Shown: one piece after another, positions 1-64,000 of the stretch | Numbering within the stretch: position 1 is the first letter of the stretch | Layout of the letters: the number at the start of each line of letters is the position of its first letter | Assembly (NCBI RefSeq): GCF_001542855.1 | Contig: NZ_LNBY01000015.1 | Location: 62,001 to 126,000, forward strand | Direction of reading: 5' to 3' | Origin: Erythrobacter sp. AP23 | GTDB taxonomy: Bacteria > Pseudomonadota > Alphaproteobacteria > Sphingomonadales > Sphingomonadaceae | DNA length: 64,000 nt | Program-made: the position numbers and the translations under genes | The notes under the pieces: generated by a model | What the model was told of the DNA's origin: nothing | The model's input: only the letters and a program-made list of their open reading frames with translations | Databases searched by the model: none

Positions 1-311
1 CTCGAGGTCATCATCGCGGGCGCGGGCGGTGCAGCGCACCTTCCGGGTATGATCGCGGCGCTCACCCACCTGCCCGTGCTCGGCGTCCCCGTGCAGTCCA
101 GGGCGCTCTCGGGCCAGGACAGCCTGCTTTCCATCGTCCAGATGCCGGCGGGCGTGCCGGTGGGAACGCTCGCCATCGGCAAGGCTGGCGCGACCAATGC
201 CGGCCTGCTCGCCGCAGCAATCCTGGCCAATAACGACACCGGCCTTTCGCAGCGCCTCCAGGACTGGCGCGCAAAGCGGAGCGCGGCGGTAACCGAACGT
301 CCCGTCGACTG

Positions 312-312
<1 letters not shown>
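1..312 (+). CDS. purE: N5-carboxyaminoimidazole ribonucleotide mutase PurE, C-terminal part (5' end outside window)
   Basis: The frame is open from base 1 and ends at TGA 310-312, so only about the last 103 residues are present. The visible part carries [14 protein letters not shown] near its start and [18 protein letters not shown], both typical of class I PurE, where the HLPGM and SGxDSLLS segments line the nucleotide pocket. PurE moves the carboxyl group from N5-CAIR to C4 of the imidazole in de novo purine synthesis, acting on the product of PurK. The stop overlaps the purK start by one base (TGATG), which supports co-translation. Identity is secure. The true start lies upstream of the window. 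Confidence 0.93.
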
Positions 313-3020
<2,708 letters not shown>

Positions 3021-3024
<4 letters not shown>

Positions 3025-3947
3025 GGTGGCTCGATCATCGCGAACCGCTACCCGAAAGCTTGCGCGGCGCGGTGATCGCGCTGGGCAATTTCGACGGCTT
3101 CCATCTCGGCCACCAGGCTGTGGCGGGCGAGGCGATCCGCTGGGCACGCGAGGAAGGCCGCCCCTCGATCATCGCAACCTTCGACCCGCACCCGGTCCGC
3201 CATTTCAAACCCGATGCCCCGCCCTTTCGGCTGACCACGCTCGAACAGCGGCAGGAACATTACATCGCCGCCGGGGCCACGGCGATGCTGGTGTTTCACT
3301 TCGACGGCGAGCTTGCCGGGACTACCGCGGAGGATTTCGTGCACGGATTGCTCGGCGACCACCTCGGCGTCGCCGGTGTCGTCACGGGCGAGGATTTCAC
3401 TTTCGGCAAGGCGCGGGGCGGCAACTTCGAAAAGCTCGTGCAGCTGGGCAGAGATATCGGCATCGAGGCGCGCGCGGTCGCCCCTGTCATGGATGGCGGC
3501 GAGCCGATCTCCTCCAGCCGGGTGCGCGATGCGCTGCGCGAGGGCGATCCGCAGGAGGCCGCGCGCCTGCTCACCCGCCCCTTCGCCATCCGCGGCGTGG
3601 TCCAGCATGGCGACAAGCGCGGGCGCGAAATCGGCTATCCGACGGCGAACCTGCCGGTCGAGCACTACCTGCGCCCGAAATACGGGGTCTACGCCGTGAC
3701 CGGGCGCATCCTGTCGACCGGGCAGGAATTGAAGGGCGCGGCCAATATCGGTGTGCGACCGCAATTCGACCCGCCCAAGGAATTGCTCGAACCCTATTTC
3801 TTCGATTTCTCGGGCGATCTCTACGGGCAGGAGATCGAAGTCGCCTTCCACCACTTCCTGCGCGGCGAGGCGAAGTTCGATACGCTCGACGCACTGATCG
3901 CGCAGATGGAGAAGGATTGCGACGAGGCGAGGCGGCTGCTCTCCTGA
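3021..3947 (+). CDS. ribF: Bifunctional riboflavin kinase / FAD synthetase
   Basis: The 308-residue protein phosphorylates riboflavin to FMN and adenylates it to FAD. The N-terminal nucleotidyltransferase domain shows ALGNFDGFHLGHQAV (about 20-34), with the family's GxFDGxHxGH motif, and ISSSRVRDALREGD further on. The C-terminal kinase domain shows GREIGYPTAN (about 202) and KYGVYAV. Length is normal. The ATG overlaps the dipeptidase stop. ribF directly before ileS and lspA is a common bacterial order. A repeat separates it from ileS. Confidence 0.94.
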
Positions 3948-3950
3948 GCC

Positions 3951-4037
3951 GTCACCCCTGCGCAGGCAGGGGTCCAGCTAACGCTACCGACATGCCCGAC
4001 GCCAGCTCATCGGGGCCCCTGCCTGCGCAGGGGCGAC
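3951..4037. repeat. Intergenic inverted repeat with 25-nt arms (ribF-ileS gap)
   Basis: The left arm (3951-3975) starts GTCACCCCTGCGCAGGCAGG. The right arm (4013-4037) is its reverse complement with two differences, and a 37-nt spacer lies between. Each arm contains the near-palindrome CCCTGCGCAGG, so each could also fold alone. Elements built on this core are common in intergenic gaps of sphingomonads. That is recalled knowledge and was not searched here. It could act as a transcript hairpin between ribF and ileS. There is no T-tract, so I do not call it a terminator. Confidence 0.75.
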
Positions 4038-4082
4038 GAAAGTCTTTATTGCGGGACGGGATTGCCCTAACGGCTCGCCTCT

Positions 4083-6953
4083 ATGTCCGAGAAGCGCGAT
4101 TACAGAGACACGGTCTTCCTGCCCAAGACCGATTTTCCCATGAAGGCCGGCCTCCCCGCAAAGGAGCCGAAGATTGCCGCGCGCTGGGAAGAGGAAGGGC
4201 TCTACCGGCAGCTGCGCGAGGCGCGCGCCGGGCGCGAGACTTTCGTGCTGCATGACGGCCCGCCCTACGCCAATGGCGACATGCATATCGGGCACGCGCT
4301 CAACCATACGCTCAAGGACATGGTCTGCCGCACGCAGAACCTGATGGGCAAGGACGCGCCCTATGTGCCGGGCTGGGACTGCCACGGCCTGCCGATCGAA
4401 TGGAAGGTCGAGGAGCAGTACCGCAAGAAGAAGCGCAACAAGAACGAGGTCGAGCCGAAGGAATTCCGCGCCGAATGCCGCGCCTATGCCCAGAAATGGG
4501 TCGATGTGCAGAAGGGCCAGCTCAAGCGGCTCGGCATCATGGGCGATTGGGACGATCCCTATCTGACCATGGATTTCGACGCCGAGGCGACCATCGTCGC
4601 CGAGCTGATGAAGTTCGCCGAGGCCGGCAATCTCTACCGCGGCTCGAAGCCGGTGATGTGGTCCCCGGTAGAGGAAACCGCGCTGGCCGAGGCCGAGGTC
4701 GAGTACGAGGATATCGTCTCGACCCAGATCGACGTGGCTTTCGAGATCACCGAGAGCCCGTTTGCAGAGCTGGTCGGCGCGCACGCGGTGGTCTGGACGA
4801 CGACACCGTGGACGATCCCGGTGAACCAGGCGATCGCCTATGGACCGGACATCGAGTATGTTTTGGTACACTATGGCGATCGTCGTTACTTGGTTGCCGA
4901 GGACCTTTGCTACGCACTGTCTCTTCGGACAGGAGCTAACGAAAATGGGACTGGTGCCGCCCAGAGTGGCGCCGATAACATCAAAATTTACCGGGGCTCC
5001 GACCTCGCCGGAACGGTCGCCTGCCACCCGATGCACCATCTCGGCGGGTTCTACGCCAAGCCGCGCCCGTTCCTGCCGGGCGATTTCGTCACCACCGACA
5101 GCGGCACCGGGCTCGTCCACATGTCGCCCGACCATGGCGAGGACGATTTCCTGCTGTGCCGCGAGCACGGAATCGAACCGCAATTCGCGGTCATGGCCGA
5201 CGGGCGCTATCGCGACGACTGGCTGTGGCTCGGCGGCGATGACGAGCGCCGCCGCAGCGTCATCAACAAGCCCTTCAACGCGCCCGACGGCCCGATCTGT
5301 TCGGACCTGCGCGAGGCAGGCGCACTGCTGTCGGCAAGCGACGACTATCAGCACTCCTACCCGCATTCGTGGCGCTCGAAGGCCAAGGTCATCTTCCGCT
5401 GCACGCCGCAATGGTTCGTGCCGATGGACAAGCCGCTCGATGGGCCGCTCGATCCCTCGAAGACTCCGGTCGTCGAGGACCAAGGCACCGGCCATGCCAA
5501 GGGCGTGTCCGGCACGCTGCGCGAAATCGCCACTTCCGAGATCGCACGGGTCGAATTCATTCCCGAAAAGGGCCGCCGCCGCATCGGCTCGATGGTCGAG
5601 GGTCGCCCGGACTGGGTGCTGTCACGCCAGCGCGCCTGGGGCGTGCCGATCACGCTGTTCGTCCGCCAGGACGGCTCCTACCTGCAGGATCCCCGGGTCA
5701 ACACCCGTGTCGTCGATGCCGTGCGCGAGGAAGGCGTCGATGCCTGGGACGAAAGCCGGAAGGCGGAATTCCTCGGGTCCGATTACGATCCGGACGAATT
5801 CGAGATGGTCACCGACATCCTCGATGTGTGGTTCGATTCGGGCTGCACGCATGCATTCGTGCTCGAAAGCGGGCGCTGGCCGGCGCTCAAATGGCCCGCC
5901 GACCTTTATCTCGAGGGCAGCGACCAGCATCGCGGCTGGTTCCAGTCCTCGCTGCTCGAAAGCTGCACGACGCGCGGCCGCGCTCCCTACGACCAGGTGC
6001 TGACCCACGGCTTCACCATGGCCAGCGACGGGCGCAAGATGTCGAAGAGCCTGGGCAACACCATCGATCCGCTCAAGGTGATGGAACAGTATGGCGCGGA
6101 CATCATCCGCCTGTGGGCGCTGAGCGTGGATTCGACCGAGGATCACCGCATTGGCGAAGAGATTCTCAAGGGTACCGGCGATCAGTATCGCCGCCTGCGC
6201 AACACTTTCCGCTACCTGCTGGGCGCGCTCGACGGTTTCGTCGGCGACATGGGCGATATGGGCGAGGTTCCCGAGCTCGAACTCTACGTCCTCGCCCTGC
6301 TCGCCGATCTCGACGGCAAGCTGCGCACGGCGGCGGAGAAATACGACTTCAACACCTATACCCGGCTGCTGGTCGATTTCTGCAACGAGGATTTGTCGGC
6401 CTTCTACTTCGATATCCGCAAGGACGTGCTCTATTGCGACGGGCCGGACAGCGTGAAGCGCAATGCCTATCGCACCGTGCTCGACCTGCTGTTCCACGCG
6501 CTGGTACGCTACGCCGCGCCGGTACTGGTGTTCACTGCCGAGGAAGTGTGGTCGACCCGCTATCCCGATGGGGGCAGCGTCCATCTGCTCGAATGGCCAC
6601 AGGTTCCCGGGGTCGGCGCAGATGGCGCCAAGTGGGACAAGCTGCGCGCCCTTCGCGAAGATGTGATGGAAGCGATCGAGCCGCTGCGGCGCGACAAGGT
6701 GATCCGCTCGGGGCTGGAGGCCGACGTGGTCGTGCCCGCCGCGGCGGTGCCCGAGGGCTTCAGCGATGCCGATCTGGCCGAACTGTTCATCACCGCGTCA
6801 GTCACGCGCGGCGATAGCGATACGGTGACGGTCACACGGACAAACGAAAGCAAATGCGGGCGCTGCTGGCGTCTGTTGCCAAGCGTCGACGAAGACGGCG
6901 ATCTGTGCGATCGCTGCGAACCCGTCGTCGCGCAATGGGATGCCGTCCGATGA
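4083..6953 (+). CDS. ileS: Isoleucyl-tRNA synthetase
   Basis: The 956-residue class I synthetase charges tRNA-Ile. The HIGH motif reads MHIGHALNH (about 67-75) and the KMSKS motif reads GRKMSKSLGNT (about 650). The editing domain lies between them. A C-terminal zinc finger shows CGRCWR and LCDRCEPV (about 923-950). Length is normal. The part of the editing domain encoded by about 4858-4992 (residues about 259-303) uses codons very unlike the rest (GTT, TTG, GTA, CGT, CTT, TCT, ACA, AAT). Lines 4861-4980 are 54% G+C, against 67% for 4741-4800, which suggests a short recombined patch. The stop overlaps lspA (ATGA). Confidence 0.96.
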   Translation: MSEKRDYRDTVFLPKTDFPMKAGLPAKEPKIAARWEEEGLYRQLREARAGRETFVLHDGPPYANGDMHIGHALNHTLKDMVCRTQNLMGKDAPYVPGWDCHGLPIEWKVEEQYRKKKRNKNEVEPKEFRAECRAYAQKWVDVQKGQLKRLGIMGDWDDPYLTMDFDAEATIVAELMKFAEAGNLYRGSKPVMWSPVEETALAEAEVEYEDIVSTQIDVAFEITESPFAELVGAHAVVWTTTPWTIPVNQAIAYGPDIEYVLVHYGDRRYLVAEDLCYALSLRTGANENGTGAAQSGADNIKIYRGSDLAGTVACHPMHHLGGFYAKPRPFLPGDFVTTDSGTGLVHMSPDHGEDDFLLCREHGIEPQFAVMADGRYRDDWLWLGGDDERRRSVINKPFNAPDGPICSDLREAGALLSASDDYQHSYPHSWRSKAKVIFRCTPQWFVPMDKPLDGPLDPSKTPVVEDQGTGHAKGVSGTLREIATSEIARVEFIPEKGRRRIGSMVEGRPDWVLSRQRAWGVPITLFVRQDGSYLQDPRVNTRVVDAVREEGVDAWDESRKAEFLGSDYDPDEFEMVTDILDVWFDSGCTHAFVLESGRWPALKWPADLYLEGSDQHRGWFQSSLLESCTTRGRAPYDQVLTHGFTMASDGRKMSKSLGNTIDPLKVMEQYGADIIRLWALSVDSTEDHRIGEEILKGTGDQYRRLRNTFRYLLGALDGFVGDMGDMGEVPELELYVLALLADLDGKLRTAAEKYDFNTYTRLLVDFCNEDLSAFYFDIRKDVLYCDGPDSVKRNAYRTVLDLLFHALVRYAAPVLVFTAEEVWSTRYPDGGSVHLLEWPQVPGVGADGAKWDKLRALREDVMEAIEPLRRDKVIRSGLEADVVVPAAAVPEGFSDADLAELFITASVTRGDSDTVTVTRTNESKCGRCWRLLPSVDEDGDLCDRCEPVVAQWDAVR

Positions 6954-7501
6954 GCGCCGTGCTGAAAAACCACCTGATCGGCTGCGTGGTCGCGCTGGCG
7001 ATCTTTGCCGCCGATCAGTGGAGCAAGAACTACGTTACCAAGGTGCTCGGTATCGACCGGGTCGGCGACGCCATGGAACTTCTGCCGATCTTCGACCTGC
7101 GCTTCACGCGCAATTTCGGCGTGTCGCTGGGTATGTTCGAGGCGACCAGCCCCGAAATGCGCTGGGGCCTGGTCCTCGTCACCGCACTGATCGCGCTGGT
7201 CGTGACGGTGTGGATGCTGCGCGAAAAACTGCTCGGCGATATCCTGGCCCTGTCGCTGATCCTCGGCGGGGCTCTGGGCAATATCAAGGACCGGTACGCG
7301 TTCGGCTATGTCGTCGATTTCGCCGATCTGCATTTCGGGGATTTCCGCCCCTTTCTGATTTTCAATGTCGCCGATGCGGCTATCACCATCGGCGTAGTCA
7401 TCGTCCTTGCGCGTGCCTTCTTCATGCGCGACAAGGATGAACAAGAGGTCGATGGCCTCATGAACAACAAGGCGGCCGACGCCTCGGAGAGCAAGCAATG
7501 A
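6950..7501 (+). CDS. lspA: Lipoprotein signal peptidase (signal peptidase II)
   Basis: The 183-residue inner-membrane aspartyl protease cleaves prolipoprotein signal peptides after lipid attachment. It shows four hydrophobic segments and the family motifs AADQWSKNYV near the start, RNFGVSLGMF, GALGNIKDR, YVVDF (catalytic Asp about 120) and FNVADAAI (second catalytic Asp about 142). The ATG at 6950 overlaps the ileS stop and gives the usual start just before the first membrane helix. A longer frame upstream would add an Arg-rich leader and is unlikely. The next gene encodes a lipoprotein, a likely substrate. Confidence 0.95.
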   Translation: MSAVLKNHLIGCVVALAIFAADQWSKNYVTKVLGIDRVGDAMELLPIFDLRFTRNFGVSLGMFEATSPEMRWGLVLVTALIALVVTVWMLREKLLGDILALSLILGGALGNIKDRYAFGYVVDFADLHFGDFRPFLIFNVADAAITIGVVIVLARAFFMRDKDEQEVDGLMNNKAADASESKQ

Positions 7502-7908
7502 CCCAATACGCCCGTATCGCCCTGATCGCCGGCCTCGGCGCCATGACCGCAGCCTGCGGTGGCGGGGGCCTGCTCAACCGCGACCGGCCCGACGAATTCG
7601 CCGTCCAGCGCCAGGCTCCCCTGGTGGTGCCGCCCGAATTCAACCTCGTTCCTCCGCAGCCCGGCGCCCCGCGCCCGGCCGAAGGCAGCGCCGCACAGCA
7701 GACACTCGAAGCGTTGTTTGGCGGCCCTCAGGCACGCAGCGGCGTGGAGACGAGCCTGCTCGAACGCGCTGGAACAGCCGCGCCCGGTATCCGCAGCGCG
7801 GTGGGTGACCCGGATACCGCGACCGTCGCCAAGGGCAGCGTGACCCGCGACATCATTGCCGCGCCCGAAGGCGACGGTGCGAGCGCGAGCGCGGTGATCC
7901 CCGGGTAA
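7498..7908 (+). CDS. DUF3035 / BamF-like outer-membrane lipoprotein
   Basis: The 136-residue product starts with a short signal peptide and a lipobox ending at Cys20 (AMTAAC), so it should be lipidated and cleaved by LspA, encoded just upstream with a four-base overlap. The segment DRPDEFAVQRQAPLVVPPEF (about 30-49) is the core of the DUF3035 family. Members in alphaproteobacteria have been linked to the beta-barrel assembly (BAM) complex as BamF. The rest is low-complexity and Ala/Gly-rich. The lipoprotein and family assignments are strong. The BAM role is by family only. Confidence 0.75.
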   Translation: MTQYARIALIAGLGAMTAACGGGGLLNRDRPDEFAVQRQAPLVVPPEFNLVPPQPGAPRPAEGSAAQQTLEALFGGPQARSGVETSLLERAGTAAPGIRSAVGDPDTATVAKGSVTRDIIAAPEGDGASASAVIPG

Positions 7909-8216
7909 GGGGTTTTTGGTTAGCTTCAAGCGCCGGCGGCCGCGTCCGCGGCCTTAGGCTTTCCTCGCTCACACGCCCTCCGGGCGCGTCGCTGCGGGCG
8001 GCCATGCAGGTGGCCTTTGGCCAGCTGCGTCTTCGACTTCGCTTCCGGCCTTGCCTCGCCTAACGGCTCGGATCCATCGCCAGTTTGCTTACTCATGATG
8101 ACCCCGTCCGCGACTAGCGGACGGCAAGCGTGACTGCGCGCCCGCAGCGGGTACAGCTTGCTGCACGTCTAGCGAGGACGCACCGACGGAGGTCGGTGCG
8201 AAAAACAAAACCCCCC
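7909..8216. repeat. Hairpin-rich 308-bp element in the convergent gap between the BamF-like gene and CNNM/CorC
   Basis: This gene-free stretch is bounded by GGGGTTTTTG (7909-7918) and an approximate inverted copy, CAAAACCCC (8206-8214). Inside are several perfect or near-perfect hairpins: 7938-7953 (core GCGTCCGC), 8104-8124 (CCGTCCGC stem, 5-nt loop), 8124-8161 (GCAAGC/GCTTGC closing an inner CTGCG/CGCAG stem) and 8179-8200 (nine-pair stem, loop GGAG). The first and last hairpins share their cores with the element at 10491-10624 but have different stems. I see no coding potential. It could be a MITE-like repeat, a bidirectional terminator or a structured RNA. Confidence 0.6.
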
Positions 8217-8222
8217 TCTCCT

Positions 8223-9542
8223 CTAACCCTCCGCCGCTTGAACGGCATCGCTCTCGCGGCTCACCAGCAGCTTGTCGATCCGGCGGCCGTCCATGTCGAT
8301 CACTTCGAATCGCCAGCCCTGGTCGGTGAAGAAATCGCCTTCGCCCGGCAGGCGCTTGAGCACGTGGAGTGCATAGCCGGCGGCGGTGCCGAATTCGCGG
8401 TCTTCGCCATACTCGATCGCCAGCCGGTCGGCGAGGACATCCGCCGACAACGAGCCGGAGACCAGTAGGCTGCCATCCTCGCGCTCGATGATGCCCGGCC
8501 CGTCGGTCGCGTCCTGGTCGCTGACGAAATCGCCCACCAGCGCGGTGAGCAGGTCGACCGGGGTGACGATCCCGTCGAGATGGCCGTATTCGTCATGGAC
8601 CATCGCCATGGCGACTTCGGCCTGTTGCAGCACGCGCAGCGCATCGACCGCGTCGAGCTGGTCGGGCACGACCTCGGTCTTGATCATCAGCGCGGCGAGA
8701 TCGACGGGTTCCTTGGCGACGAGGCGGGTCAGAATGTCGCGCATCTTGACCACGCCGAGTACCTTGTCGGGCGATCCGTCGGCGACGGGGAGCAGCGAAT
8801 GCGGGCTCTCATCGAGCACAGCGCGGATCGCATCCTCGTCGGCGCCGATGTCGATCCAGTCGACCTCGGTGCGCGGCGTCATCAGCTCCCGCACGGGGCG
8901 CTGGGCGAGGCGGACCACACCCTGCAGCATCTGGTGCTGTTCGTGCTCGATCACCCCGCTGCGCGTCGCCTCGGCGAACAGCATGTGCAGTTCTTCGGCG
9001 GTGACCGCGCTCTGGCCCGCCGGGCGCACGCCGAGCAGTCGGATCAGCAGCCCCGAAGAGGCGTCGAGCAGCCACACCAGCGGCGCGGCGATTCGCGCCA
9101 GCGTCGCCATCGGGCGCGCCATGTAGATCGCGATCGGGGCGGCGGCGCGCAGCGCCACCTGCTTGGGCACCAGCTCGCCCACTACGAGGCTGAGATAGGT
9201 CGTCACAGCGATGACGGTGGCAAAGCCCGCTTCGGCCGCCCAGTTCGCCGGAAAGCCCACCGCCGCCAGCCGCTCGCCCACCGGCCCGCCCAGGCTCGCG
9301 CCCGAATAGGCGCCGGCGACGATACCGATCAGCGTGATGCCGATCTGCACGGTCGAAAGGAACTTGCCCGGTTCGGCCGCCAGTTCGAGCGCCACTTGAG
9401 CGCCGCGATTGCCCTGTTGCGCGGCCGCCCGCAGCCGCGCGGTCCGCGCGGAAACGATGGCGAGTTCGCTCATGGCGAAAACGCCGTTGAGCACGATGAG
9501 TCCCGCAATGATCAGCAGGTCGGTCCAGGGAAAGGGTGTCAC
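8223..9542 (-). CDS. CNNM/CorC family membrane protein (hemolysin-related, DUF21-CBS-CorC)
   Basis: The 439-residue protein has an N-terminal DUF21 membrane domain with several helices (first one TDLLIIAGLIVLNGVFAMSE). A pair of CBS domains follows (about 200-330; PRTEVDWIDIGADEDAIRAV and a second starting about MIKTEVVPDQLDAVDAL), then a C-terminal CorC/HlyC transporter-associated domain. Such proteins are implicated in Mg2+ or Na+ handling. The hemolysin name is historical. I chose the GTG at 9542 because the membrane domain starts there. The 55 residues of open frame upstream look non-coding and cover the gap to the divergent OmpA gene. Confidence 0.85.
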   Translation of the reverse strand: MTPFPWTDLLIIAGLIVLNGVFAMSELAIVSARTARLRAAAQQGNRGAQVALELAAEPGKFLSTVQIGITLIGIVAGAYSGASLGGPVGERLAAVGFPANWAAEAGFATVIAVTTYLSLVVGELVPKQVALRAAAPIAIYMARPMATLARIAAPLVWLLDASSGLLIRLLGVRPAGQSAVTAEELHMLFAEATRSGVIEHEQHQMLQGVVRLAQRPVRELMTPRTEVDWIDIGADEDAIRAVLDESPHSLLPVADGSPDKVLGVVKMRDILTRLVAKEPVDLAALMIKTEVVPDQLDAVDALRVLQQAEVAMAMVHDEYGHLDGIVTPVDLLTALVGDFVSDQDATDGPGIIEREDGSLLVSGSLSADVLADRLAIEYGEDREFGTAAGYALHVLKRLPGEGDFFTDQGWRFEVIDMDGRRIDKLLVSRESDAVQAAEG

Positions 9543-9726
9543 GCGCCAACGGCTAGCACAAAAGCCGGGCGCTGCCAGTGCCTCGCGCAACTTATCTGCC
9601 ACTCGCTCGGAACGGCGATGCGCGTTGGAGGTTGGAGGAATTGTGACGCGGGTGGGCGCGTCCGGCACCACTCGCCCGGCACCTGTCCCGACAAGGGCCG
9701 GGGCCACACATGATGGGGAAGTTCAA

Positions 9727-10422
9727 ATGAAGAAGTCGCGCATTCTTACCGCCAGCCTAGCCGCCGTGTCGCTGCTGACCGTTTCGGCCTGCGTCACCGA
9801 TCCCAATACCGGCGAACGCAAGGTCTCACGCACCGTGCTCGGCGGGGTCGGCGGCGCGGTAGCGGGCGGCCTGCTCGGCGGAGTCATCGGCGGCAAAACA
9901 GGCCGCATCATCGGCGCAGCCGCAGGCGGCGTTGCCGGCGGCGTGGTCGGCTACAGGATGGACCAGCAGATCAAGGAGCTCGAGGAGCAGACCGCAGGGT
10001 CCGGAGTCGACGTATCGGAAGTGGACGGCGGCGAAGCGATCCTCGTCAACCTGCCCGACGGCGTCACCTTTGCCACCGGCAGCTACACCATAACGCCCGG
10101 TTTCCGCGACCTGCTCGATCGCGTGGCCAGCAGCCTGACGCAATATCCCAACAGCCTGGTCGACGTTTACGGCCATACCGACACGGTCGGCTCGGCGCAG
10201 TCGAACCAGCGCCTGTCGGAACAGCGCGCGCAGGCAGTTGCGAACTACCTGATCTCGCGCGGCGTAAGCTCCTCGCGCATCCGCTGGATGGGCTTCGGCG
10301 AAACACGCCTAAAGGTGCAGACCGGCGACAACGTGAACGAACCGCTCAACCGCCGTGTCGAAATCAAGATCATTCCGTTCGACCAGCAGGACGTGCAGGC
10401 CGCCCAGCAGCAGGGCTACTAA
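9727..10422 (+). CDS. OmpA-family lipoprotein with glycine zipper (Pal/YiaD-like)
   Basis: The 231-residue protein has a signal peptide and lipobox ending at Cys22 (LTVSAC). A Gly-rich zipper of alternating GG and A/V follows (about 38-80), then an OmpA C-terminal peptidoglycan-binding domain (about 115-225) with YGHTDTVGSAQSNQRLSEQR and GFGETRLKVQTGDNVNEPLN. It is predicted to tether the outer membrane to peptidoglycan. The start follows GGGGAAG at good spacing and begins the signal peptide directly. A rho-independent terminator follows 33 bases after the stop, so it is probably monocistronic. Confidence 0.88.
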   Translation: MKKSRILTASLAAVSLLTVSACVTDPNTGERKVSRTVLGGVGGAVAGGLLGGVIGGKTGRIIGAAAGGVAGGVVGYRMDQQIKELEEQTAGSGVDVSEVDGGEAILVNLPDGVTFATGSYTITPGFRDLLDRVASSLTQYPNSLVDVYGHTDTVGSAQSNQRLSEQRAQAVANYLISRGVSSSRIRWMGFGETRLKVQTGDNVNEPLNRRVEIKIIPFDQQDVQAAQQQGY

Positions 10423-10455
10423 GCGTACGACCCTTCGGGAAAATCGCACCGAAAC

Positions 10456-10484
10456 GGGGCCGGCCTTCGGGTCGGCCCCTTTTT
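10456..10484 (+). terminator. Rho-independent terminator of the OmpA-family gene
   Basis: A G+C-rich stem (10456-10479, GGGGCCG pairing with CGGCCCC around a CTTCGGG-type loop) is followed by TTTTT at 10480-10484. It lies 33 bases after the gene's stop codon. Confidence 0.85.
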
Positions 10485-10490
10485 GCGTGC

Positions 10491-10624
10491 GGTAAGCGCG
10501 TCCGCGCTTACCTTGCGGCACCGGCCCACGCCCCCACCCGGCCACCCATAAGATACCGTGCTGTGGGTGGCCGGGTGGGGGCGTGGGCCGGTGCAGCCGC
10601 AAGCTATCGACGGAGGTCGATAGC
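10491..10624. repeat. Three-hairpin element with a long near-perfect stem, in a convergent gap
   Basis: Hairpin A (10491-10512) is GGTAAGCGCG, TC, CGCGCTTACC, a perfect ten-pair stem. Hairpin B pairs 10511-10548 with 10564-10603 across a 15-nt loop. Its arms match over about 37 pairs, with one extra CA in the right arm. Hairpin C (10603-10624) is GCTATCGAC, GGAG, GTCGATAGC, a nine-pair stem with a four-base loop. The core of A (CGCGTCCGCG) and the loop region of C (CGACGGAGGTCG) recur at the two ends of the element at 7909-8216, with different outer stems. It lies between the ends of two convergent genes. Confidence 0.7.
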
Positions 10625-10639
10625 GCACCTCATATCAGC

Positions 10640-11407
10640 CTACCCAATCCGCTTCGCCAACCGCTCGACGGCGGCGCCGTGAATCTCCGGCGCGCTGACC
10701 AGCACGCCGAAGGCCCTCGGGTCGCGCTTGTTGTAGTCGAGCTTGTTGCCATAGGCATCGCTCACCGCAGCGCCGGCCTCGCGCGCGATCATTCCGGCGG
10801 CGGCGATGTCCCATTCGAAGCCCCAGCGGACTGTGGCGACCAGATCCGCCTCGTCGGCCGCGACCATGGCGATTCGCAGCGCGATCGAATTGGGCTGGTC
10901 GACCGTGACGAGATCGGCGTCGGTCCTGGGCAGGGCGTGGGCCGGAACGCGCGATCCGGGAAATTCGCGCCGCGTACTGGCGCTGAGCTTTTTGCCGTTG
11001 CGAAAGGCGCCCCGTCCGGCAACCGCTTGCCAGGTCTCCCCGCGCGCGGGCGCGCACAGGGTTCCAATCAGCGGGCGGCCACCGCTGATGAGCGCGACCG
11101 ACACCGCCCAGCCGGTCCGCCCGCGAATGAAATCGCGCGTCCCGTCGACCGGATCGACCAGCCAGATGAGGTCGTTGCCGAGCCGCGAAGGATCGTCGGC
11201 GGTTTCTTCCGAAAGCCATCCGGCCGAAGGCAGCAGTGCGCCCAGCTCGCGCTTGAGGAAAGCATCGACCGCGAGGTCGGCTTCGCATACCGGATCGCCC
11301 GGCTTCTTTTCCCACGCAGCCAGCGCGTTGCCCGCCCCCGGCCACAGGTCGTAGGCGATCCTCCCGGCTTCGGAGACGATGGATTCGAGGCGCTGGCTGT
11401 CGATCAT
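10640..11407 (-). CDS. Inositol-monophosphatase-family phosphatase, probably CysQ-like 3'(2'),5'-bisphosphate nucleotidase
   Basis: The 255-residue protein has the metal-dependent phosphatase signature: [10 protein letters not shown] with the metal-binding Glu, [14 protein letters not shown] (about 80-93) with the DPxDGT motif, and [18 protein letters not shown] near the C-terminus. The order and the [10 protein letters not shown] form resemble CysQ, which removes 3'-phosphate from PAP in sulfate assimilation, more than true inositol phosphatases. No cys genes lie nearby to confirm this. I used the ATG at 11407. A GTG six codons upstream is possible, and neither has a clear ribosome-binding site. 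Confidence 0.78.
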
Positions 11408-11524
11408 GTGCGGATCGCAGCGCACTGCACGCGAAAGCGGGCCTTTTCAAGCGCGCCCAGACATGCTTATGGCGCTCGCGACTCCATATCCCCCACGCGC
11501 ATCACGCGAAGGACGAAGCCTCCC

Positions 11525-12724
11525 ATGAACATTCACGAATATCAGGCCAAGGAACTGCTTGCGAAATACGGCATCGGCATACCCGCCGGACATGCCGCGC
11601 TGACCGTCGAGGAAGCGGTCGAAGGTGCCAAGCAGCTGCCCGGACCTCTCTACGTCGTGAAGGCACAGATTCATGCGGGCGGCCGGGGCAAGGGCAAGTT
11701 CAAGGAACTCGGCCCCGATGCCAAGGGCGGCGTGCGCCTTTCGAAAAGCATCGAGGAAGTCGAAGCCAATGCCAGGGAAATGCTCGGCAACACTTTGGTG
11801 ACCGTGCAGACCGGCGATGAGGGCAAGCAGGTCAACCGCCTCTATGTCACCGACGGCGTCGATATCGCCGAGGAATACTATCTCTCGATGCTGGTCGACC
11901 GCGCCACCGGCCGCGTCGCCATGATCGTTTCGACCGAAGGCGGCATGGACATCGAGGAAGTCGCGCATTCGACCCCCGAGAAGATCACCACCATCACGAT
12001 CGACCCGGCGCAAGGCTTCATGCCCCATCACGGCCGCGCGGTGGCTTTCGCGCTCAAGCTGACGGGCGATCTCAACAAGCAGGCGCAGAAGCTCGCCAGG
12101 CAGCTCTACATCGCCTTCATGGATCTCGACTGCGAGATGCTCGAAATCAACCCGCTGGTGGAAACCGAAGACGGCAATCTGTTGGTCCTCGACACCAAGA
12201 TGAGCTTCGACGGCAACGCGCTGTTTCGCCACAAGGACATCGAGGCGCTGCGCGACGAGACCGAGGAAGATCCGGCCGAGGTGGAAGCGAGCGAGTACGA
12301 TCTCGCCTATATCAAGCTGGACGGTAACATCGGTTGCATGGTCAATGGCGCCGGGCTCGCCATGGCAACGATGGACATCATCAAGCTCAATGGCGCCTTT
12401 CCGGCCAACTTTCTCGACGTGGGCGGCGGCGCCACCACCGAGAAGGTGACTGCGGCGTTCAAGATTATCCTCAAGGACCCTGCGGTCGAGGGCATCCTCG
12501 TCAACATCTTCGGCGGCATTATGAAGTGCGACGTCATCGCCAATGGTATCGTCCAGGCGGCGAAAGACGTGAACCTCTCGGTTCCGCTGGTTGTGCGTCT
12601 CGAAGGCACCAATGTCGAAGAAGGCAAGGCCATCCTCGACAATTCGGGCCTCGCTATCGTCAGCGCCGACGATCTGGGCGATGCCGCACGGAAGATCGTT
12701 GCCGAGGTCAAGCAAGCAGCCTGA
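11525..12724 (+). CDS. sucC: Succinyl-CoA synthetase (ADP-forming) beta subunit
   Basis: The 399-residue TCA-cycle subunit couples succinyl-CoA cleavage to ATP formation. The start [17 protein letters not shown] is highly conserved. An ATP-grasp domain follows ([16 protein letters not shown] about 43-58; [19 protein letters not shown] about 205). The C-terminal CoA-ligase domain shows [19 protein letters not shown] and NFLDVGGGA. The Gly-rich loop [11 protein letters not shown] binds phosphate near the alpha subunit's phospho-histidine. No sucD follows; the next gene is on the other strand, so the alpha subunit must be encoded elsewhere. Confidence 0.95.
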
Positions 12725-12742
12725 TCGGCCGCCTCCCATTCG

Positions 12743-13252
12743 TCAGTCCATCCGGTCGAAGCGGAATACAAGCTCGCTGATCTCGTCGCCGTCGCTCTTC
12801 ATACGTACGGCGGCGAGCAGGCCGTCCTCGCCATCGCAGCGCAGGGTGAGCGAGCGGAAATAGGCCGCGCATTCCTCCACCGCGATGAGGCGGAAGGTCA
12901 GCATGTCGTCCTTTTCCTCCCACCCGGTAAGGTCGGCATTGAAGTGCTTCAGGCGCAGCACCAGCGTGCCGCCCTCTTCCATCAGATAGAGATGCTCGGT
13001 GAAGCGGATCGTGTCATTGTCGGCCTGCTGGACGAAGGTGCCGACCATCGTACCGCCAGCGGGCGGGAGCCAGCTCTCATAGGCGGGCTGGCCGCCGATG
13101 CCCTCGCCCGCCCACTGGCCGACCAGCCAGTCCATCTGCTCCAGCGTGGCCGGGGGCGGCACGTCGTCATCGGGCGCCGTGCGGGTCTCCTGCGCCAGTA
13201 CGGGAGTGGAAATCAGCACCGAAACGGTAGCGATTAGGGGCCAGACGCGCAT
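12743..13252 (-). CDS. Secreted DUF6265-family protein
   Basis: The 169-residue product has a clean signal peptide ([20 protein letters not shown]) and a mature part starting about residue 21. The mature domain opens with [18 protein letters not shown] and continues [16 protein letters not shown]. This is the lipocalin-like pattern of DUF6265 proteins, which lack a known activity. It should be periplasmic. I used the ATG that starts the signal peptide; an upstream start would add 22 charged residues. It is convergent with sucC and divergent from etfB, with no functional link visible. Confidence 0.7.
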
Positions 13253-13389
13253 GGGACACCTCCTGTCTCGGGAGCGTGAAACTATGCCTCGCGCCAACCA
13301 TAGTAAAGACTGAGCCATCCGCCGCTTGACCTGCCTCGCGCACCGCGCGAGGGATCGTCCAAGTGTCGCGTTCCGGCCCGCCGCCTTAC

Positions 13390-13407
13390 TTGACGTTTAC
13401 GTAAACG
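13390..13407 (+). promoter_or_regulatory. Palindromic operator overlapping a -35-like TTGACG, upstream of etfBA
   Basis: TTGACG at 13390-13395 runs into a perfect 14-base palindrome, CGTTTACGTAAACG (13394-13407), 48 bases before the etfB start. This resembles operators described in proteobacteria for acyl-CoA or branched-chain amino-acid catabolism regulators such as LiuR, which often control ETF genes. No regulator gene lies nearby. The -10 is not clear (TAGGCG at 17-nt spacing). Confidence 0.55.
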
Positions 13408-13454
13408 CAAGCTAGGCGGGCGCCACAGTTCTGAATCGAGAGGAAGGTACTCGC

Positions 13455-14201
13455 ATGAAAATCCTCGTCCCCGTCAAGCGGGTGATCGATTACAACGTCA
13501 AGCCGCGCGTCAAGGCCGATGGCTCGGGCGTCGATCTTGCCAACGTCAAGATGAGCATGAACCCGTTCGACGAAATCGCCGTCGAGGAAGCCATCCGCCT
13601 CAAGGAAGCCGGCAAGGCGGAAGAAATCATCGCCGTTTCGATCGGTCCCGCCAAGGCGCAGGAAACGCTGCGCACCGCGCTCGCCATGGGCGCCGACCGG
13701 GCGATCCTGGTCGAGACCGACGACGAGGTCGAACCGCTGGCGGTTGCCAAGATCCTCAAGGCGATTGCCGAGGAAGAAGAGCCCGGCATCGTGATGCTGG
13801 GCAAGCAGGCGATCGACGACGATTCGAACCAGACCGGCCAGATGCTGGCCGCGCTGATGGGCCGTCCGCAGGGCACCTTCGCCAACACGGTCGAGGTCGA
13901 GGGCGATCACGTCACCGTGAAGCGCGAGGTCGACGGCGGCCTGCAGACGGTCAAGCTGACGCTGCCCGCCATCGTCACCACCGACCTGCGCCTCAACGAG
14001 CCGCGCTATGCTTCGCTGCCCAACATCATGAAGGCGAAGAAGAAGCCGCTCGATACCAAGAGCCCGGCCGACTACGGCGTCGACACCGCCCCGCGCCTCA
14101 AGACCACCAACGTCTCCGAACCGCCGGTCCGCCAGGCAGGCGAGAAGGTCGAGGACGTCGATGCGCTGGTCGCCAAGATCAAGGCGCTCGGCATCGCATA
14201 G
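13455..14201 (+). CDS. etfB: Electron transfer flavoprotein beta subunit
   Basis: The 248-residue subunit pairs with EtfA to carry electrons from acyl-CoA and other dehydrogenases to ETF-ubiquinone oxidoreductase. The start [20 protein letters not shown] is characteristic. [17 protein letters not shown] (about 36-52) and [16 protein letters not shown] (about 116-131), which bind AMP and form the recognition region, are present. AGGAAGG precedes the ATG at good spacing. etfA follows after a 122-base gap that holds an inverted repeat, and the two are probably cotranscribed. Confidence 0.95.
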
Positions 14202-14218
14202 GAATACCACCCCTCACC

Positions 14219-14307
14219 CGTTCGTGCTGAGCTTGTCGAAGCACCGTCCTTCTCCGGGCGCTCGGGTGACGAAAAGTACGGCCCTTCGACAAGCTCAGGG
14301 CGAACGG
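14219..14307. repeat. Inverted repeat with about 26-nt arms in the etfB-etfA gap
   Basis: The left arm (14219-14244) begins CCGTTCGTGCTGAGCTTGTC. The right arm (14281-14307) is its reverse complement with differences clustered at two places, so each arm keeps its own short palindromic ends (GTGC/GCAC versus GCCC/GGGC). The core TTCGACAAGCTCAG is a dispersed intergenic repeat that I recall from sphingomonad genomes; I could not search. It may form an mRNA hairpin that adjusts the EtfB:EtfA ratio or stability. That role is inference. Confidence 0.75.
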
Positions 14308-14323
14308 ACTTAGAGGTTCTAAA

Positions 14324-15253
14324 ATGAAGACACTCGTTTGGGTCGAACACGATAATTCACACGTCGCCGACGCCACGCTGGCTGCGGTGACTGCCGCCGC
14401 CAAGCTCGGCGAAGTCCACCTGCTGGTCGCCGGATCGGGCTGCCGCGACGTGGCCGAGGAAGCCGCCAAGATCGCGGGCGTGGGGAAGGTGCATCTGGCC
14501 GACGACGCAGCCTATGAACACGCTCTGGCCGAGAACGTAGCTCCGCTGATTGCCGACCTCATGGGGCATCACGACGCTTTCGTCGCGCCCGCCACGACGA
14601 CCGGCAAGAACATCGCCCCGCGCGTCGCCGCGCTGCTCGACGTGATGCAGGTTTCCGACATCCTGTCGGTCGAAGGCGACAAGACCTTCACCCGGCCGAT
14701 CTACGCCGGCAACGCCATCGCGACGGTCGAGAGCTCGGACGAGAAGCTGGTCATCACGGTTCGCGGCACGGCCTTCGACAAGGCTGAGTCCGAAGGTGGC
14801 TCGGCGGAGATCGAAGAGGTATCCGGTCCGACCGATGCCGGGATCTCGACCTTCGTCAGCGAGGAAATCGCCGAAAGCGATCGCCCCGAACTGACCAGCG
14901 CCAAGGTCATCGTCTCGGGTGGCCGCGCGCTCAAGGACGCCGAAACCTTCGAGCAAGTCATCACCCCGCTCGCCGACAAGCTCGGTGCCGGGATCGGTGC
15001 CAGCCGCGCCGCGGTCGACGCGGGCTATGTCCCCAACGATTACCAGGTCGGCCAGACCGGCAAGATCGTGGCCCCGGAAGTCTACATCGCCATCGGCATC
15101 TCGGGCGCGATCCAGCACCTGGCCGGCATGAAGGATTCCAAGACCATCATCGCCATCAACAAGGACGAGGACGCCCCGATCTTCCAGGTCGCCGACATCG
15201 GCCTCGTCGCCGATCTGTACAAGGTCGTGCCGGAGCTGACCGAAAAGCTGTAA
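14324..15253 (+). CDS. etfA: Electron transfer flavoprotein alpha subunit
   Basis: The 309-residue subunit binds FAD. The start [14 protein letters not shown] is typical of the alpha subunit. The conserved C-terminal FAD domain is visible at about 225-270, with [39 protein letters not shown] and [18 protein letters not shown]. It forms the heterodimer with EtfB encoded upstream. A strong hairpin follows 24 bases after the stop but lacks a T-tract on this strand, so it may act on the next gene rather than as a terminator. Confidence 0.95.
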
Positions 15254-15277
15254 GGCATGACACTGTGATTGTGCCGT

Positions 15278-15313
15278 AATCCCCTTTTCAGTAGATCTGC
15301 TGAAAAGGGGATT
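15278..15313 (+). promoter_or_regulatory. Perfect 14-bp hairpin covering the ribosome-binding site of the next gene
   Basis: AATCCCCTTTTCAG (15278-15291) pairs perfectly with CTGAAAAGGGGATT (15300-15313) across an 8-nt loop. The right arm contains AAGGGGA (15305-15311), the only good Shine-Dalgarno for the ATG at 15317. In an etfA read-through transcript the hairpin should hide the start site. No T-run follows on this strand. Confidence 0.7.
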
Positions 15314-15316
15314 TAC

Positions 15317-16237
15317 ATGTTGGTGATTCGAGCAATTCTTTGTTTGGTTGCGGCGTTCTTTGCAACAAGCGCGCATGCCGAAGAACTGATCTTAAAGCCT
15401 GATAGCAAATGGGTCGCGGATTTTGGTGAAGATAATTGCCGGCTGATCCGTACATTCGGAAAGTCCGATGAGCAGACGGTCTTAATCATTGAGCAGATCG
15501 CACCGTCCACGGACTTTAACTGGACCGTTGCCGGCACATCGCTAGCCAGAGTACGCTGGTCAAGAGACGTCGAAGTTCGATGGGGACCGGAATTCCAATC
15601 GTACGAGAAGAGATTTCTCAAGGCGGACCTAGGAAAATTCGGGCCTGCATTTGTCGGCAAGGGCTGGGAAGCCCACACGGTGGTTCAATCGAAAGTCAAG
15701 GAGAAGGAACTACGCGAACTGGGCCGCGCAGAACTGGCGTCCGGTCTTGAGCCCGTTCTGGCTGGTTTGGACGAGCACCGCGCATCCCGGGTCGAATACC
15801 TTTCGTTCTGGCAAGGCGATCGGATGAAGACGACATTGCTCCTCGAACACATGGGAGCCGCCATTGCCGCACTCAATAAATGCACCCTTGATTTGGCGAC
15901 GAGCTGGGGATTCGATGAGTCTTACAAGGACCGGCTAACGACAAGAGCGGTTTGGCTCAATGTTCGTGACGTAGCTACTGAGATTCAAAGAAACTATCCT
16001 TCACGAGCTTTAACGCGCGGCTCGCAGGCCAACTTTCGGATGCGCATCATAGTCGGCGTCGATGGAAGGGCCGAGCGATGCGACTGGATCAACGACACGT
16101 CAGCCGACAATTTCGATATGTCCCGGACACCTTGCGACGTCATAATGAAAAAAGCGGAGTTCGAACCCGCACTGGACGAAAATGATCGTCCCATCCGCTC
16201 GATCTACCAAACCAGCGTTCTCTATCGCATCGGATAA
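15317..16237 (+). CDS. Secreted protein with TonB C-terminal-like domain, low G+C
   Basis: The 306-residue product has a signal peptide (MLVIRAILCLVAAFFATSAHA) and no other membrane segment. The last 80 or so residues resemble a TonB C-terminal fold: ANFRMRIIVGVDGRAERCDW, then a Cys (SRTPCDVIMKKAEFEPALD) and a final strand YQTSVLYRIG. The middle part is unrecognised. It lacks the N-terminal anchor of true TonB. Bases 15421-15540 are 51% G+C (61 of 120), well below neighbours, which suggests recent transfer. I chose the ATG that begins the signal peptide and follows AAGGGGA. Confidence 0.65.
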   Translation: MLVIRAILCLVAAFFATSAHAEELILKPDSKWVADFGEDNCRLIRTFGKSDEQTVLIIEQIAPSTDFNWTVAGTSLARVRWSRDVEVRWGPEFQSYEKRFLKADLGKFGPAFVGKGWEAHTVVQSKVKEKELRELGRAELASGLEPVLAGLDEHRASRVEYLSFWQGDRMKTTLLLEHMGAAIAALNKCTLDLATSWGFDESYKDRLTTRAVWLNVRDVATEIQRNYPSRALTRGSQANFRMRIIVGVDGRAERCDWINDTSADNFDMSRTPCDVIMKKAEFEPALDENDRPIRSIYQTSVLYRIG

Positions 16238-16301
16238 ATGGCCAGTCCCGGCGACGTCTTTTGCGTATTGCTCGAAAGCGGTCGACTCGCCGTATGCAAC
16301 G

Positions 16302-17561
16302 TCAGATCACATAGACATCCAGCGTATGGATGGTCATGCCGACCAGACCGCCGACCAGCGTGCCGTTGATGCGGATGAACTGTAAGTCGCGGCCGACGGC
16401 GCTTTCCACGCGGTCAGTAATGGTCTGCGCATCCCAACGCTTCACCGTTTCCGACACGAGGCGAACGATCTGGTCGCCATAGCGTGTCGCCACGCCCACG
16501 GCGGTCCGCCGGGCAAAGCGGTTGACCTGGCGCTGTAGACGCTCGTCGTCGCGCAACGCCGCGCCCAGTTCGCCCAGCGTTTCGCCGACATAGCCATGGC
16601 CCGTCCCGCCCGAACTGCGAATCGTCTGGATCAGGTTCGCGCGCAGCCGCTCCCATACGCCCTGCCACCATTCGCCGATCGCCGGATTTTCGAGCAGTTC
16701 GCGCTTCATGCGCTCGACCCGCTCCTGCATTTCGGGATCCTCGCGCAGGCCCTTTGCGAGTTCCTGTAGGCCTTCCTCGATCTTGTCGCGCAGCGGGTGC
16801 TGGGGATCGACCAGCACTTCGGCCAGGAGCTTGTAGAGTCCATCGAGAACGGAATTGGCCAGCCGTTCGTCGAGGCCGGTAAAGCGAAGCACCGCATTGG
16901 CACGCCGGTGAACCATGTCGCGCACCATCGTCTCGTTGTCTTCGAGGACGAGGCCCGCCCAGCGGATGATCTTGTCGATTAGCGGCTTGTGACGCCCGTC
17001 GGCGATCATCGCCTCGAGCATGCCGCCGAGCAGCGGTGCAATCTCGAGCTTGCCCAGCTGGGTCTTTATTCCGCTGCGCACTTGCGTCCCAAGCCGGTCG
17101 GGATCGAGCGATTCGAGGACCTCGATCGCCAGCTCGCCGGCCCCTGCGCGGATGCGTGAGTCCCTGGTCGACTTGGGATCGGCCAAATAGCTGCCGACCG
17201 CTTGGGCGAGGTTCATCGCCCCCATTCGGCGCCCGACGACGGCGGGGGTCAGGAAATTCTCGCGCAGGAAACCCGCCATCGTGTCGGCGATGCGATCCTT
17301 GTTCTCCGGAATGATCGCCGTGTGCGGGATCGGCAGGCCAAGTGGCCGACGGAACAGCGCGGTAACCGCGAACCAGTCGGCCAGCCCGCCGACCATCGCG
17401 GCCTCGGCGAAGGCATGGAGATACCCCCAGGCCGGATGCGCATCGAGATACCGGCCCGACCACAGGAACAGTGCCGCCATCAGCACGATCAGCCCGGTCG
17501 CGGTGCGGCGCATAGTAGAACAGGACCTCTGCATATGTAGATCGAGTGGCTTGCTTTTCAT
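16302..17561 (-). CDS. DUF445 family membrane protein
   Basis: The 419-residue protein has an N-terminal hydrophobic segment (about 17-37), the family signature AFAEAAMVGGLADWFAVTALFRRPLGLPIPHT, whose first 20 residues fall at about 51-70, and PENKDRIADTMAGFLRENFL. A long charged helical middle follows, with a C-terminal hydrophobic segment (INGTLVGGLVGMTIHTLDVY). This is the DUF445/YjiN architecture, of unknown function, probably inner-membrane with a large soluble helical domain. Starts within the first 17 residues are ambiguous; I used the most upstream ATG. It is divergent from a tiny secreted-peptide gene. Confidence 0.8.
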   Translation of the reverse strand: MKSKPLDLHMQRSCSTMRRTATGLIVLMAALFLWSGRYLDAHPAWGYLHAFAEAAMVGGLADWFAVTALFRRPLGLPIPHTAIIPENKDRIADTMAGFLRENFLTPAVVGRRMGAMNLAQAVGSYLADPKSTRDSRIRAGAGELAIEVLESLDPDRLGTQVRSGIKTQLGKLEIAPLLGGMLEAMIADGRHKPLIDKIIRWAGLVLEDNETMVRDMVHRRANAVLRFTGLDERLANSVLDGLYKLLAEVLVDPQHPLRDKIEEGLQELAKGLREDPEMQERVERMKRELLENPAIGEWWQGVWERLRANLIQTIRSSGGTGHGYVGETLGELGAALRDDERLQRQVNRFARRTAVGVATRYGDQIVRLVSETVKRWDAQTITDRVESAVGRDLQFIRINGTLVGGLVGMTIHTLDVYVI

Positions 17562-17621
17562 CGATCTTCCTGAAATGGTAAGTAAGCGGCGCAGTTGTCG
17601 TGGATTAGAATGGAGAGTGTA

Positions 17622-17780
17622 ATGAATTTTAGTCGGCGATTGACAAAAATCACGATCCTCGCCGCCGCGATGGCTTCTGCGGCGACTGCGACTACCGCGT
17701 GGGCTTCTGGCAGTTCGATATGCGAGCGAGAAGCAAGGACCTTCAACGAGTGGGTAATCAAGGTCTTTACATGCCGGTGA
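17622..17780 (+). CDS. Tiny secreted protein, 52 residues, two-cysteine mature peptide
   Basis: The frame encodes 52 residues: a basic start, a hydrophobic Ala-rich stretch and a likely signal-peptidase site after AWA (about residue 31). This leaves a mature part of about 21-24 residues, SGSSICEREARTFNEWVIKV followed by FTCR, with two cysteines. GGAG lies just upstream of the ATG. I do not recognise the family. The signal-peptide shape argues for a real gene, but at this size a chance frame is possible. It faces the RND permease gene end-on. Confidence 0.5.
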   Translation: MNFSRRLTKITILAAAMASAATATTAWASGSSICEREARTFNEWVIKVFTCR

Positions 17781-17806
17781 GTCTGTAAAAACCTCATTTG
17801 ATAAGG

Positions 17807-20800
17807 TTAGATGGTAGGGGCCGCTTCTTCCACAGAGGGAGCGGCCTTTGCCTTATCTTCAGGACGATATGTCAGAAGTCTGCTGCGCAGCCAGGGGCCG
17901 GCCCGCTTCTCGAAGCCGTCGGCCAGGCTGAAGCCTGCCGGCACGATGAGCAGCGTCAGCAACGTGGACAGGATCAGGCCACCGATAACCACCGTGCCCA
18001 TCGGCGCGCGCCAGGCGCCGTCGCCGGAGCCGAGCACGCCGGAGAGGGACACAGGCACCATACCGGCGGTCATGGCAACGGTAGTCATGACGATGGGCTG
18101 CGCGCGCTTGTGACCCGCATCCATGATCGCTTCGATTTTCGACACACCCCTGTCCATTGCTTCGATCGCGAAATCGATAAGCAGAATTGAGTTTTTTGAC
18201 ACAATCCCAAGCAGTAGCAGGACACCGATCAGCACCGGCATGGAGGAAGGTTGGCCAACCAACCACAGTAGGAATACCCCCCCGAGCGGCGCTAGCGCGA
18301 GGCTGGTCATATTGACCAGCGGGCTCATCAAGCGCTTGTAGAGCAGTACCAGCACGGCAAAGACGAGAAAGATTCCGGCGGGTAGCGCAACGCCGAAATT
18401 GGCGAGCAGTTCCTGCTGCAACTCGTCCTGCCCGACCGCATCCCTGATTACGCCCTGCGGGAGATCCACCAGAGTGGGGAGGCTCTCGATCTCTTGCATC
18501 GCGTCACCGCGCAAGACCCCGTCTGCAACATCCGCGCCGACAAACACTCTGCGGTTCTGGTTGTATCGCTGGATCGTGGTCGGTCCCGAGCCGAATTCGA
18601 CGTCGGCAATCCGCCCAAGCGGCACGGATCCGCCGCTTATCGTCGGTACTGGCAAATTTTCGAGTGTCGTAAGGTCTTCGCGGGAAGAGACTGGCAAACG
18701 GACCCGAATGGGGATCTGACGATCCGACAGCGAGAACTTCGCCGCATTCTGTTCGATCTCGCCCATGGTGGCGATACGTATCGTTTGACTGAGTGCCGCA
18801 GTCGATACCCCAAGCTCGGCGAGCAAGCCCGTGCGCGGCCTTATGATGATCTCTGGACGACGGATGTCTGCGGTAATGCGCGGCGCAACGATACTGTCGA
18901 GCCCCTTCATTTCCTCGACCAAGCGGCCTGCCGTCTCGTTGAGAAGATCGGGGTTGGACCCCGCCAACATGATCGTGAGGTCGCGGCCGCTTCCACTGCC
19001 ACCGGGGCCACCCATATCTTGGAACCGCACACGCGCATCGGCGATCTGCGCAAGTTGCGGCGCCAGCTGGCGCTGAAATTCGATCGAGGTCCGCTCGCGA
19101 TCCGGTTTGAGCGTGATGTAGATTGTGGCGTTGCCCTCGCGAATACGTTCGAGCGCCATTTCCACTTCTTGCTGCTCGTAGAGCAAGTCGGCAATCTCAT
19201 CCGTTTTGCGCTTGGTAGTTTCAAGCGTCGTGCCGGGAACCATCTCGATTTCGATCTGGCTGTTCGCATCGTCCGTTTCCGGCTGAAACTGGAACGGCAG
19301 TTGGCCGAAAAGCAGGATGGTCAGCAGGAAGGAGAACCAGCCGAGGCCAAGCATCCATATCCTGTGATCGAAAAAGCGTGCATGGAGATAGCGCCAGCTC
19401 AGGTGCAGACGCTCGCTCGAGATGCGCGTCCCGAAATTGAACAATGCCAGCATTCCGATGCTCGCCGCGAGGCCGATGAGCACGACCAGCGCCAATTGCA
19501 GCAACTGCAGAGGGCGAGCAAGAAGTGCATGTCCAAGCGAATAAGGATCGCTCACCAGCGGACCGGCAATCGCAGCTGGAATTTGCGCTTCTTCGATAAG
19601 TTGGAACGAGAAGTAGGTTGCAGCGCCGCTAACGGCCAGTAGGCCAAGGACCACAACCAACAGCGACAAGACATAGAGCCAGCGATGCTTTGGGGCCGGC
19701 ACCCCCTCACGTCTGTTGCGCATCTTCGCACGGTCGAGCGACCAGGCGAGGACACGCATGTAACGATCCATCCACCTGCCCTCGCCATGGGCGCCCTCGC
19801 CCTTGGCCTTCATGAAGTAGGCCGCCAGCATGGGCGTGACCATTCGCGCGACCGCAAGGCTCATGAGGCTAGCGACGACCACGGTCAAACCAAAGTTCTT
19901 GAAGAACTGGCCCGAGATCCCAGGCATCAGTCCGACAGGCAGGAACACGGCGACAATACACATGGTCGTGGCGACCACGGGCAAGCCGATCTCGTCGGCG
20001 GCATCGATGCTGGCCTGGTAGGCGGTCTTGCCCATCCTCATGTGCCGGACGATGTTTTCGACCTCGACGATGGCATCATCGACCAACACGCCAGCCACCA
20101 GCGCCAGCGCCAGCAGGGACAGCGAATTTAGATTGAACCCCAGCAGGTCCATGAACCAGAATGTCGGGATCGCCGAAAGCGGAATCGCGACCGCACTGAT
20201 CAGTGTCGCGCGCCAATCGCGGAGGAAGAAGAAGACCACCACCACGGCCAAGATCGCGCCCTCGATCATCGCCGCCATCGAGCTGTCGTATTGTTCCTGA
20301 GTGTAACGAACCGTGTTGAAAAGAGGGATGAACGTGATGTTCGGGTTTTCCGCCTGCATCGCTTCGATCTTGACCTTCGCCTCCTCGAAGACCGTTACGT
20401 CCGAAGCACCCTTGGCGCGGGACATATAGAAATTCACAACTTCGCGGTCGCGCACTTCGCTGATCGAGCTGCGCTCGGAAAACCCGTCGCGCACGGTGGC
20501 GATATCGGATAGCTTGACTGTCGCTCCGGTCGGAAGCCGGATTTGGCGTTCGCCCAATTCGAATGCGCTCTCGGTATTGCCAAGGACCCGAACCGACTGG
20601 CGCGTCCCGCCGACTTCAGCCATACCGCCGGCAGTATTGATGTTGTCGGCCCGCAGCACCTGGTTCACCTGGCTGGCGGTGACTCCATATGCCTGCATGC
20701 GGGCGAGATCGAGCACCACCTCGATCTCTCGGTCCACGCCGCCGAACCGCCCGACTTCCGACATGCCATCAATCGAAAGCAGCTGTTTTGCGACGTAATC

Positions 20801-21283
20801 GTCGATGAACCAGCTTAGCTGTTCGATGGTCATGTCGGGCGCCTCGATAGCGTAGATACCGAGGAACCCTCCGGCAACGTCGACCTTCGTCACACGTGGC
20901 TCGAGAATTCCGTCAGGCAGGGAGCCGCGTACGGAATCGACGGCATTCTTGACTTCGGCGGTCGCGTCGTTGGGATCGACTCCGACTTCGAATTCGACAA
21001 AGGTGCGAGAGCTTCCCTCGCTTGCGGTGGAACTGATATTCTTGACACCGTTGAGCGAGCGGACCGCGCTTTCGATCCTCTGTGTGATCTGGTTTTCGAT
21101 TTCGGTCGGTGCGGCGCCGGGCTGCGAAATTACGACGTTCACCGCGGGGAATTCGATATCCGGATTGTTGACCACGTCCATGCGCGCGAAGCTGATCAGG
21201 CCCGCCAGCAGTAGCGCGACGAATGCGACCAGCGGTATGATCGGATTGCGGATCGACCACGCGGAGATGTTTCGGAAACCCAT
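17807..21283 (-). CDS. RND-type efflux permease (AcrB/HAE1-like) with enlarged central region
   Basis: The 1158-residue inner-membrane proton antiporter pairs with the adaptor encoded 11 bases upstream. The first half shows [48 protein letters not shown] (first 20 given by [20 protein letters not shown]; the Asp pair sits near 400) and RGP-type porter domains. The second half carries the Lys in [18 protein letters not shown]. The protein is about 100 residues longer than usual. Between the two halves, at about 532-640, there are extra hydrophobic stretches ([20 protein letters not shown] and [20 protein letters not shown]). Substrate is unknown. No outer-membrane factor gene lies nearby. Confidence 0.88.
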
Positions 21284-21294
21284 TGCCTGCGCCC

Positions 21295-22497
21295 CTAGTC
21301 CGATTCAGCCGTCTGCGGATTGACCGATTCGCCAGGATTCAAGAAGCCGCCCGCGCGCAAAACGACGCGCTCACGGCCGGTTAGCCCGCTGTTCACGACG
21401 ATACCCGCACGGGTAACTTGCCCGATCTCGATATCGCGCCGCTCTGCCTTGTTTTCGGAGTTTATGATGTAGACATAACTCCCTTTGTCATCGGACAGAA
21501 CAGATGATTCCGGCAGAATCGGCGCGACGATCGTGCCACTGGCGATGATCGTGGTGGCGAATCCGCCGGGGCGCAGCTCGGGCGCGTAGGGCAGCGCAAT
21601 CCGTGCTGTGCCTTGCCGATCCTGTTGGCTAATGACCGGCGAAATCTGCCAGACCGAACCGGTAAAACGCTTGTCTACTCCGACAGGGCGGACCTGCGCC
21701 GTGGTTCCAACCGTGAGGTTGGCAAGATCACTCTCACCGAGTTTGGCAGCAAGCTCCATTTCTCCACCACGCGCGATCCGGAACAGGGCTGGCGAGCCGG
21801 CGCTCACCGTCTGGCCAGGCTCGACGTTGCGCTCGAGCACATAGCCCGAGGCCGGCGCGACTATGTTGAGGCGCGCGTTGCGGGCGCGCAGTTCGCGCAA
21901 TTGCGCCTGTGCCACGCGAACCCGCGCCACCGCGGCATCGCGCGTCGCTGTCAAGCGGTCGACATCGGCGGTGGAGACGAAGCCGCGTTCCACCAGCTGC
22001 AGCGCACGGTCGAGATTGGCCTGCGCGAGATTGGCATCGGCCTGCGCGACCTGAATATTGGCGGCGGCGCTCTGGACCTGCTGCGACTGAACCGACTGGT
22101 CGATGCTCGCCAGCACCTGGCCCTGGCGCACCCAATCGCCAGCATCGACCGGCACCGAGACGACTCGGCCGCCCTCGCCAACGACGCCGACAGGCATCTC
22201 GCGGCGCGCGGCCAATGTACCGGTAGCGGTGATTTGGCCCTCGACCGTGGTGCGGCCGGGCGTCACGACCGTAACGGTGGGTGCCTGTGCGTTTTCGTCG
22301 CCCGCGGGAGTCGTCGTACCATTGCCCCGCATCGCGAAAAACGCCGCAATGGCCAGGCCGAGCACGATGAGCACCGCGATGATGATTATCTTGCGACGGT
22401 CGGAGCGGCGCTTTTCTTCCGCGGCTTGGTCAACGGGTTCGAAGTCGACCGAAATCGTTTCGCCCTTTTCCGCTATCACTCCGGCTTCGTAATTCAT
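21295..22497 (-). CDS. RND efflux periplasmic adaptor (membrane fusion protein)
   Basis: The 400-residue adaptor has an N-terminal membrane anchor at about 37-56 (IIIIAVLIVLGLAIAAFFAM). A lipoyl/barrel-sandwich half follows (VDAGDWVRQGQVLASIDQSV about 116-135), then an alpha-helical hairpin (about 140-200), the second lipoyl half (LNIVAPASGYVLERNVEPGQ) and beta-barrel and membrane-proximal domains. It bridges the permease encoded downstream to an outer-membrane channel. There is no lipobox, so it is anchored by its helix. The first 36 residues are an unusual charged cytoplasmic extension. No TetR-type regulator gene lies alongside. Confidence 0.88.
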   Translation of the reverse strand: MNYEAGVIAEKGETISVDFEPVDQAAEEKRRSDRRKIIIIAVLIVLGLAIAAFFAMRGNGTTTPAGDENAQAPTVTVVTPGRTTVEGQITATGTLAARREMPVGVVGEGGRVVSVPVDAGDWVRQGQVLASIDQSVQSQQVQSAAANIQVAQADANLAQANLDRALQLVERGFVSTADVDRLTATRDAAVARVRVAQAQLRELRARNARLNIVAPASGYVLERNVEPGQTVSAGSPALFRIARGGEMELAAKLGESDLANLTVGTTAQVRPVGVDKRFTGSVWQISPVISQQDRQGTARIALPYAPELRPGGFATTIIASGTIVAPILPESSVLSDDKGSYVYIINSENKAERRDIEIGQVTRAGIVVNSGLTGRERVVLRAGGFLNPGESVNPQTAESD

Positions 22498-22693
22498 TTC
22501 GTACCTGCCCCAGAAGCGCTGTCGAAGAGCAGTGTATTACATTGCTATATCACTCAGCGCAAGAATTTCGCATTCGGGCGATAGACCTCGGCCCGGGATT
22601 GGGCAATCGAGGGTTCGACCGGAGGCGTGTATGGCTGGACGAATGTCGCTCGCGCACAACAGTCGACCGCGTCGCAATCCGAGCAAAAACAAA

Positions 22694-22724
22694 GGGGCGG
22701 AGCGCCTATTTGGCGCTCCGCCCC
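22694..22724 (-). terminator. Rho-independent terminator of the GlsB-type gene
   Basis: A 13-pair stem (GGGGCGGAGCGCC and its complement) with a TATTT loop lies 26 bases after the reverse-strand stop. On that strand it is followed by TTTGTTTTTG. It separates the GlsB-type gene from the efflux operon downstream. Confidence 0.85.
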
Positions 22725-22749
22725 CTGAAATGATGCGGGAGCCGGCCGC

Positions 22750-23013
22750 TCAGCGCACGCGGCCGCGCTGTACGAGATTGGCAATGCCCAGAAGCACGAT
22801 GGCGCCCAGGAGCGACATCAGCAGGCCAGGTACGCTGAACTCGGTCAGCGTCGCGCCGACGCCGATCATCGAGCCGATGAAGCCGCCGATGAACGAGCCG
22901 ACGATGCCGACGACGATGTTCCAGAAGATGCCCATCGAGGCATCGCGGTTCATCACCAGGCTGGCCAGCCAGCCGATGATACCGCCTACGATAATCGCGA
23001 TAATCCAACCCAT
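22750..23013 (-). CDS. GlsB/YeaQ/YmgE-family small membrane protein (stress-associated)
   Basis: The 87-residue protein is almost wholly hydrophobic, with three glycine-rich membrane segments: IIAIIVGGIIGWLASLVM, NIVVGIVGSFIGGFIGSMIG and GLLMSLLGAIVLLGIANLV. This is the transglycosylase-associated (GlsB/YeaQ) family, often induced by general stress; the biochemical role is unknown. AGGAGGAATT gives a strong ribosome-binding site. A candidate EcfG-type promoter lies 42-67 bases upstream and a terminator follows, so it looks like a single-gene stress unit. Confidence 0.85.
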   Translation of the reverse strand: MGWIIAIIVGGIIGWLASLVMNRDASMGIFWNIVVGIVGSFIGGFIGSMIGVGATLTEFSVPGLLMSLLGAIVLLGIANLVQRGRVR

Positions 23014-23054
23014 TGCAATTCCTCCTGCTAAGCCCGCCGCCCGTATGCTTCTTC

Positions 23055-23080
23055 AATGAGCGGAAGCGGCGGACAGTTCC
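23055..23080 (-). promoter_or_regulatory. Candidate EcfG (general stress sigma factor) promoter
   Basis: On the reverse strand GGAAC (23080-23076), a 17-base spacer and CATT (23058-23055) match the EcfG pattern GGAAC-N16/17-CGTT except for one base in the -10. It lies 42 bases before the GlsB-type start, leaving a short leader. The stress family downstream makes it more plausible. Confidence 0.5.
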
Positions 23081-23155
23081 CCGGATTTCGTGCCGGAGTG
23101 AGAGGTGGAGCGTGTGTGGGGTGAGTTGGTTCCCGCGCGATATGTCGCGGTGCGG

Positions 23156-23455
23156 TCAGTATTTGAGCTGGCGTTCGTAGAGGTCGCGATAGTGCTGGAT
23201 ACGCGTCACGCGCAGGCCCTGCATTCCCGAACGATCGACTGCACGCTGCCACGATGCGAATTCCTCGAGGCTGAGAGAATAGCGCTCGAGCACCTCGTCG
23301 ATCGTCAGCAGACCACCATTGACGGCAGCCACCACCTCCGCCTTGCGTCGCACGACCCAGCGCTTCGTGTTGGGCGAGGGCAGGTCGTCAAGGGTCAGCG
23401 GCTCCCCGAGTGGGCCGATAACCTGGGCAGGGCGGATGTCCTGGTTTTCGATCAT
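23156..23455 (-). CDS. sciP: SciP-like CtrA inhibitor (DUF1153)
   Basis: The 99-residue protein matches the DUF1153 family through IGPLGEPLTLDDLPSPNTKR (about 13-32), WVVRRKAEVVAAVNGGLLT, the helix-turn-helix-like ERYSLSLEEFASWQRAVDR and LRVTRIQHYR. In Caulobacter, SciP binds the master regulator CtrA and blocks activation of its targets in early cell-cycle stages. The upstream gene overlaps it by four bases (ATGA), so both are translated together. The family assignment is strong. The role in this organism is inferred. Confidence 0.88.
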   Translation of the reverse strand: MIENQDIRPAQVIGPLGEPLTLDDLPSPNTKRWVVRRKAEVVAAVNGGLLTIDEVLERYSLSLEEFASWQRAVDRSGMQGLRVTRIQHYRDLYERQLKY

Positions 23456-23745
23456 TCTTTCTCTCTATCGCCTTGCACCGCATCGTTTGCGGCTCGTCCA
23501 AGGCCTAGGCGCGCTGCTTTGCCATCGCTTAAAGCATCATGGTTAACAGGCGATTCACTTTCCTGGACGCCTTCGCGGCGGGCTTCTCCGAAGGCGTTGA
23601 ACCCGCCCTCGACCTTGTCCAGTTCATCGCGCAAGTCCCGAGTCGCAGCGAGCTTGGCCACTAGGTCGGTCCAGCGGAACTGGCGCAAATCCGCCGTGTC
23701 ACGCGGTTCCTGATGCTCTGCCCCTTCGATGTTTCGTTCAAACAT
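23452..23745 (-). CDS. Small hypothetical protein co-translated with SciP
   Basis: The 97-residue charged soluble protein has no signal peptide or membrane segment. It is predicted helical, with DLRQFRWTDLVAKLAATRDL (about 19-38) as the only strongly patterned part, then GGFNAFGEARREG and a disordered tail. I do not recognise a domain. Its stop overlaps the sciP start (ATGA), a tight coupling that suggests a shared cell-cycle context. The sequence WTDLVAKLAATRDLRDEL would suit a helical partner or adaptor, but that is speculation. Confidence 0.65.
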   Translation of the reverse strand: MFERNIEGAEHQEPRDTADLRQFRWTDLVAKLAATRDLRDELDKVEGGFNAFGEARREGVQESESPVNHDALSDGKAARLGLGRAANDAVQGDREKE

Positions 23746-23851
23746 AGGCGCTGTGGATAAGCGCGCATGGTAAAGGTTCCATGAAACATCGCATGTGGCG
23801 CTTACGGTAGGCTACTGGTGGCAAGCCCCCAATATGTGTATGGGGCGCTGC

Positions 23852-25006
23852 ATGCCCGAAACTGCAACCCTTTCGCCGGACCAGGCCGCCGCTCTGTTCG
23901 ACTTGCCACGACCGGCAGCCGAATGCCGCATCGTCGTCGCGATGTCGGGCGGCGTCGACAGTTCGGTCGTTGCCGCGCTGGCGGCGCGCACCGGCGCGGA
24001 AGTCATCGGCATCACACTGCAGCTTTATGATTACGGCGCCGCCACCGGGCGCAAGGGCGCCTGCTGCGCGGGCGACGATATCCGCGATGCGCGCGCCGTC
24101 GCCGAACGGCTCGGCATCGCGCATTACGTCCACGATCACGAAAGCGCGTTTCGCGAAGAGGTGGTCGAGACCTTTGCCGACGATTACCTTGCCGGGCGCA
24201 CGCCGGTACCCTGCATCCGTTGCAACATGGGGCCCAAATTCACCGACTTGCTGGCGATGGCGCGCGAGTTGGGGGCGGACTGCCTCGCGACCGGCCACTA
24301 TGTCCGCCGGGTCATCGGTCCGGCAGGCCCCGAACTGCACCGCGCCGCCGATCCGGCACGCGATCAGTCCTATTTCCTCTATGCCACGACTGAGCAGCAG
24401 CTCGATTTCCTGCGATTCCCGCTGGGCGGAATGCCCAAAGCCGAGGTGCGCGAGATGGCCGAAAGTGCCGGCCTGCGCAATGCGGGCAAGCCCGACAGCC
24501 AGGACATCTGCTTCGTGCCCGATGGCGATTACGCCAAGATCGTCAGGAAGATGCGCCCAGAAGGCGGCCGACCAGGCGCCATCGTCCATGCCGCGACTGG
24601 CGAGACGCTGGGCGAACACAGGGGCGTGATCCATTATACGGTGGGGCAGCGGCGCGGGCTCGAGATCGGCGGCCAGCCCGAACCGCTCTATGTCGTCGGC
24701 ATCGACGCCGAAAACGCGCAGGTCCGCGTCGGCCCCAAGCGAATGCTGGCAGTTACCGCGGCGCGGATCGTCGAAACCAACCGGATCGGCCCGCTGCCCG
24801 ATGTGCCATTGACCGCCAAGGTACGCAGCCTCGCCAAGCCGGTTCCGATCATCCTGGACGGGGCACTCGGCAACGGGGCGACCACCACGATCCGCTTCGA
24901 CACGCCGGAGTTCGGGGTAGCGCCGGGGCAGGCGGCGGTCGTCTACGCAGGCGATCGGGTCGTCGGTGGGGGCTGGATCGAATCGACCAGCCAGGTCGCC
25001 GCCTAA
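23852..25006 (+). CDS. mnmA: tRNA-specific 2-thiouridylase MnmA
   Basis: The 384-residue enzyme adds sulfur to U34 of tRNA-Lys, -Glu and -Gln. It has the PP-loop [14 protein letters not shown] (about 30-43), the tRNA-binding middle with [20 protein letters not shown], and the paired catalytic cysteines in [10 protein letters not shown] (about 121) and [12 protein letters not shown] (about 219). The C-terminal barrel ends [16 protein letters not shown] used the ATG at 23852, with GGGG upstream. ATGs at 23834 and 23840 would add up to six residues. The stop codon overlaps the stop of the convergent neighbour. Confidence 0.94.
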
Positions 25007-25347
25007 CCCTTCCACTCCTGCAGGATGCAGCCATAGCCTTCCCGGTAGCTGGCGGTGTCGGATTCGACCAAGGGGATCGAGGCGGTCACGCTCTTCGTTG
25101 CCGCGTCCTCGCTCAGCGAGATCAGCTCCATCCCTTCGAGCTTGTCCTTGGCGCAATCTTCGAGACTGCGCCCGGCAACGAAGCGGCACGAGCAGGCAAC
25201 GCGCGCGGCATAGGCGGAACCGACCCCGCCGGTTTTGCGCAGGCCTTCGCCCCAAGCGAGCCAGGCCGCACCGAGCAGCACGACCACGAGGAGAACCGAC
25301 CACAACCAGAGGCGCGACTTGCGGGAGCGTGTTTTGGCCGTTGCCAA
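25003..25347 (-). CDS. Small single-pass membrane protein of unknown function
   Basis: The 114-residue product has a basic N-terminus (RSRKSR), one membrane helix ([20 protein letters not shown], about 14-33) and an outer domain with several cysteines ([24 protein letters not shown]). I do not recognise a family. I chose the TTG at 25347, which has GAAGGA at 7-nt spacing. The more obvious ATG at 25380 shares bases with the start of the divergent hydrolase gene and adds an unlikely leader. It lies divergent to a lipoprotein serine hydrolase. Confidence 0.6.
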
Positions 25348-25378
25348 GCGGGATTCCTTCGTGCGAGTGACGCGGGCC

Positions 25379-26509
25379 ATGACCACGCGGACCGCCCCCC
25401 TTATCGCGCTTGCCCTCGCCACCTCAAGCCTTGCGTCCTGCGGCTCCCCCGGCCCGGTCGAGGAACCGCCCGTCAGCGAAGAGGCGCTGGCTGCGGTAAC
25501 AGCCGATCCCGGAGCGCCGACCAGGCCGCTGGCGCGCGCGGCCGACGACCTGTTCGCACTCGACGGCCTCGGCGAAACGCGCGCGCTGGTCGTCTATCAC
25601 GGCGGCAAGCTGGCGGTGGAGCGCTATGCGCCGGGTTATGACGAAGACACGCGTTTCGTCAGCTGGTCGATGGCGAAGACCCTTACCGCGGTGATGATCG
25701 GCATGCTGGTTGCCGATGGCCAATTGCGGCTCGATGCCCCGGCGCCGGTCCCGCGCTGGCAGCGCACCGGCGATCCGCGCGCGGAGATCACGCTGCGCCA
25801 TCTGCTTCAGATGCGTGCCGGGCTCGAGCATACTGAAGCAGGCGAACCGCCCTACGAGAGTTCCGAAGTGCGCATGCTGTTTCTCGACGGGCGCGACGAT
25901 ATGGCCGATTATGCCACCGCCCAACCGCTCGAGGCCGAACCGGGCGAAAAGTTCGAATATTCGTCGAACACCACTGTCATCCTCGCCGACATTGCCGCGC
26001 GCGCGCTGACCGAAAGCAGGGACCCCGACGTGCGGCGCAAGGCGGTGGCCGATTATCTCGATGCGCGGCTGTTCGCTCCGCTCGGCATGACCAGCGTGGT
26101 GCCCGAGTTCGACCGCTCGGGCACGCTCATCGGTGGCAGTCTGATTCACGCCACCGCGCGCGACTGGGCAAAGCTGGGGGAACTGCTGCGCAACAAGGGC
26201 TCCTATCGCGGCGAGCAGCTGGTCCCGCGCCAGTGGGTCGAGGCAATGGTCGAACCGAGCCCGAAAAGTCCGCATTACGGCTTGCAGACCTGGCTCAATC
26301 GTCCGCTACCGGAGGGCGAGGAACACCCGTTGATTCCGGATCGCGCACCGCACAGCGCCTTCTCGCTGGCCGGCCACATGGGGCAATATGTATTCGTCTC
26401 CCCGTCCCAGAAGCTGACCGTCGTGCGGCTCGGCCATTCGAACCGGGAAGAGCGGATCGCGATGCTGCAGCAGCTCGCCGATGTGATCGAACTCTATCCG
26501 GAAACCTAG
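25379..26509 (+). CDS. Beta-lactamase-fold serine hydrolase lipoprotein
   Basis: The 376-residue protein has a signal peptide with lipobox ending at Cys21 (SSLASC), so it is periplasmic and lipid-anchored. The class C / penicillin-binding fold motifs are visible: the SxxK motif in VSWSMAKTLT (about 96-100), a Y-x-N-type YSSNTT (about 194), and AGHMGQYVFVSP near the C-terminus as the third element. Members are esterases, D-aminopeptidases or similar, so a drug-resistance role should not be assumed. Its stop overlaps the convergent PhzF gene by four bases. Confidence 0.8.
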   Translation: MTTRTAPLIALALATSSLASCGSPGPVEEPPVSEEALAAVTADPGAPTRPLARAADDLFALDGLGETRALVVYHGGKLAVERYAPGYDEDTRFVSWSMAKTLTAVMIGMLVADGQLRLDAPAPVPRWQRTGDPRAEITLRHLLQMRAGLEHTEAGEPPYESSEVRMLFLDGRDDMADYATAQPLEAEPGEKFEYSSNTTVILADIAARALTESRDPDVRRKAVADYLDARLFAPLGMTSVVPEFDRSGTLIGGSLIHATARDWAKLGELLRNKGSYRGEQLVPRQWVEAMVEPSPKSPHYGLQTWLNRPLPEGEEHPLIPDRAPHSAFSLAGHMGQYVFVSPSQKLTVVRLGHSNREERIAMLQQLADVIELYPET

Positions 26510-27303
26510 GGCAGGAAGAAGCTGCCCTCGACCACGGTTACGCAGGGTCCCGACAGCACCGCCTTGTCGCCTTCGCGCCTGCAGGTCGCCCGCCCGCCCC
26601 GCCGCGAGGCCTGGAAGGCGGTAAAGCTGTCGCGGCCCAGCCGCTCGGTCCAGAAATAGGTCAGCGCGGCATGCGCCGAACCGGTGAAGCTGTCCTCGTC
26701 GACGCCGCCGCCGGGCACGAAGACACGGCTCACAACGTCGGTCTCCTCACCGCGAGCGGTGCAGATGAACTGGTCGTTCCCCAACGCCCGCAATCCGCGC
26801 AAATCGGGATCCAGCGCACGCACCTCATCCTCGCTGTCGAACAGATAGACGCCGTAGCCATCGGGGCTTAGCCACACCTCTGCCGGAGTTGCCCCGAGCA
26901 GCGCCACGGCCTCGGCCCATTCGCCGGGCTCGGTGCGGATCAATGGCAAAGCGAGCGCGTAACCCGCCTCCGCGCGCGCCACTTCGAGAACGCCCGCCTT
27001 GCGCGTGCGGAAGGTCACGCGCTCGCCGCCGTCGCGTGTCAGCAACACGTGTCCGCTGGCAAGCGTCGCATGGCCGCACAGCCGAATTTCTTCGGTCGGG
27101 GTGAACCAGCGCAGCTCCCAATCGGCTTCGCCACTCGCATCGCGCACGACGAAGGCTGTCTCGGCGAAATTGTTCTCTTCGCCGATCGCCTGCAGGACCG
27201 GATCGTCGAGCCAGTGCTCGAGCGGCATGACCGCCGCCTGGTTTCCGGCAAAGGGCCGGTCTGCGAAGGCATCGACATGCCAGTAGGGCAGCTTGCCGGT
27301 CAT
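26506..27303 (-). CDS. PhzF-family isomerase/epimerase
   Basis: The 265-residue protein has the two-lobed PhzF pattern. It starts with YWHVDAFADRPFAGNQAAV and NNFAETAFVV, whose Glu is the usual catalytic acid. RLCGHATLASGHVL follows, and the second lobe shows DEDSFTGSAHAALTYFW. Family members such as PhzF and diaminopimelate-epimerase-like proteins isomerise small acids. The substrate here is unknown, and no phenazine genes are present. The start overlaps the CDF gene stop (ATGA). PhzF, CDF and pdxH form one reverse operon of overlapped genes. Confidence 0.82.
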   Translation of the reverse strand: MTGKLPYWHVDAFADRPFAGNQAAVMPLEHWLDDPVLQAIGEENNFAETAFVVRDASGEADWELRWFTPTEEIRLCGHATLASGHVLLTRDGGERVTFRTRKAGVLEVARAEAGYALALPLIRTEPGEWAEAVALLGATPAEVWLSPDGYGVYLFDSEDEVRALDPDLRGLRALGNDQFICTARGEETDVVSRVFVPGGGVDEDSFTGSAHAALTYFWTERLGRDSFTAFQASRRGGRATCRREGDKAVLSGPCVTVVEGSFFLP

Positions 27304-28235
27304 TCGTCTTTCTCCAGTTTGGCGAACTCGTTATCCTCGGCCAGCGGGTTGTCGGGTTCGTCCACATGGCCTTCCGGATCGATGTGGATCAGCAATTCCA
27401 TTCCGGGAAATTGCGCGCAAAGATCCGCTTCCACGCGTTCGATGATGTCGTGGGCCTCCTCGATCGTCATGAGCGGCGGGAGGTCGACGTGGAACTGCAC
27501 GAAGTCGCGATTGCCGCTGGTGCGGGTGCGCAGATCGTGCAGGTTCGAAAGTTCGGGGTGCTTCGACGCCGCCTCGATGAATGCGAGTCGCCTGTCCTCG
27601 GGCCATTCGCGATCCATCAGATCGTCGACCGCTTCGCTCGCGCCGCGCCAGGCACCCAGGCCCAGCCAGGCGGCAATGGCCAGACCGAAAAGCGGATCGG
27701 CTATCCCGATTCCGACGAATTGATCGAGCACCAAGGCGGCGATGACTGCGAGGTTGAGGAACAGGTCCGATTTGTAGTGCAGGTGATCGGTCTGGATTGC
27801 TAGGCTGCGCGTCCGGTTCATGACGTAACGTTGCCAGCCCAGCAGGGCGAAGGTCAGCACGATGGCGATCAGCGAGACGGCTATCCCCTCTTCCGCGGCG
27901 GCAGTTTCGCCCTGCCCGGCAAGCTGCATGATGGCACGCACCGCGATACCGAAGGCCGACAGCGCGATGAGCATCACCTGGAAGATCGCCGCCAGCGCCT
28001 CGGCCTTGCCATGGCCGAACCGATGCTCTTCATCGGCCGGCTGCGAGGCGATCCACACACCCGTCAAGGTCGCCAAGCTGGCTATGAGGTCCAGCGCCGA
28101 ATCGGCCAGGCTGCCGAGCATGGCGGTCGAACCGGTGCGCCAGCTCGCCCAGGTCTTAAGCGCGACCAGCACCACGGCCACCGAAATGGAGGCCATCGCC
28201 GCCGAGCGGGCGAGCAAGGCACGGTTGTCGCTCAC
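27300..28235 (-). CDS. Cation diffusion facilitator (zinc/iron efflux, FieF-like)
   Basis: The 311-residue inner-membrane antiporter has about six helices. The metal-site Asp pattern is in GSLADSALDLIASLATL (about 41-57) and its partner in GIGIADPLFGLAIAAW (about 173). HRFGHGKAEALAAI is the conserved cytoplasmic loop. A C-terminal ferredoxin-like metal-binding domain (SNLHDLRTRTSGNRDFVQFH) supports dimerisation. It probably exports Zn2+, Fe2+ or Mn2+. It overlaps its neighbours by four bases at both ends. The link to PhzF and PdxH is not obvious. Confidence 0.88.
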   Translation of the reverse strand: MSDNRALLARSAAMASISVAVVLVALKTWASWRTGSTAMLGSLADSALDLIASLATLTGVWIASQPADEEHRFGHGKAEALAAIFQVMLIALSAFGIAVRAIMQLAGQGETAAAEEGIAVSLIAIVLTFALLGWQRYVMNRTRSLAIQTDHLHYKSDLFLNLAVIAALVLDQFVGIGIADPLFGLAIAAWLGLGAWRGASEAVDDLMDREWPEDRRLAFIEAASKHPELSNLHDLRTRTSGNRDFVQFHVDLPPLMTIEEAHDIIERVEADLCAQFPGMELLIHIDPEGHVDEPDNPLAEDNEFAKLEKDE

Positions 28236-28840
28236 GGATAGAGCAGCGTGTTGGACCAGGCATCATCCGCGCCGTCCCGGCTGAACAGACGACGATCGTG
28301 CAGGCGATACTGCCGATCATGCCAGAATTCGATCCTGCGGGGGCTCAGGCGAAACCCCGTCCAATGCGGGGGACGCGGGATGCCGCCTTCCGGATAGCGT
28401 TCCTCTATCGCCGCGACGCGATCTAGATAGACCCGGCGATCGGCCAAAGGACGCGACTGGTCACTCGCAGCCGAGCCGATCTGCGACACGCGCGGGCGTG
28501 AATGGAAATAGGCATCGGCCTCCGCCTCGGTGACCTCTTCCAACGGGCCTTCGATGCGGATCTGGCGACGCTGGCTCTTCCAGTGGAACAGCAGTGCGGC
28601 GCGCATATTGGCCCGGATCTGCTCGCCCTTGCGGCTCTCGACATTGGTGTAGAACACGAAGCCGTCCGGGCCGTGCCCCTTGAGCAGGACCATGCGAACC
28701 GAGGGAAGACCGTCTGGCGTCGCGGTCGCCAGCGCCATGGCATTGGGATCGTTCGGCTCGCTCTCTTTCGCCTCGGCGAACCACACTTCGAACAGGGCGA
28801 AGGGGTCGCTTTGCGGGATGGCGCTTTCATCGTTCTGCAT
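28232..28840 (-). CDS. pdxH: Pyridoxamine 5'-phosphate oxidase
   Basis: The 202-residue FMN enzyme oxidises PNP or PMP to pyridoxal phosphate. Signature segments are AMALATATPDGLPSVRMVLL (about 33-52), FYTNVESRKGEQI, ALLFHWKSQRRQIRIEG for FMN binding, and the C-terminal RLSPRRIEFWHDRQYRLHDR. The ATG at 28840 has AGGAAA at 7-nt spacing; an ATG 12 codons upstream lacks such a site. It is the first gene of a reverse operon and is divergent from the DnaJ-like gene. Confidence 0.93.
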   Translation of the reverse strand: MQNDESAIPQSDPFALFEVWFAEAKESEPNDPNAMALATATPDGLPSVRMVLLKGHGPDGFVFYTNVESRKGEQIRANMRAALLFHWKSQRRQIRIEGPLEEVTEAEADAYFHSRPRVSQIGSAASDQSRPLADRRVYLDRVAAIEERYPEGGIPRPPHWTGFRLSPRRIEFWHDRQYRLHDRRLFSRDGADDAWSNTLLYP

Positions 28841-29034
28841 CGGTGGGTTTCCTACGGGATGGAACACATGGAACACGGTTCAGGAGCAAAACACGCCGAG
28901 GCTCGTTTTGGCCCGGAATCCGTTGCGAACAGAAGAGATTTCCCGTTCATGCGAAGGCCCCTATCGCCATTGCGCCCCATAGGAAACCGCTCACGCTTGC
29001 GCAGCCGCGCTGTTGTGCCTAGCTAACACGCTCG

Positions 29035-29994
29035 ATGGCCATGAATACACCAGATCCCTATACCACGCTTGGCGTGACCCGCGGTGCCTCCGAGAAGGAC
29101 ATCAAGAGCGCCTATCGCAAGCTTGCGAAAGAGCTGCATCCCGACCGCAACAAGGACAATCCCAGCGCGGCGGAGCGGTTCAGCCAGGTCACCAATGCCT
29201 ACGACCTTCTGTCCGACAAGGACAAGCGCGCGCAATTCGACCGGGGCGAAATCGATGCCGACGGCAACCCCGCCAATCCCTTTGCCGGCATGGGCGGGGG
29301 CGGTGGCTTCAGGCCCAATGGCGGTCAGCGCGGCTTTCGGGCCGAGGATTTCCAAGGCTTCGGCAACGACCAGGTCGATCTGGGCGACATTTTCGAAGGC
29401 CTCTTCGGCGGCCGTGGCCCGCACGGCGGGGGCAGCCCTTTCGGCGGCGCCCAGCAACACCGCCCGCGACCGCAAAAGGGGGCCGATATCGCTTACAAGC
29501 TGCGCGTGCCGTTCATCGATGCCGCTACGCTCAAGCCCCAGCGCATTACCTTGTCCGATGGCAAGACGATCGATCTCAAGCTGCCCAAGGGCGTCGAAGA
29601 CGGCACGCAAATGCGCCTCAAGGGCAAGGGCGAACAGGGTCCGGGCGGTGCAGGCGACGGGCTGGTCACCATCGCGATCGACCGCCACCGCCACTACCGG
29701 CGTGAGGGCGACGACGTGCGCCTCGACCTGCCCATAACGCTCGATGAAGCGGTGAGCGGCGGCAAGGTCCGCGTGCCGACGGTCGATGGCCCGGTGATGA
29801 TGACGATCAAGCCCGGAACCCACGGCGGGACCGTGCTGCGCCTGAAGGGCAAGGGCTTCACCCGCAAGAACGGCACCCGCGGCGACCAGCTTGTAACGCT
29901 TGAAATCCAGCTGCCCGATCAGCTCGACGAGCTTGCCAAGCGGCTCGAGGGATGGAAGGACACGGGCGACCCGCGGAGCAAGCTGGGGGTTTAG
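29035..29994 (+). CDS. DnaJ-domain co-chaperone (CbpA-like, no zinc finger)
   Basis: The 319-residue type II J-protein stimulates DnaK. The J domain covers about 8-72, with the HPD motif at 35-37 (KELHPDRNKDNP). A Gly/Phe-rich linker follows (about 82-145). Two C-terminal beta domains come next (DIAYKLRVPFIDAATLKPQR, then VRVPTVDGPVMMTIKPGTHG). No CXXCXGXG repeats are present, so it is CbpA/DnaJB-like rather than DnaJ proper. The first ATG is used; an ATG two codons later is equally possible. A YihY gene follows after three bases. Confidence 0.9.
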   Translation: MAMNTPDPYTTLGVTRGASEKDIKSAYRKLAKELHPDRNKDNPSAAERFSQVTNAYDLLSDKDKRAQFDRGEIDADGNPANPFAGMGGGGGFRPNGGQRGFRAEDFQGFGNDQVDLGDIFEGLFGGRGPHGGGSPFGGAQQHRPRPQKGADIAYKLRVPFIDAATLKPQRITLSDGKTIDLKLPKGVEDGTQMRLKGKGEQGPGGAGDGLVTIAIDRHRHYRREGDDVRLDLPITLDEAVSGGKVRVPTVDGPVMMTIKPGTHGGTVLRLKGKGFTRKNGTRGDQLVTLEIQLPDQLDELAKRLEGWKDTGDPRSKLGV

Positions 29995-29997
29995 CCC

Positions 29998-31014
29998 TTG
30001 TCGCCAAAGCCATTTCCGGAAAGTCAGGAGCGCGAGATCCGCTCGCTGTCGCCCGAGCAACGCCGGAAAGAGGCTCGCAATCTGAGGGATCGTATCGGGG
30101 ACAGCGTCGGCCCCGGTACGCGCGTCTGGGAAGTGGCCAAGCGCACGCTGGTTGGCACGTACAACGACGGCTTCATCCACGCCGGCAATCTCGCCTATCT
30201 CTCGATGCTGGCGATATTCCCGTTCTTCATCCTCGGTGCGGCGGTGTTCTCTGCCTTCGGCGAGGAAGCCGAGCGGGCGGCGACGATCAACGCGGTCTTG
30301 TTCGCGCTACCGCCGATGGTCGGCAACGTCATCGAGCCGGTCGCGCGCGATGTGATCGAGGCGCGCAGCGGATGGCTGTTGTGGGTCGGCGCGCTGATCG
30401 GCTTGTGGACAGTCGGCAGCCTGGTCGAAACCATTCGCGACATATTGCGCCGCGCCTATGGCACGCAGGCGACGCATGCCTTCTGGAAGTACCGGCTGTT
30501 GTCCTCGGGCGTGATCCTCGCCGCCGTTTTCCTGCTGTTGCTCAGCCTGATCGCGCAATTCCTGATCGGCACCGCGCAACAGGTTATCGAGGCGTTTTTC
30601 CCGCAGCTGGTCGACCGTGTTGCCGACCTGCGCCTCACGCGTATCGTTCCCTCGCTCGGCCTGTTCGGGTCGCTCTACCTGATATTCTATTCGCTGACCC
30701 CGTCGAAGTACCGGCGCAAGCGCTATCCCAAATGGCCCGGCGTGCTGCTGACCACACTGTGGTGGATTTCGGTGACCACGATCATGCCCGCAGTGCTGCG
30801 CAATTTCTTCGCCTACAACCTTACCTATGGCGGGTTGGCCGGTGTGATGATCGCGTTGTTCTTTTTCTGGCTTGTCGGGCTCGGTGTGGTTATCGGCGCA
30901 GAACTGAATGCCGCGCTGGCCGAGACGCCCGAGGAGGAGCTCGCGGAGGAAACCGACGAGGCCCGCAGGGCCGCATTGGCGCAGGAAATGGAAGAAGAGG
31001 AGCACGCAGCATGA
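29998..31014 (+). CDS. YihY/BrkB-family membrane protein (first of two in the window)
   Basis: The 338-residue protein has about six membrane helices and the family motifs GTYNDGFIHAGNLAYLSMLA (about 52-71), GALIGLWTVGSLVETIRDIL, YLIFYSLTPSKYRRKRYPKW and a final NLTYGGLAGVMIALFFFWLV. The older label ribonuclease BN is not supported for this family. The C-terminal tail is acidic (EEELAEETDEARR). The start is TTG at 29998, with GGGGG 8 bases upstream. The stop overlaps fabI (ATGA). Function is unknown. Confidence 0.82.
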   Translation: MSPKPFPESQEREIRSLSPEQRRKEARNLRDRIGDSVGPGTRVWEVAKRTLVGTYNDGFIHAGNLAYLSMLAIFPFFILGAAVFSAFGEEAERAATINAVLFALPPMVGNVIEPVARDVIEARSGWLLWVGALIGLWTVGSLVETIRDILRRAYGTQATHAFWKYRLLSSGVILAAVFLLLLSLIAQFLIGTAQQVIEAFFPQLVDRVADLRLTRIVPSLGLFGSLYLIFYSLTPSKYRRKRYPKWPGVLLTTLWWISVTTIMPAVLRNFFAYNLTYGGLAGVMIALFFFWLVGLGVVIGAELNAALAETPEEELAEETDEARRAALAQEMEEEEHAA

Positions 31015-31817
31015 GCGGGTTGATGGCAGGAAAGCGCGGGCTGATCATGGGTCTCGCCAACGACAAGTCGCTGGCGTGGGGTATTGCGAAACAGCTTGCC
31101 GAGCATGGCGCCGAGCTGGCCTTTTCCTACCAGGGCGAGGCTCTGAAGAAGCGCGTCGGCCCACTGGCGGAGAAGCTGGGCAGCGATTTCCTGATCGAAT
31201 GCGACGTGTCGAAGATGGAGGCACTCGATGCGGCCTTCGACACGCTCAAGTCGCGCTGGGAAACGATCGATTTCGTCGTCCATGCCATCGGCTTTTCCGA
31301 CAAGACAGAGCTGCGCGGAAAATATGTCGATACCAGCCTCGATAACTTCCTGATGACGATGAACATTTCCGCCTATTCGCTCGTGGCGGTGACACAGCGC
31401 GCAGCCGAGATGATGCCCGAAGGCGGCAGCATCCTGACGCTGACCTATTACGGCGCGGAAAAGGTCATCCCGCATTACAACGTGATGGGAGTGGCCAAGG
31501 CGGCGCTCGAGACTTCGGTAAAATATCTCGCCAACGATCTCGGTCCGCAGAACATCCGGGTCAATGCGATCAGCGCGGGTCCGGTCAAGACGCTCGCGGC
31601 CAGCGGCATCGGCGACTTCCGCTACATCCTCAAGTGGAACGAACTCAATTCCCCGCTGCGCCGAAACATAACGATCGACGATGTCGGCGGCTCCGGACTC
31701 TATTTCCTCTCCAATCTGTCATCGGGCGTGACTGGCGAAACGCACCACGTCGATGCCGGCTACCATGTGGTCGGCATGAAGCAGGAAGATGCTCCCGATA
31801 TCGCGCTCGACAAATAG
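31011..31817 (+). CDS. fabI: Enoyl-[acyl-carrier-protein] reductase (NADH)
   Basis: The 268-residue short-chain dehydrogenase carries out the last step of each fatty-acid elongation cycle. The divergent cofactor motif is GLIMGLANDKSLAWGIAKQL (about 10-29), as in FabI, where the SLAWGIA form replaces the classic Rossmann loop. The catalytic pair is Tyr156 and Lys163 (HYNVMGVAKAALE), the same numbers as in E. coli, with a second Tyr in YYGAEK. FabI is the triclosan and isoniazid target class. The start overlaps the YihY stop. Confidence 0.95.
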   Translation: MSGLMAGKRGLIMGLANDKSLAWGIAKQLAEHGAELAFSYQGEALKKRVGPLAEKLGSDFLIECDVSKMEALDAAFDTLKSRWETIDFVVHAIGFSDKTELRGKYVDTSLDNFLMTMNISAYSLVAVTQRAAEMMPEGGSILTLTYYGAEKVIPHYNVMGVAKAALETSVKYLANDLGPQNIRVNAISAGPVKTLAASGIGDFRYILKWNELNSPLRRNITIDDVGGSGLYFLSNLSSGVTGETHHVDAGYHVVGMKQEDAPDIALDK

Positions 31818-31825
31818 AGGGCGCC

Positions 31826-33091
31826 CTAAACGACGTCGGGCCAGATGCCGCGGGTGTCGTAGACGGCCTTGTCGGCCCGCTCCTCCGGCGGGATGACCTT
31901 GAACACATCGTGATCGACCAGCGTGATGAGCACGAACGATTCCTCCAGCGCGGTATCGATGTCGACCAGCTCAGCGCCGGTGTTCGCGAATTCGGGCGGC
32001 AGTTCGCCGGCATAGGGCTCGACCACTTGCACGCGCTCGCCGTATTCGCGCGCGAGCGAGGCCGCCACGAAGCGCGCGGGGCTCTCGCGGAAATCGTCGA
32101 TATTGGCCTTGAAGGCGAGGCCGAGGCAGGCGACCTTTGCGTCCGGATTTGCCTCCACCAGCGCCTTCGCGCGGGCCAGGACGTGGTTCATCTTGGCATC
32201 ATTGGTCTCGCGTGCTTGGCGGATGATCTTTGCTTCCTCGGGCGCGCCGTGAACAATGAACCACGGGTCCACCGCGATACAGTGGCCACCGACGCCCGGC
32301 CCCGGCGTGAGGATGTTCACGCGCGGGTGGCGGTTGGCGAGCCGGATCACCTCCCATACGTCGAGCCCCTGCCGGTCGGCGATCATCGAGAGCTCGTTGG
32401 CGAAAGCGATGTTTACGTCGCGGAAGGCGTTTTCGACCAGTTTGGTCATCTCTGCACTGCGCGCATCGGTGGTGACGCATTCGCCCTTCACGAAGCGTTT
32501 GTAGAAAGCGAGCGCCTTGCGCGCGCAACGCGGCGTGATACCACCGATGGAGCGGTCGTTATGCGTGAGTTCCTCGAGAATCTTGCCGGGCAAAACGCGC
32601 TCGGGGCAATAGGCGAGCGAGACATCGGGCTGGCCTTCGCAAAGGCCCGGCATGGCGAGATCCGGACGCTTGGCTGCGATCGCATCGCGCATCGCCTCGG
32701 TCGTGCCGACGGGTGACGTCGATTCGAGAATCACCGTATCGCCCTTCTTGAGCACATCGGCGACCTTCTCGGCGGCGGCCATCACATAGGAGGTATCGGG
32801 CGTGTGGTTGCCGTCCCTGGCGAAGGGCGTGGGCACTGCGATTACGAAGACATCGGCGGGCGCGACATCGGTCGAGGCCTTGAGCAGACCGCGCTGGACC
32901 ACCGCCTGCACCAAGCCGTCGAGATCGACCTCTTCGATATGGATCTCGCCGCGGTTGATCGTATCGACCACGTCTTGGGTCACGTCGACGCCGTGAACGG
33001 GGCATCCGGCGCGCGCGATGATCGCGGCCGTGGGCAGGCCGATATAGCCGAGGCCGATGACGCAGACGTCGGGCTTGGTGTCACCACGCAT
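31826..33091 (-). CDS. wecC: UDP-N-acetyl-D-mannosamine dehydrogenase
   Basis: The 421-residue enzyme oxidises UDP-ManNAc to UDP-ManNAcA using two NAD+. The N-terminal Rossmann motif is VCVIGLGYIGLPTAAIIARA (about 9-28). The catalytic Cys sits in GPGVGGHCIAVDPWFI (about 267). The C-terminal domain shows ACLGLAFKANIDDFRESPA. I chose the ATG at 33091 next to the nucleotide-binding strand; the upstream extension is not conserved-looking. With wecB upstream it makes a two-step pathway to a sugar for surface polysaccharide, but no glycosyltransferase or flippase lies beside them. Confidence 0.9.
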   Translation of the reverse strand: MRGDTKPDVCVIGLGYIGLPTAAIIARAGCPVHGVDVTQDVVDTINRGEIHIEEVDLDGLVQAVVQRGLLKASTDVAPADVFVIAVPTPFARDGNHTPDTSYVMAAAEKVADVLKKGDTVILESTSPVGTTEAMRDAIAAKRPDLAMPGLCEGQPDVSLAYCPERVLPGKILEELTHNDRSIGGITPRCARKALAFYKRFVKGECVTTDARSAEMTKLVENAFRDVNIAFANELSMIADRQGLDVWEVIRLANRHPRVNILTPGPGVGGHCIAVDPWFIVHGAPEEAKIIRQARETNDAKMNHVLARAKALVEANPDAKVACLGLAFKANIDDFRESPARFVAASLAREYGERVQVVEPYAGELPPEFANTGAELVDIDTALEESFVLITLVDHDVFKVIPPEERADKAVYDTRGIWPDVV

Positions 33092-33162
33092 GAAAATCGA
33101 TTCCCTGGTACTTGGCGGGGGCGGGTCTAGCGGCTGTCGGTAAATTTTACAGTAACGCCCGA

Positions 33163-34287
33163 TCACGCGGTTGCGAGCAGGTCCGCAATGCGCGCAGCCG
33201 AATGGCCGTCGCCGAAGGGATTGTGCGCGCGCGCCATCGCCGCATAGGCCGCCTCGTCGTCGAGCAGGCGGTTGGTTTCGCGCACGATCGTCTCGGCATC
33301 GGTGCCGACGAGTTTCGCCGTACCCGCATCCACGCCCTCGGGCCGCTCGGTGGTCTCGCGCATCACCAGCACGGGCTTGCCCAGCGCGGGCGCTTCTTCC
33401 TGCACTCCGCCGCTATCCGTCAGCATCAGATGGCTGATATCGAGCAGCCGCGCGAAATGCGGATAGTCGAGCGGTTCGATCAACGCGACGTTGTCGAGGC
33501 CCGCCAGTTGCCCGTTCATTACCGCCCGTACATTGGGATTGAGATGAACGGGGAATATAACCGCAATGTCATCACGCGATGCAAAATTCCTAACCGCATT
33601 GGCGATATTCTGCATGCCCGCACCGAAATTTTCACGACGGTGACTGGTCATCCCGATGATCCGCTTGCCCGCAAACCGCGCCTCCAGATCGGCAAGGCCG
33701 GAAGCGAGCGACGGTTCGTCCGCAACCCGCCTGGTCACCCAGTGCAGCGCATCGATTACCGTATTGCCCGTGACGTGCACACTCGCCGGGTCGACATTTT
33801 CGCGTAGCAGGGCCCCGCGCGCGTTTTCCGTCGGCGCACAGTGGAGCGCGGCGAAGCTTCCGACCACGCGGCGGTTGACTTCCTCCGGCCAGGGATGGTG
33901 GATGTCGCCGCTGCGCAGGCCCGCTTCGATGTGGCAAACCGGGATCTTGCGATAATAGGCCGCAATCGCGCCTGCCATGACCGTGGTCGTATCGCCCTGA
34001 ACCACGACCCAATCGGGCTGCTCCAGGTCGAGCACCTTGCCGATCTCAACCAGAGCGCGCGCCGTCAGCGCATCGAGGGTCTGCCCCGGCGTCATCAGAT
34101 CGAGATCGTGATCGGGCATGATCGCGGCTATTTCGAGCACCTGATCGAGCATCTCGCGGTGCTGCGCGGATATGCACACACGGCTTTCGAACCGCTCGTC
34201 TTGCGCCAGCGCATGGACCAGCGGAAACAGCTTGATCGCCTCGGGGCGCGTCCCGAACACGGTGAGAATCTTCCGGCGCGAAGTCAT
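33163..34287 (-). CDS. wecB: UDP-N-acetylglucosamine 2-epimerase (non-hydrolysing)
   Basis: The 374-residue enzyme converts UDP-GlcNAc to UDP-ManNAc, the substrate of WecC. It starts KILTVFGTRPEAIKLFPLVH. It carries VQGDTTTVMAGAIAAYYRKI (about 95), HIEAGLRSGDIHHPWPEEVN (about 117), MTSHRRENFGAGM (about 215) and the end signature LTDSGGVQEEAPALGKPVLV (about 285), all typical of the family. Length is normal. A 71-base gap separates it from wecC on the same strand, so the two are probably cotranscribed. Confidence 0.92.
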   Translation of the reverse strand: MTSRRKILTVFGTRPEAIKLFPLVHALAQDERFESRVCISAQHREMLDQVLEIAAIMPDHDLDLMTPGQTLDALTARALVEIGKVLDLEQPDWVVVQGDTTTVMAGAIAAYYRKIPVCHIEAGLRSGDIHHPWPEEVNRRVVGSFAALHCAPTENARGALLRENVDPASVHVTGNTVIDALHWVTRRVADEPSLASGLADLEARFAGKRIIGMTSHRRENFGAGMQNIANAVRNFASRDDIAVIFPVHLNPNVRAVMNGQLAGLDNVALIEPLDYPHFARLLDISHLMLTDSGGVQEEAPALGKPVLVMRETTERPEGVDAGTAKLVGTDAETIVRETNRLLDDEAAYAAMARAHNPFGDGHSAARIADLLATA

Positions 34288-34327
34288 GCGCGCCTAGTAA
34301 CGGCAAATGGTTGACCCGCGATAGAGT

Positions 34328-34900
34328 CTATTGCGGCCCGTCTTCGCTCGCCGGTTGCGGGAGTGCTTCTTCGCCGGGCACCTCGGCGGCGCGTTCCCGC
34401 TCGAGCCGCTCCATATATTCGCGCTCGATCATCTCCACGCGCTCCTGCTCGGCGGCAGCCTCCTCGTCGATGGTCGCCAGGCGCTTGGCGCGCTCGGCGG
34501 CGATAATCTCGCCGAAGCGTACACCCGCATCGTTGGCCTTGTCGGCATAGGCGGCGTTGATCATTTCCTGCGTGCAGCCGGTGAAGCCACCCGCGCCGGT
34601 GGGCGAGCACGACATGATGCCGAAATCGCCTGCCATCTCGAAGCTTTCGACCCGCGCGGCCCAGGACTCGTTTTCGGGGCTGTCGGAAAAGCGCAGGGTC
34701 TGCGGAATGCGATAGCGCTCATCCTCGGCCTTGCGGGCGCAGACGACGATCTGGTCTGCCGTGCTTTGCGGGCATTCGTCGTCCCCATAGACGATTACCA
34801 TATTGTAGCTGTCGTCATCGGTCTCGACGCTGTCCTGGGCCTGCGCTCCCGCGGGAATGGCAAGCGCGAGGCTGGCGATGGCAATCAACGGTTTCGACAT
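34328..34900 (-). CDS. Secreted hypothetical protein with charged C-terminal coil
   Basis: The 190-residue product has a signal peptide (MSKPLIAIASLALAIPAGAQA). The mature domain has six cysteines (DDECPQSTADQIVVCARK, IMSCSPTGAGGFTGC), probably disulfide-paired. A long Glu/Arg-rich helix follows (about 125-175, including EEAAAEQERVEMIEREYMER), likely coiled coil. I do not recognise the family, although sphingomonads have many secreted proteins with a VVCARK-type motif. It sits between wecB and coq7 on the same strand, with no clear link to either. Confidence 0.7.
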   Translation of the reverse strand: MSKPLIAIASLALAIPAGAQAQDSVETDDDSYNMVIVYGDDECPQSTADQIVVCARKAEDERYRIPQTLRFSDSPENESWAARVESFEMAGDFGIMSCSPTGAGGFTGCTQEMINAAYADKANDAGVRFGEIIAAERAKRLATIDEEAAAEQERVEMIEREYMERLERERAAEVPGEEALPQPASEDGPQ

Positions 34901-34993
34901 GTCGGTCCTCTCGGCGAAATTCTGTCAACTTGCAACTAGCGCCCGGCGGGGTGAACTCTCTATGAAGCGCAGGGGCGGGTCCGCCGGTTCCCG

Positions 34994-35521
34994 TCAGACA
35001 CGCTCCGAAATGCGGATCGCGGCGCGACAGCCCAAGCGGATGATACCCGACAGCAGCGGATAGGCGGGCGCGCGCTCGGCCCCGGCGGCAAGCGCCGCAT
35101 CGCGGTGCTCGCGCTCGTCCTCGCGGAATTCCTCGATCATGGCGGCCAGCTCCGGATCCTCGCCGGTCTCGTGCAGCCGGTCGAGCTGCTTGGAATAATG
35201 ATCGTCGATCTCGGTTTCGACCGCGGCCGTGCAGGCCATTGCCGCTTCGGGTCCGATCAGCGCGGTTACCGCCCCCAGCGCGAAACCGGCTCGGTCCCAG
35301 AAGGGCTGCAGCGCAGTGGGGCGCACCTCGCGCCGCGCCATCAGCGCATCGAACTGTGCGCGGTGACCGGCTTCCTGCTCGGCCATACCGGCGATTTCCG
35401 CCGAATCGGGTCCGCGATCGCCCATCACGGCAAGCTGGCCCGCGTAGATCCGCGTTGCGCCGAACTCGCCTGCCTGATCGACGCGAATCATCCGCGCGAT
35501 ATGGTCGGGAACCTTGGTCAT
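34994..35521 (-). CDS. coq7: Demethoxyubiquinone hydroxylase (Coq7 family)
   Basis: The 175-residue carboxylate-bridged di-iron enzyme hydroxylates demethoxyubiquinone in ubiquinone synthesis. Iron ligands are visible in DQAGEFGATRIYAGQL (Glu), MAEQEAGHRAQFDALM (ExxH), AAVETEIDDHY (Glu) and EFREDEREHRDAAL (ExxxH-type). Short Coq7 proteins of this kind are peripheral membrane enzymes. The ATG overlaps the dsbB stop (ATGA), which decides the start over a longer upstream frame. Pairing with DsbB, a quinone-dependent enzyme, is suggestive but may be chance. Confidence 0.92.
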   Translation of the reverse strand: MTKVPDHIARMIRVDQAGEFGATRIYAGQLAVMGDRGPDSAEIAGMAEQEAGHRAQFDALMARREVRPTALQPFWDRAGFALGAVTALIGPEAAMACTAAVETEIDDHYSKQLDRLHETGEDPELAAMIEEFREDEREHRDAALAAGAERAPAYPLLSGIIRLGCRAAIRISERV

Positions 35522-35994
35522 GCCTTGCGATCCTTCATCAACAGCGAAACGATAGCCACCCCTGCGGCCGTCGAAATCAGGAAGTTGTAGCCCGCCAGGC
35601 TGATGCCGAAAAGCGTCCAGGCCGGAGCATCGCAACGCACCAGCGGCGTATTCATGATGTCCTCGAGCGCATTGCCGCTACCGCCTCCACCAACGACCGC
35701 GCAGGATGTGATGCCGGGCCACCACCCGTATTCGACGCCAGCATGGAACAGGCCGATCGCGCCGGAGACGAGGATGGCGAGGGCCGCGGCGCCGATCCAC
35801 AAGCGCTGCGGCGGGACGACGTATGCCAGGAGCGCGAATCCGAACGCGGCGAAATGCGGCCATCGTTGCCACCAGCACATTTCGCACGGATAGAGGCCGA
35901 AGCCGTATTCGGACACATAGGCGCCGCCCAGCAGCAGAGCCGGAACGGCAATCGCCAGGACGCGGGCGAGGCGGGCGTGCTGCGAAAGGCTCAT
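35518..35994 (-). CDS. Disulfide bond formation protein DsbB-like
   Basis: The 158-residue inner-membrane protein has four helices. The CxxC pair is Cys37/Cys40 (LYPCEMCWWQRWPHF). A periplasmic loop carries the second Cys pair (GITSCAVVGGGGSGNALEDI and LVRCDAPAW). It should oxidise DsbA and pass electrons to ubiquinone. The WQRWPH motif after CxxC is conserved in the alphaproteobacterial DsbB group. No dsbA gene lies in the window. The downstream gene is coq7, overlapped by four bases. Confidence 0.88.
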   Translation of the reverse strand: MSLSQHARLARVLAIAVPALLLGGAYVSEYGFGLYPCEMCWWQRWPHFAAFGFALLAYVVPPQRLWIGAAALAILVSGAIGLFHAGVEYGWWPGITSCAVVGGGGSGNALEDIMNTPLVRCDAPAWTLFGISLAGYNFLISTAAGVAIVSLLMKDRKA

Positions 35995-36009
35995 GAGGCC
36001 GCGATTAGC

Positions 36010-37350
36010 CTATTTCGCTCGTACGGCAATGCTCTTGGGGCTGGTCCGGCGCAGCGTTTCCAGCGCGTAATGCAGCTGGAAATCCTCGATACCCTGTTCC
36101 TCAAGCTCTTCCGCAGTTTGCTGGAAGCGCGGATCCTCGCGCGAATCCTTCTCGACCGCATCGTCCGCGAGGCCGATTTCGTTGATCAGATGGCCGCGCA
36201 GATCCGATTCACGCATCTGGAACCGCGCGCGCTGCGCAAGGTCGGGATCTGAGAGCTGGGGCACGGTGATGTCGGGTTTGATCCCGCCTTCCTGCACCGA
36301 ATGTCCGGCAGGGGTGTAGTAGCGAGCGGTAGTCAGCTTGAGCGCAGCGTCACGGCCCAGAGGGAGCAACGACTGGACACTGCCCTTGCCGAAGCTGCGC
36401 TCGCCCATGACCACTGCACGGCGATGGTCCTGCAAGGCGCCCGCCACGATTTCCGAGGCCGAGGCGGAACCCGCATCGATCAGCACGACGATCGGAAGTC
36501 CCTCCGCGATGTCGCCGCGAAACACGGTTTCGGCGTCATAAGCGATGTTCTCGCCCCGGGCGCGGCCGCGCTGCGAGACGATCCGCCCGTCGCTCAGGAA
36601 CAAATCGGACAGCGCAACGGCTTCGTCGAGCGAGCCCCCCGGATTCGAGCGCATATCGAGCACCAGCCCGTTGAGGCGGCCCGTTGCGGTCTTACGCAGA
36701 TCTTCCCAAGCGGTGAACACGTCGCTGCCGACATCGCGCGAGAACTCGTTGATCATGATGTGGCCGATATTGCCGTCATGCAGTTCCCAGGTGACCGGCT
36801 CGAGTTCTATCACGCCGCGCGTGACATCCACGTCGAAGGGCTCCTCGCGCCCCGGACGGAAAATCGTCAACTGGATCGAGGTGCCCTCGCGCCCGCGCAT
36901 CTGCGCCACGGACTCGTCGAGCGTCTGGCCGACGATCAGGCGCCCGTCGAGATGGGTGATGAAGTCGCCCGCCTTGATGCCCATCTTGTCAGCAGGGCTG
37001 CCACGGAACGGCGAGATGACCTTGACTGCACCGTCTTCGGCCACGACGGACAGACCGAGACCGGAATAATTGCCGTCGATCATCGTCTCGAGCCGCTGGA
37101 GGTCGCTACCGTCAAGATAGCCCGAATGCGGATCGAGCGCGGCCAGCATGCCGTCGATCATACCGCGCATCAGCTTGTCGTCCTCGACCGGCTCGACATA
37201 GCTCGCCTTGATCCGCTGGTAGACCGCGAGCACCTTGGCGAATTCCGGACCGGCGCGGCCTTCCACCTGCGCGAGGCTGGCGGTGGTCGCGGGGATCAGC
37301 GCGACGGCGGTGACGAGGGCGGCCGAACGGGCCAGGGCGGCGAATTTCAT
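36010..37350 (-). CDS. ctpA: Carboxy-terminal processing protease (S41 family, CtpA-like)
   Basis: The 446-residue periplasmic protease starts with a signal peptide (MKFAALARSAALVTAVALIP, cleavage near ASLAQ). It has a PDZ domain (about 85-165; SPFRGSPADKMGIKAGDFIT) and a Ser-Lys protease core with NPGGSLDEAVALSDLFL, DAGSASASEIVAGALQDHRR (Ser about 295) and GERSFGKGSVQSLL (Lys about 319). It follows envC on the same strand, the conserved alphaproteobacterial order, and probably acts on cell-wall-linked proteins. AAGGAG lies upstream of the chosen ATG. Confidence 0.9.
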   Translation of the reverse strand: MKFAALARSAALVTAVALIPATTASLAQVEGRAGPEFAKVLAVYQRIKASYVEPVEDDKLMRGMIDGMLAALDPHSGYLDGSDLQRLETMIDGNYSGLGLSVVAEDGAVKVISPFRGSPADKMGIKAGDFITHLDGRLIVGQTLDESVAQMRGREGTSIQLTIFRPGREEPFDVDVTRGVIELEPVTWELHDGNIGHIMINEFSRDVGSDVFTAWEDLRKTATGRLNGLVLDMRSNPGGSLDEAVALSDLFLSDGRIVSQRGRARGENIAYDAETVFRGDIAEGLPIVVLIDAGSASASEIVAGALQDHRRAVVMGERSFGKGSVQSLLPLGRDAALKLTTARYYTPAGHSVQEGGIKPDITVPQLSDPDLAQRARFQMRESDLRGHLINEIGLADDAVEKDSREDPRFQQTAEELEEQGIEDFQLHYALETLRRTSPKSIAVRAK

Positions 37351-37453
37351 CGGCAAGAATTCTCCTTTGCGCGCCACCATTCTATCGCTGGAGCGCGCTG
37401 AATGCCAGATGAGCGGCCAATGCCTTGCAGCAAAGCGATTTTCGACCGGCGTC

Positions 37454-38665
37454 CTATCGCAGGTGGTCGAGCGGATTGACCGGCTCGCCGCCGTGCCTCA
37501 GTTCCAGCGTCACTTCACCGCGCCGTGCGGGAGCGAGCCCGAGCGGTGAGCCGGCGGTCACGTCCTGCCCGACCGCCACATCGAGCGTATCGAGCCCGGT
37601 CACGAGACTGGTCCAGCCGCTGGCATGCTCGACAATGACAATCCGCCCATAGCCGCGATAGGGCCCGGCAAAGACCACCCGACCGGCGCCCGGCGCAACG
37701 ACCTGCGCGCGCGGTCGGGCGGCAAGCGCAAGTCCCGCCTGCCGTTGTCCGCTCGTTCCCGCTTCGCCGAAACCCGCGGTAATCTCACCTGCCACCGGGA
37801 GCTGGTAGCGCGCCGGTGGCTCGGTAGCGCTGGCCAGCGGGCTTGCCGGCGCCGAAACGCTGGCGCTGGTCGGATCGGCGGGGCGCGGCAACGGCCCCGG
37901 CAGGGCGGCAAGCCGTTCGCGTAGCGATCCTGCAGCTTCGAGACGCCCGATGAGCTGGTCCAGATCGATCGCCTGTTCGGCCAGAACAAGCGCGCGCTGC
38001 GCTTCGCGGTCGGCCCCGCCAGCGGCTTGCCGAGCCTTGAGGCGTTCCTGCTCGGCGAGGGCGGCGAGCTGCTTGCGCCGCTCGCGCAAGGCGGCTTCAC
38101 TGTCGCGGCGATCGGCGAGCGCCTGGCGCGCTTCGGACTCGAGCCTTTTTGCGCGATCGAGATCGGTGCGCAACGCCGCCGTCCGTTCGCGCACGAGCGG
38201 GATCGTACTGTCGAGAACGGCGCGCGTATAGACCAGATCGCGCAGAGAACCCGGCTGTAGCGCCGAAAGCGCCAGCGGCCGGCGTGACATAGACTGGAGA
38301 GCGCCGGTCAGGCGGACGAGGGGTGTGCGGCGCTGGGCAAGTTCGCGGTCCAGTGCAAGGCGTTGGCGATTGGCAAGCGCGAGACGGGCCTCGGCCGCGT
38401 CGATGCCTGCCTCGGCCTGTTGAACGCGAGCCGCCATCGCCGCCGATTCGGCGCGCGCCTTTTCCGACGCCTCGCGCCCACGCGCCGCCTGGCGCTCGAG
38501 CCGTTCCCCCCGCGCCCGCGCATTGCGCTGCTGGAGCCGCGCCGCATCGAGCGCCGCGCGGGCCTGTTCCGCCGTTTCGAACCGCGTCGGCGCCTGTGCA
38601 GTCGCAGGAAGTCCCAGAAACCCGATGGCAACGAGTGCGGCAAGGAGGGGAAGGCGGCGGCTCAT
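37454..38665 (-). CDS. EnvC-like murein hydrolase activator with degenerate LytM domain
   Basis: The 403-residue protein has a signal peptide (LPLLAALVAIGFLGLPATAQ). A long coiled coil rich in Ala, Arg and Glu follows (about 27-255), then a C-terminal M23/LytM domain. The zinc ligands expected of an active M23 enzyme are missing: the HxxxD position reads RQAGLALAARP and the HxH position reads VTLELRHGG. This fits EnvC, which activates amidases at the division site without being an enzyme itself. The ATG at 38665 has AGGA at 8-nt spacing; an ATG three codons upstream does not. Confidence 0.85.
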   Translation of the reverse strand: MSRRLPLLAALVAIGFLGLPATAQAPTRFETAEQARAALDAARLQQRNARARGERLERQAARGREASEKARAESAAMAARVQQAEAGIDAAEARLALANRQRLALDRELAQRRTPLVRLTGALQSMSRRPLALSALQPGSLRDLVYTRAVLDSTIPLVRERTAALRTDLDRAKRLESEARQALADRRDSEAALRERRKQLAALAEQERLKARQAAGGADREAQRALVLAEQAIDLDQLIGRLEAAGSLRERLAALPGPLPRPADPTSASVSAPASPLASATEPPARYQLPVAGEITAGFGEAGTSGQRQAGLALAARPRAQVVAPGAGRVVFAGPYRGYGRIVIVEHASGWTSLVTGLDTLDVAVGQDVTAGSPLGLAPARRGEVTLELRHGGEPVNPLDHLR

Positions 38666-38684
38666 CGGGGGCATTCCTGCCCGA

Positions 38685-39107
38685 TCAGCCGCTGCGATGA
38701 TAGGGGTGCCCGGCGATAATCGTCGTTGCGCGATAGAGCTGCTCGGCGAGCATGGCACGCGCCAGCAGGTGCGGCCAGGTGGCCTTGCCGAAAGCGAGCA
38801 GCAAGTCCGCTTCGCGCCGCTCCTCCGGCGCATGACCGTCGGCCGCGCCAAGCACGAAGCGGCATTCACGCATGCCGTCGTCGCGCCAGCGTTCGAGGAT
38901 TTCCGCCAGTTTTTCGGAAGAGAGGTCCTTTCCGCGCTCATCCAGCAGCACGGTTTTGCAAGGCGTCAACGGATCGGCGGTGCGACCGCCGGTTTCGGGC
39001 AATTCGGTAATCTTCACCGGCCACGTCAGTCGCTTTTCATAACGCGCGACAAGATCCGCTTCGGGTGAGCGTGCGATCTTCCCGCGAGCGATAATGTGAA
39101 GAAGGAT
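38685..39107 (-). CDS. rlmH: 23S rRNA (pseudouridine1915-N3)-methyltransferase RlmH, apparent non-standard start
   Basis: The SPOUT methyltransferase acts on 70S ribosomes at position 1915 of 23S rRNA. LHIIARGKIARSPEADLVAR at the start, VLLDERGKDLSSEKLAEIL, CRFVLGAADGHAPEER and RAMLAEQLYRATTIIAGHPY at the end are diagnostic. Family alignment puts the start at the Ile-Leu-Leu-His position, but the codon there is ATC (39107-39105). It has GGAG exactly 8 bases upstream and would give 140 residues. The only standard start in frame is ATG at 39194, which would add 29 unusual residues. Either a near-cognate start or an extended protein is used. Confidence 0.88.
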   Translation of the reverse strand: MLLHIIARGKIARSPEADLVARYEKRLTWPVKITELPETGGRTADPLTPCKTVLLDERGKDLSSEKLAEILERWRDDGMRECRFVLGAADGHAPEERREADLLLAFGKATWPHLLARAMLAEQLYRATTIIAGHPYHRSG

Positions 39108-39215
39108 AGGAAGTGCTCCGGGAATAGCGCCTGAACCATCACGGCGGCGGATCGGCAAGGACCACCGCTCCCGACAGGCCGAAGCGCAGACCACGGTCGA
39201 CCGCGCGTATGCAGC

Positions 39216-39231
39216 CGCGGACGCGTCCGCG
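39216..39231. repeat. Perfect 16-base palindrome in the rsfS-rlmH gap
   Basis: CGCGGACGCGTCCGCG is fully self-complementary. It contains CGCGTCCGCG, the core also found in hairpins at 7941-7950 and 10497-10506. It lies 22 bases upstream of the ATG at 39194 on the reverse strand. Confidence 0.6.
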
Positions 39232-39239
39232 AAGCCCCG

Positions 39240-39659
39240 CTAGGCCGTGCCGGCCACCGGCGGTGCGTCGCCGAACGCCCACATGCGCTCGAGGTTGTAG
39301 AAGCTACGCACCTCGGGACGGAACAGGTGGACCACGACGTCGCCCGCATCGAGCAGGACCCAATCGGCTGCCGGAAGCCCTTCGAGCTTCACCGGGCCGA
39401 AGCCCGCCTGTTTGACCTTCTCGGCCAGTTTCTGCGCCATTGCGGCGACCTGGCGGGTCGAGCGGCCCGAAGCAATCACCATGTGATCGGCAATCGAGCT
39501 CTTTCCCTCGAGATCGATCGTCACGACCTCCTGCGCCTGATCGTCGTCGAGCTGTTGCAATACCAGCTTGAGCAGCGGATCGGTTGTCGCGTCAGCCAAG
39601 TCGATCACCTGTGCCGAAGCGGTCCCGGATGCAGCCGGGCCTGTCTGCGCCTGTGTCAT
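39240..39659 (-). CDS. rsfS: Ribosomal silencing factor RsfS
   Basis: The 139-residue protein binds uL14 and blocks 50S-30S joining in slow growth. The domain covers about 20-130, with LLKLVLQQLDDDQAQEVVTI, DHMVIASGRSTRQVAAMAQK, WVLLDAGDVVVHLFRPEVRS and FYNLERMWA. I used the ATG at 39659; AGGAG lies 14 bases upstream, rather far. A TTG 17 codons upstream lacks a site. The order nadD-rsfS-rlmH is widely conserved. A palindrome and a 132-base gap separate it from rlmH. Confidence 0.92.
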   Translation of the reverse strand: MTQAQTGPAASGTASAQVIDLADATTDPLLKLVLQQLDDDQAQEVVTIDLEGKSSIADHMVIASGRSTRQVAAMAQKLAEKVKQAGFGPVKLEGLPAADWVLLDAGDVVVHLFRPEVRSFYNLERMWAFGDAPPVAGTA

Positions 39660-39716
39660 AGGCGATTGCGGTACTCCTGAAATGAGAGGCTTGGGCCATG
39701 GGAGGGACAACGCGCA

Positions 39717-40379
39717 TCATGGCGCGGTGGTTTCCTCCCCCGACAGTATCAAGTGATGCGTCAGCTGGTCCCTCGGAGGCGGTCCGGCATAGCGTAAGGC
39801 CCAGTCGGGATCGGCGCGGCGGATGGCCGTGGCCGATCTTTCGTCGGGATCGAAACGCAATGTCACCAGTGCCGGTGCGCTCCATTCGCCCCTGTTCACG
39901 AAGCTGGACAGCGGCACGGAAAAGCGCCTCAGCCAGGCCATCGCGGGGCTCGCGACAGCATCCGCATCATAGCCGGGCCTTGCGATGACCGCAATCGGCA
40001 TCCTGCGCGCGATCCCCCGCCAGTCGCGCCAGCGATGAAATTGCGCGAGATTGTCGGAGCCCATCAGCCACACGAAATCCTTCTTGGGATAGCGCCGCTC
40101 GAGTGCGCCGAGCGTGTCGATCGTATAGCGCGTGCCCAGCTCGCGTTCGATCGCCGTGACGCGGATAGGTGCGCGTTTTGCCTGATCCATCGCGGAACGG
40201 ACGCGAGCCGCGAGCGGTGCCATGCCGATCTTCGGCTTCAGCGGATTGCCGGGCGAGACCAGCCACCAAACCTCGTCGAGCGCAAGCGCATGCAGAACGA
40301 ACAGCGAAACCCGCCGGTGGGCACCGTGCGCCGGATTGAAACTGCCGCCGAGCAAGCCGATTCGCCGCCCCTTGCTCAT
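39717..40379 (-). CDS. nadD: Nicotinate-nucleotide adenylyltransferase
   Basis: The 220-residue enzyme makes deamido-NAD+ from NaMN and ATP. The nucleotide-binding motif is RIGLLGGSFNPAHGAHRRVS (about 6-25, the GSFNPxHxGH type). The C-terminal half shows TRYTIDTLGALERRYPKKDF and WLMGSDNLAQFHRWRDW, also signature. The expected terminal ISxTxIR motif is replaced by DERSATAIRRADPDWA. It is the first gene of the reverse operon nadD-rsfS-rlmH-envC-ctpA and is divergent from the M23-bactofilin pair across a 255-base gap. Confidence 0.92.
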   Translation of the reverse strand: MSKGRRIGLLGGSFNPAHGAHRRVSLFVLHALALDEVWWLVSPGNPLKPKIGMAPLAARVRSAMDQAKRAPIRVTAIERELGTRYTIDTLGALERRYPKKDFVWLMGSDNLAQFHRWRDWRGIARRMPIAVIARPGYDADAVASPAMAWLRRFSVPLSSFVNRGEWSAPALVTLRFDPDERSATAIRRADPDWALRYAGPPPRDQLTHHLILSGEETTAP

Positions 40380-40441
40380 TTCGGCTCAGCTCCCGCAAAT
40401 TTGTCGAATTTATACAATGGTTTGCTCACGGCGCGCATCGT

Positions 40442-40568
40442 GAATCGCAAGCTGTTGGTAAACAACGACTTAATTTTCGGTTCCCACGACGATTCGAAAA
40501 TTCCGCAGCGAGGAAACGACTCGTCCCATCGATGCTTCGACTCGTGGATTCTTCGGGAACCGCGATTC
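40442..40568. promoter_or_regulatory. Cluster of six GANTC (CcrM methylation) sites in the nadD / M23 intergenic region
   Basis: GANTC occurs at 40442, 40491, 40518, 40539, 40547 and 40564; five of the six lie within 78 bases. About one per 250-300 bases is expected by chance. GANTC is methylated by CcrM in alphaproteobacteria, and its methylation state controls GcrA-dependent promoters. The cluster lies 67-193 bases before the M23-bactofilin start. A TTAA at 40470-40473 could be half of a CtrA site. Confidence 0.6.
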
Positions 40569-40634
40569 GATTTCACAAGCAACCTTTGTTAGCGCTCTAC
40601 CCGGGACGTAAAAGACCATAAGGGACGGGTCGTT

Positions 40635-41792
40635 TTGAGCAATAAGATTGCCACCAGTGGCTGGGGGAGCCGCGTGAAGAGCTGGTTCCCCGATCGCGAA
40701 TTTTTCATGCGATCGGAAGGCCAAGTTCGCTTCATCACCATCTCGTCGAAGGTCCAGATGACCGCCGCTACGATCGCTCTGGCGGCGCTCGTCGTCTGGG
40801 CGGTGTCGATGGCGGGCGCGGGCTGGACGCAATATCGCGCCACCGCAGATCGCCTTTCGCTGCTCGACCGCGAAGCGAAGGTCGCAACCGCGACCGAGCG
40901 CGTGAACGCCTATCGCCAGGATATCGACGCGGTCGCCACCGACCTCGTCAAGCGGCAGGAATTCATCGAGGACATGGTGGCCTCGCTGCCCGAGGACGTG
41001 AAGTCGGTGACCAATGTCAGCGATTCGGCCGGCGAAGCCTCGGCGACGGTCGACAAGGTCAGCGCCTCGATCCCCGAAGCCAGCGCGTTGGCGAAGATCG
41101 AAGCGCGCCAGCTTGCCTTCGTCGAAGGGCTGACCCGCTATGCCGACTGGCGCTCGCAGAAGGCGGCAGCCGCGCTCAAATCGCTCGGTCTCAATCCCGA
41201 TCGCATGATCCGCAATGCCGACCGCAGCGCGATGGGTGGCCCGCTCGAAAAGCTGGCAACCGACGCGCAGGGCAATATCGACCCGCGCTTCGAACGGCTC
41301 GGCCTGTCGATCGCGCGCATGGCCGCGCTCGAACGGGGGCTTGCGGGTGTCCCGCAGGTCACTCCGGCGCGCAAGGACATGATTTCGAGCGGCTTCGGCT
41401 ACCGCCGCGACCCCTTCACCGGGCGCGGAGCCATGCACAAGGGTCTCGATTTCAAGGGCGCCATAGGCACCCCGATCCGCGCCGCATCTGCCGGGCGCGT
41501 GAGCTTCGTCGGCTGGAAGGGCGGCTATGGCAAGACGGTCGAGATCACGCATGGTAACGGCCTGATGACGCGCTATGCCCATATGTCGCGTTTCGACGCG
41601 AAGGTGGGCGAGCGCGTTGCCGCGGGCGAGACGATCGGGGCGATCGGCAATACGGGCCGTTCGACCGGCCCGCACCTTCATTTCGAAGTGCGTATCAACA
41701 ATCGCGCAGTGAACCCGCGCACCTTCCTGGAGACCGCTCCCAATGTTCTCGAAGAAATCCGGCGAGTCCCCCAACTCGCCTCAGTCAAGTAA
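40635..41792 (+). CDS. M23 family metallopeptidase (LmdC-like) upstream of bactofilin
   Basis: The 385-residue protein has a cytoplasmic N-terminus of about 42 residues, one membrane helix (ATIALAALVVWAVSMAGAGW, about 45-64), a periplasmic coiled region and a C-terminal LytM domain. The zinc motifs are intact: MHKGLDFKGAIGTPI (HxxxD about 268-272), HGNGLMTRYAHMSRF and GPHLHFEVRINNRAVNP (HxH about 351). It should cut peptidoglycan cross-links. The start is TTG at 40635, with AAGGGA 9 bases upstream. It overlaps the bactofilin gene by 50 bases. This pairing is known in stalked and budding alphaproteobacteria, where bactofilin places the peptidase. Confidence 0.85.
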   Translation: MSNKIATSGWGSRVKSWFPDREFFMRSEGQVRFITISSKVQMTAATIALAALVVWAVSMAGAGWTQYRATADRLSLLDREAKVATATERVNAYRQDIDAVATDLVKRQEFIEDMVASLPEDVKSVTNVSDSAGEASATVDKVSASIPEASALAKIEARQLAFVEGLTRYADWRSQKAAAALKSLGLNPDRMIRNADRSAMGGPLEKLATDAQGNIDPRFERLGLSIARMAALERGLAGVPQVTPARKDMISSGFGYRRDPFTGRGAMHKGLDFKGAIGTPIRAASAGRVSFVGWKGGYGKTVEITHGNGLMTRYAHMSRFDAKVGERVAAGETIGAIGNTGRSTGPHLHFEVRINNRAVNPRTFLETAPNVLEEIRRVPQLASVK

Positions 41793-42198
41793 TCCGGGAC
41801 GCGAACGCATGGCCAGCAAGAGCAATTCCACTTTTTCCGTGTTCGGTTCGGACATTGCGATAACCGGCGACATCAAGGCGTCGGCCGACCTGCATATCGA
41901 CGGCTCGGTCGAGGGTGACATTTCGTGTTCATCGCTCGTCCAGGGCGAGACCAGCGCCGTCAAGGGAGCGATCAAGGCCGAAAGCGCCCGCCTGGCGGGC
42001 ACGGTGGACGGATCGATCACCGCGCGCGAACTCGTCATTCTCAAGAGCGCCAAGATCACAGGCGACGTGTTCTACGATGCGCTGACGATCGAACAGGGCG
42101 CGCAGGTCGAAGGCCGGTTCGCCCACCGCGACGCCAAGGCCAAGGCACCAGCCGCGACGCAACCGGCGACCAAGCCCGAGCTCGCCGTAGCCGGCTGA
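41743..42198 (+). CDS. Bactofilin (polymer-forming cytoskeletal protein)
   Basis: The 151-residue protein has a short disordered N-terminus, a bactofilin beta-helix (about 30-130; FSVFGSDIAITGDIKASADL, LHIDGSVEGDISCSSLVQGE, ELVILKSAKITGDVFYDALT) and a Pro/Ala-rich tail. Bactofilins assemble into membrane-bound filaments without nucleotides and guide local cell-wall synthesis. The start MFSKKSGESP at 41743 resembles other bactofilin N-termini. An ATG at 41809 just before the domain is the alternative and would leave no overlap with the peptidase gene. A terminator follows. Confidence 0.9.
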   Translation: MFSKKSGESPNSPQSSNPGRERMASKSNSTFSVFGSDIAITGDIKASADLHIDGSVEGDISCSSLVQGETSAVKGAIKAESARLAGTVDGSITARELVILKSAKITGDVFYDALTIEQGAQVEGRFAHRDAKAKAPAATQPATKPELAVAG

Positions 42199-42223
42199 GG
42201 CGCAACGATTTGGAGGGGATGGG

Positions 42224-42260
42224 GGCCGCCCGCGCAATGACGCAGGCGGCCTTCTCTTTT
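42224..42260 (+). terminator. Rho-independent terminator of the M23-bactofilin operon
   Basis: GGCCGCCCGCG (42224-42234) pairs with CGCAGGCGGCC (42241-42251), with one mismatch, around a CAATGA loop. TTCTCTTTT follows at 42252-42260. It lies 26 bases after the bactofilin stop. Confidence 0.75.
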
Positions 42261-42307
42261 GCGCGCGATCCCGCGAAACGCCAGGTAGTCTGGTGGAGCG
42301 GCGCGCC

Positions 42308-43981
42308 CTAGTCGAGGACTTCCGCGCGCAATGCCTTGCGGTCGAGCTTGCCGATCATCGTCTTGGGCAATTCGTCGCGGATGACGACATCGTCGGCGCG
42401 TTCGTGCTTGCCCACGCGGGCGTTGAGCCATTCCTTCAGCTGAGCGCCCGTGATCTCTTGGCCCGCATCGAGCGTGACATAGGCGACAGGCACTTCGCCG
42501 CGATAGGTGTCGGACCGGCCGATCACCAGCGCCTCCTTGACCGCCTCGTGCTCGAGTAGCACGTACTCGACCTGGCTCGGGAAGACCTTGAACCCGCCAA
42601 CCGCGATCATGTCCTTGATCCGGTCGACGATCTCCAGAAAGCCATCTTCGTCCAAAGTCGCGACATCGCCGGTGCGCAACCACGTCTTGCCGTCGTGCTC
42701 GACGAAGACGGCTTTCGCCGCCTCGGGGCGGTTCCAATAGCCCTGCATGACCTGCGGACCGTGAAGCGCAAGTTCGCCCGGCTCGCCATCGCCCGCCGAT
42801 TTCGTCGGGTCTTCCTTGTCGAGCAGCATCACCTCGGTCTGCATTACGACCTGCCCGATCGTGCCGGGTTTGCGCGCGCCTTCGTAGGGGTTGGCCGAGA
42901 CCACGCCCGAGCTCTCGGTAAGGCCATATCCTTCGACCAGACGAACGCCGGTCGCCGCCTCGAATTTTTCGCGCAGGGGGCCGGGTAGCGGTGCACCGCC
43001 CGAAATGCAGACCTTGAGCGTCGATAGGTCGGTCTTGGCGAGATCGGGGTGATCGAGCAGCGCCTGATACATGGTCGGTACGCCGGGAAAGCCCGTGGCA
43101 CCGTATTTCTCGATCGTCTGCAGCACCTGACCGGTTTCGAAACGCGGGACCATGGCGATCGAGGCGCCGGTCAGGACCGCATGGTTGAGAAGCGCAGTAT
43201 TGGCGAAAACGTGGAAGAAGGGCAGCGCGCCCATGAAAACCTCGCCCGACGGATCGCCGAAGGGGTTGAGGCCAGCGGTTTGCTGCGCGTTGATCGACAG
43301 GTTCGCATGAGTCAGCATCGCCCCCTTGGGCGTGCCGGTGGTGCCGCCGGTGTATTGGAGCAGCGCGAGCGATTGCGGATCGACGGTCGGCAGGTCGCCG
43401 CCCACCTGCACGCCCTCTTCGAGGAACTCGTCCCAACGCAGGATGTCCGAGCCGAAAGCGACTTTCGCGATCTTGCTGCGGGCAAAAAGCCTCAGCGCGA
43501 AACCCTTCAGCCTCGGCAGCATCTGCGACAGCGAGCTCACCACCAGCGTTTCGAGCGCCGAGCCGCGCAGCACCTTTTCCGCGGTCGCATAAAGCTCGGG
43601 CACGTCGACCGTCACCAGAAGGCGCGTGCCCGAATCGGCGACCTGCTGTTCGAGTTCCTCGACCGAATAGAGGGGCGAGAAATTGACGACCACGGCGCCC
43701 GCCATCATCGCCCCGTAATAGGCGACGACATAGCTCGGCACATTGGGCAGGAAGAGGCCGACACGATCCCCTCCCGCGATCCCGCGCGCCACGAGCCCTC
43801 GCGCGAACGCCTGCGCGTCGCGGTAAAGTTCGGAATAGGTATAGGTGCGACCGAGAAAGTGCAGCAGCGGCGCTTCGGGCGACGCCTTGGTCGTGCGCGC
43901 GAACATCGCGGGCAGCGCCATCGCTTCGAAACGCGTGTCCCACGGCACCGGGTGATGGTTCGGCAGCTTGCTTACATCCAT
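42308..43981 (-). CDS. Long-chain fatty acid-CoA ligase (AMP-binding)
   Basis: The 557-residue adenylate-forming enzyme activates fatty acids for beta-oxidation. The AMP-binding signature is LLQYTGGTTGTPKGAMLTH (about 206-224). VEGYGLTESSGVVSANP (about 318) is motif A5. TGDVATLDEDGFLEIVDR and IKDMIAVGGFKVFPSQVE (about 430-460) are the hinge and motif A8. The catalytic C-terminal Lys is in DELPKTMIGKLDRKALRAE. It resembles FadD in length and motifs. It stands alone, convergent with the bactofilin gene, and may feed electrons to the etfBA-encoded flavoprotein. Confidence 0.88.
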   Translation of the reverse strand: MDVSKLPNHHPVPWDTRFEAMALPAMFARTTKASPEAPLLHFLGRTYTYSELYRDAQAFARGLVARGIAGGDRVGLFLPNVPSYVVAYYGAMMAGAVVVNFSPLYSVEELEQQVADSGTRLLVTVDVPELYATAEKVLRGSALETLVVSSLSQMLPRLKGFALRLFARSKIAKVAFGSDILRWDEFLEEGVQVGGDLPTVDPQSLALLQYTGGTTGTPKGAMLTHANLSINAQQTAGLNPFGDPSGEVFMGALPFFHVFANTALLNHAVLTGASIAMVPRFETGQVLQTIEKYGATGFPGVPTMYQALLDHPDLAKTDLSTLKVCISGGAPLPGPLREKFEAATGVRLVEGYGLTESSGVVSANPYEGARKPGTIGQVVMQTEVMLLDKEDPTKSAGDGEPGELALHGPQVMQGYWNRPEAAKAVFVEHDGKTWLRTGDVATLDEDGFLEIVDRIKDMIAVGGFKVFPSQVEYVLLEHEAVKEALVIGRSDTYRGEVPVAYVTLDAGQEITGAQLKEWLNARVGKHERADDVVIRDELPKTMIGKLDRKALRAEVLD

Positions 43982-44076
43982 GTCAGTAGCATGGAGAATT
44001 GCGCCTCAAACGCAAGCAAAAAGGCGGGAGAAGCACCCGCCTCCCCCGCCTTCGGAATTTCACGTCTTCGAAACGA

Positions 44077-44802
44077 TCAGGCTTCGCCGGGTTCTTCTGT
44101 CTCGCCCGCTTCCTCCGCAGCACGCTTGGCCTCGAGCCAGGCGGCGGCTTCGGCTTCCTGCGCGGCTTCGGCAGCGGCCTTCTCATTGGCCTCACGCTCG
44201 GCGCGCAGTTCTTCGATCAGCTTTTCGCGGTCGCTGGTACCACTGGTCTCGACCGGTGCGGCCTCCTCCTCGGCGGGCAGGTTCTTGGCTGCCTTGGCCA
44301 CCACCGCATCGAGTTCGCGCTGCGAACACAAGCCGAGCGTGACCGGGTCCTTGGGCTGAATGTTCTGAATGTTCCAGTGGCTGCGCTCGCGGATGGCGGT
44401 GATCGTGTTGCGCGTGGTGCCGATAAGCTTGCCGATCTGGGCATCGGAAATTTCCGGATGGTTGCGCAGGATCCAGGCGATCCCGTCGGGCTTGTCCTGG
44501 CGCTTCGAGACCGGCGTGTAGCGCGGTCCCTTGGTACGGCTTACCGCGACCGGGGCGCGCTGCATCTTCAACCGGTATTCGCTGTCGGCCTGACCCTTCT
44601 CGATCTCGGCCAGCGTCAGTTCGCCCGAATGCACGGGGTCACGGCCGGTATATTTGCTGCCCGCCAGGTCGTCGGCCATGGCCTGCACTTCGAGAATGTG
44701 GAGGCCGCAGAATTCGGCGATCTGTTCGAACGACAGGCCGGTATTGTCGACCAGCCAGGTGGCGGTGGCATGCGGCATCAGCGGTTTGGGTTGGTCGGCC
44801 AT
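44077..44802 (-). CDS. TrcR-like cell-cycle transcriptional regulator (DUF1013)
   Basis: The 241-residue protein matches DUF1013 through PHATATWLVDNTGLSFEQIA (about 10-29), EFCGLHILEVQAMADDLAG and the central RYTPVSKRQDKPDGIAWILR. A helix-turn-helix segment, HPEISDAQIGKLIGTTRNTI (about 114-133), follows. The C-terminal quarter is an Ala/Glu-rich helix (EREANEKAAAEAAQEAEAAA). DUF1013 proteins in alphaproteobacteria bind RNA polymerase and influence cell-cycle genes. The N-terminal 8 codons overlap the 3' end of the upstream glycosyltransferase gene. Confidence 0.85.
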   Translation of the reverse strand: MADQPKPLMPHATATWLVDNTGLSFEQIAEFCGLHILEVQAMADDLAGSKYTGRDPVHSGELTLAEIEKGQADSEYRLKMQRAPVAVSRTKGPRYTPVSKRQDKPDGIAWILRNHPEISDAQIGKLIGTTRNTITAIRERSHWNIQNIQPKDPVTLGLCSQRELDAVVAKAAKNLPAEEEAAPVETSGTSDREKLIEELRAEREANEKAAAEAAQEAEAAAWLEAKRAAEEAGETEEPGEA

Positions 44803-45989
44803 GAAAGTGCCTTTTCTCGCCTTACGAAAATAGAAGGCCGCCCCTCGCGGGACGGCCGTTGTGGTCCCGATGTAGGCGAGCGCACCGGATTCGGCAAGCG
44901 AAAGCCTCCGGCGGCGGGTAGCTCTTCGGCCTCGAAAGCGGCGAGGCCGCTCAGGAACTGCCCGGTGGCTGCGGCCCAGCTAAAACTCGCGCCATATTCG
45001 GCGCAGGCATTGCGATCGCAGAACAGCGCCGCGCCGATTGCCCGGTCGAGATCCTCGTGCAACGCGCCGACGCGTTCGGTGACGATATCGCGTGGGCCAG
45101 GCACCGGATAGGCGGCAACTGGCGTGCCGCAGGCCAGCGCTTCGATCATGACCAGACCGAAAGTGTCGGTCCTGCTCGGGAAAGCGAAGACGTCCGCGCC
45201 AGCATAGCAGCCCGCAAGCTCCCGACCCGACCGGCGACCGAGGAAACGGGCCTCGGGAAACTTCGCCTCCAGCGCTGCCAGCGGCGGCCCGTCACCGACG
45301 ACCACCTTGCTGCCGGGGTAGTCGCCTTCGAGAAACGCTTCGATATTCTTCTCTACCGCCACGCGCCCCACATAGAGCTGGATTGGGCGCGGCAGGTCGG
45401 AAAACTCGGGCGGCGGCGGAGCATCGGGCGTGAAACAGGCCAGATCGACGCCGCGGCTCCAGCGGTGCAACCGGGTCAACCCATGCGCGCGCAGTTCCTG
45501 GCTTATGCTTTCGGTGGCCACCAACACGCGCTGGGCCGGGCGGTGGAACCAATGGATATAGCGCCAGAACCACTCGGCGGGCAGATGCGTGCGCTTGGCG
45601 AGGTAATCGGGAAACTGCGTATGATAGGCGGTAGTGAACTCGATACCGTGCCTTGCGCAATACCGCCGTGCCGTCATTCCGAGCGGGCCCTCCGTGGCGA
45701 TATGGATCGCCTCGGGCGAGAAATCGCGCAGCCGGCTCGCTACCGCGCCGGGCCTGGCAAGAGCCAGCCGGATCTCGGGATAGGTCGGACAGGGCAGCGA
45801 AGCGAACTGATCGGGCGAGACGACCAGAACGTCGTGCCCCTGTTCGCGCAGCTGGTCGCAGGTCGTCGTCAGCGTGCGCACGACCCCGTTCATCTGCGGC
45901 AACCAGGCGTCGGTGACGATGGCGATGCGCTGTGGCCAATGGGGTGGCGATTCGGCGATCGGCCCCTCCACCCCGAGCAGCGAACTCAC
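44778..45989 (-). CDS. GT4-type glycosyltransferase, candidate diacylglycerol glycosyltransferase (Agt-like)
   Basis: The 403-residue GT-B enzyme starts RIAIVTDAWLPQMNGVVRTL (about 20-39). It carries EGPLGMTARRYCARHGIEFT, the donor-site VGRVAVEKNIEAFLEGDYPG (about 230) and FPSRTDTFGLVMIEALACGT (about 295), the E-x7-E motif of family GT4. The start is GTG at 45989, overlapping the upstream phosphoesterase stop (GTGA). That partner looks like PlcP, so the enzyme is a candidate for adding a sugar to diacylglycerol released from phospholipids. The C-terminal 50 residues are basic and run 25 bases into trcR. Confidence 0.75.
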   Translation of the reverse strand: MSSLLGVEGPIAESPPHWPQRIAIVTDAWLPQMNGVVRTLTTTCDQLREQGHDVLVVSPDQFASLPCPTYPEIRLALARPGAVASRLRDFSPEAIHIATEGPLGMTARRYCARHGIEFTTAYHTQFPDYLAKRTHLPAEWFWRYIHWFHRPAQRVLVATESISQELRAHGLTRLHRWSRGVDLACFTPDAPPPPEFSDLPRPIQLYVGRVAVEKNIEAFLEGDYPGSKVVVGDGPPLAALEAKFPEARFLGRRSGRELAGCYAGADVFAFPSRTDTFGLVMIEALACGTPVAAYPVPGPRDIVTERVGALHEDLDRAIGAALFCDRNACAEYGASFSWAAATGQFLSGLAAFEAEELPAAGGFRLPNPVRSPTSGPQRPSREGRPSIFVRREKALSWPTNPNR

Positions 45990-46882
45990 GCAGCCTCCGG
46001 CACGGACGTCTTGACGTCGGTCGCTGCATTCTCGCGCCGCGCAACTTCCTCGGGCCAGTTGAGGATTTCCATGGTTCCGTCGAAATGCTCGACCAGCGCG
46101 TTGCAGCCCTCGACCCAATCTCCGTCGTTCCAGTATTCGACTTCCCGCCCCTCGTGGACGAAATTGCGGCATTCGGCAGTGTGGATGTGCCCGCACACGA
46201 CCCCGTCGACGCCGCGCTCGGCAGCGGCCCGGGCAACCACTTCCTCGTATCGGGAAATGAACTCGACCGCGTTCTTGACCTTGTGCTTGGCGGCCTTGGA
46301 GAGCGACCAATAGGGCAGGCCGAGCCGCGCACGCACGGAGGCCACCCAATTGTTGAGCTTCATCATGACGTGATAGAGCGCGTCGCCGACATAGGCGAGC
46401 CAGCGATGCGCGAGCATGATCGTGTCGAATTCATCGCCATGCAACACCATCAGGCGACGGCCGTCGGCGGTATCGTGGAAAGCGGCGCGCATGATCTCGA
46501 CGCCGCCGAAGTTCATGCCGCTGAAGGGGCGGATCATCTCGTCGTGATTGCCCGGGATGTAGATGATCCGCGTGCCGCGCTTGGCGCGCTTGAGGATGCG
46601 CCAGACGATGTCGTTATGTTCGGCGGGCCAGTAGAGCTTCTTCTTCAGTCGCCAGCCGTCGATGATATCGCCGACCAGATACATCGTCTCGCTGTCGGTA
46701 TGGTCTAGAAAATCGATCAGCAGCTCGTGATTGCACCCCTTGGTCCCGAGATGGATGTCGCTGATCCAGATGGTCCGGTACTTGCGCCGCTTTCCCTTGG
46801 TACGCTCGGGCACGGCGGGCTTGAGCGAAGGAAAATTCGCGACCTTGTGCGCCGCATCGAAGTGGTTGGGCAGATCGTTCAT
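45986..46882 (-). CDS. Calcineurin-type metallophosphoesterase, candidate phospholipase C PlcP
   Basis: The 298-residue protein resembles UDP-2,3-diacylglucosamine hydrolase but is longer and matches the PlcP group: KYRTIWISDIHLGTKGCNHE (about 34-53), LVGDIIDGWRLKKKLYWPAE (about 69-88), YIPGNHDEM, VLHGDEFDTIMLAHRWLAYV, ARLGLPYWSLSKAAKHKVKN and GVDGVVCGHIHTAE. PlcP removes phosphate headgroups under phosphorus starvation so that glycolipids can replace phospholipids. The gene is translationally coupled to a GT4 glycosyltransferase, the known plcP-agt layout. A degenerate Pho-box-like array lies upstream. True LpxH is the alternative. Confidence 0.78.
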   Translation of the reverse strand: MNDLPNHFDAAHKVANFPSLKPAVPERTKGKRRKYRTIWISDIHLGTKGCNHELLIDFLDHTDSETMYLVGDIIDGWRLKKKLYWPAEHNDIVWRILKRAKRGTRIIYIPGNHDEMIRPFSGMNFGGVEIMRAAFHDTADGRRLMVLHGDEFDTIMLAHRWLAYVGDALYHVMMKLNNWVASVRARLGLPYWSLSKAAKHKVKNAVEFISRYEEVVARAAAERGVDGVVCGHIHTAECRNFVHEGREVEYWNDGDWVEGCNALVEHFDGTMEILNWPEEVARRENAATDVKTSVPEAA

Positions 46883-46929
46883 GGGCCTGACCCCCGATTA
46901 GGTATCGAGCCCTGACTTGAAGCAAGATT

Positions 46930-46958
46930 GTTACGTGCGATTCACAGTGTCGTTACGG
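46930..46958 (-). promoter_or_regulatory. Degenerate Pho-box-like array upstream of the PlcP candidate
   Basis: On the reverse strand three 7-mers recur with an 11-base period: CCGTAAC (46958-46952), CTGTGAA (46947-46941) and ACGTAAC (46936-46930). They match the Pho-box unit CTGTCAT at 4, 5 and 3 of 7 positions. The array lies 48-76 bases before the start. It is weak as sequence and supported mainly by context. Confidence 0.35.
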
Positions 46959-46984
46959 ATCGGCGAAATTGCGACGGTTGCGAG

Positions 46985-47995
46985 TCAGCGTGGCGCAACC
47001 TCGAGGACGATCTTGCCGATATGGTCGCCCGCCTCCATCCGCGCATGCGCGGCACCGGCCTCGACGAGAGGGAAGATCCGATCCATCACCGGCGCGATGG
47101 TCGCGTCTTCGAACAGGTGCCAGGCCTGTTCGTTGATATCGTCGGCGAGAAGCGCCTTGAATTCGTCCGATCTCGGACGCAGCGTCGAACCTGTCAGCAC
47201 CAGGCGTTTGCGCATGACGGTGGCCATGTTGATCTCGGCCTTTAGCCCGCCGAGTACCGCGATCGTGACATGACGCCCATCGTCCGCGAGGCATTCGATA
47301 TTGCGTGCGACGTATTCGCCCGAGACCATGTCGAGCACGATATCGACGCCGGTGCCGCCGGTGAACGCCTTCACTTCCTCGACGAAATCCTGCGTCTTGT
47401 AGTTGATCGCCAGATCCGCGCCCAGATCGCGGATCGCCTGGCACTTCTCTTCGCTCCCGGCAGTGGCGATCACCGCGATGTCGAATGCCTTGGCGAGCTG
47501 GATGGCCATCGTACCGATGCCGCTTGTGCCGCCATGGACCAGCAGCGTGTCGCCATCGCTCGCCCAGCCGCGCTGGAACACATTGTGCCATACAGTGAAC
47601 AGCGTTTCGGGAATCGCCGCGGCCGCATCCATCCGCATGGCTTCGGGAACGGAAAGGCAATGCTTCGCGTCGGCGAGGCAATATTCGGCATAACCCCCGC
47701 CCGACACGAGCGCGCAAACGCGCTGGCCGACCATCTCGGGCAAGACCCCCTCGCCAACGGCGGCGACGGTTCCTGCGACCTCGAGCCCCGGAATCGGCGA
47801 GGCTCCCGGCGGCGGTGGGTAGAAGCCCTGGCGCTGGATCACATCGGGGCGGTTGATGCCAGCGTGGGAGACCCTGATCAGCACTTGATTCTCGCCCGGC
47901 CTCGGCACGGGCAGCGTCTCCGGCCGCAAGACTTCGGGACCGCCCGGGTCGTCGAAACCCATCGCGGTCATCGTCTCGGGTAATTCGGCTGCCAC
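46985..47995 (-). CDS. NAD(P)H:quinone oxidoreductase (zinc-free MDR family, QOR/PIG3-like)
   Basis: The 336-residue enzyme shows MDR motifs: AGINRPDVIQRQGFYPPPPG (about 46-65), the quinone-oxidoreductase/PIG3-type segment, then PGLEVAGTVAAVGEGV, ETLFTVWHNVFQRGWA and the NADPH motif LLVHGGTSGIGTMAIQLAKA (about 142-161). No structural zinc cysteines are present. It should reduce quinones with NADPH. The start is GTG at 47995; an ATG at codon 9 is possible. It is divergent from the DUF1192 gene. Confidence 0.87.
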   Translation of the reverse strand: MAAELPETMTAMGFDDPGGPEVLRPETLPVPRPGENQVLIRVSHAGINRPDVIQRQGFYPPPPGASPIPGLEVAGTVAAVGEGVLPEMVGQRVCALVSGGGYAEYCLADAKHCLSVPEAMRMDAAAAIPETLFTVWHNVFQRGWASDGDTLLVHGGTSGIGTMAIQLAKAFDIAVIATAGSEEKCQAIRDLGADLAINYKTQDFVEEVKAFTGGTGVDIVLDMVSGEYVARNIECLADDGRHVTIAVLGGLKAEINMATVMRKRLVLTGSTLRPRSDEFKALLADDINEQAWHLFEDATIAPVMDRIFPLVEAGAAHARMEAGDHIGKIVLEVAPR

Positions 47996-48103
47996 TCACA
48001 CCCCCGTATCAAGCCAGTTCTGCGTGGCGGCGTGGCCACGTCGCGAGGCAATACCGCGCGACCCCGTTGACAGCAACCGGGCAGACTTGCGAGATTGGAG
48101 GAG

Positions 48104-48304
48104 ATGAACGACGACGAGAGTCCGCGCCCGAGAGGCGATGCCGCGAGCATGCTGGCGAGCGAGGACCTCGGCCCCTATTCGCAAGACGAACTGGCTGCGC
48201 GCATCGCGCTGCTCGAAGCCGAGATTGCACGCGTCGAAAAGCATCGCCGGTCCGCCGCCGCACACCGTGACGCGGCCGAGGCTTTGTTTGGGCGAAAGGA
48301 ATAG
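48104..48304 (+). CDS. Small DUF1192 protein
   Basis: The 66-residue protein matches DUF1192: a short acidic start with RPRGDAASMLASEDLGPYSQ (about 8-27), then a helix DELAARIALLEAEIARVEKH and RDAAEALFGRK. It is soluble, helical and alphaproteobacterial in distribution; no function is known. GGAGGAG lies directly before the ATG, which is unusually close. A TTG three codons upstream is the alternative start. It is divergent from the quinone oxidoreductase gene and precedes clpA on the same strand. Confidence 0.75.
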   Translation: MNDDESPRPRGDAASMLASEDLGPYSQDELAARIALLEAEIARVEKHRRSAAAHRDAAEALFGRKE

Positions 48305-48317
48305 TTGGAGATGCGGG

Positions 48318-48347
48318 GGCTGAAATATCCCGCGTCTGTCACCATAT
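48318..48347 (+). promoter_or_regulatory. Candidate heat-shock (sigma-32) promoter of clpA
   Basis: GGCTGAAA (48318-48325), a 14-base spacer and CACCATAT (48340-48347) approximate CTTGAAA and CCCCATNT. The leader to the clpA ATG would be about 80 bases. Confidence 0.4.
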
Positions 48348-48434
48348 GCGACGCCTATACAGCATTGGCTAACCTTCGGCCGATAGGCTGTTTCGTATTC
48401 GCCCCGCGCGAGTCCCTGTGAGAAAGACCTTTGA

Positions 48435-50822
48435 ATGCCCAGCTTTGCCGCAAACCTCGAAAAGACCCTCCACGCAGCGCTCACCGATGCGGGCGAACGG
48501 CGTCACGAATATGCGACGCTGGAGCACCTGCTCCTCGCCCTGATCGACGATGAGGACGCGGCGCAGGTGATGACCGCCTGCGGGGTCGACCTGACCGAGC
48601 TCACTGCGGTGGTGAAGCAATATCTCGAGCAGGAGTACCAGTCGCTCCAGGCGGACGAGAGCGCCGATCCGCAACCGACCGCGGGGTTCCAGCGCGTGAT
48701 CCAGCGCGCGATCCTGCATGTCCAGTCTTCGGGCAAGGATACCGTGACCGGCGCCAACGTGCTGGTCGCGCTGTTTTCCGAGCGCGATAGCTATGCGGTC
48801 TATTTCCTCCAGCAGCAGGACATGAGCCGACTGGATGCAGTCAGCTTCATCAGCCACGGCATCGGCAAGGGCGGCAAACAGATCGAAAGCCGCCCGCCCG
48901 AGGGTGCCGAAGGTGCCGAGGCGCAGGGTGACGAAAAGCCCGGCGAGAAGGGCAAGAAGGAGACGGCGCTCGACCAGTTCACGGTCAACCTCAACCGGAA
49001 GGCCGAGGACGGGCGGATCGATCCGCTGATAGGCCGCGGCCCCGAAGTCGACCGCACAATTCAGATCCTGTGCCGCCGTTCGAAAAACAACCCGCTCTAT
49101 GTCGGCGATCCGGGCGTTGGAAAGACCGCCATCGCCGAGGGGCTCGCGCGCAAGATCGTCGAGGCCGATGTTCCCGACGTGCTTCGTGACGCGGTCATCT
49201 ATTCGCTCGATATGGGCGCGTTGCTCGCGGGCACACGCTATCGCGGCGATTTCGAAGAGCGCCTGAAGCAGGTCGTCAATGAGCTCGAGGGCATGCCCGA
49301 CGCGATCCTGTTCATCGACGAGATTCACACGGTGATCGGTGCCGGGGCGACGAGCGGCGGGGCGATGGACGCTTCGAACCTGCTGAAGCCCGCGCTTTCC
49401 AGCGGCGCGATCCGCTGCATCGGTTCGACCACCTACAAGGAATTCCGCAACCACTTCGAGAAGGACCGCGCGCTGCTGCGTCGCTTCCAGAAGATCGACG
49501 TCAACGAACCGACGATCGAGGATACGGTCAAGATCCTGAAAGGTCTGAAGACCGCGTTCCAGGATCACCACAAGGTGACCTATACCATCGATGCGCTCAA
49601 GACGGCGGTCGAGCTTTCGGCGCGCTACATCAACGACCGCAAACTGCCCGACAAGGCGATCGACGTAATCGACGAAGTCGGCGCAATGCAAATGCTGGTT
49701 CCGCCGAGCCGTCGCAAAAAGAAGATCACCGCCAAGGAAATCGAAGCCGTGATCGCCACCATGGCGCGGATCCCGCCCAAGTCGGTTTCGAAGGACGACA
49801 AGAAGGCGCTCGAAAACCTCGAGCGCGACCTCAAACACGTCGTCTTCGGCCAGGACCCGGCGGTGCACAAACTGTCGACCGCGATGAAGCTCAGCCGTGC
49901 GGGTCTGCGCGATCCGGACAAGCCGATCGGCTCTTTCCTGTTCTCCGGCCCCACCGGCGTCGGCAAGACCGAGGTCGCGCGCCAGCTCGCCTCGATCATG
50001 GGTATCGAGCTCAAGCGCTTCGACATGTCCGAATATATGGAGCGCCACAGCGTTTCGCGTCTGATCGGCGCGCCTCCGGGCTATGTCGGCTACGACCAGG
50101 GCGGCCTGCTGACCGACGCCGTCGACCAGAACCCGCACTGCGTGCTGCTGCTCGACGAAATCGAGAAGGCGCATCCCGACCTGTTCAACATCCTGCTCCA
50201 GGTGATGGATAATGGCCGACTGACCGACCACCACGGCAAGACGGTCGATTTCCGCAACGTCGTGCTGATCATGACGACCAATGCCGGCGCCGCCGACATG
50301 GCGCGCCAGGGCATCGGTTTCGGCGACGTGAGCAAGGAAGATGCGAGCGAAGAAGCGGTGAAGCGCATGTTCACCCCCGAATTCCGCAACCGCCTCGATG
50401 CAATCGTGCCCTTCGGCTACCTCGGCAAGGAAACCGTCGCCCGCGTGGTCGACAAGTTCATCCTCCAGCTCGAACTGCAGCTGGCCGAACAGAATGTCGA
50501 CATCCAGTTCGACAAGGATGCGCGCGCCTGGCTGGCCGACAAGGGCTACGACCGCCTCTACGGCGCCCGTCCGATGGGCCGTCTGATCCAGGAACGGATC
50601 AAGCAGCCGCTGGCTGAAGAACTGCTCTTCGGCAAGCTTGCCGATGGCGGCGAAGTGTCGGTGACGATGAAGGATGGCAAGCCCGCCTTCGAACTCACCC
50701 CCGCCCCGCCCAAGACCAGGCGCAAGGCAGCGCCGAAGAAGAAACCCGCGGCGAAGAAGAAGCCAACGCCCAAGAAGCCCGAAGCGGGTGCCGAGAAGGG
50801 CAAGGACGAAACCAAGAGCTGA
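48435..50822 (+). CDS. clpA: ATP-dependent Clp protease ATP-binding subunit ClpA with Lys-rich C-terminal tail
   Basis: The 795-residue AAA+ unfoldase feeds ClpP. An N-domain (about 1-145) and a charged linker (AQGDEKPGEKGKKETALDQF) precede the two ATPase modules: Walker A GDPGVGKTAIAEGLARK (about 224) with LFIDEIHTVIGAG, and GPTGVGKTEVARQLASI (about 504) with LLLDEIEKAHPDLFN. NAGAADMARQGIGFGDV contains the loop that docks on ClpP. After about residue 755 there is a Lys/Pro/Ala tail (KKKPAAKKKPTPKK) absent from E. coli ClpA. The usual upstream neighbour clpS is not present. Confidence 0.94.
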   Translation: MPSFAANLEKTLHAALTDAGERRHEYATLEHLLLALIDDEDAAQVMTACGVDLTELTAVVKQYLEQEYQSLQADESADPQPTAGFQRVIQRAILHVQSSGKDTVTGANVLVALFSERDSYAVYFLQQQDMSRLDAVSFISHGIGKGGKQIESRPPEGAEGAEAQGDEKPGEKGKKETALDQFTVNLNRKAEDGRIDPLIGRGPEVDRTIQILCRRSKNNPLYVGDPGVGKTAIAEGLARKIVEADVPDVLRDAVIYSLDMGALLAGTRYRGDFEERLKQVVNELEGMPDAILFIDEIHTVIGAGATSGGAMDASNLLKPALSSGAIRCIGSTTYKEFRNHFEKDRALLRRFQKIDVNEPTIEDTVKILKGLKTAFQDHHKVTYTIDALKTAVELSARYINDRKLPDKAIDVIDEVGAMQMLVPPSRRKKKITAKEIEAVIATMARIPPKSVSKDDKKALENLERDLKHVVFGQDPAVHKLSTAMKLSRAGLRDPDKPIGSFLFSGPTGVGKTEVARQLASIMGIELKRFDMSEYMERHSVSRLIGAPPGYVGYDQGGLLTDAVDQNPHCVLLLDEIEKAHPDLFNILLQVMDNGRLTDHHGKTVDFRNVVLIMTTNAGAADMARQGIGFGDVSKEDASEEAVKRMFTPEFRNRLDAIVPFGYLGKETVARVVDKFILQLELQLAEQNVDIQFDKDARAWLADKGYDRLYGARPMGRLIQERIKQPLAEELLFGKLADGGEVSVTMKDGKPAFELTPAPPKTRRKAAPKKKPAAKKKPTPKKPEAGAEKGKDETKS

Positions 50823-50844
50823 TCTGCGAATCGGCAGCGATGGG

Positions 50845-50875
50845 GGGCGCCACCGGGAACGGTCGGCGCTCTTTT
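50845..50875 (+). terminator. Rho-independent terminator of clpA
   Basis: GGGCGCC (50845-50851) pairs with GGCGCTC (50865-50871), with an inner ACCG/CGGT stem and GGAA loop. TTTT follows at 50872-50875. It ends 14 bases before the exonuclease gene. Confidence 0.7.
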
Positions 50876-50889
50876 CGTTTGAATCGAGG

Positions 50890-51897
50890 ATGGCTGCTGC
50901 CCCCTTCTCCTGGATCAACCCCGAGCCGCACGGTATCCATATCGCCCCCGCCGATTGCTGGGTCGATCCCAGCCGTCCGGTCGACAAGGCACTAGTCACG
51001 CATGGCCATGCCGACCATGCGCGCGGGGGGCACGGCCAGACCGTTGCTACGCCTGAGACGCTCGCGATCATGGAGTTGCGCTACGCAACACGCGACGGGG
51101 CGACGCCGGTCGAGTATGGCGAGACGATCCGCCTGCCCGGCGGGGTCGATGCGACCTATATCCCGGCGGGCCATGTCCTTGGCAGCGCGCAGATCCTGCT
51201 CGAACATGCAGGCGAGCGAGTGATCGTCACCGGCGACTACAAGCGACGTCACGACCCCACCTGCCCGCCCTTCGAAGCCACGCCCTGCGATATCTTCATC
51301 ACCGAGGCGACTTTTGGCCTGCCGGTATTCTGCCATCCGCCGATCGAGGAGGAGATGCAGAAACTGCTCGAGCGGCTCGCTGCGCATCCTGACCGTTGCG
51401 TGCTGGTCGGCGCCTATGCTCTCGGCAAGGCGCAGCGTGTGATCGCCGAACTGCGTCGCGCGGGACACACGGATCCGATCTACCTACACGGCGCGATGGA
51501 GAAGATGTGCCGCCTCTATGAGGAGCACGGCGTGGATCTGGGCGAACTGCGGCTCGTGTCGGATGCCGACAAGGACGAAATGCGCGGCCACATCGTTGTC
51601 TGCCCGCCAGGCGCACTCAACGACCGGTGGAGCCGACGCCTGCCCGATCCGATCACCGCCATGGCGAGCGGATGGATGCGCATTCGCCAGCGCGCTCGGC
51701 AGCGGAACGTCGAATTGCCGCTGGTCATCTCCGACCATGCCGACTGGGGCGAACTGACCCGGACGATCGAAGAGGTCGACGCGAGCGAAAACTGGATCAC
51801 CCACGGGCGGGAGGACGCGCTGCTACGCTGGTGCCAGCTCCATCAGCGCCGCGCCCGCGCGTTGGCCCTTGTCGGCTACGAAGACGAGGACGATTGA
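50890..51897 (+). CDS. Ligase-associated DNA exonuclease (metallo-beta-lactamase fold)
   Basis: The 335-residue nuclease belongs to the beta-CASP/SNM1-like group that accompanies a bacterial ATP-dependent ligase. The metal motif is VTHGHADHARGGHGQ (about 35-49). GHVLGSAQILLEHAGERVIV (about 93) and GDYKRRHDPTC (about 115) follow. FITEATFGLPVFCHP gives another metal ligand, and ISDHADWGELTRTI gives the late His. The ligase gene follows after two bases. The two probably process DNA ends together, although the ligase-associated helicase and phosphoesterase usually found with them are absent here. Confidence 0.88.
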   Translation: MAAAPFSWINPEPHGIHIAPADCWVDPSRPVDKALVTHGHADHARGGHGQTVATPETLAIMELRYATRDGATPVEYGETIRLPGGVDATYIPAGHVLGSAQILLEHAGERVIVTGDYKRRHDPTCPPFEATPCDIFITEATFGLPVFCHPPIEEEMQKLLERLAAHPDRCVLVGAYALGKAQRVIAELRRAGHTDPIYLHGAMEKMCRLYEEHGVDLGELRLVSDADKDEMRGHIVVCPPGALNDRWSRRLPDPITAMASGWMRIRQRARQRNVELPLVISDHADWGELTRTIEEVDASENWITHGREDALLRWCQLHQRRARALALVGYEDEDD

Positions 51898-51899
51898 GG

Positions 51900-53492
51900 G
51901 TGGACGAGTTTGCCGCCCTAATCGATGCTCTGGTCTACACTCGCAGCCGCAACGAAAAGCTGCGCCTGATCGCGGAGTATCTGCGCGCGACACCCGACCC
52001 GGACCGAGGATGGGCGCTGGCGGCGCTCGCCGACGGGCTCGATTTTCCAGCGGTAAAGAGCTCCACCATCCGCAATCTCCTGAAAGACCGCGTGGATCCG
52101 GTTCTGTGGACCCTGAGCCGCGATTTCGTCGGCGACACGGCGGAAACCGCGAGCCTTCTGTGGCCCGCGCCCGGCAACGAACCCGATCCGCCGGGCGTGA
52201 GCGAAACCGTGGAACTGCTGTCGGCGTTGACCCGAAAGAGCGTTCTGACCGGGTTGCCGAAGCTTCTGGACCGGCTCGACGCATCGGGTCGCTATGCATT
52301 GCTCAAGCTCGCGACGGGCGGGATGCGCATCGGCGTGTCGAGCCGCCTGGCTAAAACCGCCTTCGCGCAAGCTTTCGCGGTGTCGGTCGACCAGGTGGAG
52401 GAATATTGGCACGGCCTCGAGCCGCCTTACGATCCGCTCTTCGCCTGGGCCGCACATGGCCAGGCTCCGCCCGACATCGAGAACCTTCCCACCTTCCGGC
52501 CCTTCATGCTCGCGCATCCGCTCGAGGACACGGTCGTCGACCTCGCCGACTATGCGGCCGAATGGAAATGGGACGGAATCCGCGTCCAACTGGTACGCGC
52601 AGGCGAGGAGACTCGAGTCTACAGCCGCTCGGGCGACGACATTTCGGTGACTTTCCCAGAGCTGCTCGATGTCCTGCCCTTCCCCGCAGTGCTCGATGGG
52701 GAATTGCTGGTGCGCGGCTCGACGCAGGGGGGCGAGGAAGGAGGAGCAGCCAGCTTCAACGCGCTGCAGCAGCGGCTCGGGCGCAAAACCGTGAGCAAGA
52801 AAATGCTCACCGAGTTCCCAGCCTTCGTCCGGCTCTATGATGCGCTTCTGATCGAAGGTGAAGATGTGCGCGAACAGCCGTGGACCGCGCGCCGCTCGCG
52901 GCTCGAAGCGCTGATGGCCCGCCTGCCCGACAGCCATTTCGACATCAGCTCGGTCGTCGAGGCGCGCGACTTCGGACATCTCGCCGAAATTCGCGAAGGC
53001 AGTCGCGAAGACGCAATCGAAGGGCTGATGCTCAAGCGCAAGGATAGCCCCTATATCGCCGGGCGACGCGTCGGGTACTGGTACAAGTGGAAACGCGATC
53101 CGCTGCTGATCGATTGCGTACTAATGTATGCGCAGCGCGGCTCGGGCAAACGCTCCAGCTTCTTTTCCGACTACACCTTCGGCTGCTGGAATGGCGATCC
53201 AGACAAGGGCGCGGACCTGCTACCGGTTGGTAAAGCCTATTCGGGTTTCACCGACGAGGAACTGAAGAAGATCGACCGTCACGTGCGCCAGAACACGATC
53301 AACCGCTACGGCCCCGTGCGCGAGACCGAAAAGACACTGGTGTTCGAAGTCGCCTTCGACAGCGTGCACGAAAGCAAACGCCACAAATCGGGCCTCGCCA
53401 TGCGCTTTCCGCGTATCCACCGCATTCGATGGGACAAGCCGGCGCACGAGGCGGACCGGATCGAGGCACTAAGGGCGCTGATCCGCGATTGA
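51900..53492 (+). CDS. ATP-dependent DNA ligase (cisplatin-repair type)
   Basis: The 530-residue ligase has an N-terminal DNA-binding domain (about 1-195; RYALLKLATGGMRIGVSSRL). The nucleotidyltransferase core has the adenylated Lys223 in AEWKWDGIRVQLVRAG, then VLDGELLVRG, DAIEGLMLKRKDSPYIAG and YWYKWKRDPLLIDCVLM. A C-terminal OB domain follows. It seals nicks in repair and is separate from the NAD-dependent LigA used in replication. The start is GTG at 51900, two bases after the exonuclease stop. GAGG overlaps that stop as the likely ribosome-binding site. Confidence 0.92.
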   Translation: MDEFAALIDALVYTRSRNEKLRLIAEYLRATPDPDRGWALAALADGLDFPAVKSSTIRNLLKDRVDPVLWTLSRDFVGDTAETASLLWPAPGNEPDPPGVSETVELLSALTRKSVLTGLPKLLDRLDASGRYALLKLATGGMRIGVSSRLAKTAFAQAFAVSVDQVEEYWHGLEPPYDPLFAWAAHGQAPPDIENLPTFRPFMLAHPLEDTVVDLADYAAEWKWDGIRVQLVRAGEETRVYSRSGDDISVTFPELLDVLPFPAVLDGELLVRGSTQGGEEGGAASFNALQQRLGRKTVSKKMLTEFPAFVRLYDALLIEGEDVREQPWTARRSRLEALMARLPDSHFDISSVVEARDFGHLAEIREGSREDAIEGLMLKRKDSPYIAGRRVGYWYKWKRDPLLIDCVLMYAQRGSGKRSSFFSDYTFGCWNGDPDKGADLLPVGKAYSGFTDEELKKIDRHVRQNTINRYGPVRETEKTLVFEVAFDSVHESKRHKSGLAMRFPRIHRIRWDKPAHEADRIEALRALIRD

Positions 53493-53528
53493 GCAAAGTC
53501 GCGCCGCGTACATTGCGACAGCGTGACG

Positions 53529-54101
53529 TCAGTCCCCAAACGCCTTGGCCACCGCCTCGCCGTGATGCTTGGCATTCTCGGCGTAATGCGCCACGCCGAT
53601 GCGCATGCCGGCAATTGCCGCATCATCCAGATCGCGCATCTTCCGCGCGGGGCGACCGCCCCACAGCTCGCGCGCCCCCATCACCTTGCCTTCGGTCAGC
53701 ATGGCACCGGCGGCGAGCATCGCATCCGAGCCGATCACCGCCTTGTTCATCGCTATCGCGCCGAGGCCGACAAAGCCGCGATCCTCGATCGTGCAGCCAT
53801 GGACCATCGCCATGTGGCCGATCAGCACGTCGTCGCCAATGATCAACGGCGAACCGTCGGGATCGCCGGGTCTTTCGGGGTCGCAATGGCAGACGCTGCC
53901 ATCCTGGATGTTCGAGCGCTCGCCGATGACAATGCGGCTGACATCGGCGCGCAACACGCAATTGTACCAGACCGAGCTGTCGGCCCCGATCTCGACATTG
54001 CCGATGATCGTGCAGCCCGGCGCGACGAAGGCGCTATCGTGAATTTTCGGCGTGTGGCCGTGAATCGGAACGATGGTGACGCCGGGGCGGCTCGCGGTCA
54101 T
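53529..54101 (-). CDS. Gamma-type carbonic anhydrase family protein (left-handed beta-helix)
   Basis: The 190-residue hexapeptide-repeat protein has coils running from SAFVAPGCTIIGNVEIGADS (about 22-41) through IGERSNIQDGSVCHC and LIIGDDVLIGHMAMVHGCTI to GLGAIAMNKAVIGSDAMLA, and a C-terminal helix. The metal histidines are in CHCD and GHMAMVHG. Some members hydrate CO2, while others (PaaY/YrdA-like) are thioesterases or unknown. The ATG at 54101 overlaps the GNAT stop (ATGA), which decides the start over an ATG five codons upstream. Confidence 0.85.
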   Translation of the reverse strand: MTASRPGVTIVPIHGHTPKIHDSAFVAPGCTIIGNVEIGADSSVWYNCVLRADVSRIVIGERSNIQDGSVCHCDPERPGDPDGSPLIIGDDVLIGHMAMVHGCTIEDRGFVGLGAIAMNKAVIGSDAMLAAGAMLTEGKVMGARELWGGRPARKMRDLDDAAIAGMRIGVAHYAENAKHHGEAVAKAFGD

Positions 54102-54655
54102 CGGGTGTTCTCCCATTGCTCTCTCGTGAGCGAATACTGGATCGTCGGATTGTCCTCGGCCGGATAGGCCGGGTCGGAAAAATCAAGATCTTCGCGGCGG
54201 ACCATGCCGAGCTTTTCCATCAGTTTCCAGCTTCCGGCATTGGCCTCGCTGGTCAGCGCGACGACATGCGGCGCGCCGACGCGGGTGAAGGCCCAGTCGA
54301 GCACGGCGCGCATTGCCTCTTCGGCATATCCGCGCCGCCAGCGATCCTCCCGCACCAGCCAGCCCACCTCGTGATCGCCGACATTGGGCGCAAGCGGATT
54401 GTCGACGCGCTTTATCCCGCAATGGCCGACCATCTCGCCGCTCGCCTTTTCGATCATGAACAGGAAGCTGAAGCCCTCGCGTGCATAGAGCGCCATGGAT
54501 TTGGCGTGCTTGGCCTCGATCTCGTGCAATTCCTTGACCCCGCCAAGCCGCGCCATCACCGCTAGCGTATTGAGCAGCCGATCCTGTTCGGCAGCATCGC
54601 CCTCCTCGATGGTCCGCAGGATCAGCCGGTCGGTTTCGGCAATGATATCAGCCAT
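54098..54655 (-). CDS. GNAT-family N-acetyltransferase (RimJ/RimL-like)
   Basis: The 185-residue protein starts ETDRLILRTIEEGDAAE, the RimJ/RimL opening. The acetyl-CoA loop is VREDRWRRGYAEEAMRAVLD (about 100-119). VALTSEANAGSWKLMEKLGM (about 132-151) follows. It may acetylate a protein N-terminus or a small molecule; the substrate is unknown. It sits between hemB and the carbonic-anhydrase gene, overlapping them by 8 and 4 bases, so the three form one reverse operon. Confidence 0.85.
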   Translation of the reverse strand: MADIIAETDRLILRTIEEGDAAEQDRLLNTLAVMARLGGVKELHEIEAKHAKSMALYAREGFSFLFMIEKASGEMVGHCGIKRVDNPLAPNVGDHEVGWLVREDRWRRGYAEEAMRAVLDWAFTRVGAPHVVALTSEANAGSWKLMEKLGMVRREDLDFSDPAYPAEDNPTIQYSLTREQWENTR

Positions 54656-55646
54656 TCAGTAGCTGCGCGGCGCGGGGTGCGTGATAGGTCAGCACGCCGC
54701 TGCACCCGGCGCGCTTGAAGGCCATCAGCTTTTCCATCAGCAGCGCGTCGCGGTCGCCCACGCCCGCTGCCGCGCCCGCTTCGATCAGCGCATATTCGCC
54801 GCTCACCTGGTAGGCGAAGACGGGAACGGAGAATTCCTGTTTCGCGCGCCAGATCACATCGAGATAGGCCAGCCCCGGCTTGACCATCACGCTGTCGGCC
54901 CCCTCGGCGATGTCGAACGCGATTTCGCGCAGCGCTTCATCGCCGTTCGCCGGGTCCATCTGATAGCTCTTCTTGTCGCCCTTGAGCAGGCCGCCCGAGC
55001 CCACTGCATCGCGGAACGGGCCGTAGAAGGCGGAGGCGTATTTCGCCGAATAGGCCATGATCTGGACATTGGGATGCCGATTCATCTCCAGCGCCATGCG
55101 GATCGCTTTAACCCGCCCGTCCATCATGTCGGACGGCGCGATGATGTCGGCCCCGGCATTGGCCTGGTTGACCGCCTGATCGACAAGCACGGCTACCGTA
55201 TCGTCGTTTACGACATAGCCCGCATCGTCGAGCAACCCGTCCTGCCCATGGCTGGTGTAGGGATCGAGCGCGACATCGGTGAGGATGCCGATATCGCTGC
55301 CGCAGGCATCGCGCACCGCCTTGATCGCCCGGCACATGAGATTGTCGGGATTGAGAGCTTCGGCGCCGTCGTCGCTTCGCTTTTCCGGCTGCGTATTGGG
55401 AAACAAGGCGATGCACGGAATGCCGAGTTCGACGGCCTCTTTGGCGCGAGACGCGATCCCATCGACCGACCAGCGCGAGACGCCCGGGAGGCTCGTCACC
55501 GGCTCCTCGACGCCCGATCCATCGGTGACGAACAGCGGCCAGATGAGGTCTGCCACGGTGAGCACGGTCTCGCGATGCATGGTGCGGCTCCACGCGCTCG
55601 CGCGGGTGCGGCGCAGACGGGTAGCGGGATAGCTTGCATTGGTCAT
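54648..55646 (-). CDS. hemB: Porphobilinogen synthase (delta-aminolevulinate dehydratase)
   Basis: The 332-residue enzyme joins two 5-aminolevulinate molecules in haem synthesis. Signature segments are ADLIWPLFVTDGSG (about 33-46), LTDVALDPYTSHGQDGLL, IIAPSDMMDGRVKAIRMALE, the first Lys in MAYSAKYASAFYGPFRDA (about 200) and the Schiff-base Lys in DSVMVKPGLAYLDVI (about 253). The metal site lacks the triple-Cys pattern (DVALDPYTSHG), as in the Mg2+-dependent group. I chose the ATG at 55646, just before YPATRLRRTR. It is the first gene of the hemB-GNAT-carbonic anhydrase operon. Confidence 0.94.
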   Translation of the reverse strand: MTNASYPATRLRRTRASAWSRTMHRETVLTVADLIWPLFVTDGSGVEEPVTSLPGVSRWSVDGIASRAKEAVELGIPCIALFPNTQPEKRSDDGAEALNPDNLMCRAIKAVRDACGSDIGILTDVALDPYTSHGQDGLLDDAGYVVNDDTVAVLVDQAVNQANAGADIIAPSDMMDGRVKAIRMALEMNRHPNVQIMAYSAKYASAFYGPFRDAVGSGGLLKGDKKSYQMDPANGDEALREIAFDIAEGADSVMVKPGLAYLDVIWRAKQEFSVPVFAYQVSGEYALIEAGAAAGVGDRDALLMEKLMAFKRAGCSGVLTYHAPRAAQLLNG

Positions 55647-55683
55647 GGCGACGCTGTGCCGCAAGCACGCGCTTGGCGCAATC

Positions 55684-57291
55684 TCAGCCCTTCACGGGCG
55701 GCGAAAGCTTGTCGATTTCGCGGATCGGTTCCTGCGCGGCAACCTCGGCAGAGGTGCGCTGCAATTCGGCCAGTGCTGCGCCGGGCTCGACCGTCTTGAT
55801 CCGGGTGAGCGCTTCCTTGAAACGTCGCAGCTCCGCCCCGGTCAGCTGTGCGCGGGTGACATATTTCACTGAGGCCGGATTGATCGCCCTGCCATGGCGA
55901 TACATTTCGTAGTGAAGGTGCGGGCCGGTCGACAGGCCGGTTGAGCCGACATAGCCGATTACCTGTCCGCGCCGCACGCTCTGCCCGCGATTCACCGCAA
56001 TGCGGCTCATGTGGCAGTAACGCGTGTCGAGCCCGCCGTCGTGGCGCAACCGCACCGCATTGCCGCAACCACCCATGCGCCCCGCCCCGGTGACGCGGCC
56101 ATCGGTCACGGCGACGATAGGGGTCCCGTGACGCGCCTTGAAGTCGAGGCCGGAATGCATCCTGCGATAGCCCAGGATCGGGTGGCGGCGCATGCCGAAG
56201 CCCGAAGTCGTTCGCCCTGGCACGGGCGCCATCAGCCCTCCGCGCTGTTCGCCCACCCCCGAGGCCTCGTAGAATTCGCCATCCTCGCCCCAGCGCATCA
56301 GTTGCACGCGCGGCGTCTCTCCCCGCTCGAGCCCGGCATAGAGCAATTGGCCCGCCTGCCGTTCGCCCGTGGCGGCGCGGCGATGGGCGAGGATGAAATC
56401 GAACGTGTCACCCGCACGAACGTCGCGATCGAGGTTCACATACTGGCCCAGCGTCTTGAGATAGGACTGGACCGCACTGGCCGGTGCGCCCGCGGCACGC
56501 GCAGAGCGATAGAGGCTGTCACCGACGGTGCCGCGGATGCGCAGCGGCGTTTCATCGACCCGGATCACATTCTTTGTCAGCGAAAGATCGGAGCCTTCTG
56601 CGAACCGCCCGATCTCGAGTTCGAGATCGAAGCGCGCGCGAAAACCGATCGTCTCGAGCGGGCGCGGCGCGCCCGGTGCGGGGCGGCGACCGAGGGTAAT
56701 GTCGAACGTTGTACCCGATTCGATTTCGCTCAGCGGCAGCGCCGCGCCGACCAGTTCGGCCACGCGCTGGCTGTCGTCACGCCCCACGCCGGCGCGGCGC
56801 AGCATGCGTTCGAAGCTATCGCCTCTTGCCAGCGTCGCGACCATTTCGAGCCGCGGCCGTTCCGGCGCGGCGGCGAGCGGTTCGACCAGCGTGGTCGCAC
56901 CCATGTGCCTGCCACTGTCGGCCCCGAGCGCGAGCGGGAGAATCATCTGGCTGCGGTATTCATCGCGCACCGCATCGTCGATATGCGCGGATGCCGCCGC
57001 CTCGAGCGGGGCGAAACTCGGCCAAAAGGCCAGGGCAGTGGCAGTCAGGCCGACGAATGTGCCCAGCCCGCGCAGCCAACGCTTGCTGCCGATCTCGCTG
57101 CCGAGGTCGGGCGCAAGGTCGAGCGCGGCGATCCGGCCCGAAAGCTGTTCCCGCAAGATGGTCCAGGAAAAAGGGGGTCCGGATGGATTCGGCACGATCT
57201 GGTCATGCGCCAGGGCCGCCGCGGACTGACCGTAACCGCCGGTCGCCGTGGGCTGTGCCGTATCCTGTATGTCCGCGTGGGACGTATACAC
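55684..57291 (-). CDS. Membrane-anchored M23 metallopeptidase
   Basis: The 535-residue protein has a cytoplasmic N-terminus of about 75 residues, one membrane helix (GLGTFVGLTATALAFWPSFA, about 78-97), and periplasmic domains resembling LysM/OapA-like modules (about 150-350). An intact LytM domain follows: MHSGLDFKARHGTPIVAVTD (HxxxD), RYCHMSRIAV and GPHLHYEMYRHGRAINPAS (HxH). It should be a peptidoglycan endopeptidase. The start is GTG at 57291, with AAGGGG at 6-nt spacing. It is divergent from the Suv3-like helicase gene across about 200 bases. Confidence 0.85.
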   Translation of the reverse strand: MYTSHADIQDTAQPTATGGYGQSAAALAHDQIVPNPSGPPFSWTILREQLSGRIAALDLAPDLGSEIGSKRWLRGLGTFVGLTATALAFWPSFAPLEAAASAHIDDAVRDEYRSQMILPLALGADSGRHMGATTLVEPLAAAPERPRLEMVATLARGDSFERMLRRAGVGRDDSQRVAELVGAALPLSEIESGTTFDITLGRRPAPGAPRPLETIGFRARFDLELEIGRFAEGSDLSLTKNVIRVDETPLRIRGTVGDSLYRSARAAGAPASAVQSYLKTLGQYVNLDRDVRAGDTFDFILAHRRAATGERQAGQLLYAGLERGETPRVQLMRWGEDGEFYEASGVGEQRGGLMAPVPGRTTSGFGMRRHPILGYRRMHSGLDFKARHGTPIVAVTDGRVTGAGRMGGCGNAVRLRHDGGLDTRYCHMSRIAVNRGQSVRRGQVIGYVGSTGLSTGPHLHYEMYRHGRAINPASVKYVTRAQLTGAELRRFKEALTRIKTVEPGAALAELQRTSAEVAAQEPIREIDKLSPPVKG

Positions 57292-57490
57292 GCTGTGCCC
57301 CTTCCCATTGGCCGCTCCGGCGCGAATGGATGCGGCTCGACCCTCGTATCGGGTCCTCTGCCCGCATTGCCTGCCAAAACAAAGTAAAGGCCGCCTTAAT
57401 CTGCGGCCATGCGAGTCCGGATTGCGGTGAATCGAGTCGCCATAGGGTCGGGCGGTTGCCCTGGCGCCCGCGCACTGCCAATTAAGGGGT

Positions 57491-59995
57491 GTGCAGGGTA
57501 GCGCGATCAAGGCGGTCCTCGGACCCACCAATACCGGCAAGACGCATCTGGCGATCGAGCGCATGGCGGCGCATTCGAGCGGCTGCATGGGCTTTCCGCT
57601 GCGCCTGCTGGCGCGCGAAGTCTACGATCGGGTGCGTGCGATCAAGGGCGACGACGCGGTCGCGCTGATCACCGGCGAAGAACGCATCGAGCCGAAGAAC
57701 GCGCGCTATATGTGCTGCACGGTCGAAGCGATGCCGCGCGACGGGGCGAGCGCCGCCTTCGTGGCTCTCGACGAGGCGCAGCTTGCCGCCGATCGCGAAC
57801 GGGGCCACATCTTCACCGACCGCCTGCTGAACACGCGCGGCCGCGAGGAAACCATGCTGCTGGGCTCCGCGACGCTTGAACCGCTGGTGCGCGAGCTGGT
57901 GCCCAAGGCCGAGATTTCCGACCGCCCGCGCTTTTCGACCCTCACTTACATCGGCCCGCGCAAGCTCTCGCGCCTGCCCCCGCGCAGCGCAATCGTCGCC
58001 TTCAGCGCGGAGCAGGTCTATGCGGTGGCGGAAATGCTGCGGCGCTTCCGGGGCGGCGCGGCGGTGGTCATGGGCGCGCTCAGCCCGGAGACGCGCAACA
58101 AGCAGGTCGCGCTGTTCCAGAGCGGAGAGGTTGACTACATCGTCGCGACCGACGCGATCGGCATGGGCCTGAACCTTGACGTCAATCATGTCGCCTTTGC
58201 CGGCCTGACAAAATTCGACGGCATGCGGATGCGCCGGCTGCTGCCTGCGGAAATGGCGCAGATAGCCGGACGCGCGGGCCGCCATCGGCGCGACGGAACC
58301 TTCGGAACGTTGGCAGGGACGAATAAGCACGGCACTCCTCCCGAACTCACCGAGGAGGAGGTCTATGCAATCGAAGAACACCGCTTCGCTCCGCTAACCC
58401 ATCTGTACGGGCGCGAGCCCGAGCCGCGCTTCGATTCACTGCCCGTACTGATCTCCGATCTCGAAGCGCCGCCCGACGATCCGGCGCTGCGCCTCGCGCC
58501 CGAAGCCATCGACCTGGCGACGCTCAAGCGCCTCGCCGTGGAACCCGTCGCGGGCGATGTCCGGGGACATGGTGCGGTGCGCCGATTCTGGGAGGCCTGC
58601 TCGCTGCCCGACTTCCGCCAGCGCGGTCCCGACGTGCATGCGCGCTTCGTCGCGCGGCTGTGGCAGGATCTCGCCGAAGGCTATATCGGCGCGGATTATG
58701 TCGCGGCGCGGATCAGCGAACTCGACAACATGTCCGGAGACATCGATACGCTGCAGGGGCGGATCGCGGCGATTCGCAGCTGGGCTTATATCTGCCAGCG
58801 TCCCGATTGGGTGTTGGCGCGTGATGAAATGGCATCGCGCGCACGGGCGGTCGAGGCCAAATTGTCGGATGCGCTTCACGCGCGACTGACCGAGAGATTC
58901 GTAAACCGGAGGACGGCGATCCTGATGAAGTCGCTAGGACAGGATGCAGGCATGTTGCCGATCGAATTGAGCGATTCAGGCGAAGTGAGCGTGGAGGGCG
59001 AAGTTCTCGGCCATGTCGAAGGGCTCCGCTTTGCGGTCGATCCCTCCGCCCGGCACGAGGACCGGCGTATGCTGCTTGCTGCTGCCGAGAAAGCGTTGCC
59101 GAAACTGCTCGGTGAAAAGGCGGAGGCACTGGCAGCCTCGGATATGGAAGAGATCGAGCTTGCGCGCGGCGCCATCCGCTGGAACGGGCAGGAACTCGCC
59201 AAGCTCGAGCATCGCGATGGCGCCGTAACGCCGCTCTTGAGGCCCACGCGCGAAGTGACCACGCTGCCCGAAGCTGCGCGCGCAAAGCTGATGGCAGCGC
59301 TGGAAGCATGGCTCGCGACGAAGCTGGAGCCGCTCGCGCCGCTCGAAAAGATGCATCACGCCGCGAGCAATCCCGATGCCGGGTCACAGGCGCGCGCACT
59401 GCTGCTCAATCTGATTGCGGGACATGGCTATGTGACGCGGGAAAAAGCGGGCATCGAACACTTGCCCAAGGAAATGCGCCCGTTCCTGCGCAAGATCGGC
59501 GTGACCTTCGGCGCGCTCGACATTTTCGCGCCTGCGCTGCTCAAACCCGCACCGCGGCAGCTGCTGCATGCGCTCGGGCTCGACCGGCGGCCGTTGCAAG
59601 AAGCGATGCTACCGGTGATCCCCGATGCAAGGAAACTGCCCTCGGGCTATCGCCATACCGGCAGCCAGGCGATCCGCATCGACCTGGCAGAGAAGATCCT
59701 GCGCGCCGCGCACGAATCACGCGCCAAGGCGCAGGCCAAGGACCGCAAGCGCAAGTTTGTGCTCGACTACTCGCTACCGATCTCGATCGGGCTCGAGGAA
59801 GGCAATATTGCGCGGCTGCTCGGTAATGCGGGTTTCCGCGTGCAGAAGGCAAAGCCGCTTGCAGAGGGCCGGTTCGGCCCGCCGCGCCCGGATCGCTGGG
59901 AATGGCGCCCTTCGCGCCGCAAGCAGGAACGCAGCAAACCCGCTCCCCCGCGCGAGGGCAACGCCTTTGCGGCCCTCGCCGATTTGGTCCGCTGA
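57491..59995 (+). CDS. Suv3-like RNA helicase
   Basis: The 834-residue superfamily 2 helicase resembles the mitochondrial degradosome helicase Suv3. Walker A is GPTNTGKTHLAIERM (about 11-25). LPLRLLAREVYDR-type motif Ia follows (FPLRLLAREVYDRVRA), then VALDEAQLAADRERGHIFTD with DEAQ in motif II, LLGSATLEPLVREL (motif III) and GLTKFDGMRMRRLLPAEMAQ with IAGRAGRHRRDGTFG (motif VI, about 260). The long C-terminal half ends in a basic, Arg/Lys-rich tail. The start is GTG at 57491. An S4-domain gene follows 13 bases downstream. Confidence 0.88.
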   Translation: MQGSAIKAVLGPTNTGKTHLAIERMAAHSSGCMGFPLRLLAREVYDRVRAIKGDDAVALITGEERIEPKNARYMCCTVEAMPRDGASAAFVALDEAQLAADRERGHIFTDRLLNTRGREETMLLGSATLEPLVRELVPKAEISDRPRFSTLTYIGPRKLSRLPPRSAIVAFSAEQVYAVAEMLRRFRGGAAVVMGALSPETRNKQVALFQSGEVDYIVATDAIGMGLNLDVNHVAFAGLTKFDGMRMRRLLPAEMAQIAGRAGRHRRDGTFGTLAGTNKHGTPPELTEEEVYAIEEHRFAPLTHLYGREPEPRFDSLPVLISDLEAPPDDPALRLAPEAIDLATLKRLAVEPVAGDVRGHGAVRRFWEACSLPDFRQRGPDVHARFVARLWQDLAEGYIGADYVAARISELDNMSGDIDTLQGRIAAIRSWAYICQRPDWVLARDEMASRARAVEAKLSDALHARLTERFVNRRTAILMKSLGQDAGMLPIELSDSGEVSVEGEVLGHVEGLRFAVDPSARHEDRRMLLAAAEKALPKLLGEKAEALAASDMEEIELARGAIRWNGQELAKLEHRDGAVTPLLRPTREVTTLPEAARAKLMAALEAWLATKLEPLAPLEKMHHAASNPDAGSQARALLLNLIAGHGYVTREKAGIEHLPKEMRPFLRKIGVTFGALDIFAPALLKPAPRQLLHALGLDRRPLQEAMLPVIPDARKLPSGYRHTGSQAIRIDLAEKILRAAHESRAKAQAKDRKRKFVLDYSLPISIGLEEGNIARLLGNAGFRVQKAKPLAEGRFGPPRPDRWEWRPSRRKQERSKPAPPREGNAFAALADLVR

Positions 59996-60008
59996 TGGTC
60001 GTGCCCGC

Positions 60009-60266
60009 GTGAGGATCGACCGGCTGCTGTGCTACCTGCGCTTCGTGTGCACCCGCAGCGCGGCCCATCGGCTGGTCGAACAGGGCCATATCCGCCGCAA
60101 TGGCGAGCGCGTGAAACGCTGCTCGCGCGGCATTGCCGCGGGCGACATCCTCACCCTGCCGCTCGGCAATTCGGTCAAGCTGGTCGAAATCCTGCGTCTC
60201 CCGAAGCGCCGCGGTCCGCCGCGCGAAGCACAAGCCTGCTATCGGGAGCTTGACCCCAACGGATAA
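60009..60266 (+). CDS. S4-domain RNA-binding protein (Hsp15-like)
   Basis: The 85-residue protein is a single S4 domain: RIDRLLCYLRFVCTRSAAHR, LVEQGHIRRNGERVKRCSRG and GDILTLPLGNSVKLVEILRL, ending with a basic RLPKRRGPP tail. Hsp15 rescues stalled 50S subunits carrying nascent chains; this small form may do the same or another rRNA task. The start is GTG at 60009. An ATG at 59996, which overlaps the helicase stop, is out of frame and closes after five codons. It lies between the helicase and fdxA genes. Confidence 0.82.
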   Translation: MRIDRLLCYLRFVCTRSAAHRLVEQGHIRRNGERVKRCSRGIAAGDILTLPLGNSVKLVEILRLPKRRGPPREAQACYRELDPNG

Positions 60267-60318
60267 TCCGCCCTAGCAGCGCGGATCAGGGAAACACTTC
60301 GCGAGGATTACGCTACCC

Positions 60319-60657
60319 ATGACCTATGTCGTCACCGACGCCTGCATCAAATGCAAGTACACCGACTGCGTCGAGGTCTGTCCGGTCGACTGTTTCTACG
60401 AGGGCGAGAACATGCTCGTCATCAATCCCAGCGAGTGTATCGACTGCGGCGTTTGCGAACCTGAATGCCCCGCTGAGGCGATTCTCCCCGATACCGAGGA
60501 TGGGCTTGAAAAATGGCTCGAGCTGAACACCAAGTTCAGCGCCGAATGGCCCAACATCACCCAGTCTAAGGAACCGCCCGCCGATGCGGACGAGCACAAG
60601 GACGAAGAGGGCAAGTTCGAGAAGTTCTTCTCGCCCGAACCCGGCGAAGGCGACTGA
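60319..60657 (+). CDS. fdxA: Seven-iron ferredoxin FdxA
   Basis: The 112-residue ferredoxin has [20 protein letters not shown] with CPVDC (about 9-25) and [20 protein letters not shown] (about 35-54). This is the Cys pattern for one [3Fe-4S] and one [4Fe-4S] cluster. The C-terminal half is the usual extension ([18 protein letters not shown]) plus an acidic tail. It carries electrons at low potential; the partner is unknown. GAGG lies upstream. The order S4-fdxA-(YihY)-carD is common in alphaproteobacteria. Confidence 0.95.
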
Positions 60658-60669
60658 TCGCTCGCCTGG

Positions 60670-61452
60670 GTGGTCGTCGATCTCAAGAGAGCGTGGCAGC
60701 GCGGCGCCGAAGACAATATCGGCATCGTTGCGGCAGGCATCGCGCATTATGCCCTGCTAGCCCTCGTCCCCGCGCTCGCTGCGCTGGTCCTGTCCTACGG
60801 GCTGATCGCAGAACCTTCGACCGTTGCCGGGCATGTGACAGTGCTGGCCGAGAAGCTACCCCCTTCGGCTGCCGAACTAATCGCCAGCCAGCTGGAGTCC
60901 GTTGCGAGCGGGGCAGCGGGTGCGCAAGGGCTCGGCCTGGCGGCATCGCTGGGGATCGCCCTCTTCGGGGCGCGCAACGGGGCTCGATCGCTGATGACCG
61001 GGCTGAACATCGTATTCCATGCAGACGAGCCCCGCGGTTTCATCAAGGCTAATCTCGTGGCGGTGGCGATTACCGGAGCGGGTCTTTCAGGCTTGATCAT
61101 GGCAGGCATTGGAAGCGCTGCTCTGGCGAGCCTCGATGGAGCGATCGGGGGAATCGCAAGCCTCGCTTTCCTCTTTGCGATTGCCGTTCTGGGCGCGGGC
61201 CTGCTGTACCGATTCGCGCCCAATGCACCTCGTCCGCCATGGGCGGCAATCTGGCCTGGGGCTTTCGTCTTCGCGGTGTGCTGGTTGGCGGCAACCGGCG
61301 CTTTCGCTTTTTATGCCGCCAATTTCGGCAGCTATAACGCGACTTACGGTGCTTTGGGCGCTGTTCTCGCATTGATCACCTGGTTTTGGGCGACCGGCTT
61401 CCTCTTGCTGTTCGGCGCATTGATTGCGGCGCTGCGCGACAGCTCGAACTAG
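60670..61452 (+). CDS. YihY/BrkB-family membrane protein (second in the window)
   Basis: The 260-residue protein has about six membrane helices. Near the start is DNIGIVAAGIAHYALLALVP (about 16-35); the centre has LFGARNGARSLMTGLNIVFH; the end has YNATYGALGAVLALITWFWA, the family's closing motif. It is shorter than the paralogue at 29998-31014 and diverged from it. The start is GTG at 60670, 12 bases after fdxA, so the two may be cotranscribed. Function is unknown; the ribonuclease BN label should not be used. Confidence 0.78.
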   Translation: MVVDLKRAWQRGAEDNIGIVAAGIAHYALLALVPALAALVLSYGLIAEPSTVAGHVTVLAEKLPPSAAELIASQLESVASGAAGAQGLGLAASLGIALFGARNGARSLMTGLNIVFHADEPRGFIKANLVAVAITGAGLSGLIMAGIGSAALASLDGAIGGIASLAFLFAIAVLGAGLLYRFAPNAPRPPWAAIWPGAFVFAVCWLAATGAFAFYAANFGSYNATYGALGAVLALITWFWATGFLLLFGALIAALRDSSN

Positions 61453-61503
61453 TGGCTTGCTTGCGCGAGCGCGCAGATTCGCAATTTTCTTACAGCTGTG
61501 TTA

Positions 61504-61509
61504 TATAAT
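61504..61509 (+). promoter_or_regulatory. Perfect -10 box (TATAAT) upstream of carD
   Basis: TATAAT at 61504-61509 sits in an A+T-rich stretch (TTACAGCTGTGTTATATAAT). No good -35 hexamer is found 16-18 bases upstream. The leader to carD would be about 160 bases, long enough to hold regulatory structure. Confidence 0.5.
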
Positions 61510-61678
61510 GCAACAACTGCACCGGTTTGCTCCCGGGCAGGTGTGAGAATTGAAAGGGCAGGCCACCAGCACACGTCACATTCGGTACCAGACCGCACTC
61601 CCGCTTGGGGATTGCGGCCGAGGCTTTCCGTGACGCTGCTGACCACCCCGGCCGGGCCCGGACGAAAGGATAGATTGC

Positions 61679-62212
61679 ATGGCAAGCAAGGCTGATGCCT
61701 TCGACGTTGGCGATTACGTTGTTTACCCCAAGCACGGTGTCGGCCGTGTCATCGAACTGCAGAGCGAGGAAATCGCCGGCATGCAGCTCGACCTCTATGT
61801 CCTCCGCTTCGAAAAGGAACGCATGACGCTGCGCGTTCCGGTGAACAAGGTCGAATCGATCGGCATGCGCAAGCTGTCGAGCGACAAGACGCTCAAGGAA
61901 GCGATGGAAACCCTCAAGGGCAAGCCCAAGGTCAAGCGGACCATGTGGAGCCGCCGCGCGCAGGAATACGAAGCAAAGATCAACTCGGGCGAAATCGTCC
62001 TGATCGCAGAAGTGACCCGCGACCTGTTCCGCCCGGACGACCAGCCCGAACAGAGCTATTCGGAGCGCCAGATCTTCGAAGCGGCTTCGAGCCGGCTCGC
62101 CCGCGAACTTGCGGCGATGGAGAAGACCGACGAGCCGACCGCGCTGGAAAAGATCCTCGATGTGCTGCGCGAACACGCGCCGCAATATTACGAGAACACC
62201 GAGGACGCGTAA
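61679..62212 (+). CDS. carD: CarD-family transcription factor
   Basis: The 177-residue regulator binds RNA polymerase and stabilises open promoter complexes. The N-terminal Tudor-like domain shows FDVGDYVVYPKHGVGRVIEL (about 8-27) and LRFEKERMTLRVPVNKVESI (about 41-60). The C-terminal helical domain shows MWSRRAQEYEAKINSGEIVL (about 89-108) and SYSERQIFEAASSRLARELA. In alphaproteobacteria, CarD supports rRNA and other growth genes. A long leader precedes it and a strong terminator follows, so it is a single-gene unit. Confidence 0.94.
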   Translation: MASKADAFDVGDYVVYPKHGVGRVIELQSEEIAGMQLDLYVLRFEKERMTLRVPVNKVESIGMRKLSSDKTLKEAMETLKGKPKVKRTMWSRRAQEYEAKINSGEIVLIAEVTRDLFRPDDQPEQSYSERQIFEAASSRLARELAAMEKTDEPTALEKILDVLREHAPQYYENTEDA

Positions 62213-62239
62213 GCGCTTCGCGTTTCCCGAGACACGGGA

Positions 62240-62267
62240 GGGGGTGCCGCAAGGCGCCCCCTTTTTT
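62240..62267 (+). terminator. Rho-independent terminator of carD
   Basis: GGGGGTGCC (62240-62248) pairs with GGCGCCCCC (62253-62261) around a GCAA tetraloop. TTTTTT follows at 62262-62267. It lies 27 bases after the carD stop. Confidence 0.92.
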
Positions 62268-62371
62268 GTGCATGCCGGCGATTCCATGAAACGATTACAC
62301 TTGTCGACGAACGCGCTCGACTTGTGCTCGGCATGGTGGGAAGCATGCGTCCATCAATCGGGAGAACCGCC

Positions 62372-63109
62372 ATGTTTCGTATCCTTGCCGCCTGCTCGCT
62401 CGGCCTCGCCGCCGCAACCGCAATGCCCGCCATCCACGCCCATCCGCAAGAGGAATGGCGGTCCTCCCTCGACGATGGCGAGCGTATCTCCGCATCCTGG
62501 GCCGCAACGGGTCGCTTCGAGCAGGTCACGCTGGCCAGCCGCGACAATGTCGCGATCACCCGCGGCGATCGCTGGCGCGTGAGGGCCAGCGGCAGTCCCG
62601 ACGTGCTCGCCGAACTGCGCTTCAAGATCAAGGACGAGCAATTGGTCATCGGTCGCCGCTGGCGCGAGGACCCGGTCGATGGCATCGCAACCATCCAGGT
62701 TACGGCCCCCTCGGTCGACGGCGTCACGCTGGCCGGTTCGGGCAATCTGTCGATCGACCGGATGGATGCCAGCGAAGTGGGCGCCACATTGGCCGGTTCG
62801 GGTACGATCGATGTCGGTCGCATCGCAACCAGGCAACTGGCCGCGACGGTCGCCGGGACGGGCAATCTGCGGCTTGCCGGTCGCGCCGAGGATGGGGCCA
62901 TCACGATCGCCGGAAGCGGGGATATCGACGGCCAGCGGCTGCGCATGGGGCGCGCCACCGTGTCGATCGCCGGTTCGGGCGATGCGCGCTTCAATGCCGA
63001 TGACAGCGTATCGGCGAGCATCGTCGGGAGCGGCGACGCCGTGGTTTCGGGAACGACCGACTGCACGCAGACGCGGATGGGGTCTGGCCGCCTGACCTGT
63101 TCGCGCTGA
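62372..63109 (+). CDS. Secreted DUF2807 (head GIN domain) protein, first of a tandem pair
   Basis: The 245-residue protein has a signal peptide (MFRILAACSLGLAAATAMPA, cleavage about residue 24). It is followed by a right-handed beta-helix-like domain built of repeats with the motif AGSG about every 17-20 residues (LAGSGNLSI, LAGSGTIDV, IAGSGDIDG, IAGSGDARF, VGSGDAVV). Such DUF2807 domains are periplasmic and of unknown role. It ends with two Cys (TTDCTQTRMGSGRLTCSR). The ATG at 62372 has GGGAGA upstream. A paralogue follows on the same strand. Confidence 0.8.
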   Translation: MFRILAACSLGLAAATAMPAIHAHPQEEWRSSLDDGERISASWAATGRFEQVTLASRDNVAITRGDRWRVRASGSPDVLAELRFKIKDEQLVIGRRWREDPVDGIATIQVTAPSVDGVTLAGSGNLSIDRMDASEVGATLAGSGTIDVGRIATRQLAATVAGTGNLRLAGRAEDGAITIAGSGDIDGQRLRMGRATVSIAGSGDARFNADDSVSASIVGSGDAVVSGTTDCTQTRMGSGRLTCSR

Positions 63110-63175
63110 GTCTGGGCGGCGACTATCGCCGGTCGACCCTGGGGGTCCTGCGAGCCTGCCTCCTGCTGCATAGCC

Positions 63176-63204
63176 TTGATGATCTATGCCTGCTGTATTA
63201 TATC
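63176..63204 (+). promoter_or_regulatory. Weak sigma-70-type promoter before the second DUF2807 gene
   Basis: TTGATG (63176-63181), a 17-base spacer and TATATC (63199-63204) lie 40 bases before the ATG at 63244. The stretch is A+T-richer than its surroundings. No other strong signal occurs in the 134-base gap. Confidence 0.35.
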
Positions 63205-63243
63205 AGCAACACGGACTGCCGCAGCTAGAGGAATACCATCGCG

Positions 63244-64000
63244 ATGATCCACCGACTTCTCAAGGGGCTCGCCCCCATTGCCGCCCTTGCCGGCGCCGCG
63301 CTCGTTGCCGGGTGCGACGGAATGAACATCCAGATAGGCGACAGTGAAGGCGTGCCTCTGTCCGAGCTCGACATGACCGGTGCCTCGCCGACGAAACTGG
63401 TCCTGGCCGGCCCCGACAAGGTCATCGTGACGGAAGGCTCCGATCTCGATATCGCCGTCTCGGGCGATGACGACGCAGTCGATGCGCTGCGCTTCTCGCT
63501 CGACGACGAGACACTTGGCATCAGCCGCGAAAAGAACAGCTGGAAGGACCGCGGCACCGCGACAGTGCGCGTGACGATGCCTAGCTTGCGCGCAATCGTT
63601 CTGGCCGGATCGGGCGATATCGAAGCACCGTCGATGACCGGCCGGGCGGATGTGACCATTGCCGGGTCGGGAACGGCGGCAGTATCCGCGTTCGATGCCG
63701 AATCGCTCGATCTCACGATCGCCGGTTCGGGCGATTTCTCGGCCGGCGGCAAGGTCGAAACGCTCGACTTGACCATCGCCGGATCGGGCAAGGCAGAAAT
63801 GCCCGACCTCGCCGTCGGCGACGCCGATATCTCGGTGGCCGGATCGGGCGATGCGGAGTTCGCCTCCGACGGCCGCGTCGAGGCCAGCATCATGGGTTCG
63901 GGCACGATCACCGTAAACGGTCGCGCGAACTGCACCGTCAATTCGATGGGATCGGGCACGCTCAATTGCCGCGAAGTCAGGGCGGCGACACCGGCGACCC
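63244..64000 (+). CDS. DUF2807 lipoprotein, second of a tandem pair (3' end outside window)
   Basis: The frame starts at ATG 63244 and stays open to base 64000, so at least 252 residues are encoded and the C-terminus is missing. A signal peptide ends in a lipobox (GAALVAGCDG, Cys about 25). The domain again has an AGSG repeat (LAGSGDIEA, IAGSGTAAV, IAGSGDFSA, IAGSGKAEM, VAGSGDAEF, MGSGTITV). It ends NCTVNSMGSGTLNC, matching the paired-Cys end of the first copy. Unlike that copy it is lipid-anchored, so the pair may place one domain on a membrane and the other in the periplasm. Confidence 0.8.
   Translation, partial: MIHRLLKGLAPIAALAGAALVAGCDGMNIQIGDSEGVPLSELDMTGASPTKLVLAGPDKVIVTEGSDLDIAVSGDDDAVDALRFSLDDETLGISREKNSWKDRGTATVRVTMPSLRAIVLAGSGDIEAPSMTGRADVTIAGSGTAAVSAFDAESLDLTIAGSGDFSAGGKVETLDLTIAGSGKAEMPDLAVGDADISVAGSGDAEFASDGRVEASIMGSGTITVNGRANCTVNSMGSGTLNCREVRAATPAT

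Follow-up and report, generated by a model that had tools for sequence, protein, structure and literature searches.

Which codon starts translation of rlmH in Erythrobacter sp. AP23, where the position at which the conserved N-terminus of the protein would be expected to begin is occupied by an ATC and not by an ATG, GTG or TTG? RlmH is the SPOUT methyltransferase that acts on pseudouridine 1915 of 23S rRNA, and its gene lies on the minus strand of the 64,000-nucleotide stretch of contig NZ_LNBY01000015.1 that was analysed here (in the following ‘the window’, with position 1 as its first letter). The window protein matches Pfam PF02590 with 113.1 bits against a cut-off of 27, and all nine NCBIfam models that match it are RlmH models. 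It misses the NCBIfam equivalog cut-offs for RlmH, the best match being NF000989 with 145.6 bits versus a cut-off of 169, and has 140 residues versus 151–160 positions in these models; it is filed here as a predicted RlmH on the Pfam match and homology alone.

The codons that follow the ATC, i.e. CTT CTT CAC ATT ATC GCT CGC GGG AAG, encode LLHIIARGK, the conserved N-terminus of RlmH. A first-pass annotation of this DNA had proposed that the gene starts at this ATC, with a GGAG eight bases upstream, and that the product has 140 residues; the coordinates of both elements are right when read on the minus strand, and the length was recovered (table 1). Its account of the region further upstream had to be corrected in two respects. 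The supposed ATG at position 39194 is a GTG, and this is not the single standard start, as an in-frame TTG at 39158 with a GGAG of its own (39171–39168) had been overlooked. Two standard starts are thus available between the preceding in-frame stop codon and the conserved block. With no ATG, GTG or TTG at the conserved start itself, and with a near-cognate codon plus a Shine–Dalgarno-like sequence instead, the locus nevertheless fits the picture of a natural near-cognate-start gene, and we would put the probability that the ATC is the translation start of rlmH at roughly 85%.

Table 1. Elements of the rlmH start region in the window (duplex energies refer to the Shine–Dalgarno-like sequence of the respective start).
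Feature	Position	Strand	Basis
rlmH coding region, ATC to stop (140 residues plus stop)	38685..39107	-	Pfam PF02590 match, open reading frame, sequence
Putative start codon ATC	39105..39107	-	sequence; start position by alignment in 98/98 loci
GGAG, Shine–Dalgarno-like, 8 nt 5' of ATC	39116..39119	-	sequence; duplex energy -5.8 kcal/mol
Rival in-frame start TTG, 17 codons 5' of ATC	39156..39158	-	sequence; extension composition non-coding-like
GGAG, 9 nt 5' of rival TTG	39168..39171	-	sequence; duplex energy -7.0 kcal/mol
Second in-frame standard start GTG, poor Shine–Dalgarno	39192..39194	-	sequence; duplex energy -2.4 kcal/mol
rsfS–rlmH intergenic region, 132 nt	39108..39239	-	
Open frame of upstream gene, presumably rsfS	39240..39710	-	open reading frame

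Further evidence for the ATC comes from the comparison with sister species that the first-pass annotation had recommended. In the genus, rlmH was detected in all but one of 60 genomes (59), from which 30 loci were taken, and from a search of named genomes the best 80 of at least 562 confirmed rlmH loci were used. The loci L001–L111 (n = 111) collapse to 98 distinct ones, which were picked by their closeness to the window and not by their start codon. At the aligned start position these 98 loci carry ATG (49), TTG (21), ATT (14), ATC (8), GTG (5) or ACG (1), i.e. in every one of them the codon is at most one substitution away from ATG; at seven neighbouring codons that were tested this is the case in 1 to 21 of the 98 loci. 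The aligned position therefore behaves like that of a start codon and not of an arbitrary isoleucine codon. Moreover, 11 of the 23 loci with ATT, ATC or ACG contain no ATG, GTG or TTG at all between the preceding in-frame stop codon and the conserved block, which strengthens the case for a near-cognate start. Two cultured strains with ATT, Qipengyuania mesophila YG27 (L033) and Aurantiacibacter luteus KA37 (L080), belong to the loci that lack a standard start. When the set was enlarged to 141 distinct loci, some of them chosen by an ATH pattern so that near-cognate codons are enriched, 55 had ATT, ATC or ACG at this position and 35 of these 55 lacked any standard start. ATA and CTG were found at the rlmH start in none of the 98 or 141 codons. 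In L075 and L091, a stop codon directly adjoins the ATC or ATT of rlmH. Taken together, these alignments indicate that AUC and AUU are very likely real and recurrent start codons of rlmH in the Erythrobacter-related group.

This recurrence also bears on the possibility that an ATG at this position has been obscured by an error in sequencing or assembly. The assembly is a 20-contig draft, and no support for such an error was found. Against it stand the near-cognate codons of the relatives, in the unpicked as well as in the enriched set, and the fact that nine of the near-cognate loci come from named or numbered strains (L033, L040, L042, L048, L068, L073, L080, L091 and L110). With the same codons recurring across relatives, error was rejected as a general explanation, and for the window it is hardly credible.

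A more serious alternative is that this particular genome starts rlmH at the TTG at 39158, which would give a protein of 157 residues with a 17-residue extension and turn the ATC into an ordinary isoleucine codon. The TTG is in frame, and its GGAG forms a slightly better Shine–Dalgarno duplex than that of the ATC (table 1), which is the reason why we keep it as a rival for the window. Furthermore, an upstream in-frame NTG with a site as good as this one is not commonplace, being present in only two of the 49 ATG-start and none of the 21 TTG-start loci. The extension itself, however, looks non-coding, with G or C in 13, 12 and 7 of its 17 codons at codon positions 1, 2 and 3, respectively, although these are few codons. 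The would-be N-terminal extensions of the near-cognate loci in general also resemble non-coding DNA, as their GC contents at the three codon positions (0.64/0.57/0.66) are close to those upstream of ATG-start loci (0.65/0.62/0.65) and differ from those inside rlmH of the near-cognate loci (0.70/0.46/0.73). Nor could an upstream start of this type serve the 11 near-cognate relatives that have no standard start, and in the 11 other near-cognate loci with an upstream alternative it is the near-cognate codon that has the better site in 10, L083 being the exception. Upstream initiation as a general rule is thus ruled out by the loci without a standard start and by the composition of the extensions, and initiation at the TTG in the window appears quite improbable. 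A start further downstream, for which a GTG is available in some loci roughly 19 codons into the gene, was likewise set aside; it would delete the conserved LLHIIARGK segment.

In the lack of a standard start, rlmH contrasts with its neighbours. The same test, when applied to four genes next to rlmH that we take to be rsfS, an envC-like gene, a ctpA-like gene and nadD, gave 0/94, 0/55, 0/71 and 2/93 loci without a standard start, respectively; the difference between rlmH (11/98) and the pooled neighbours (2/313) has a p-value of 4.5e-6 in Fisher's test with relatedness ignored. Since nadD has no standard start in two of its 93 loci, rlmH is not the sole gene with such cases. An automated scan of syntenic genes in 10 relatives reported an apparent lack of a standard start in 23 of 275 gene instances, and in 49 of 280 in a second run, but these figures are too noisy to serve as a control, because they include alignments that extend past true starts and some shadow-like frames; judged from the printed rows, most of the apparent lacks lie upstream of any plausible start. 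As to the two nadD loci, L109 and L082, which have no ATG, GTG or TTG, the gene apparently starts at a CTG that overlaps a TGA.

How far does the near-cognate start extend beyond the closest relatives? Among the matches listed for genus group g3, which is probably Erythrobacter, the 41 sampled genomes have ATC (15), ATT (8), ATG (12), GTG (4) or TTG (2), i.e. ATT or ATC in 23 of 41. These codons come from an order-wide pattern search, whose motif matches were tallied by hand, and 26 of the 41 were re-read by protein alignment with the same result. At the family level, where the ATH pattern covered LLH-type N-termini only, 19 of 397 sampled genomes match, distributed over 10 genus groups, and none of these 19 has ATA, even though the pattern admits it. 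Further out, the 70 class-level, i.e. alphaproteobacterial, loci that were read (of 117 matches) all have an ATG (54), GTG (11) or TTG (5) no more than two codons away from the aligned start, and the 30 best-scoring of 100 phylum-level matches, two of them alphaproteobacterial, have ATG (19), GTG (9) or TTG (2); near-cognate rlmH starts were thus found in none of these 100 loci. Between close relatives, on the other hand, the start codon of rlmH drifts among ATG, GTG, TTG, ATT and ATC. On the rlmH tree, this corresponds to a minimum of 19 switches from near-cognate to NTG codons or back with 98 rows and of 31 with 141 rows, counts that are rough because the tree is weakly resolved, with 27 of 138 inner branches starred and 11 independent pairs on starred branches.

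A core Shine–Dalgarno 4-mer is present in 19 of 23 near-cognate loci, compared with 10 of 26 TTG or GTG loci and 15 of 49 ATG loci. In phylogenetically independent pairs, however, the link between near-cognate codon and Shine–Dalgarno sequence is not significant (median p 0.51), and since the signal in the raw counts is lost after this pairing, we do not claim that a strong Shine–Dalgarno sequence compensates for a weak codon. Special RNA structure is not apparent at the start in the window, where the region 39060–39240 folds no better than shuffled sequences (z -0.89), and near-cognate and ATG loci do not differ in RNA folding between -30 and +36 (p 0.25). Searches for a promoter-like or terminator-like site near the rsfS–rlmH gap of the window and for Rfam families in the window gave no match.

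If the ATC is the start, the ribosome would be placed by the GGAG eight nucleotides upstream of the AUC, and the initiator tRNA would read this codon with a third-base mismatch, which predicts an RlmH with methionine as its first residue and a low rate of synthesis. From the general biochemistry of near-cognate starts, one would expect the ATC to be used in vivo, to give little product and to respond to IF3. Non-standard starts lower output and IF3 represses the sigR GTC and infC starts, according to excerpts of PMC5472188, and AUU and AUA starts in Staphylococcus aureus yield less than AUG, according to excerpts of PMC13009471. The likeliest reason for a weak start may be a low need for RlmH, with a weak codon plus an adequate Shine–Dalgarno sequence being either tolerated or favoured. 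The substrate of RlmH being the assembled 70S ribosome (PMC5430550, in excerpts), one may guess that little enzyme suffices. Mere tolerance of weak starts leaves the absence of ATA and CTG unexplained.

In likening this start to that of infC, the first-pass annotation had gone a step further, to an expression of rlmH that is sensitive to IF3 levels. In its strong form this would be a selected control point at which the level of IF3 sets RlmH output. Such control would add to a weak start rather than exclude it, and it can draw on the repression of non-standard starts by IF3 (PMC5472188, in excerpts), on the near-cognate rlmH codons of the relatives and on infC of the genus itself. In all 30 infC loci that were read (L161–L190, from 58 genomes with a match), among them that of the strain's own genome (G000:C16:41515-41712, L189), an ATA stands exactly 8 nt after a GGAG at the conserved N-terminus, and an in-frame ATG follows 8 codons downstream. 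Because of the invariance of this codon and its spacing from the GGAG, we take ATA to be the infC start, which from these alignments it probably is. The rlmH codon, in contrast, varies even among close relatives, as the spread over the 98 loci illustrates, and thus shows none of the conservation expected of an infC-like IF3-controlled start; by comparison, the GTC of Streptomyces sigR is found in 32 of 34 species (PMC5472188, in excerpts). With infC keeping its codon while that of rlmH drifts, a conserved IF3 circuit for rlmH is unlikely. What stands of the first-pass proposal is therefore the near-cognate start, supported by its recurrence, and not the infC-like control. The evidence does not point to a dedicated IF3 circuit, although one may exist, and rlmH is probably a case of low-output translation from a weak start.

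The initiator tRNA may be considered in the same context. A search of 13 genomes gave matches to genes of initiator-type tRNA-Met in 11, including the strain's own (G000:C17:129697-129773, L347:80-156), and ARAGORN assigned tRNA-Met to three initiator-type copies that were checked, again including the own one. The anticodon stem of initiator tRNA usually has three G–C pairs. All listed copies have a TCAGG/CCTGA anticodon stem, in which A29–U41 (in what we take to be the standard numbering) presumably replaces the first of these pairs. The same pair also occurs outside the family, elsewhere in the order, and so cannot account for the distribution of rlmH starts. A further and rather doubtful idea is that natural IF3 gating acts on rlmH in the Erythrobacter/Qipengyuania group: AUU and AUC starts, gained and lost repeatedly, would tie methylation of ribosome helix 69 to the stringency of initiation in bacteria with an A29–U41 initiator tRNA.

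Among known systems, pcnB of E. coli has an AUU start. It resembles rlmH in that a non-standard start limits an RNA-related enzyme without self-control, but is not known to extend beyond one lineage, whereas rlmH switches repeatedly among related genera. The start of infC is ATT in E. coli and ATC in Streptomyces (PMC5472188, in excerpts) and AUA in S. aureus (PMC13009471, in excerpts). Like rlmH, infC is a translation-apparatus gene with an AUH start beside a good Shine–Dalgarno sequence; it differs by the constancy of its codon in the genus, and E. coli IF3 regulates itself, while RlmH is no initiation factor. As far as the excerpts of PMC5472188 go, sigR of Streptomyces shares with rlmH a non-standard start, which is repressed by IF3 and was missed by annotation, but sigR is regulatory, its codon is conserved and belongs to another class, and the IF3 effect was shown for sigR. 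Finally, cvfC1 (AUU) and ccpN (AUA) of S. aureus also combine such starts with strong Shine–Dalgarno sequences and have an output below that with AUG; in contrast to rlmH, they were mapped experimentally, have conserved codons and are other genes in another phylum (PMC13009471, in excerpts).

Programs that predict starts rely mainly on ATG, GTG and TTG (PMC5472188, in excerpts), and rlmH is therefore likely to be misannotated in these genomes, i.e. extended, shortened or missed. Among the matches listed in a search of titles and abstract openings of the open-licence literature, we found no paper on the rlmH start codon, and PMC7938551 has nothing on rlmH expression or its start. rlmH very likely represents an uncommon natural case in which translation begins at a non-standard codon, and the extent to which its start has switched is unusual. 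The switching among cultured relatives provides a natural series in which the trade-off between weak start, Shine–Dalgarno strength and IF3 could be measured, and which also allows one to ask why AUU and AUC are used and not AUA or CUG.

The rsfS–rlmH gap itself shows some variety. In many relatives (e.g. L157, L148 and L101) it contains a repeat of about 100 nt that is rich in hairpins and occurs in either orientation; this orientation shows no significant link to the codon class of rlmH (p 0.23). In a BLAST search with one copy of the repeat, three genomes had two to four matches apiece, and none of these lay in the window's own gap. In L075, the gap upstream of rlmH is 377 nt long and holds, after rsfS, an additional open frame (107 codons), whose TAG directly adjoins the ATC of rlmH, an arrangement that suggests translational coupling.
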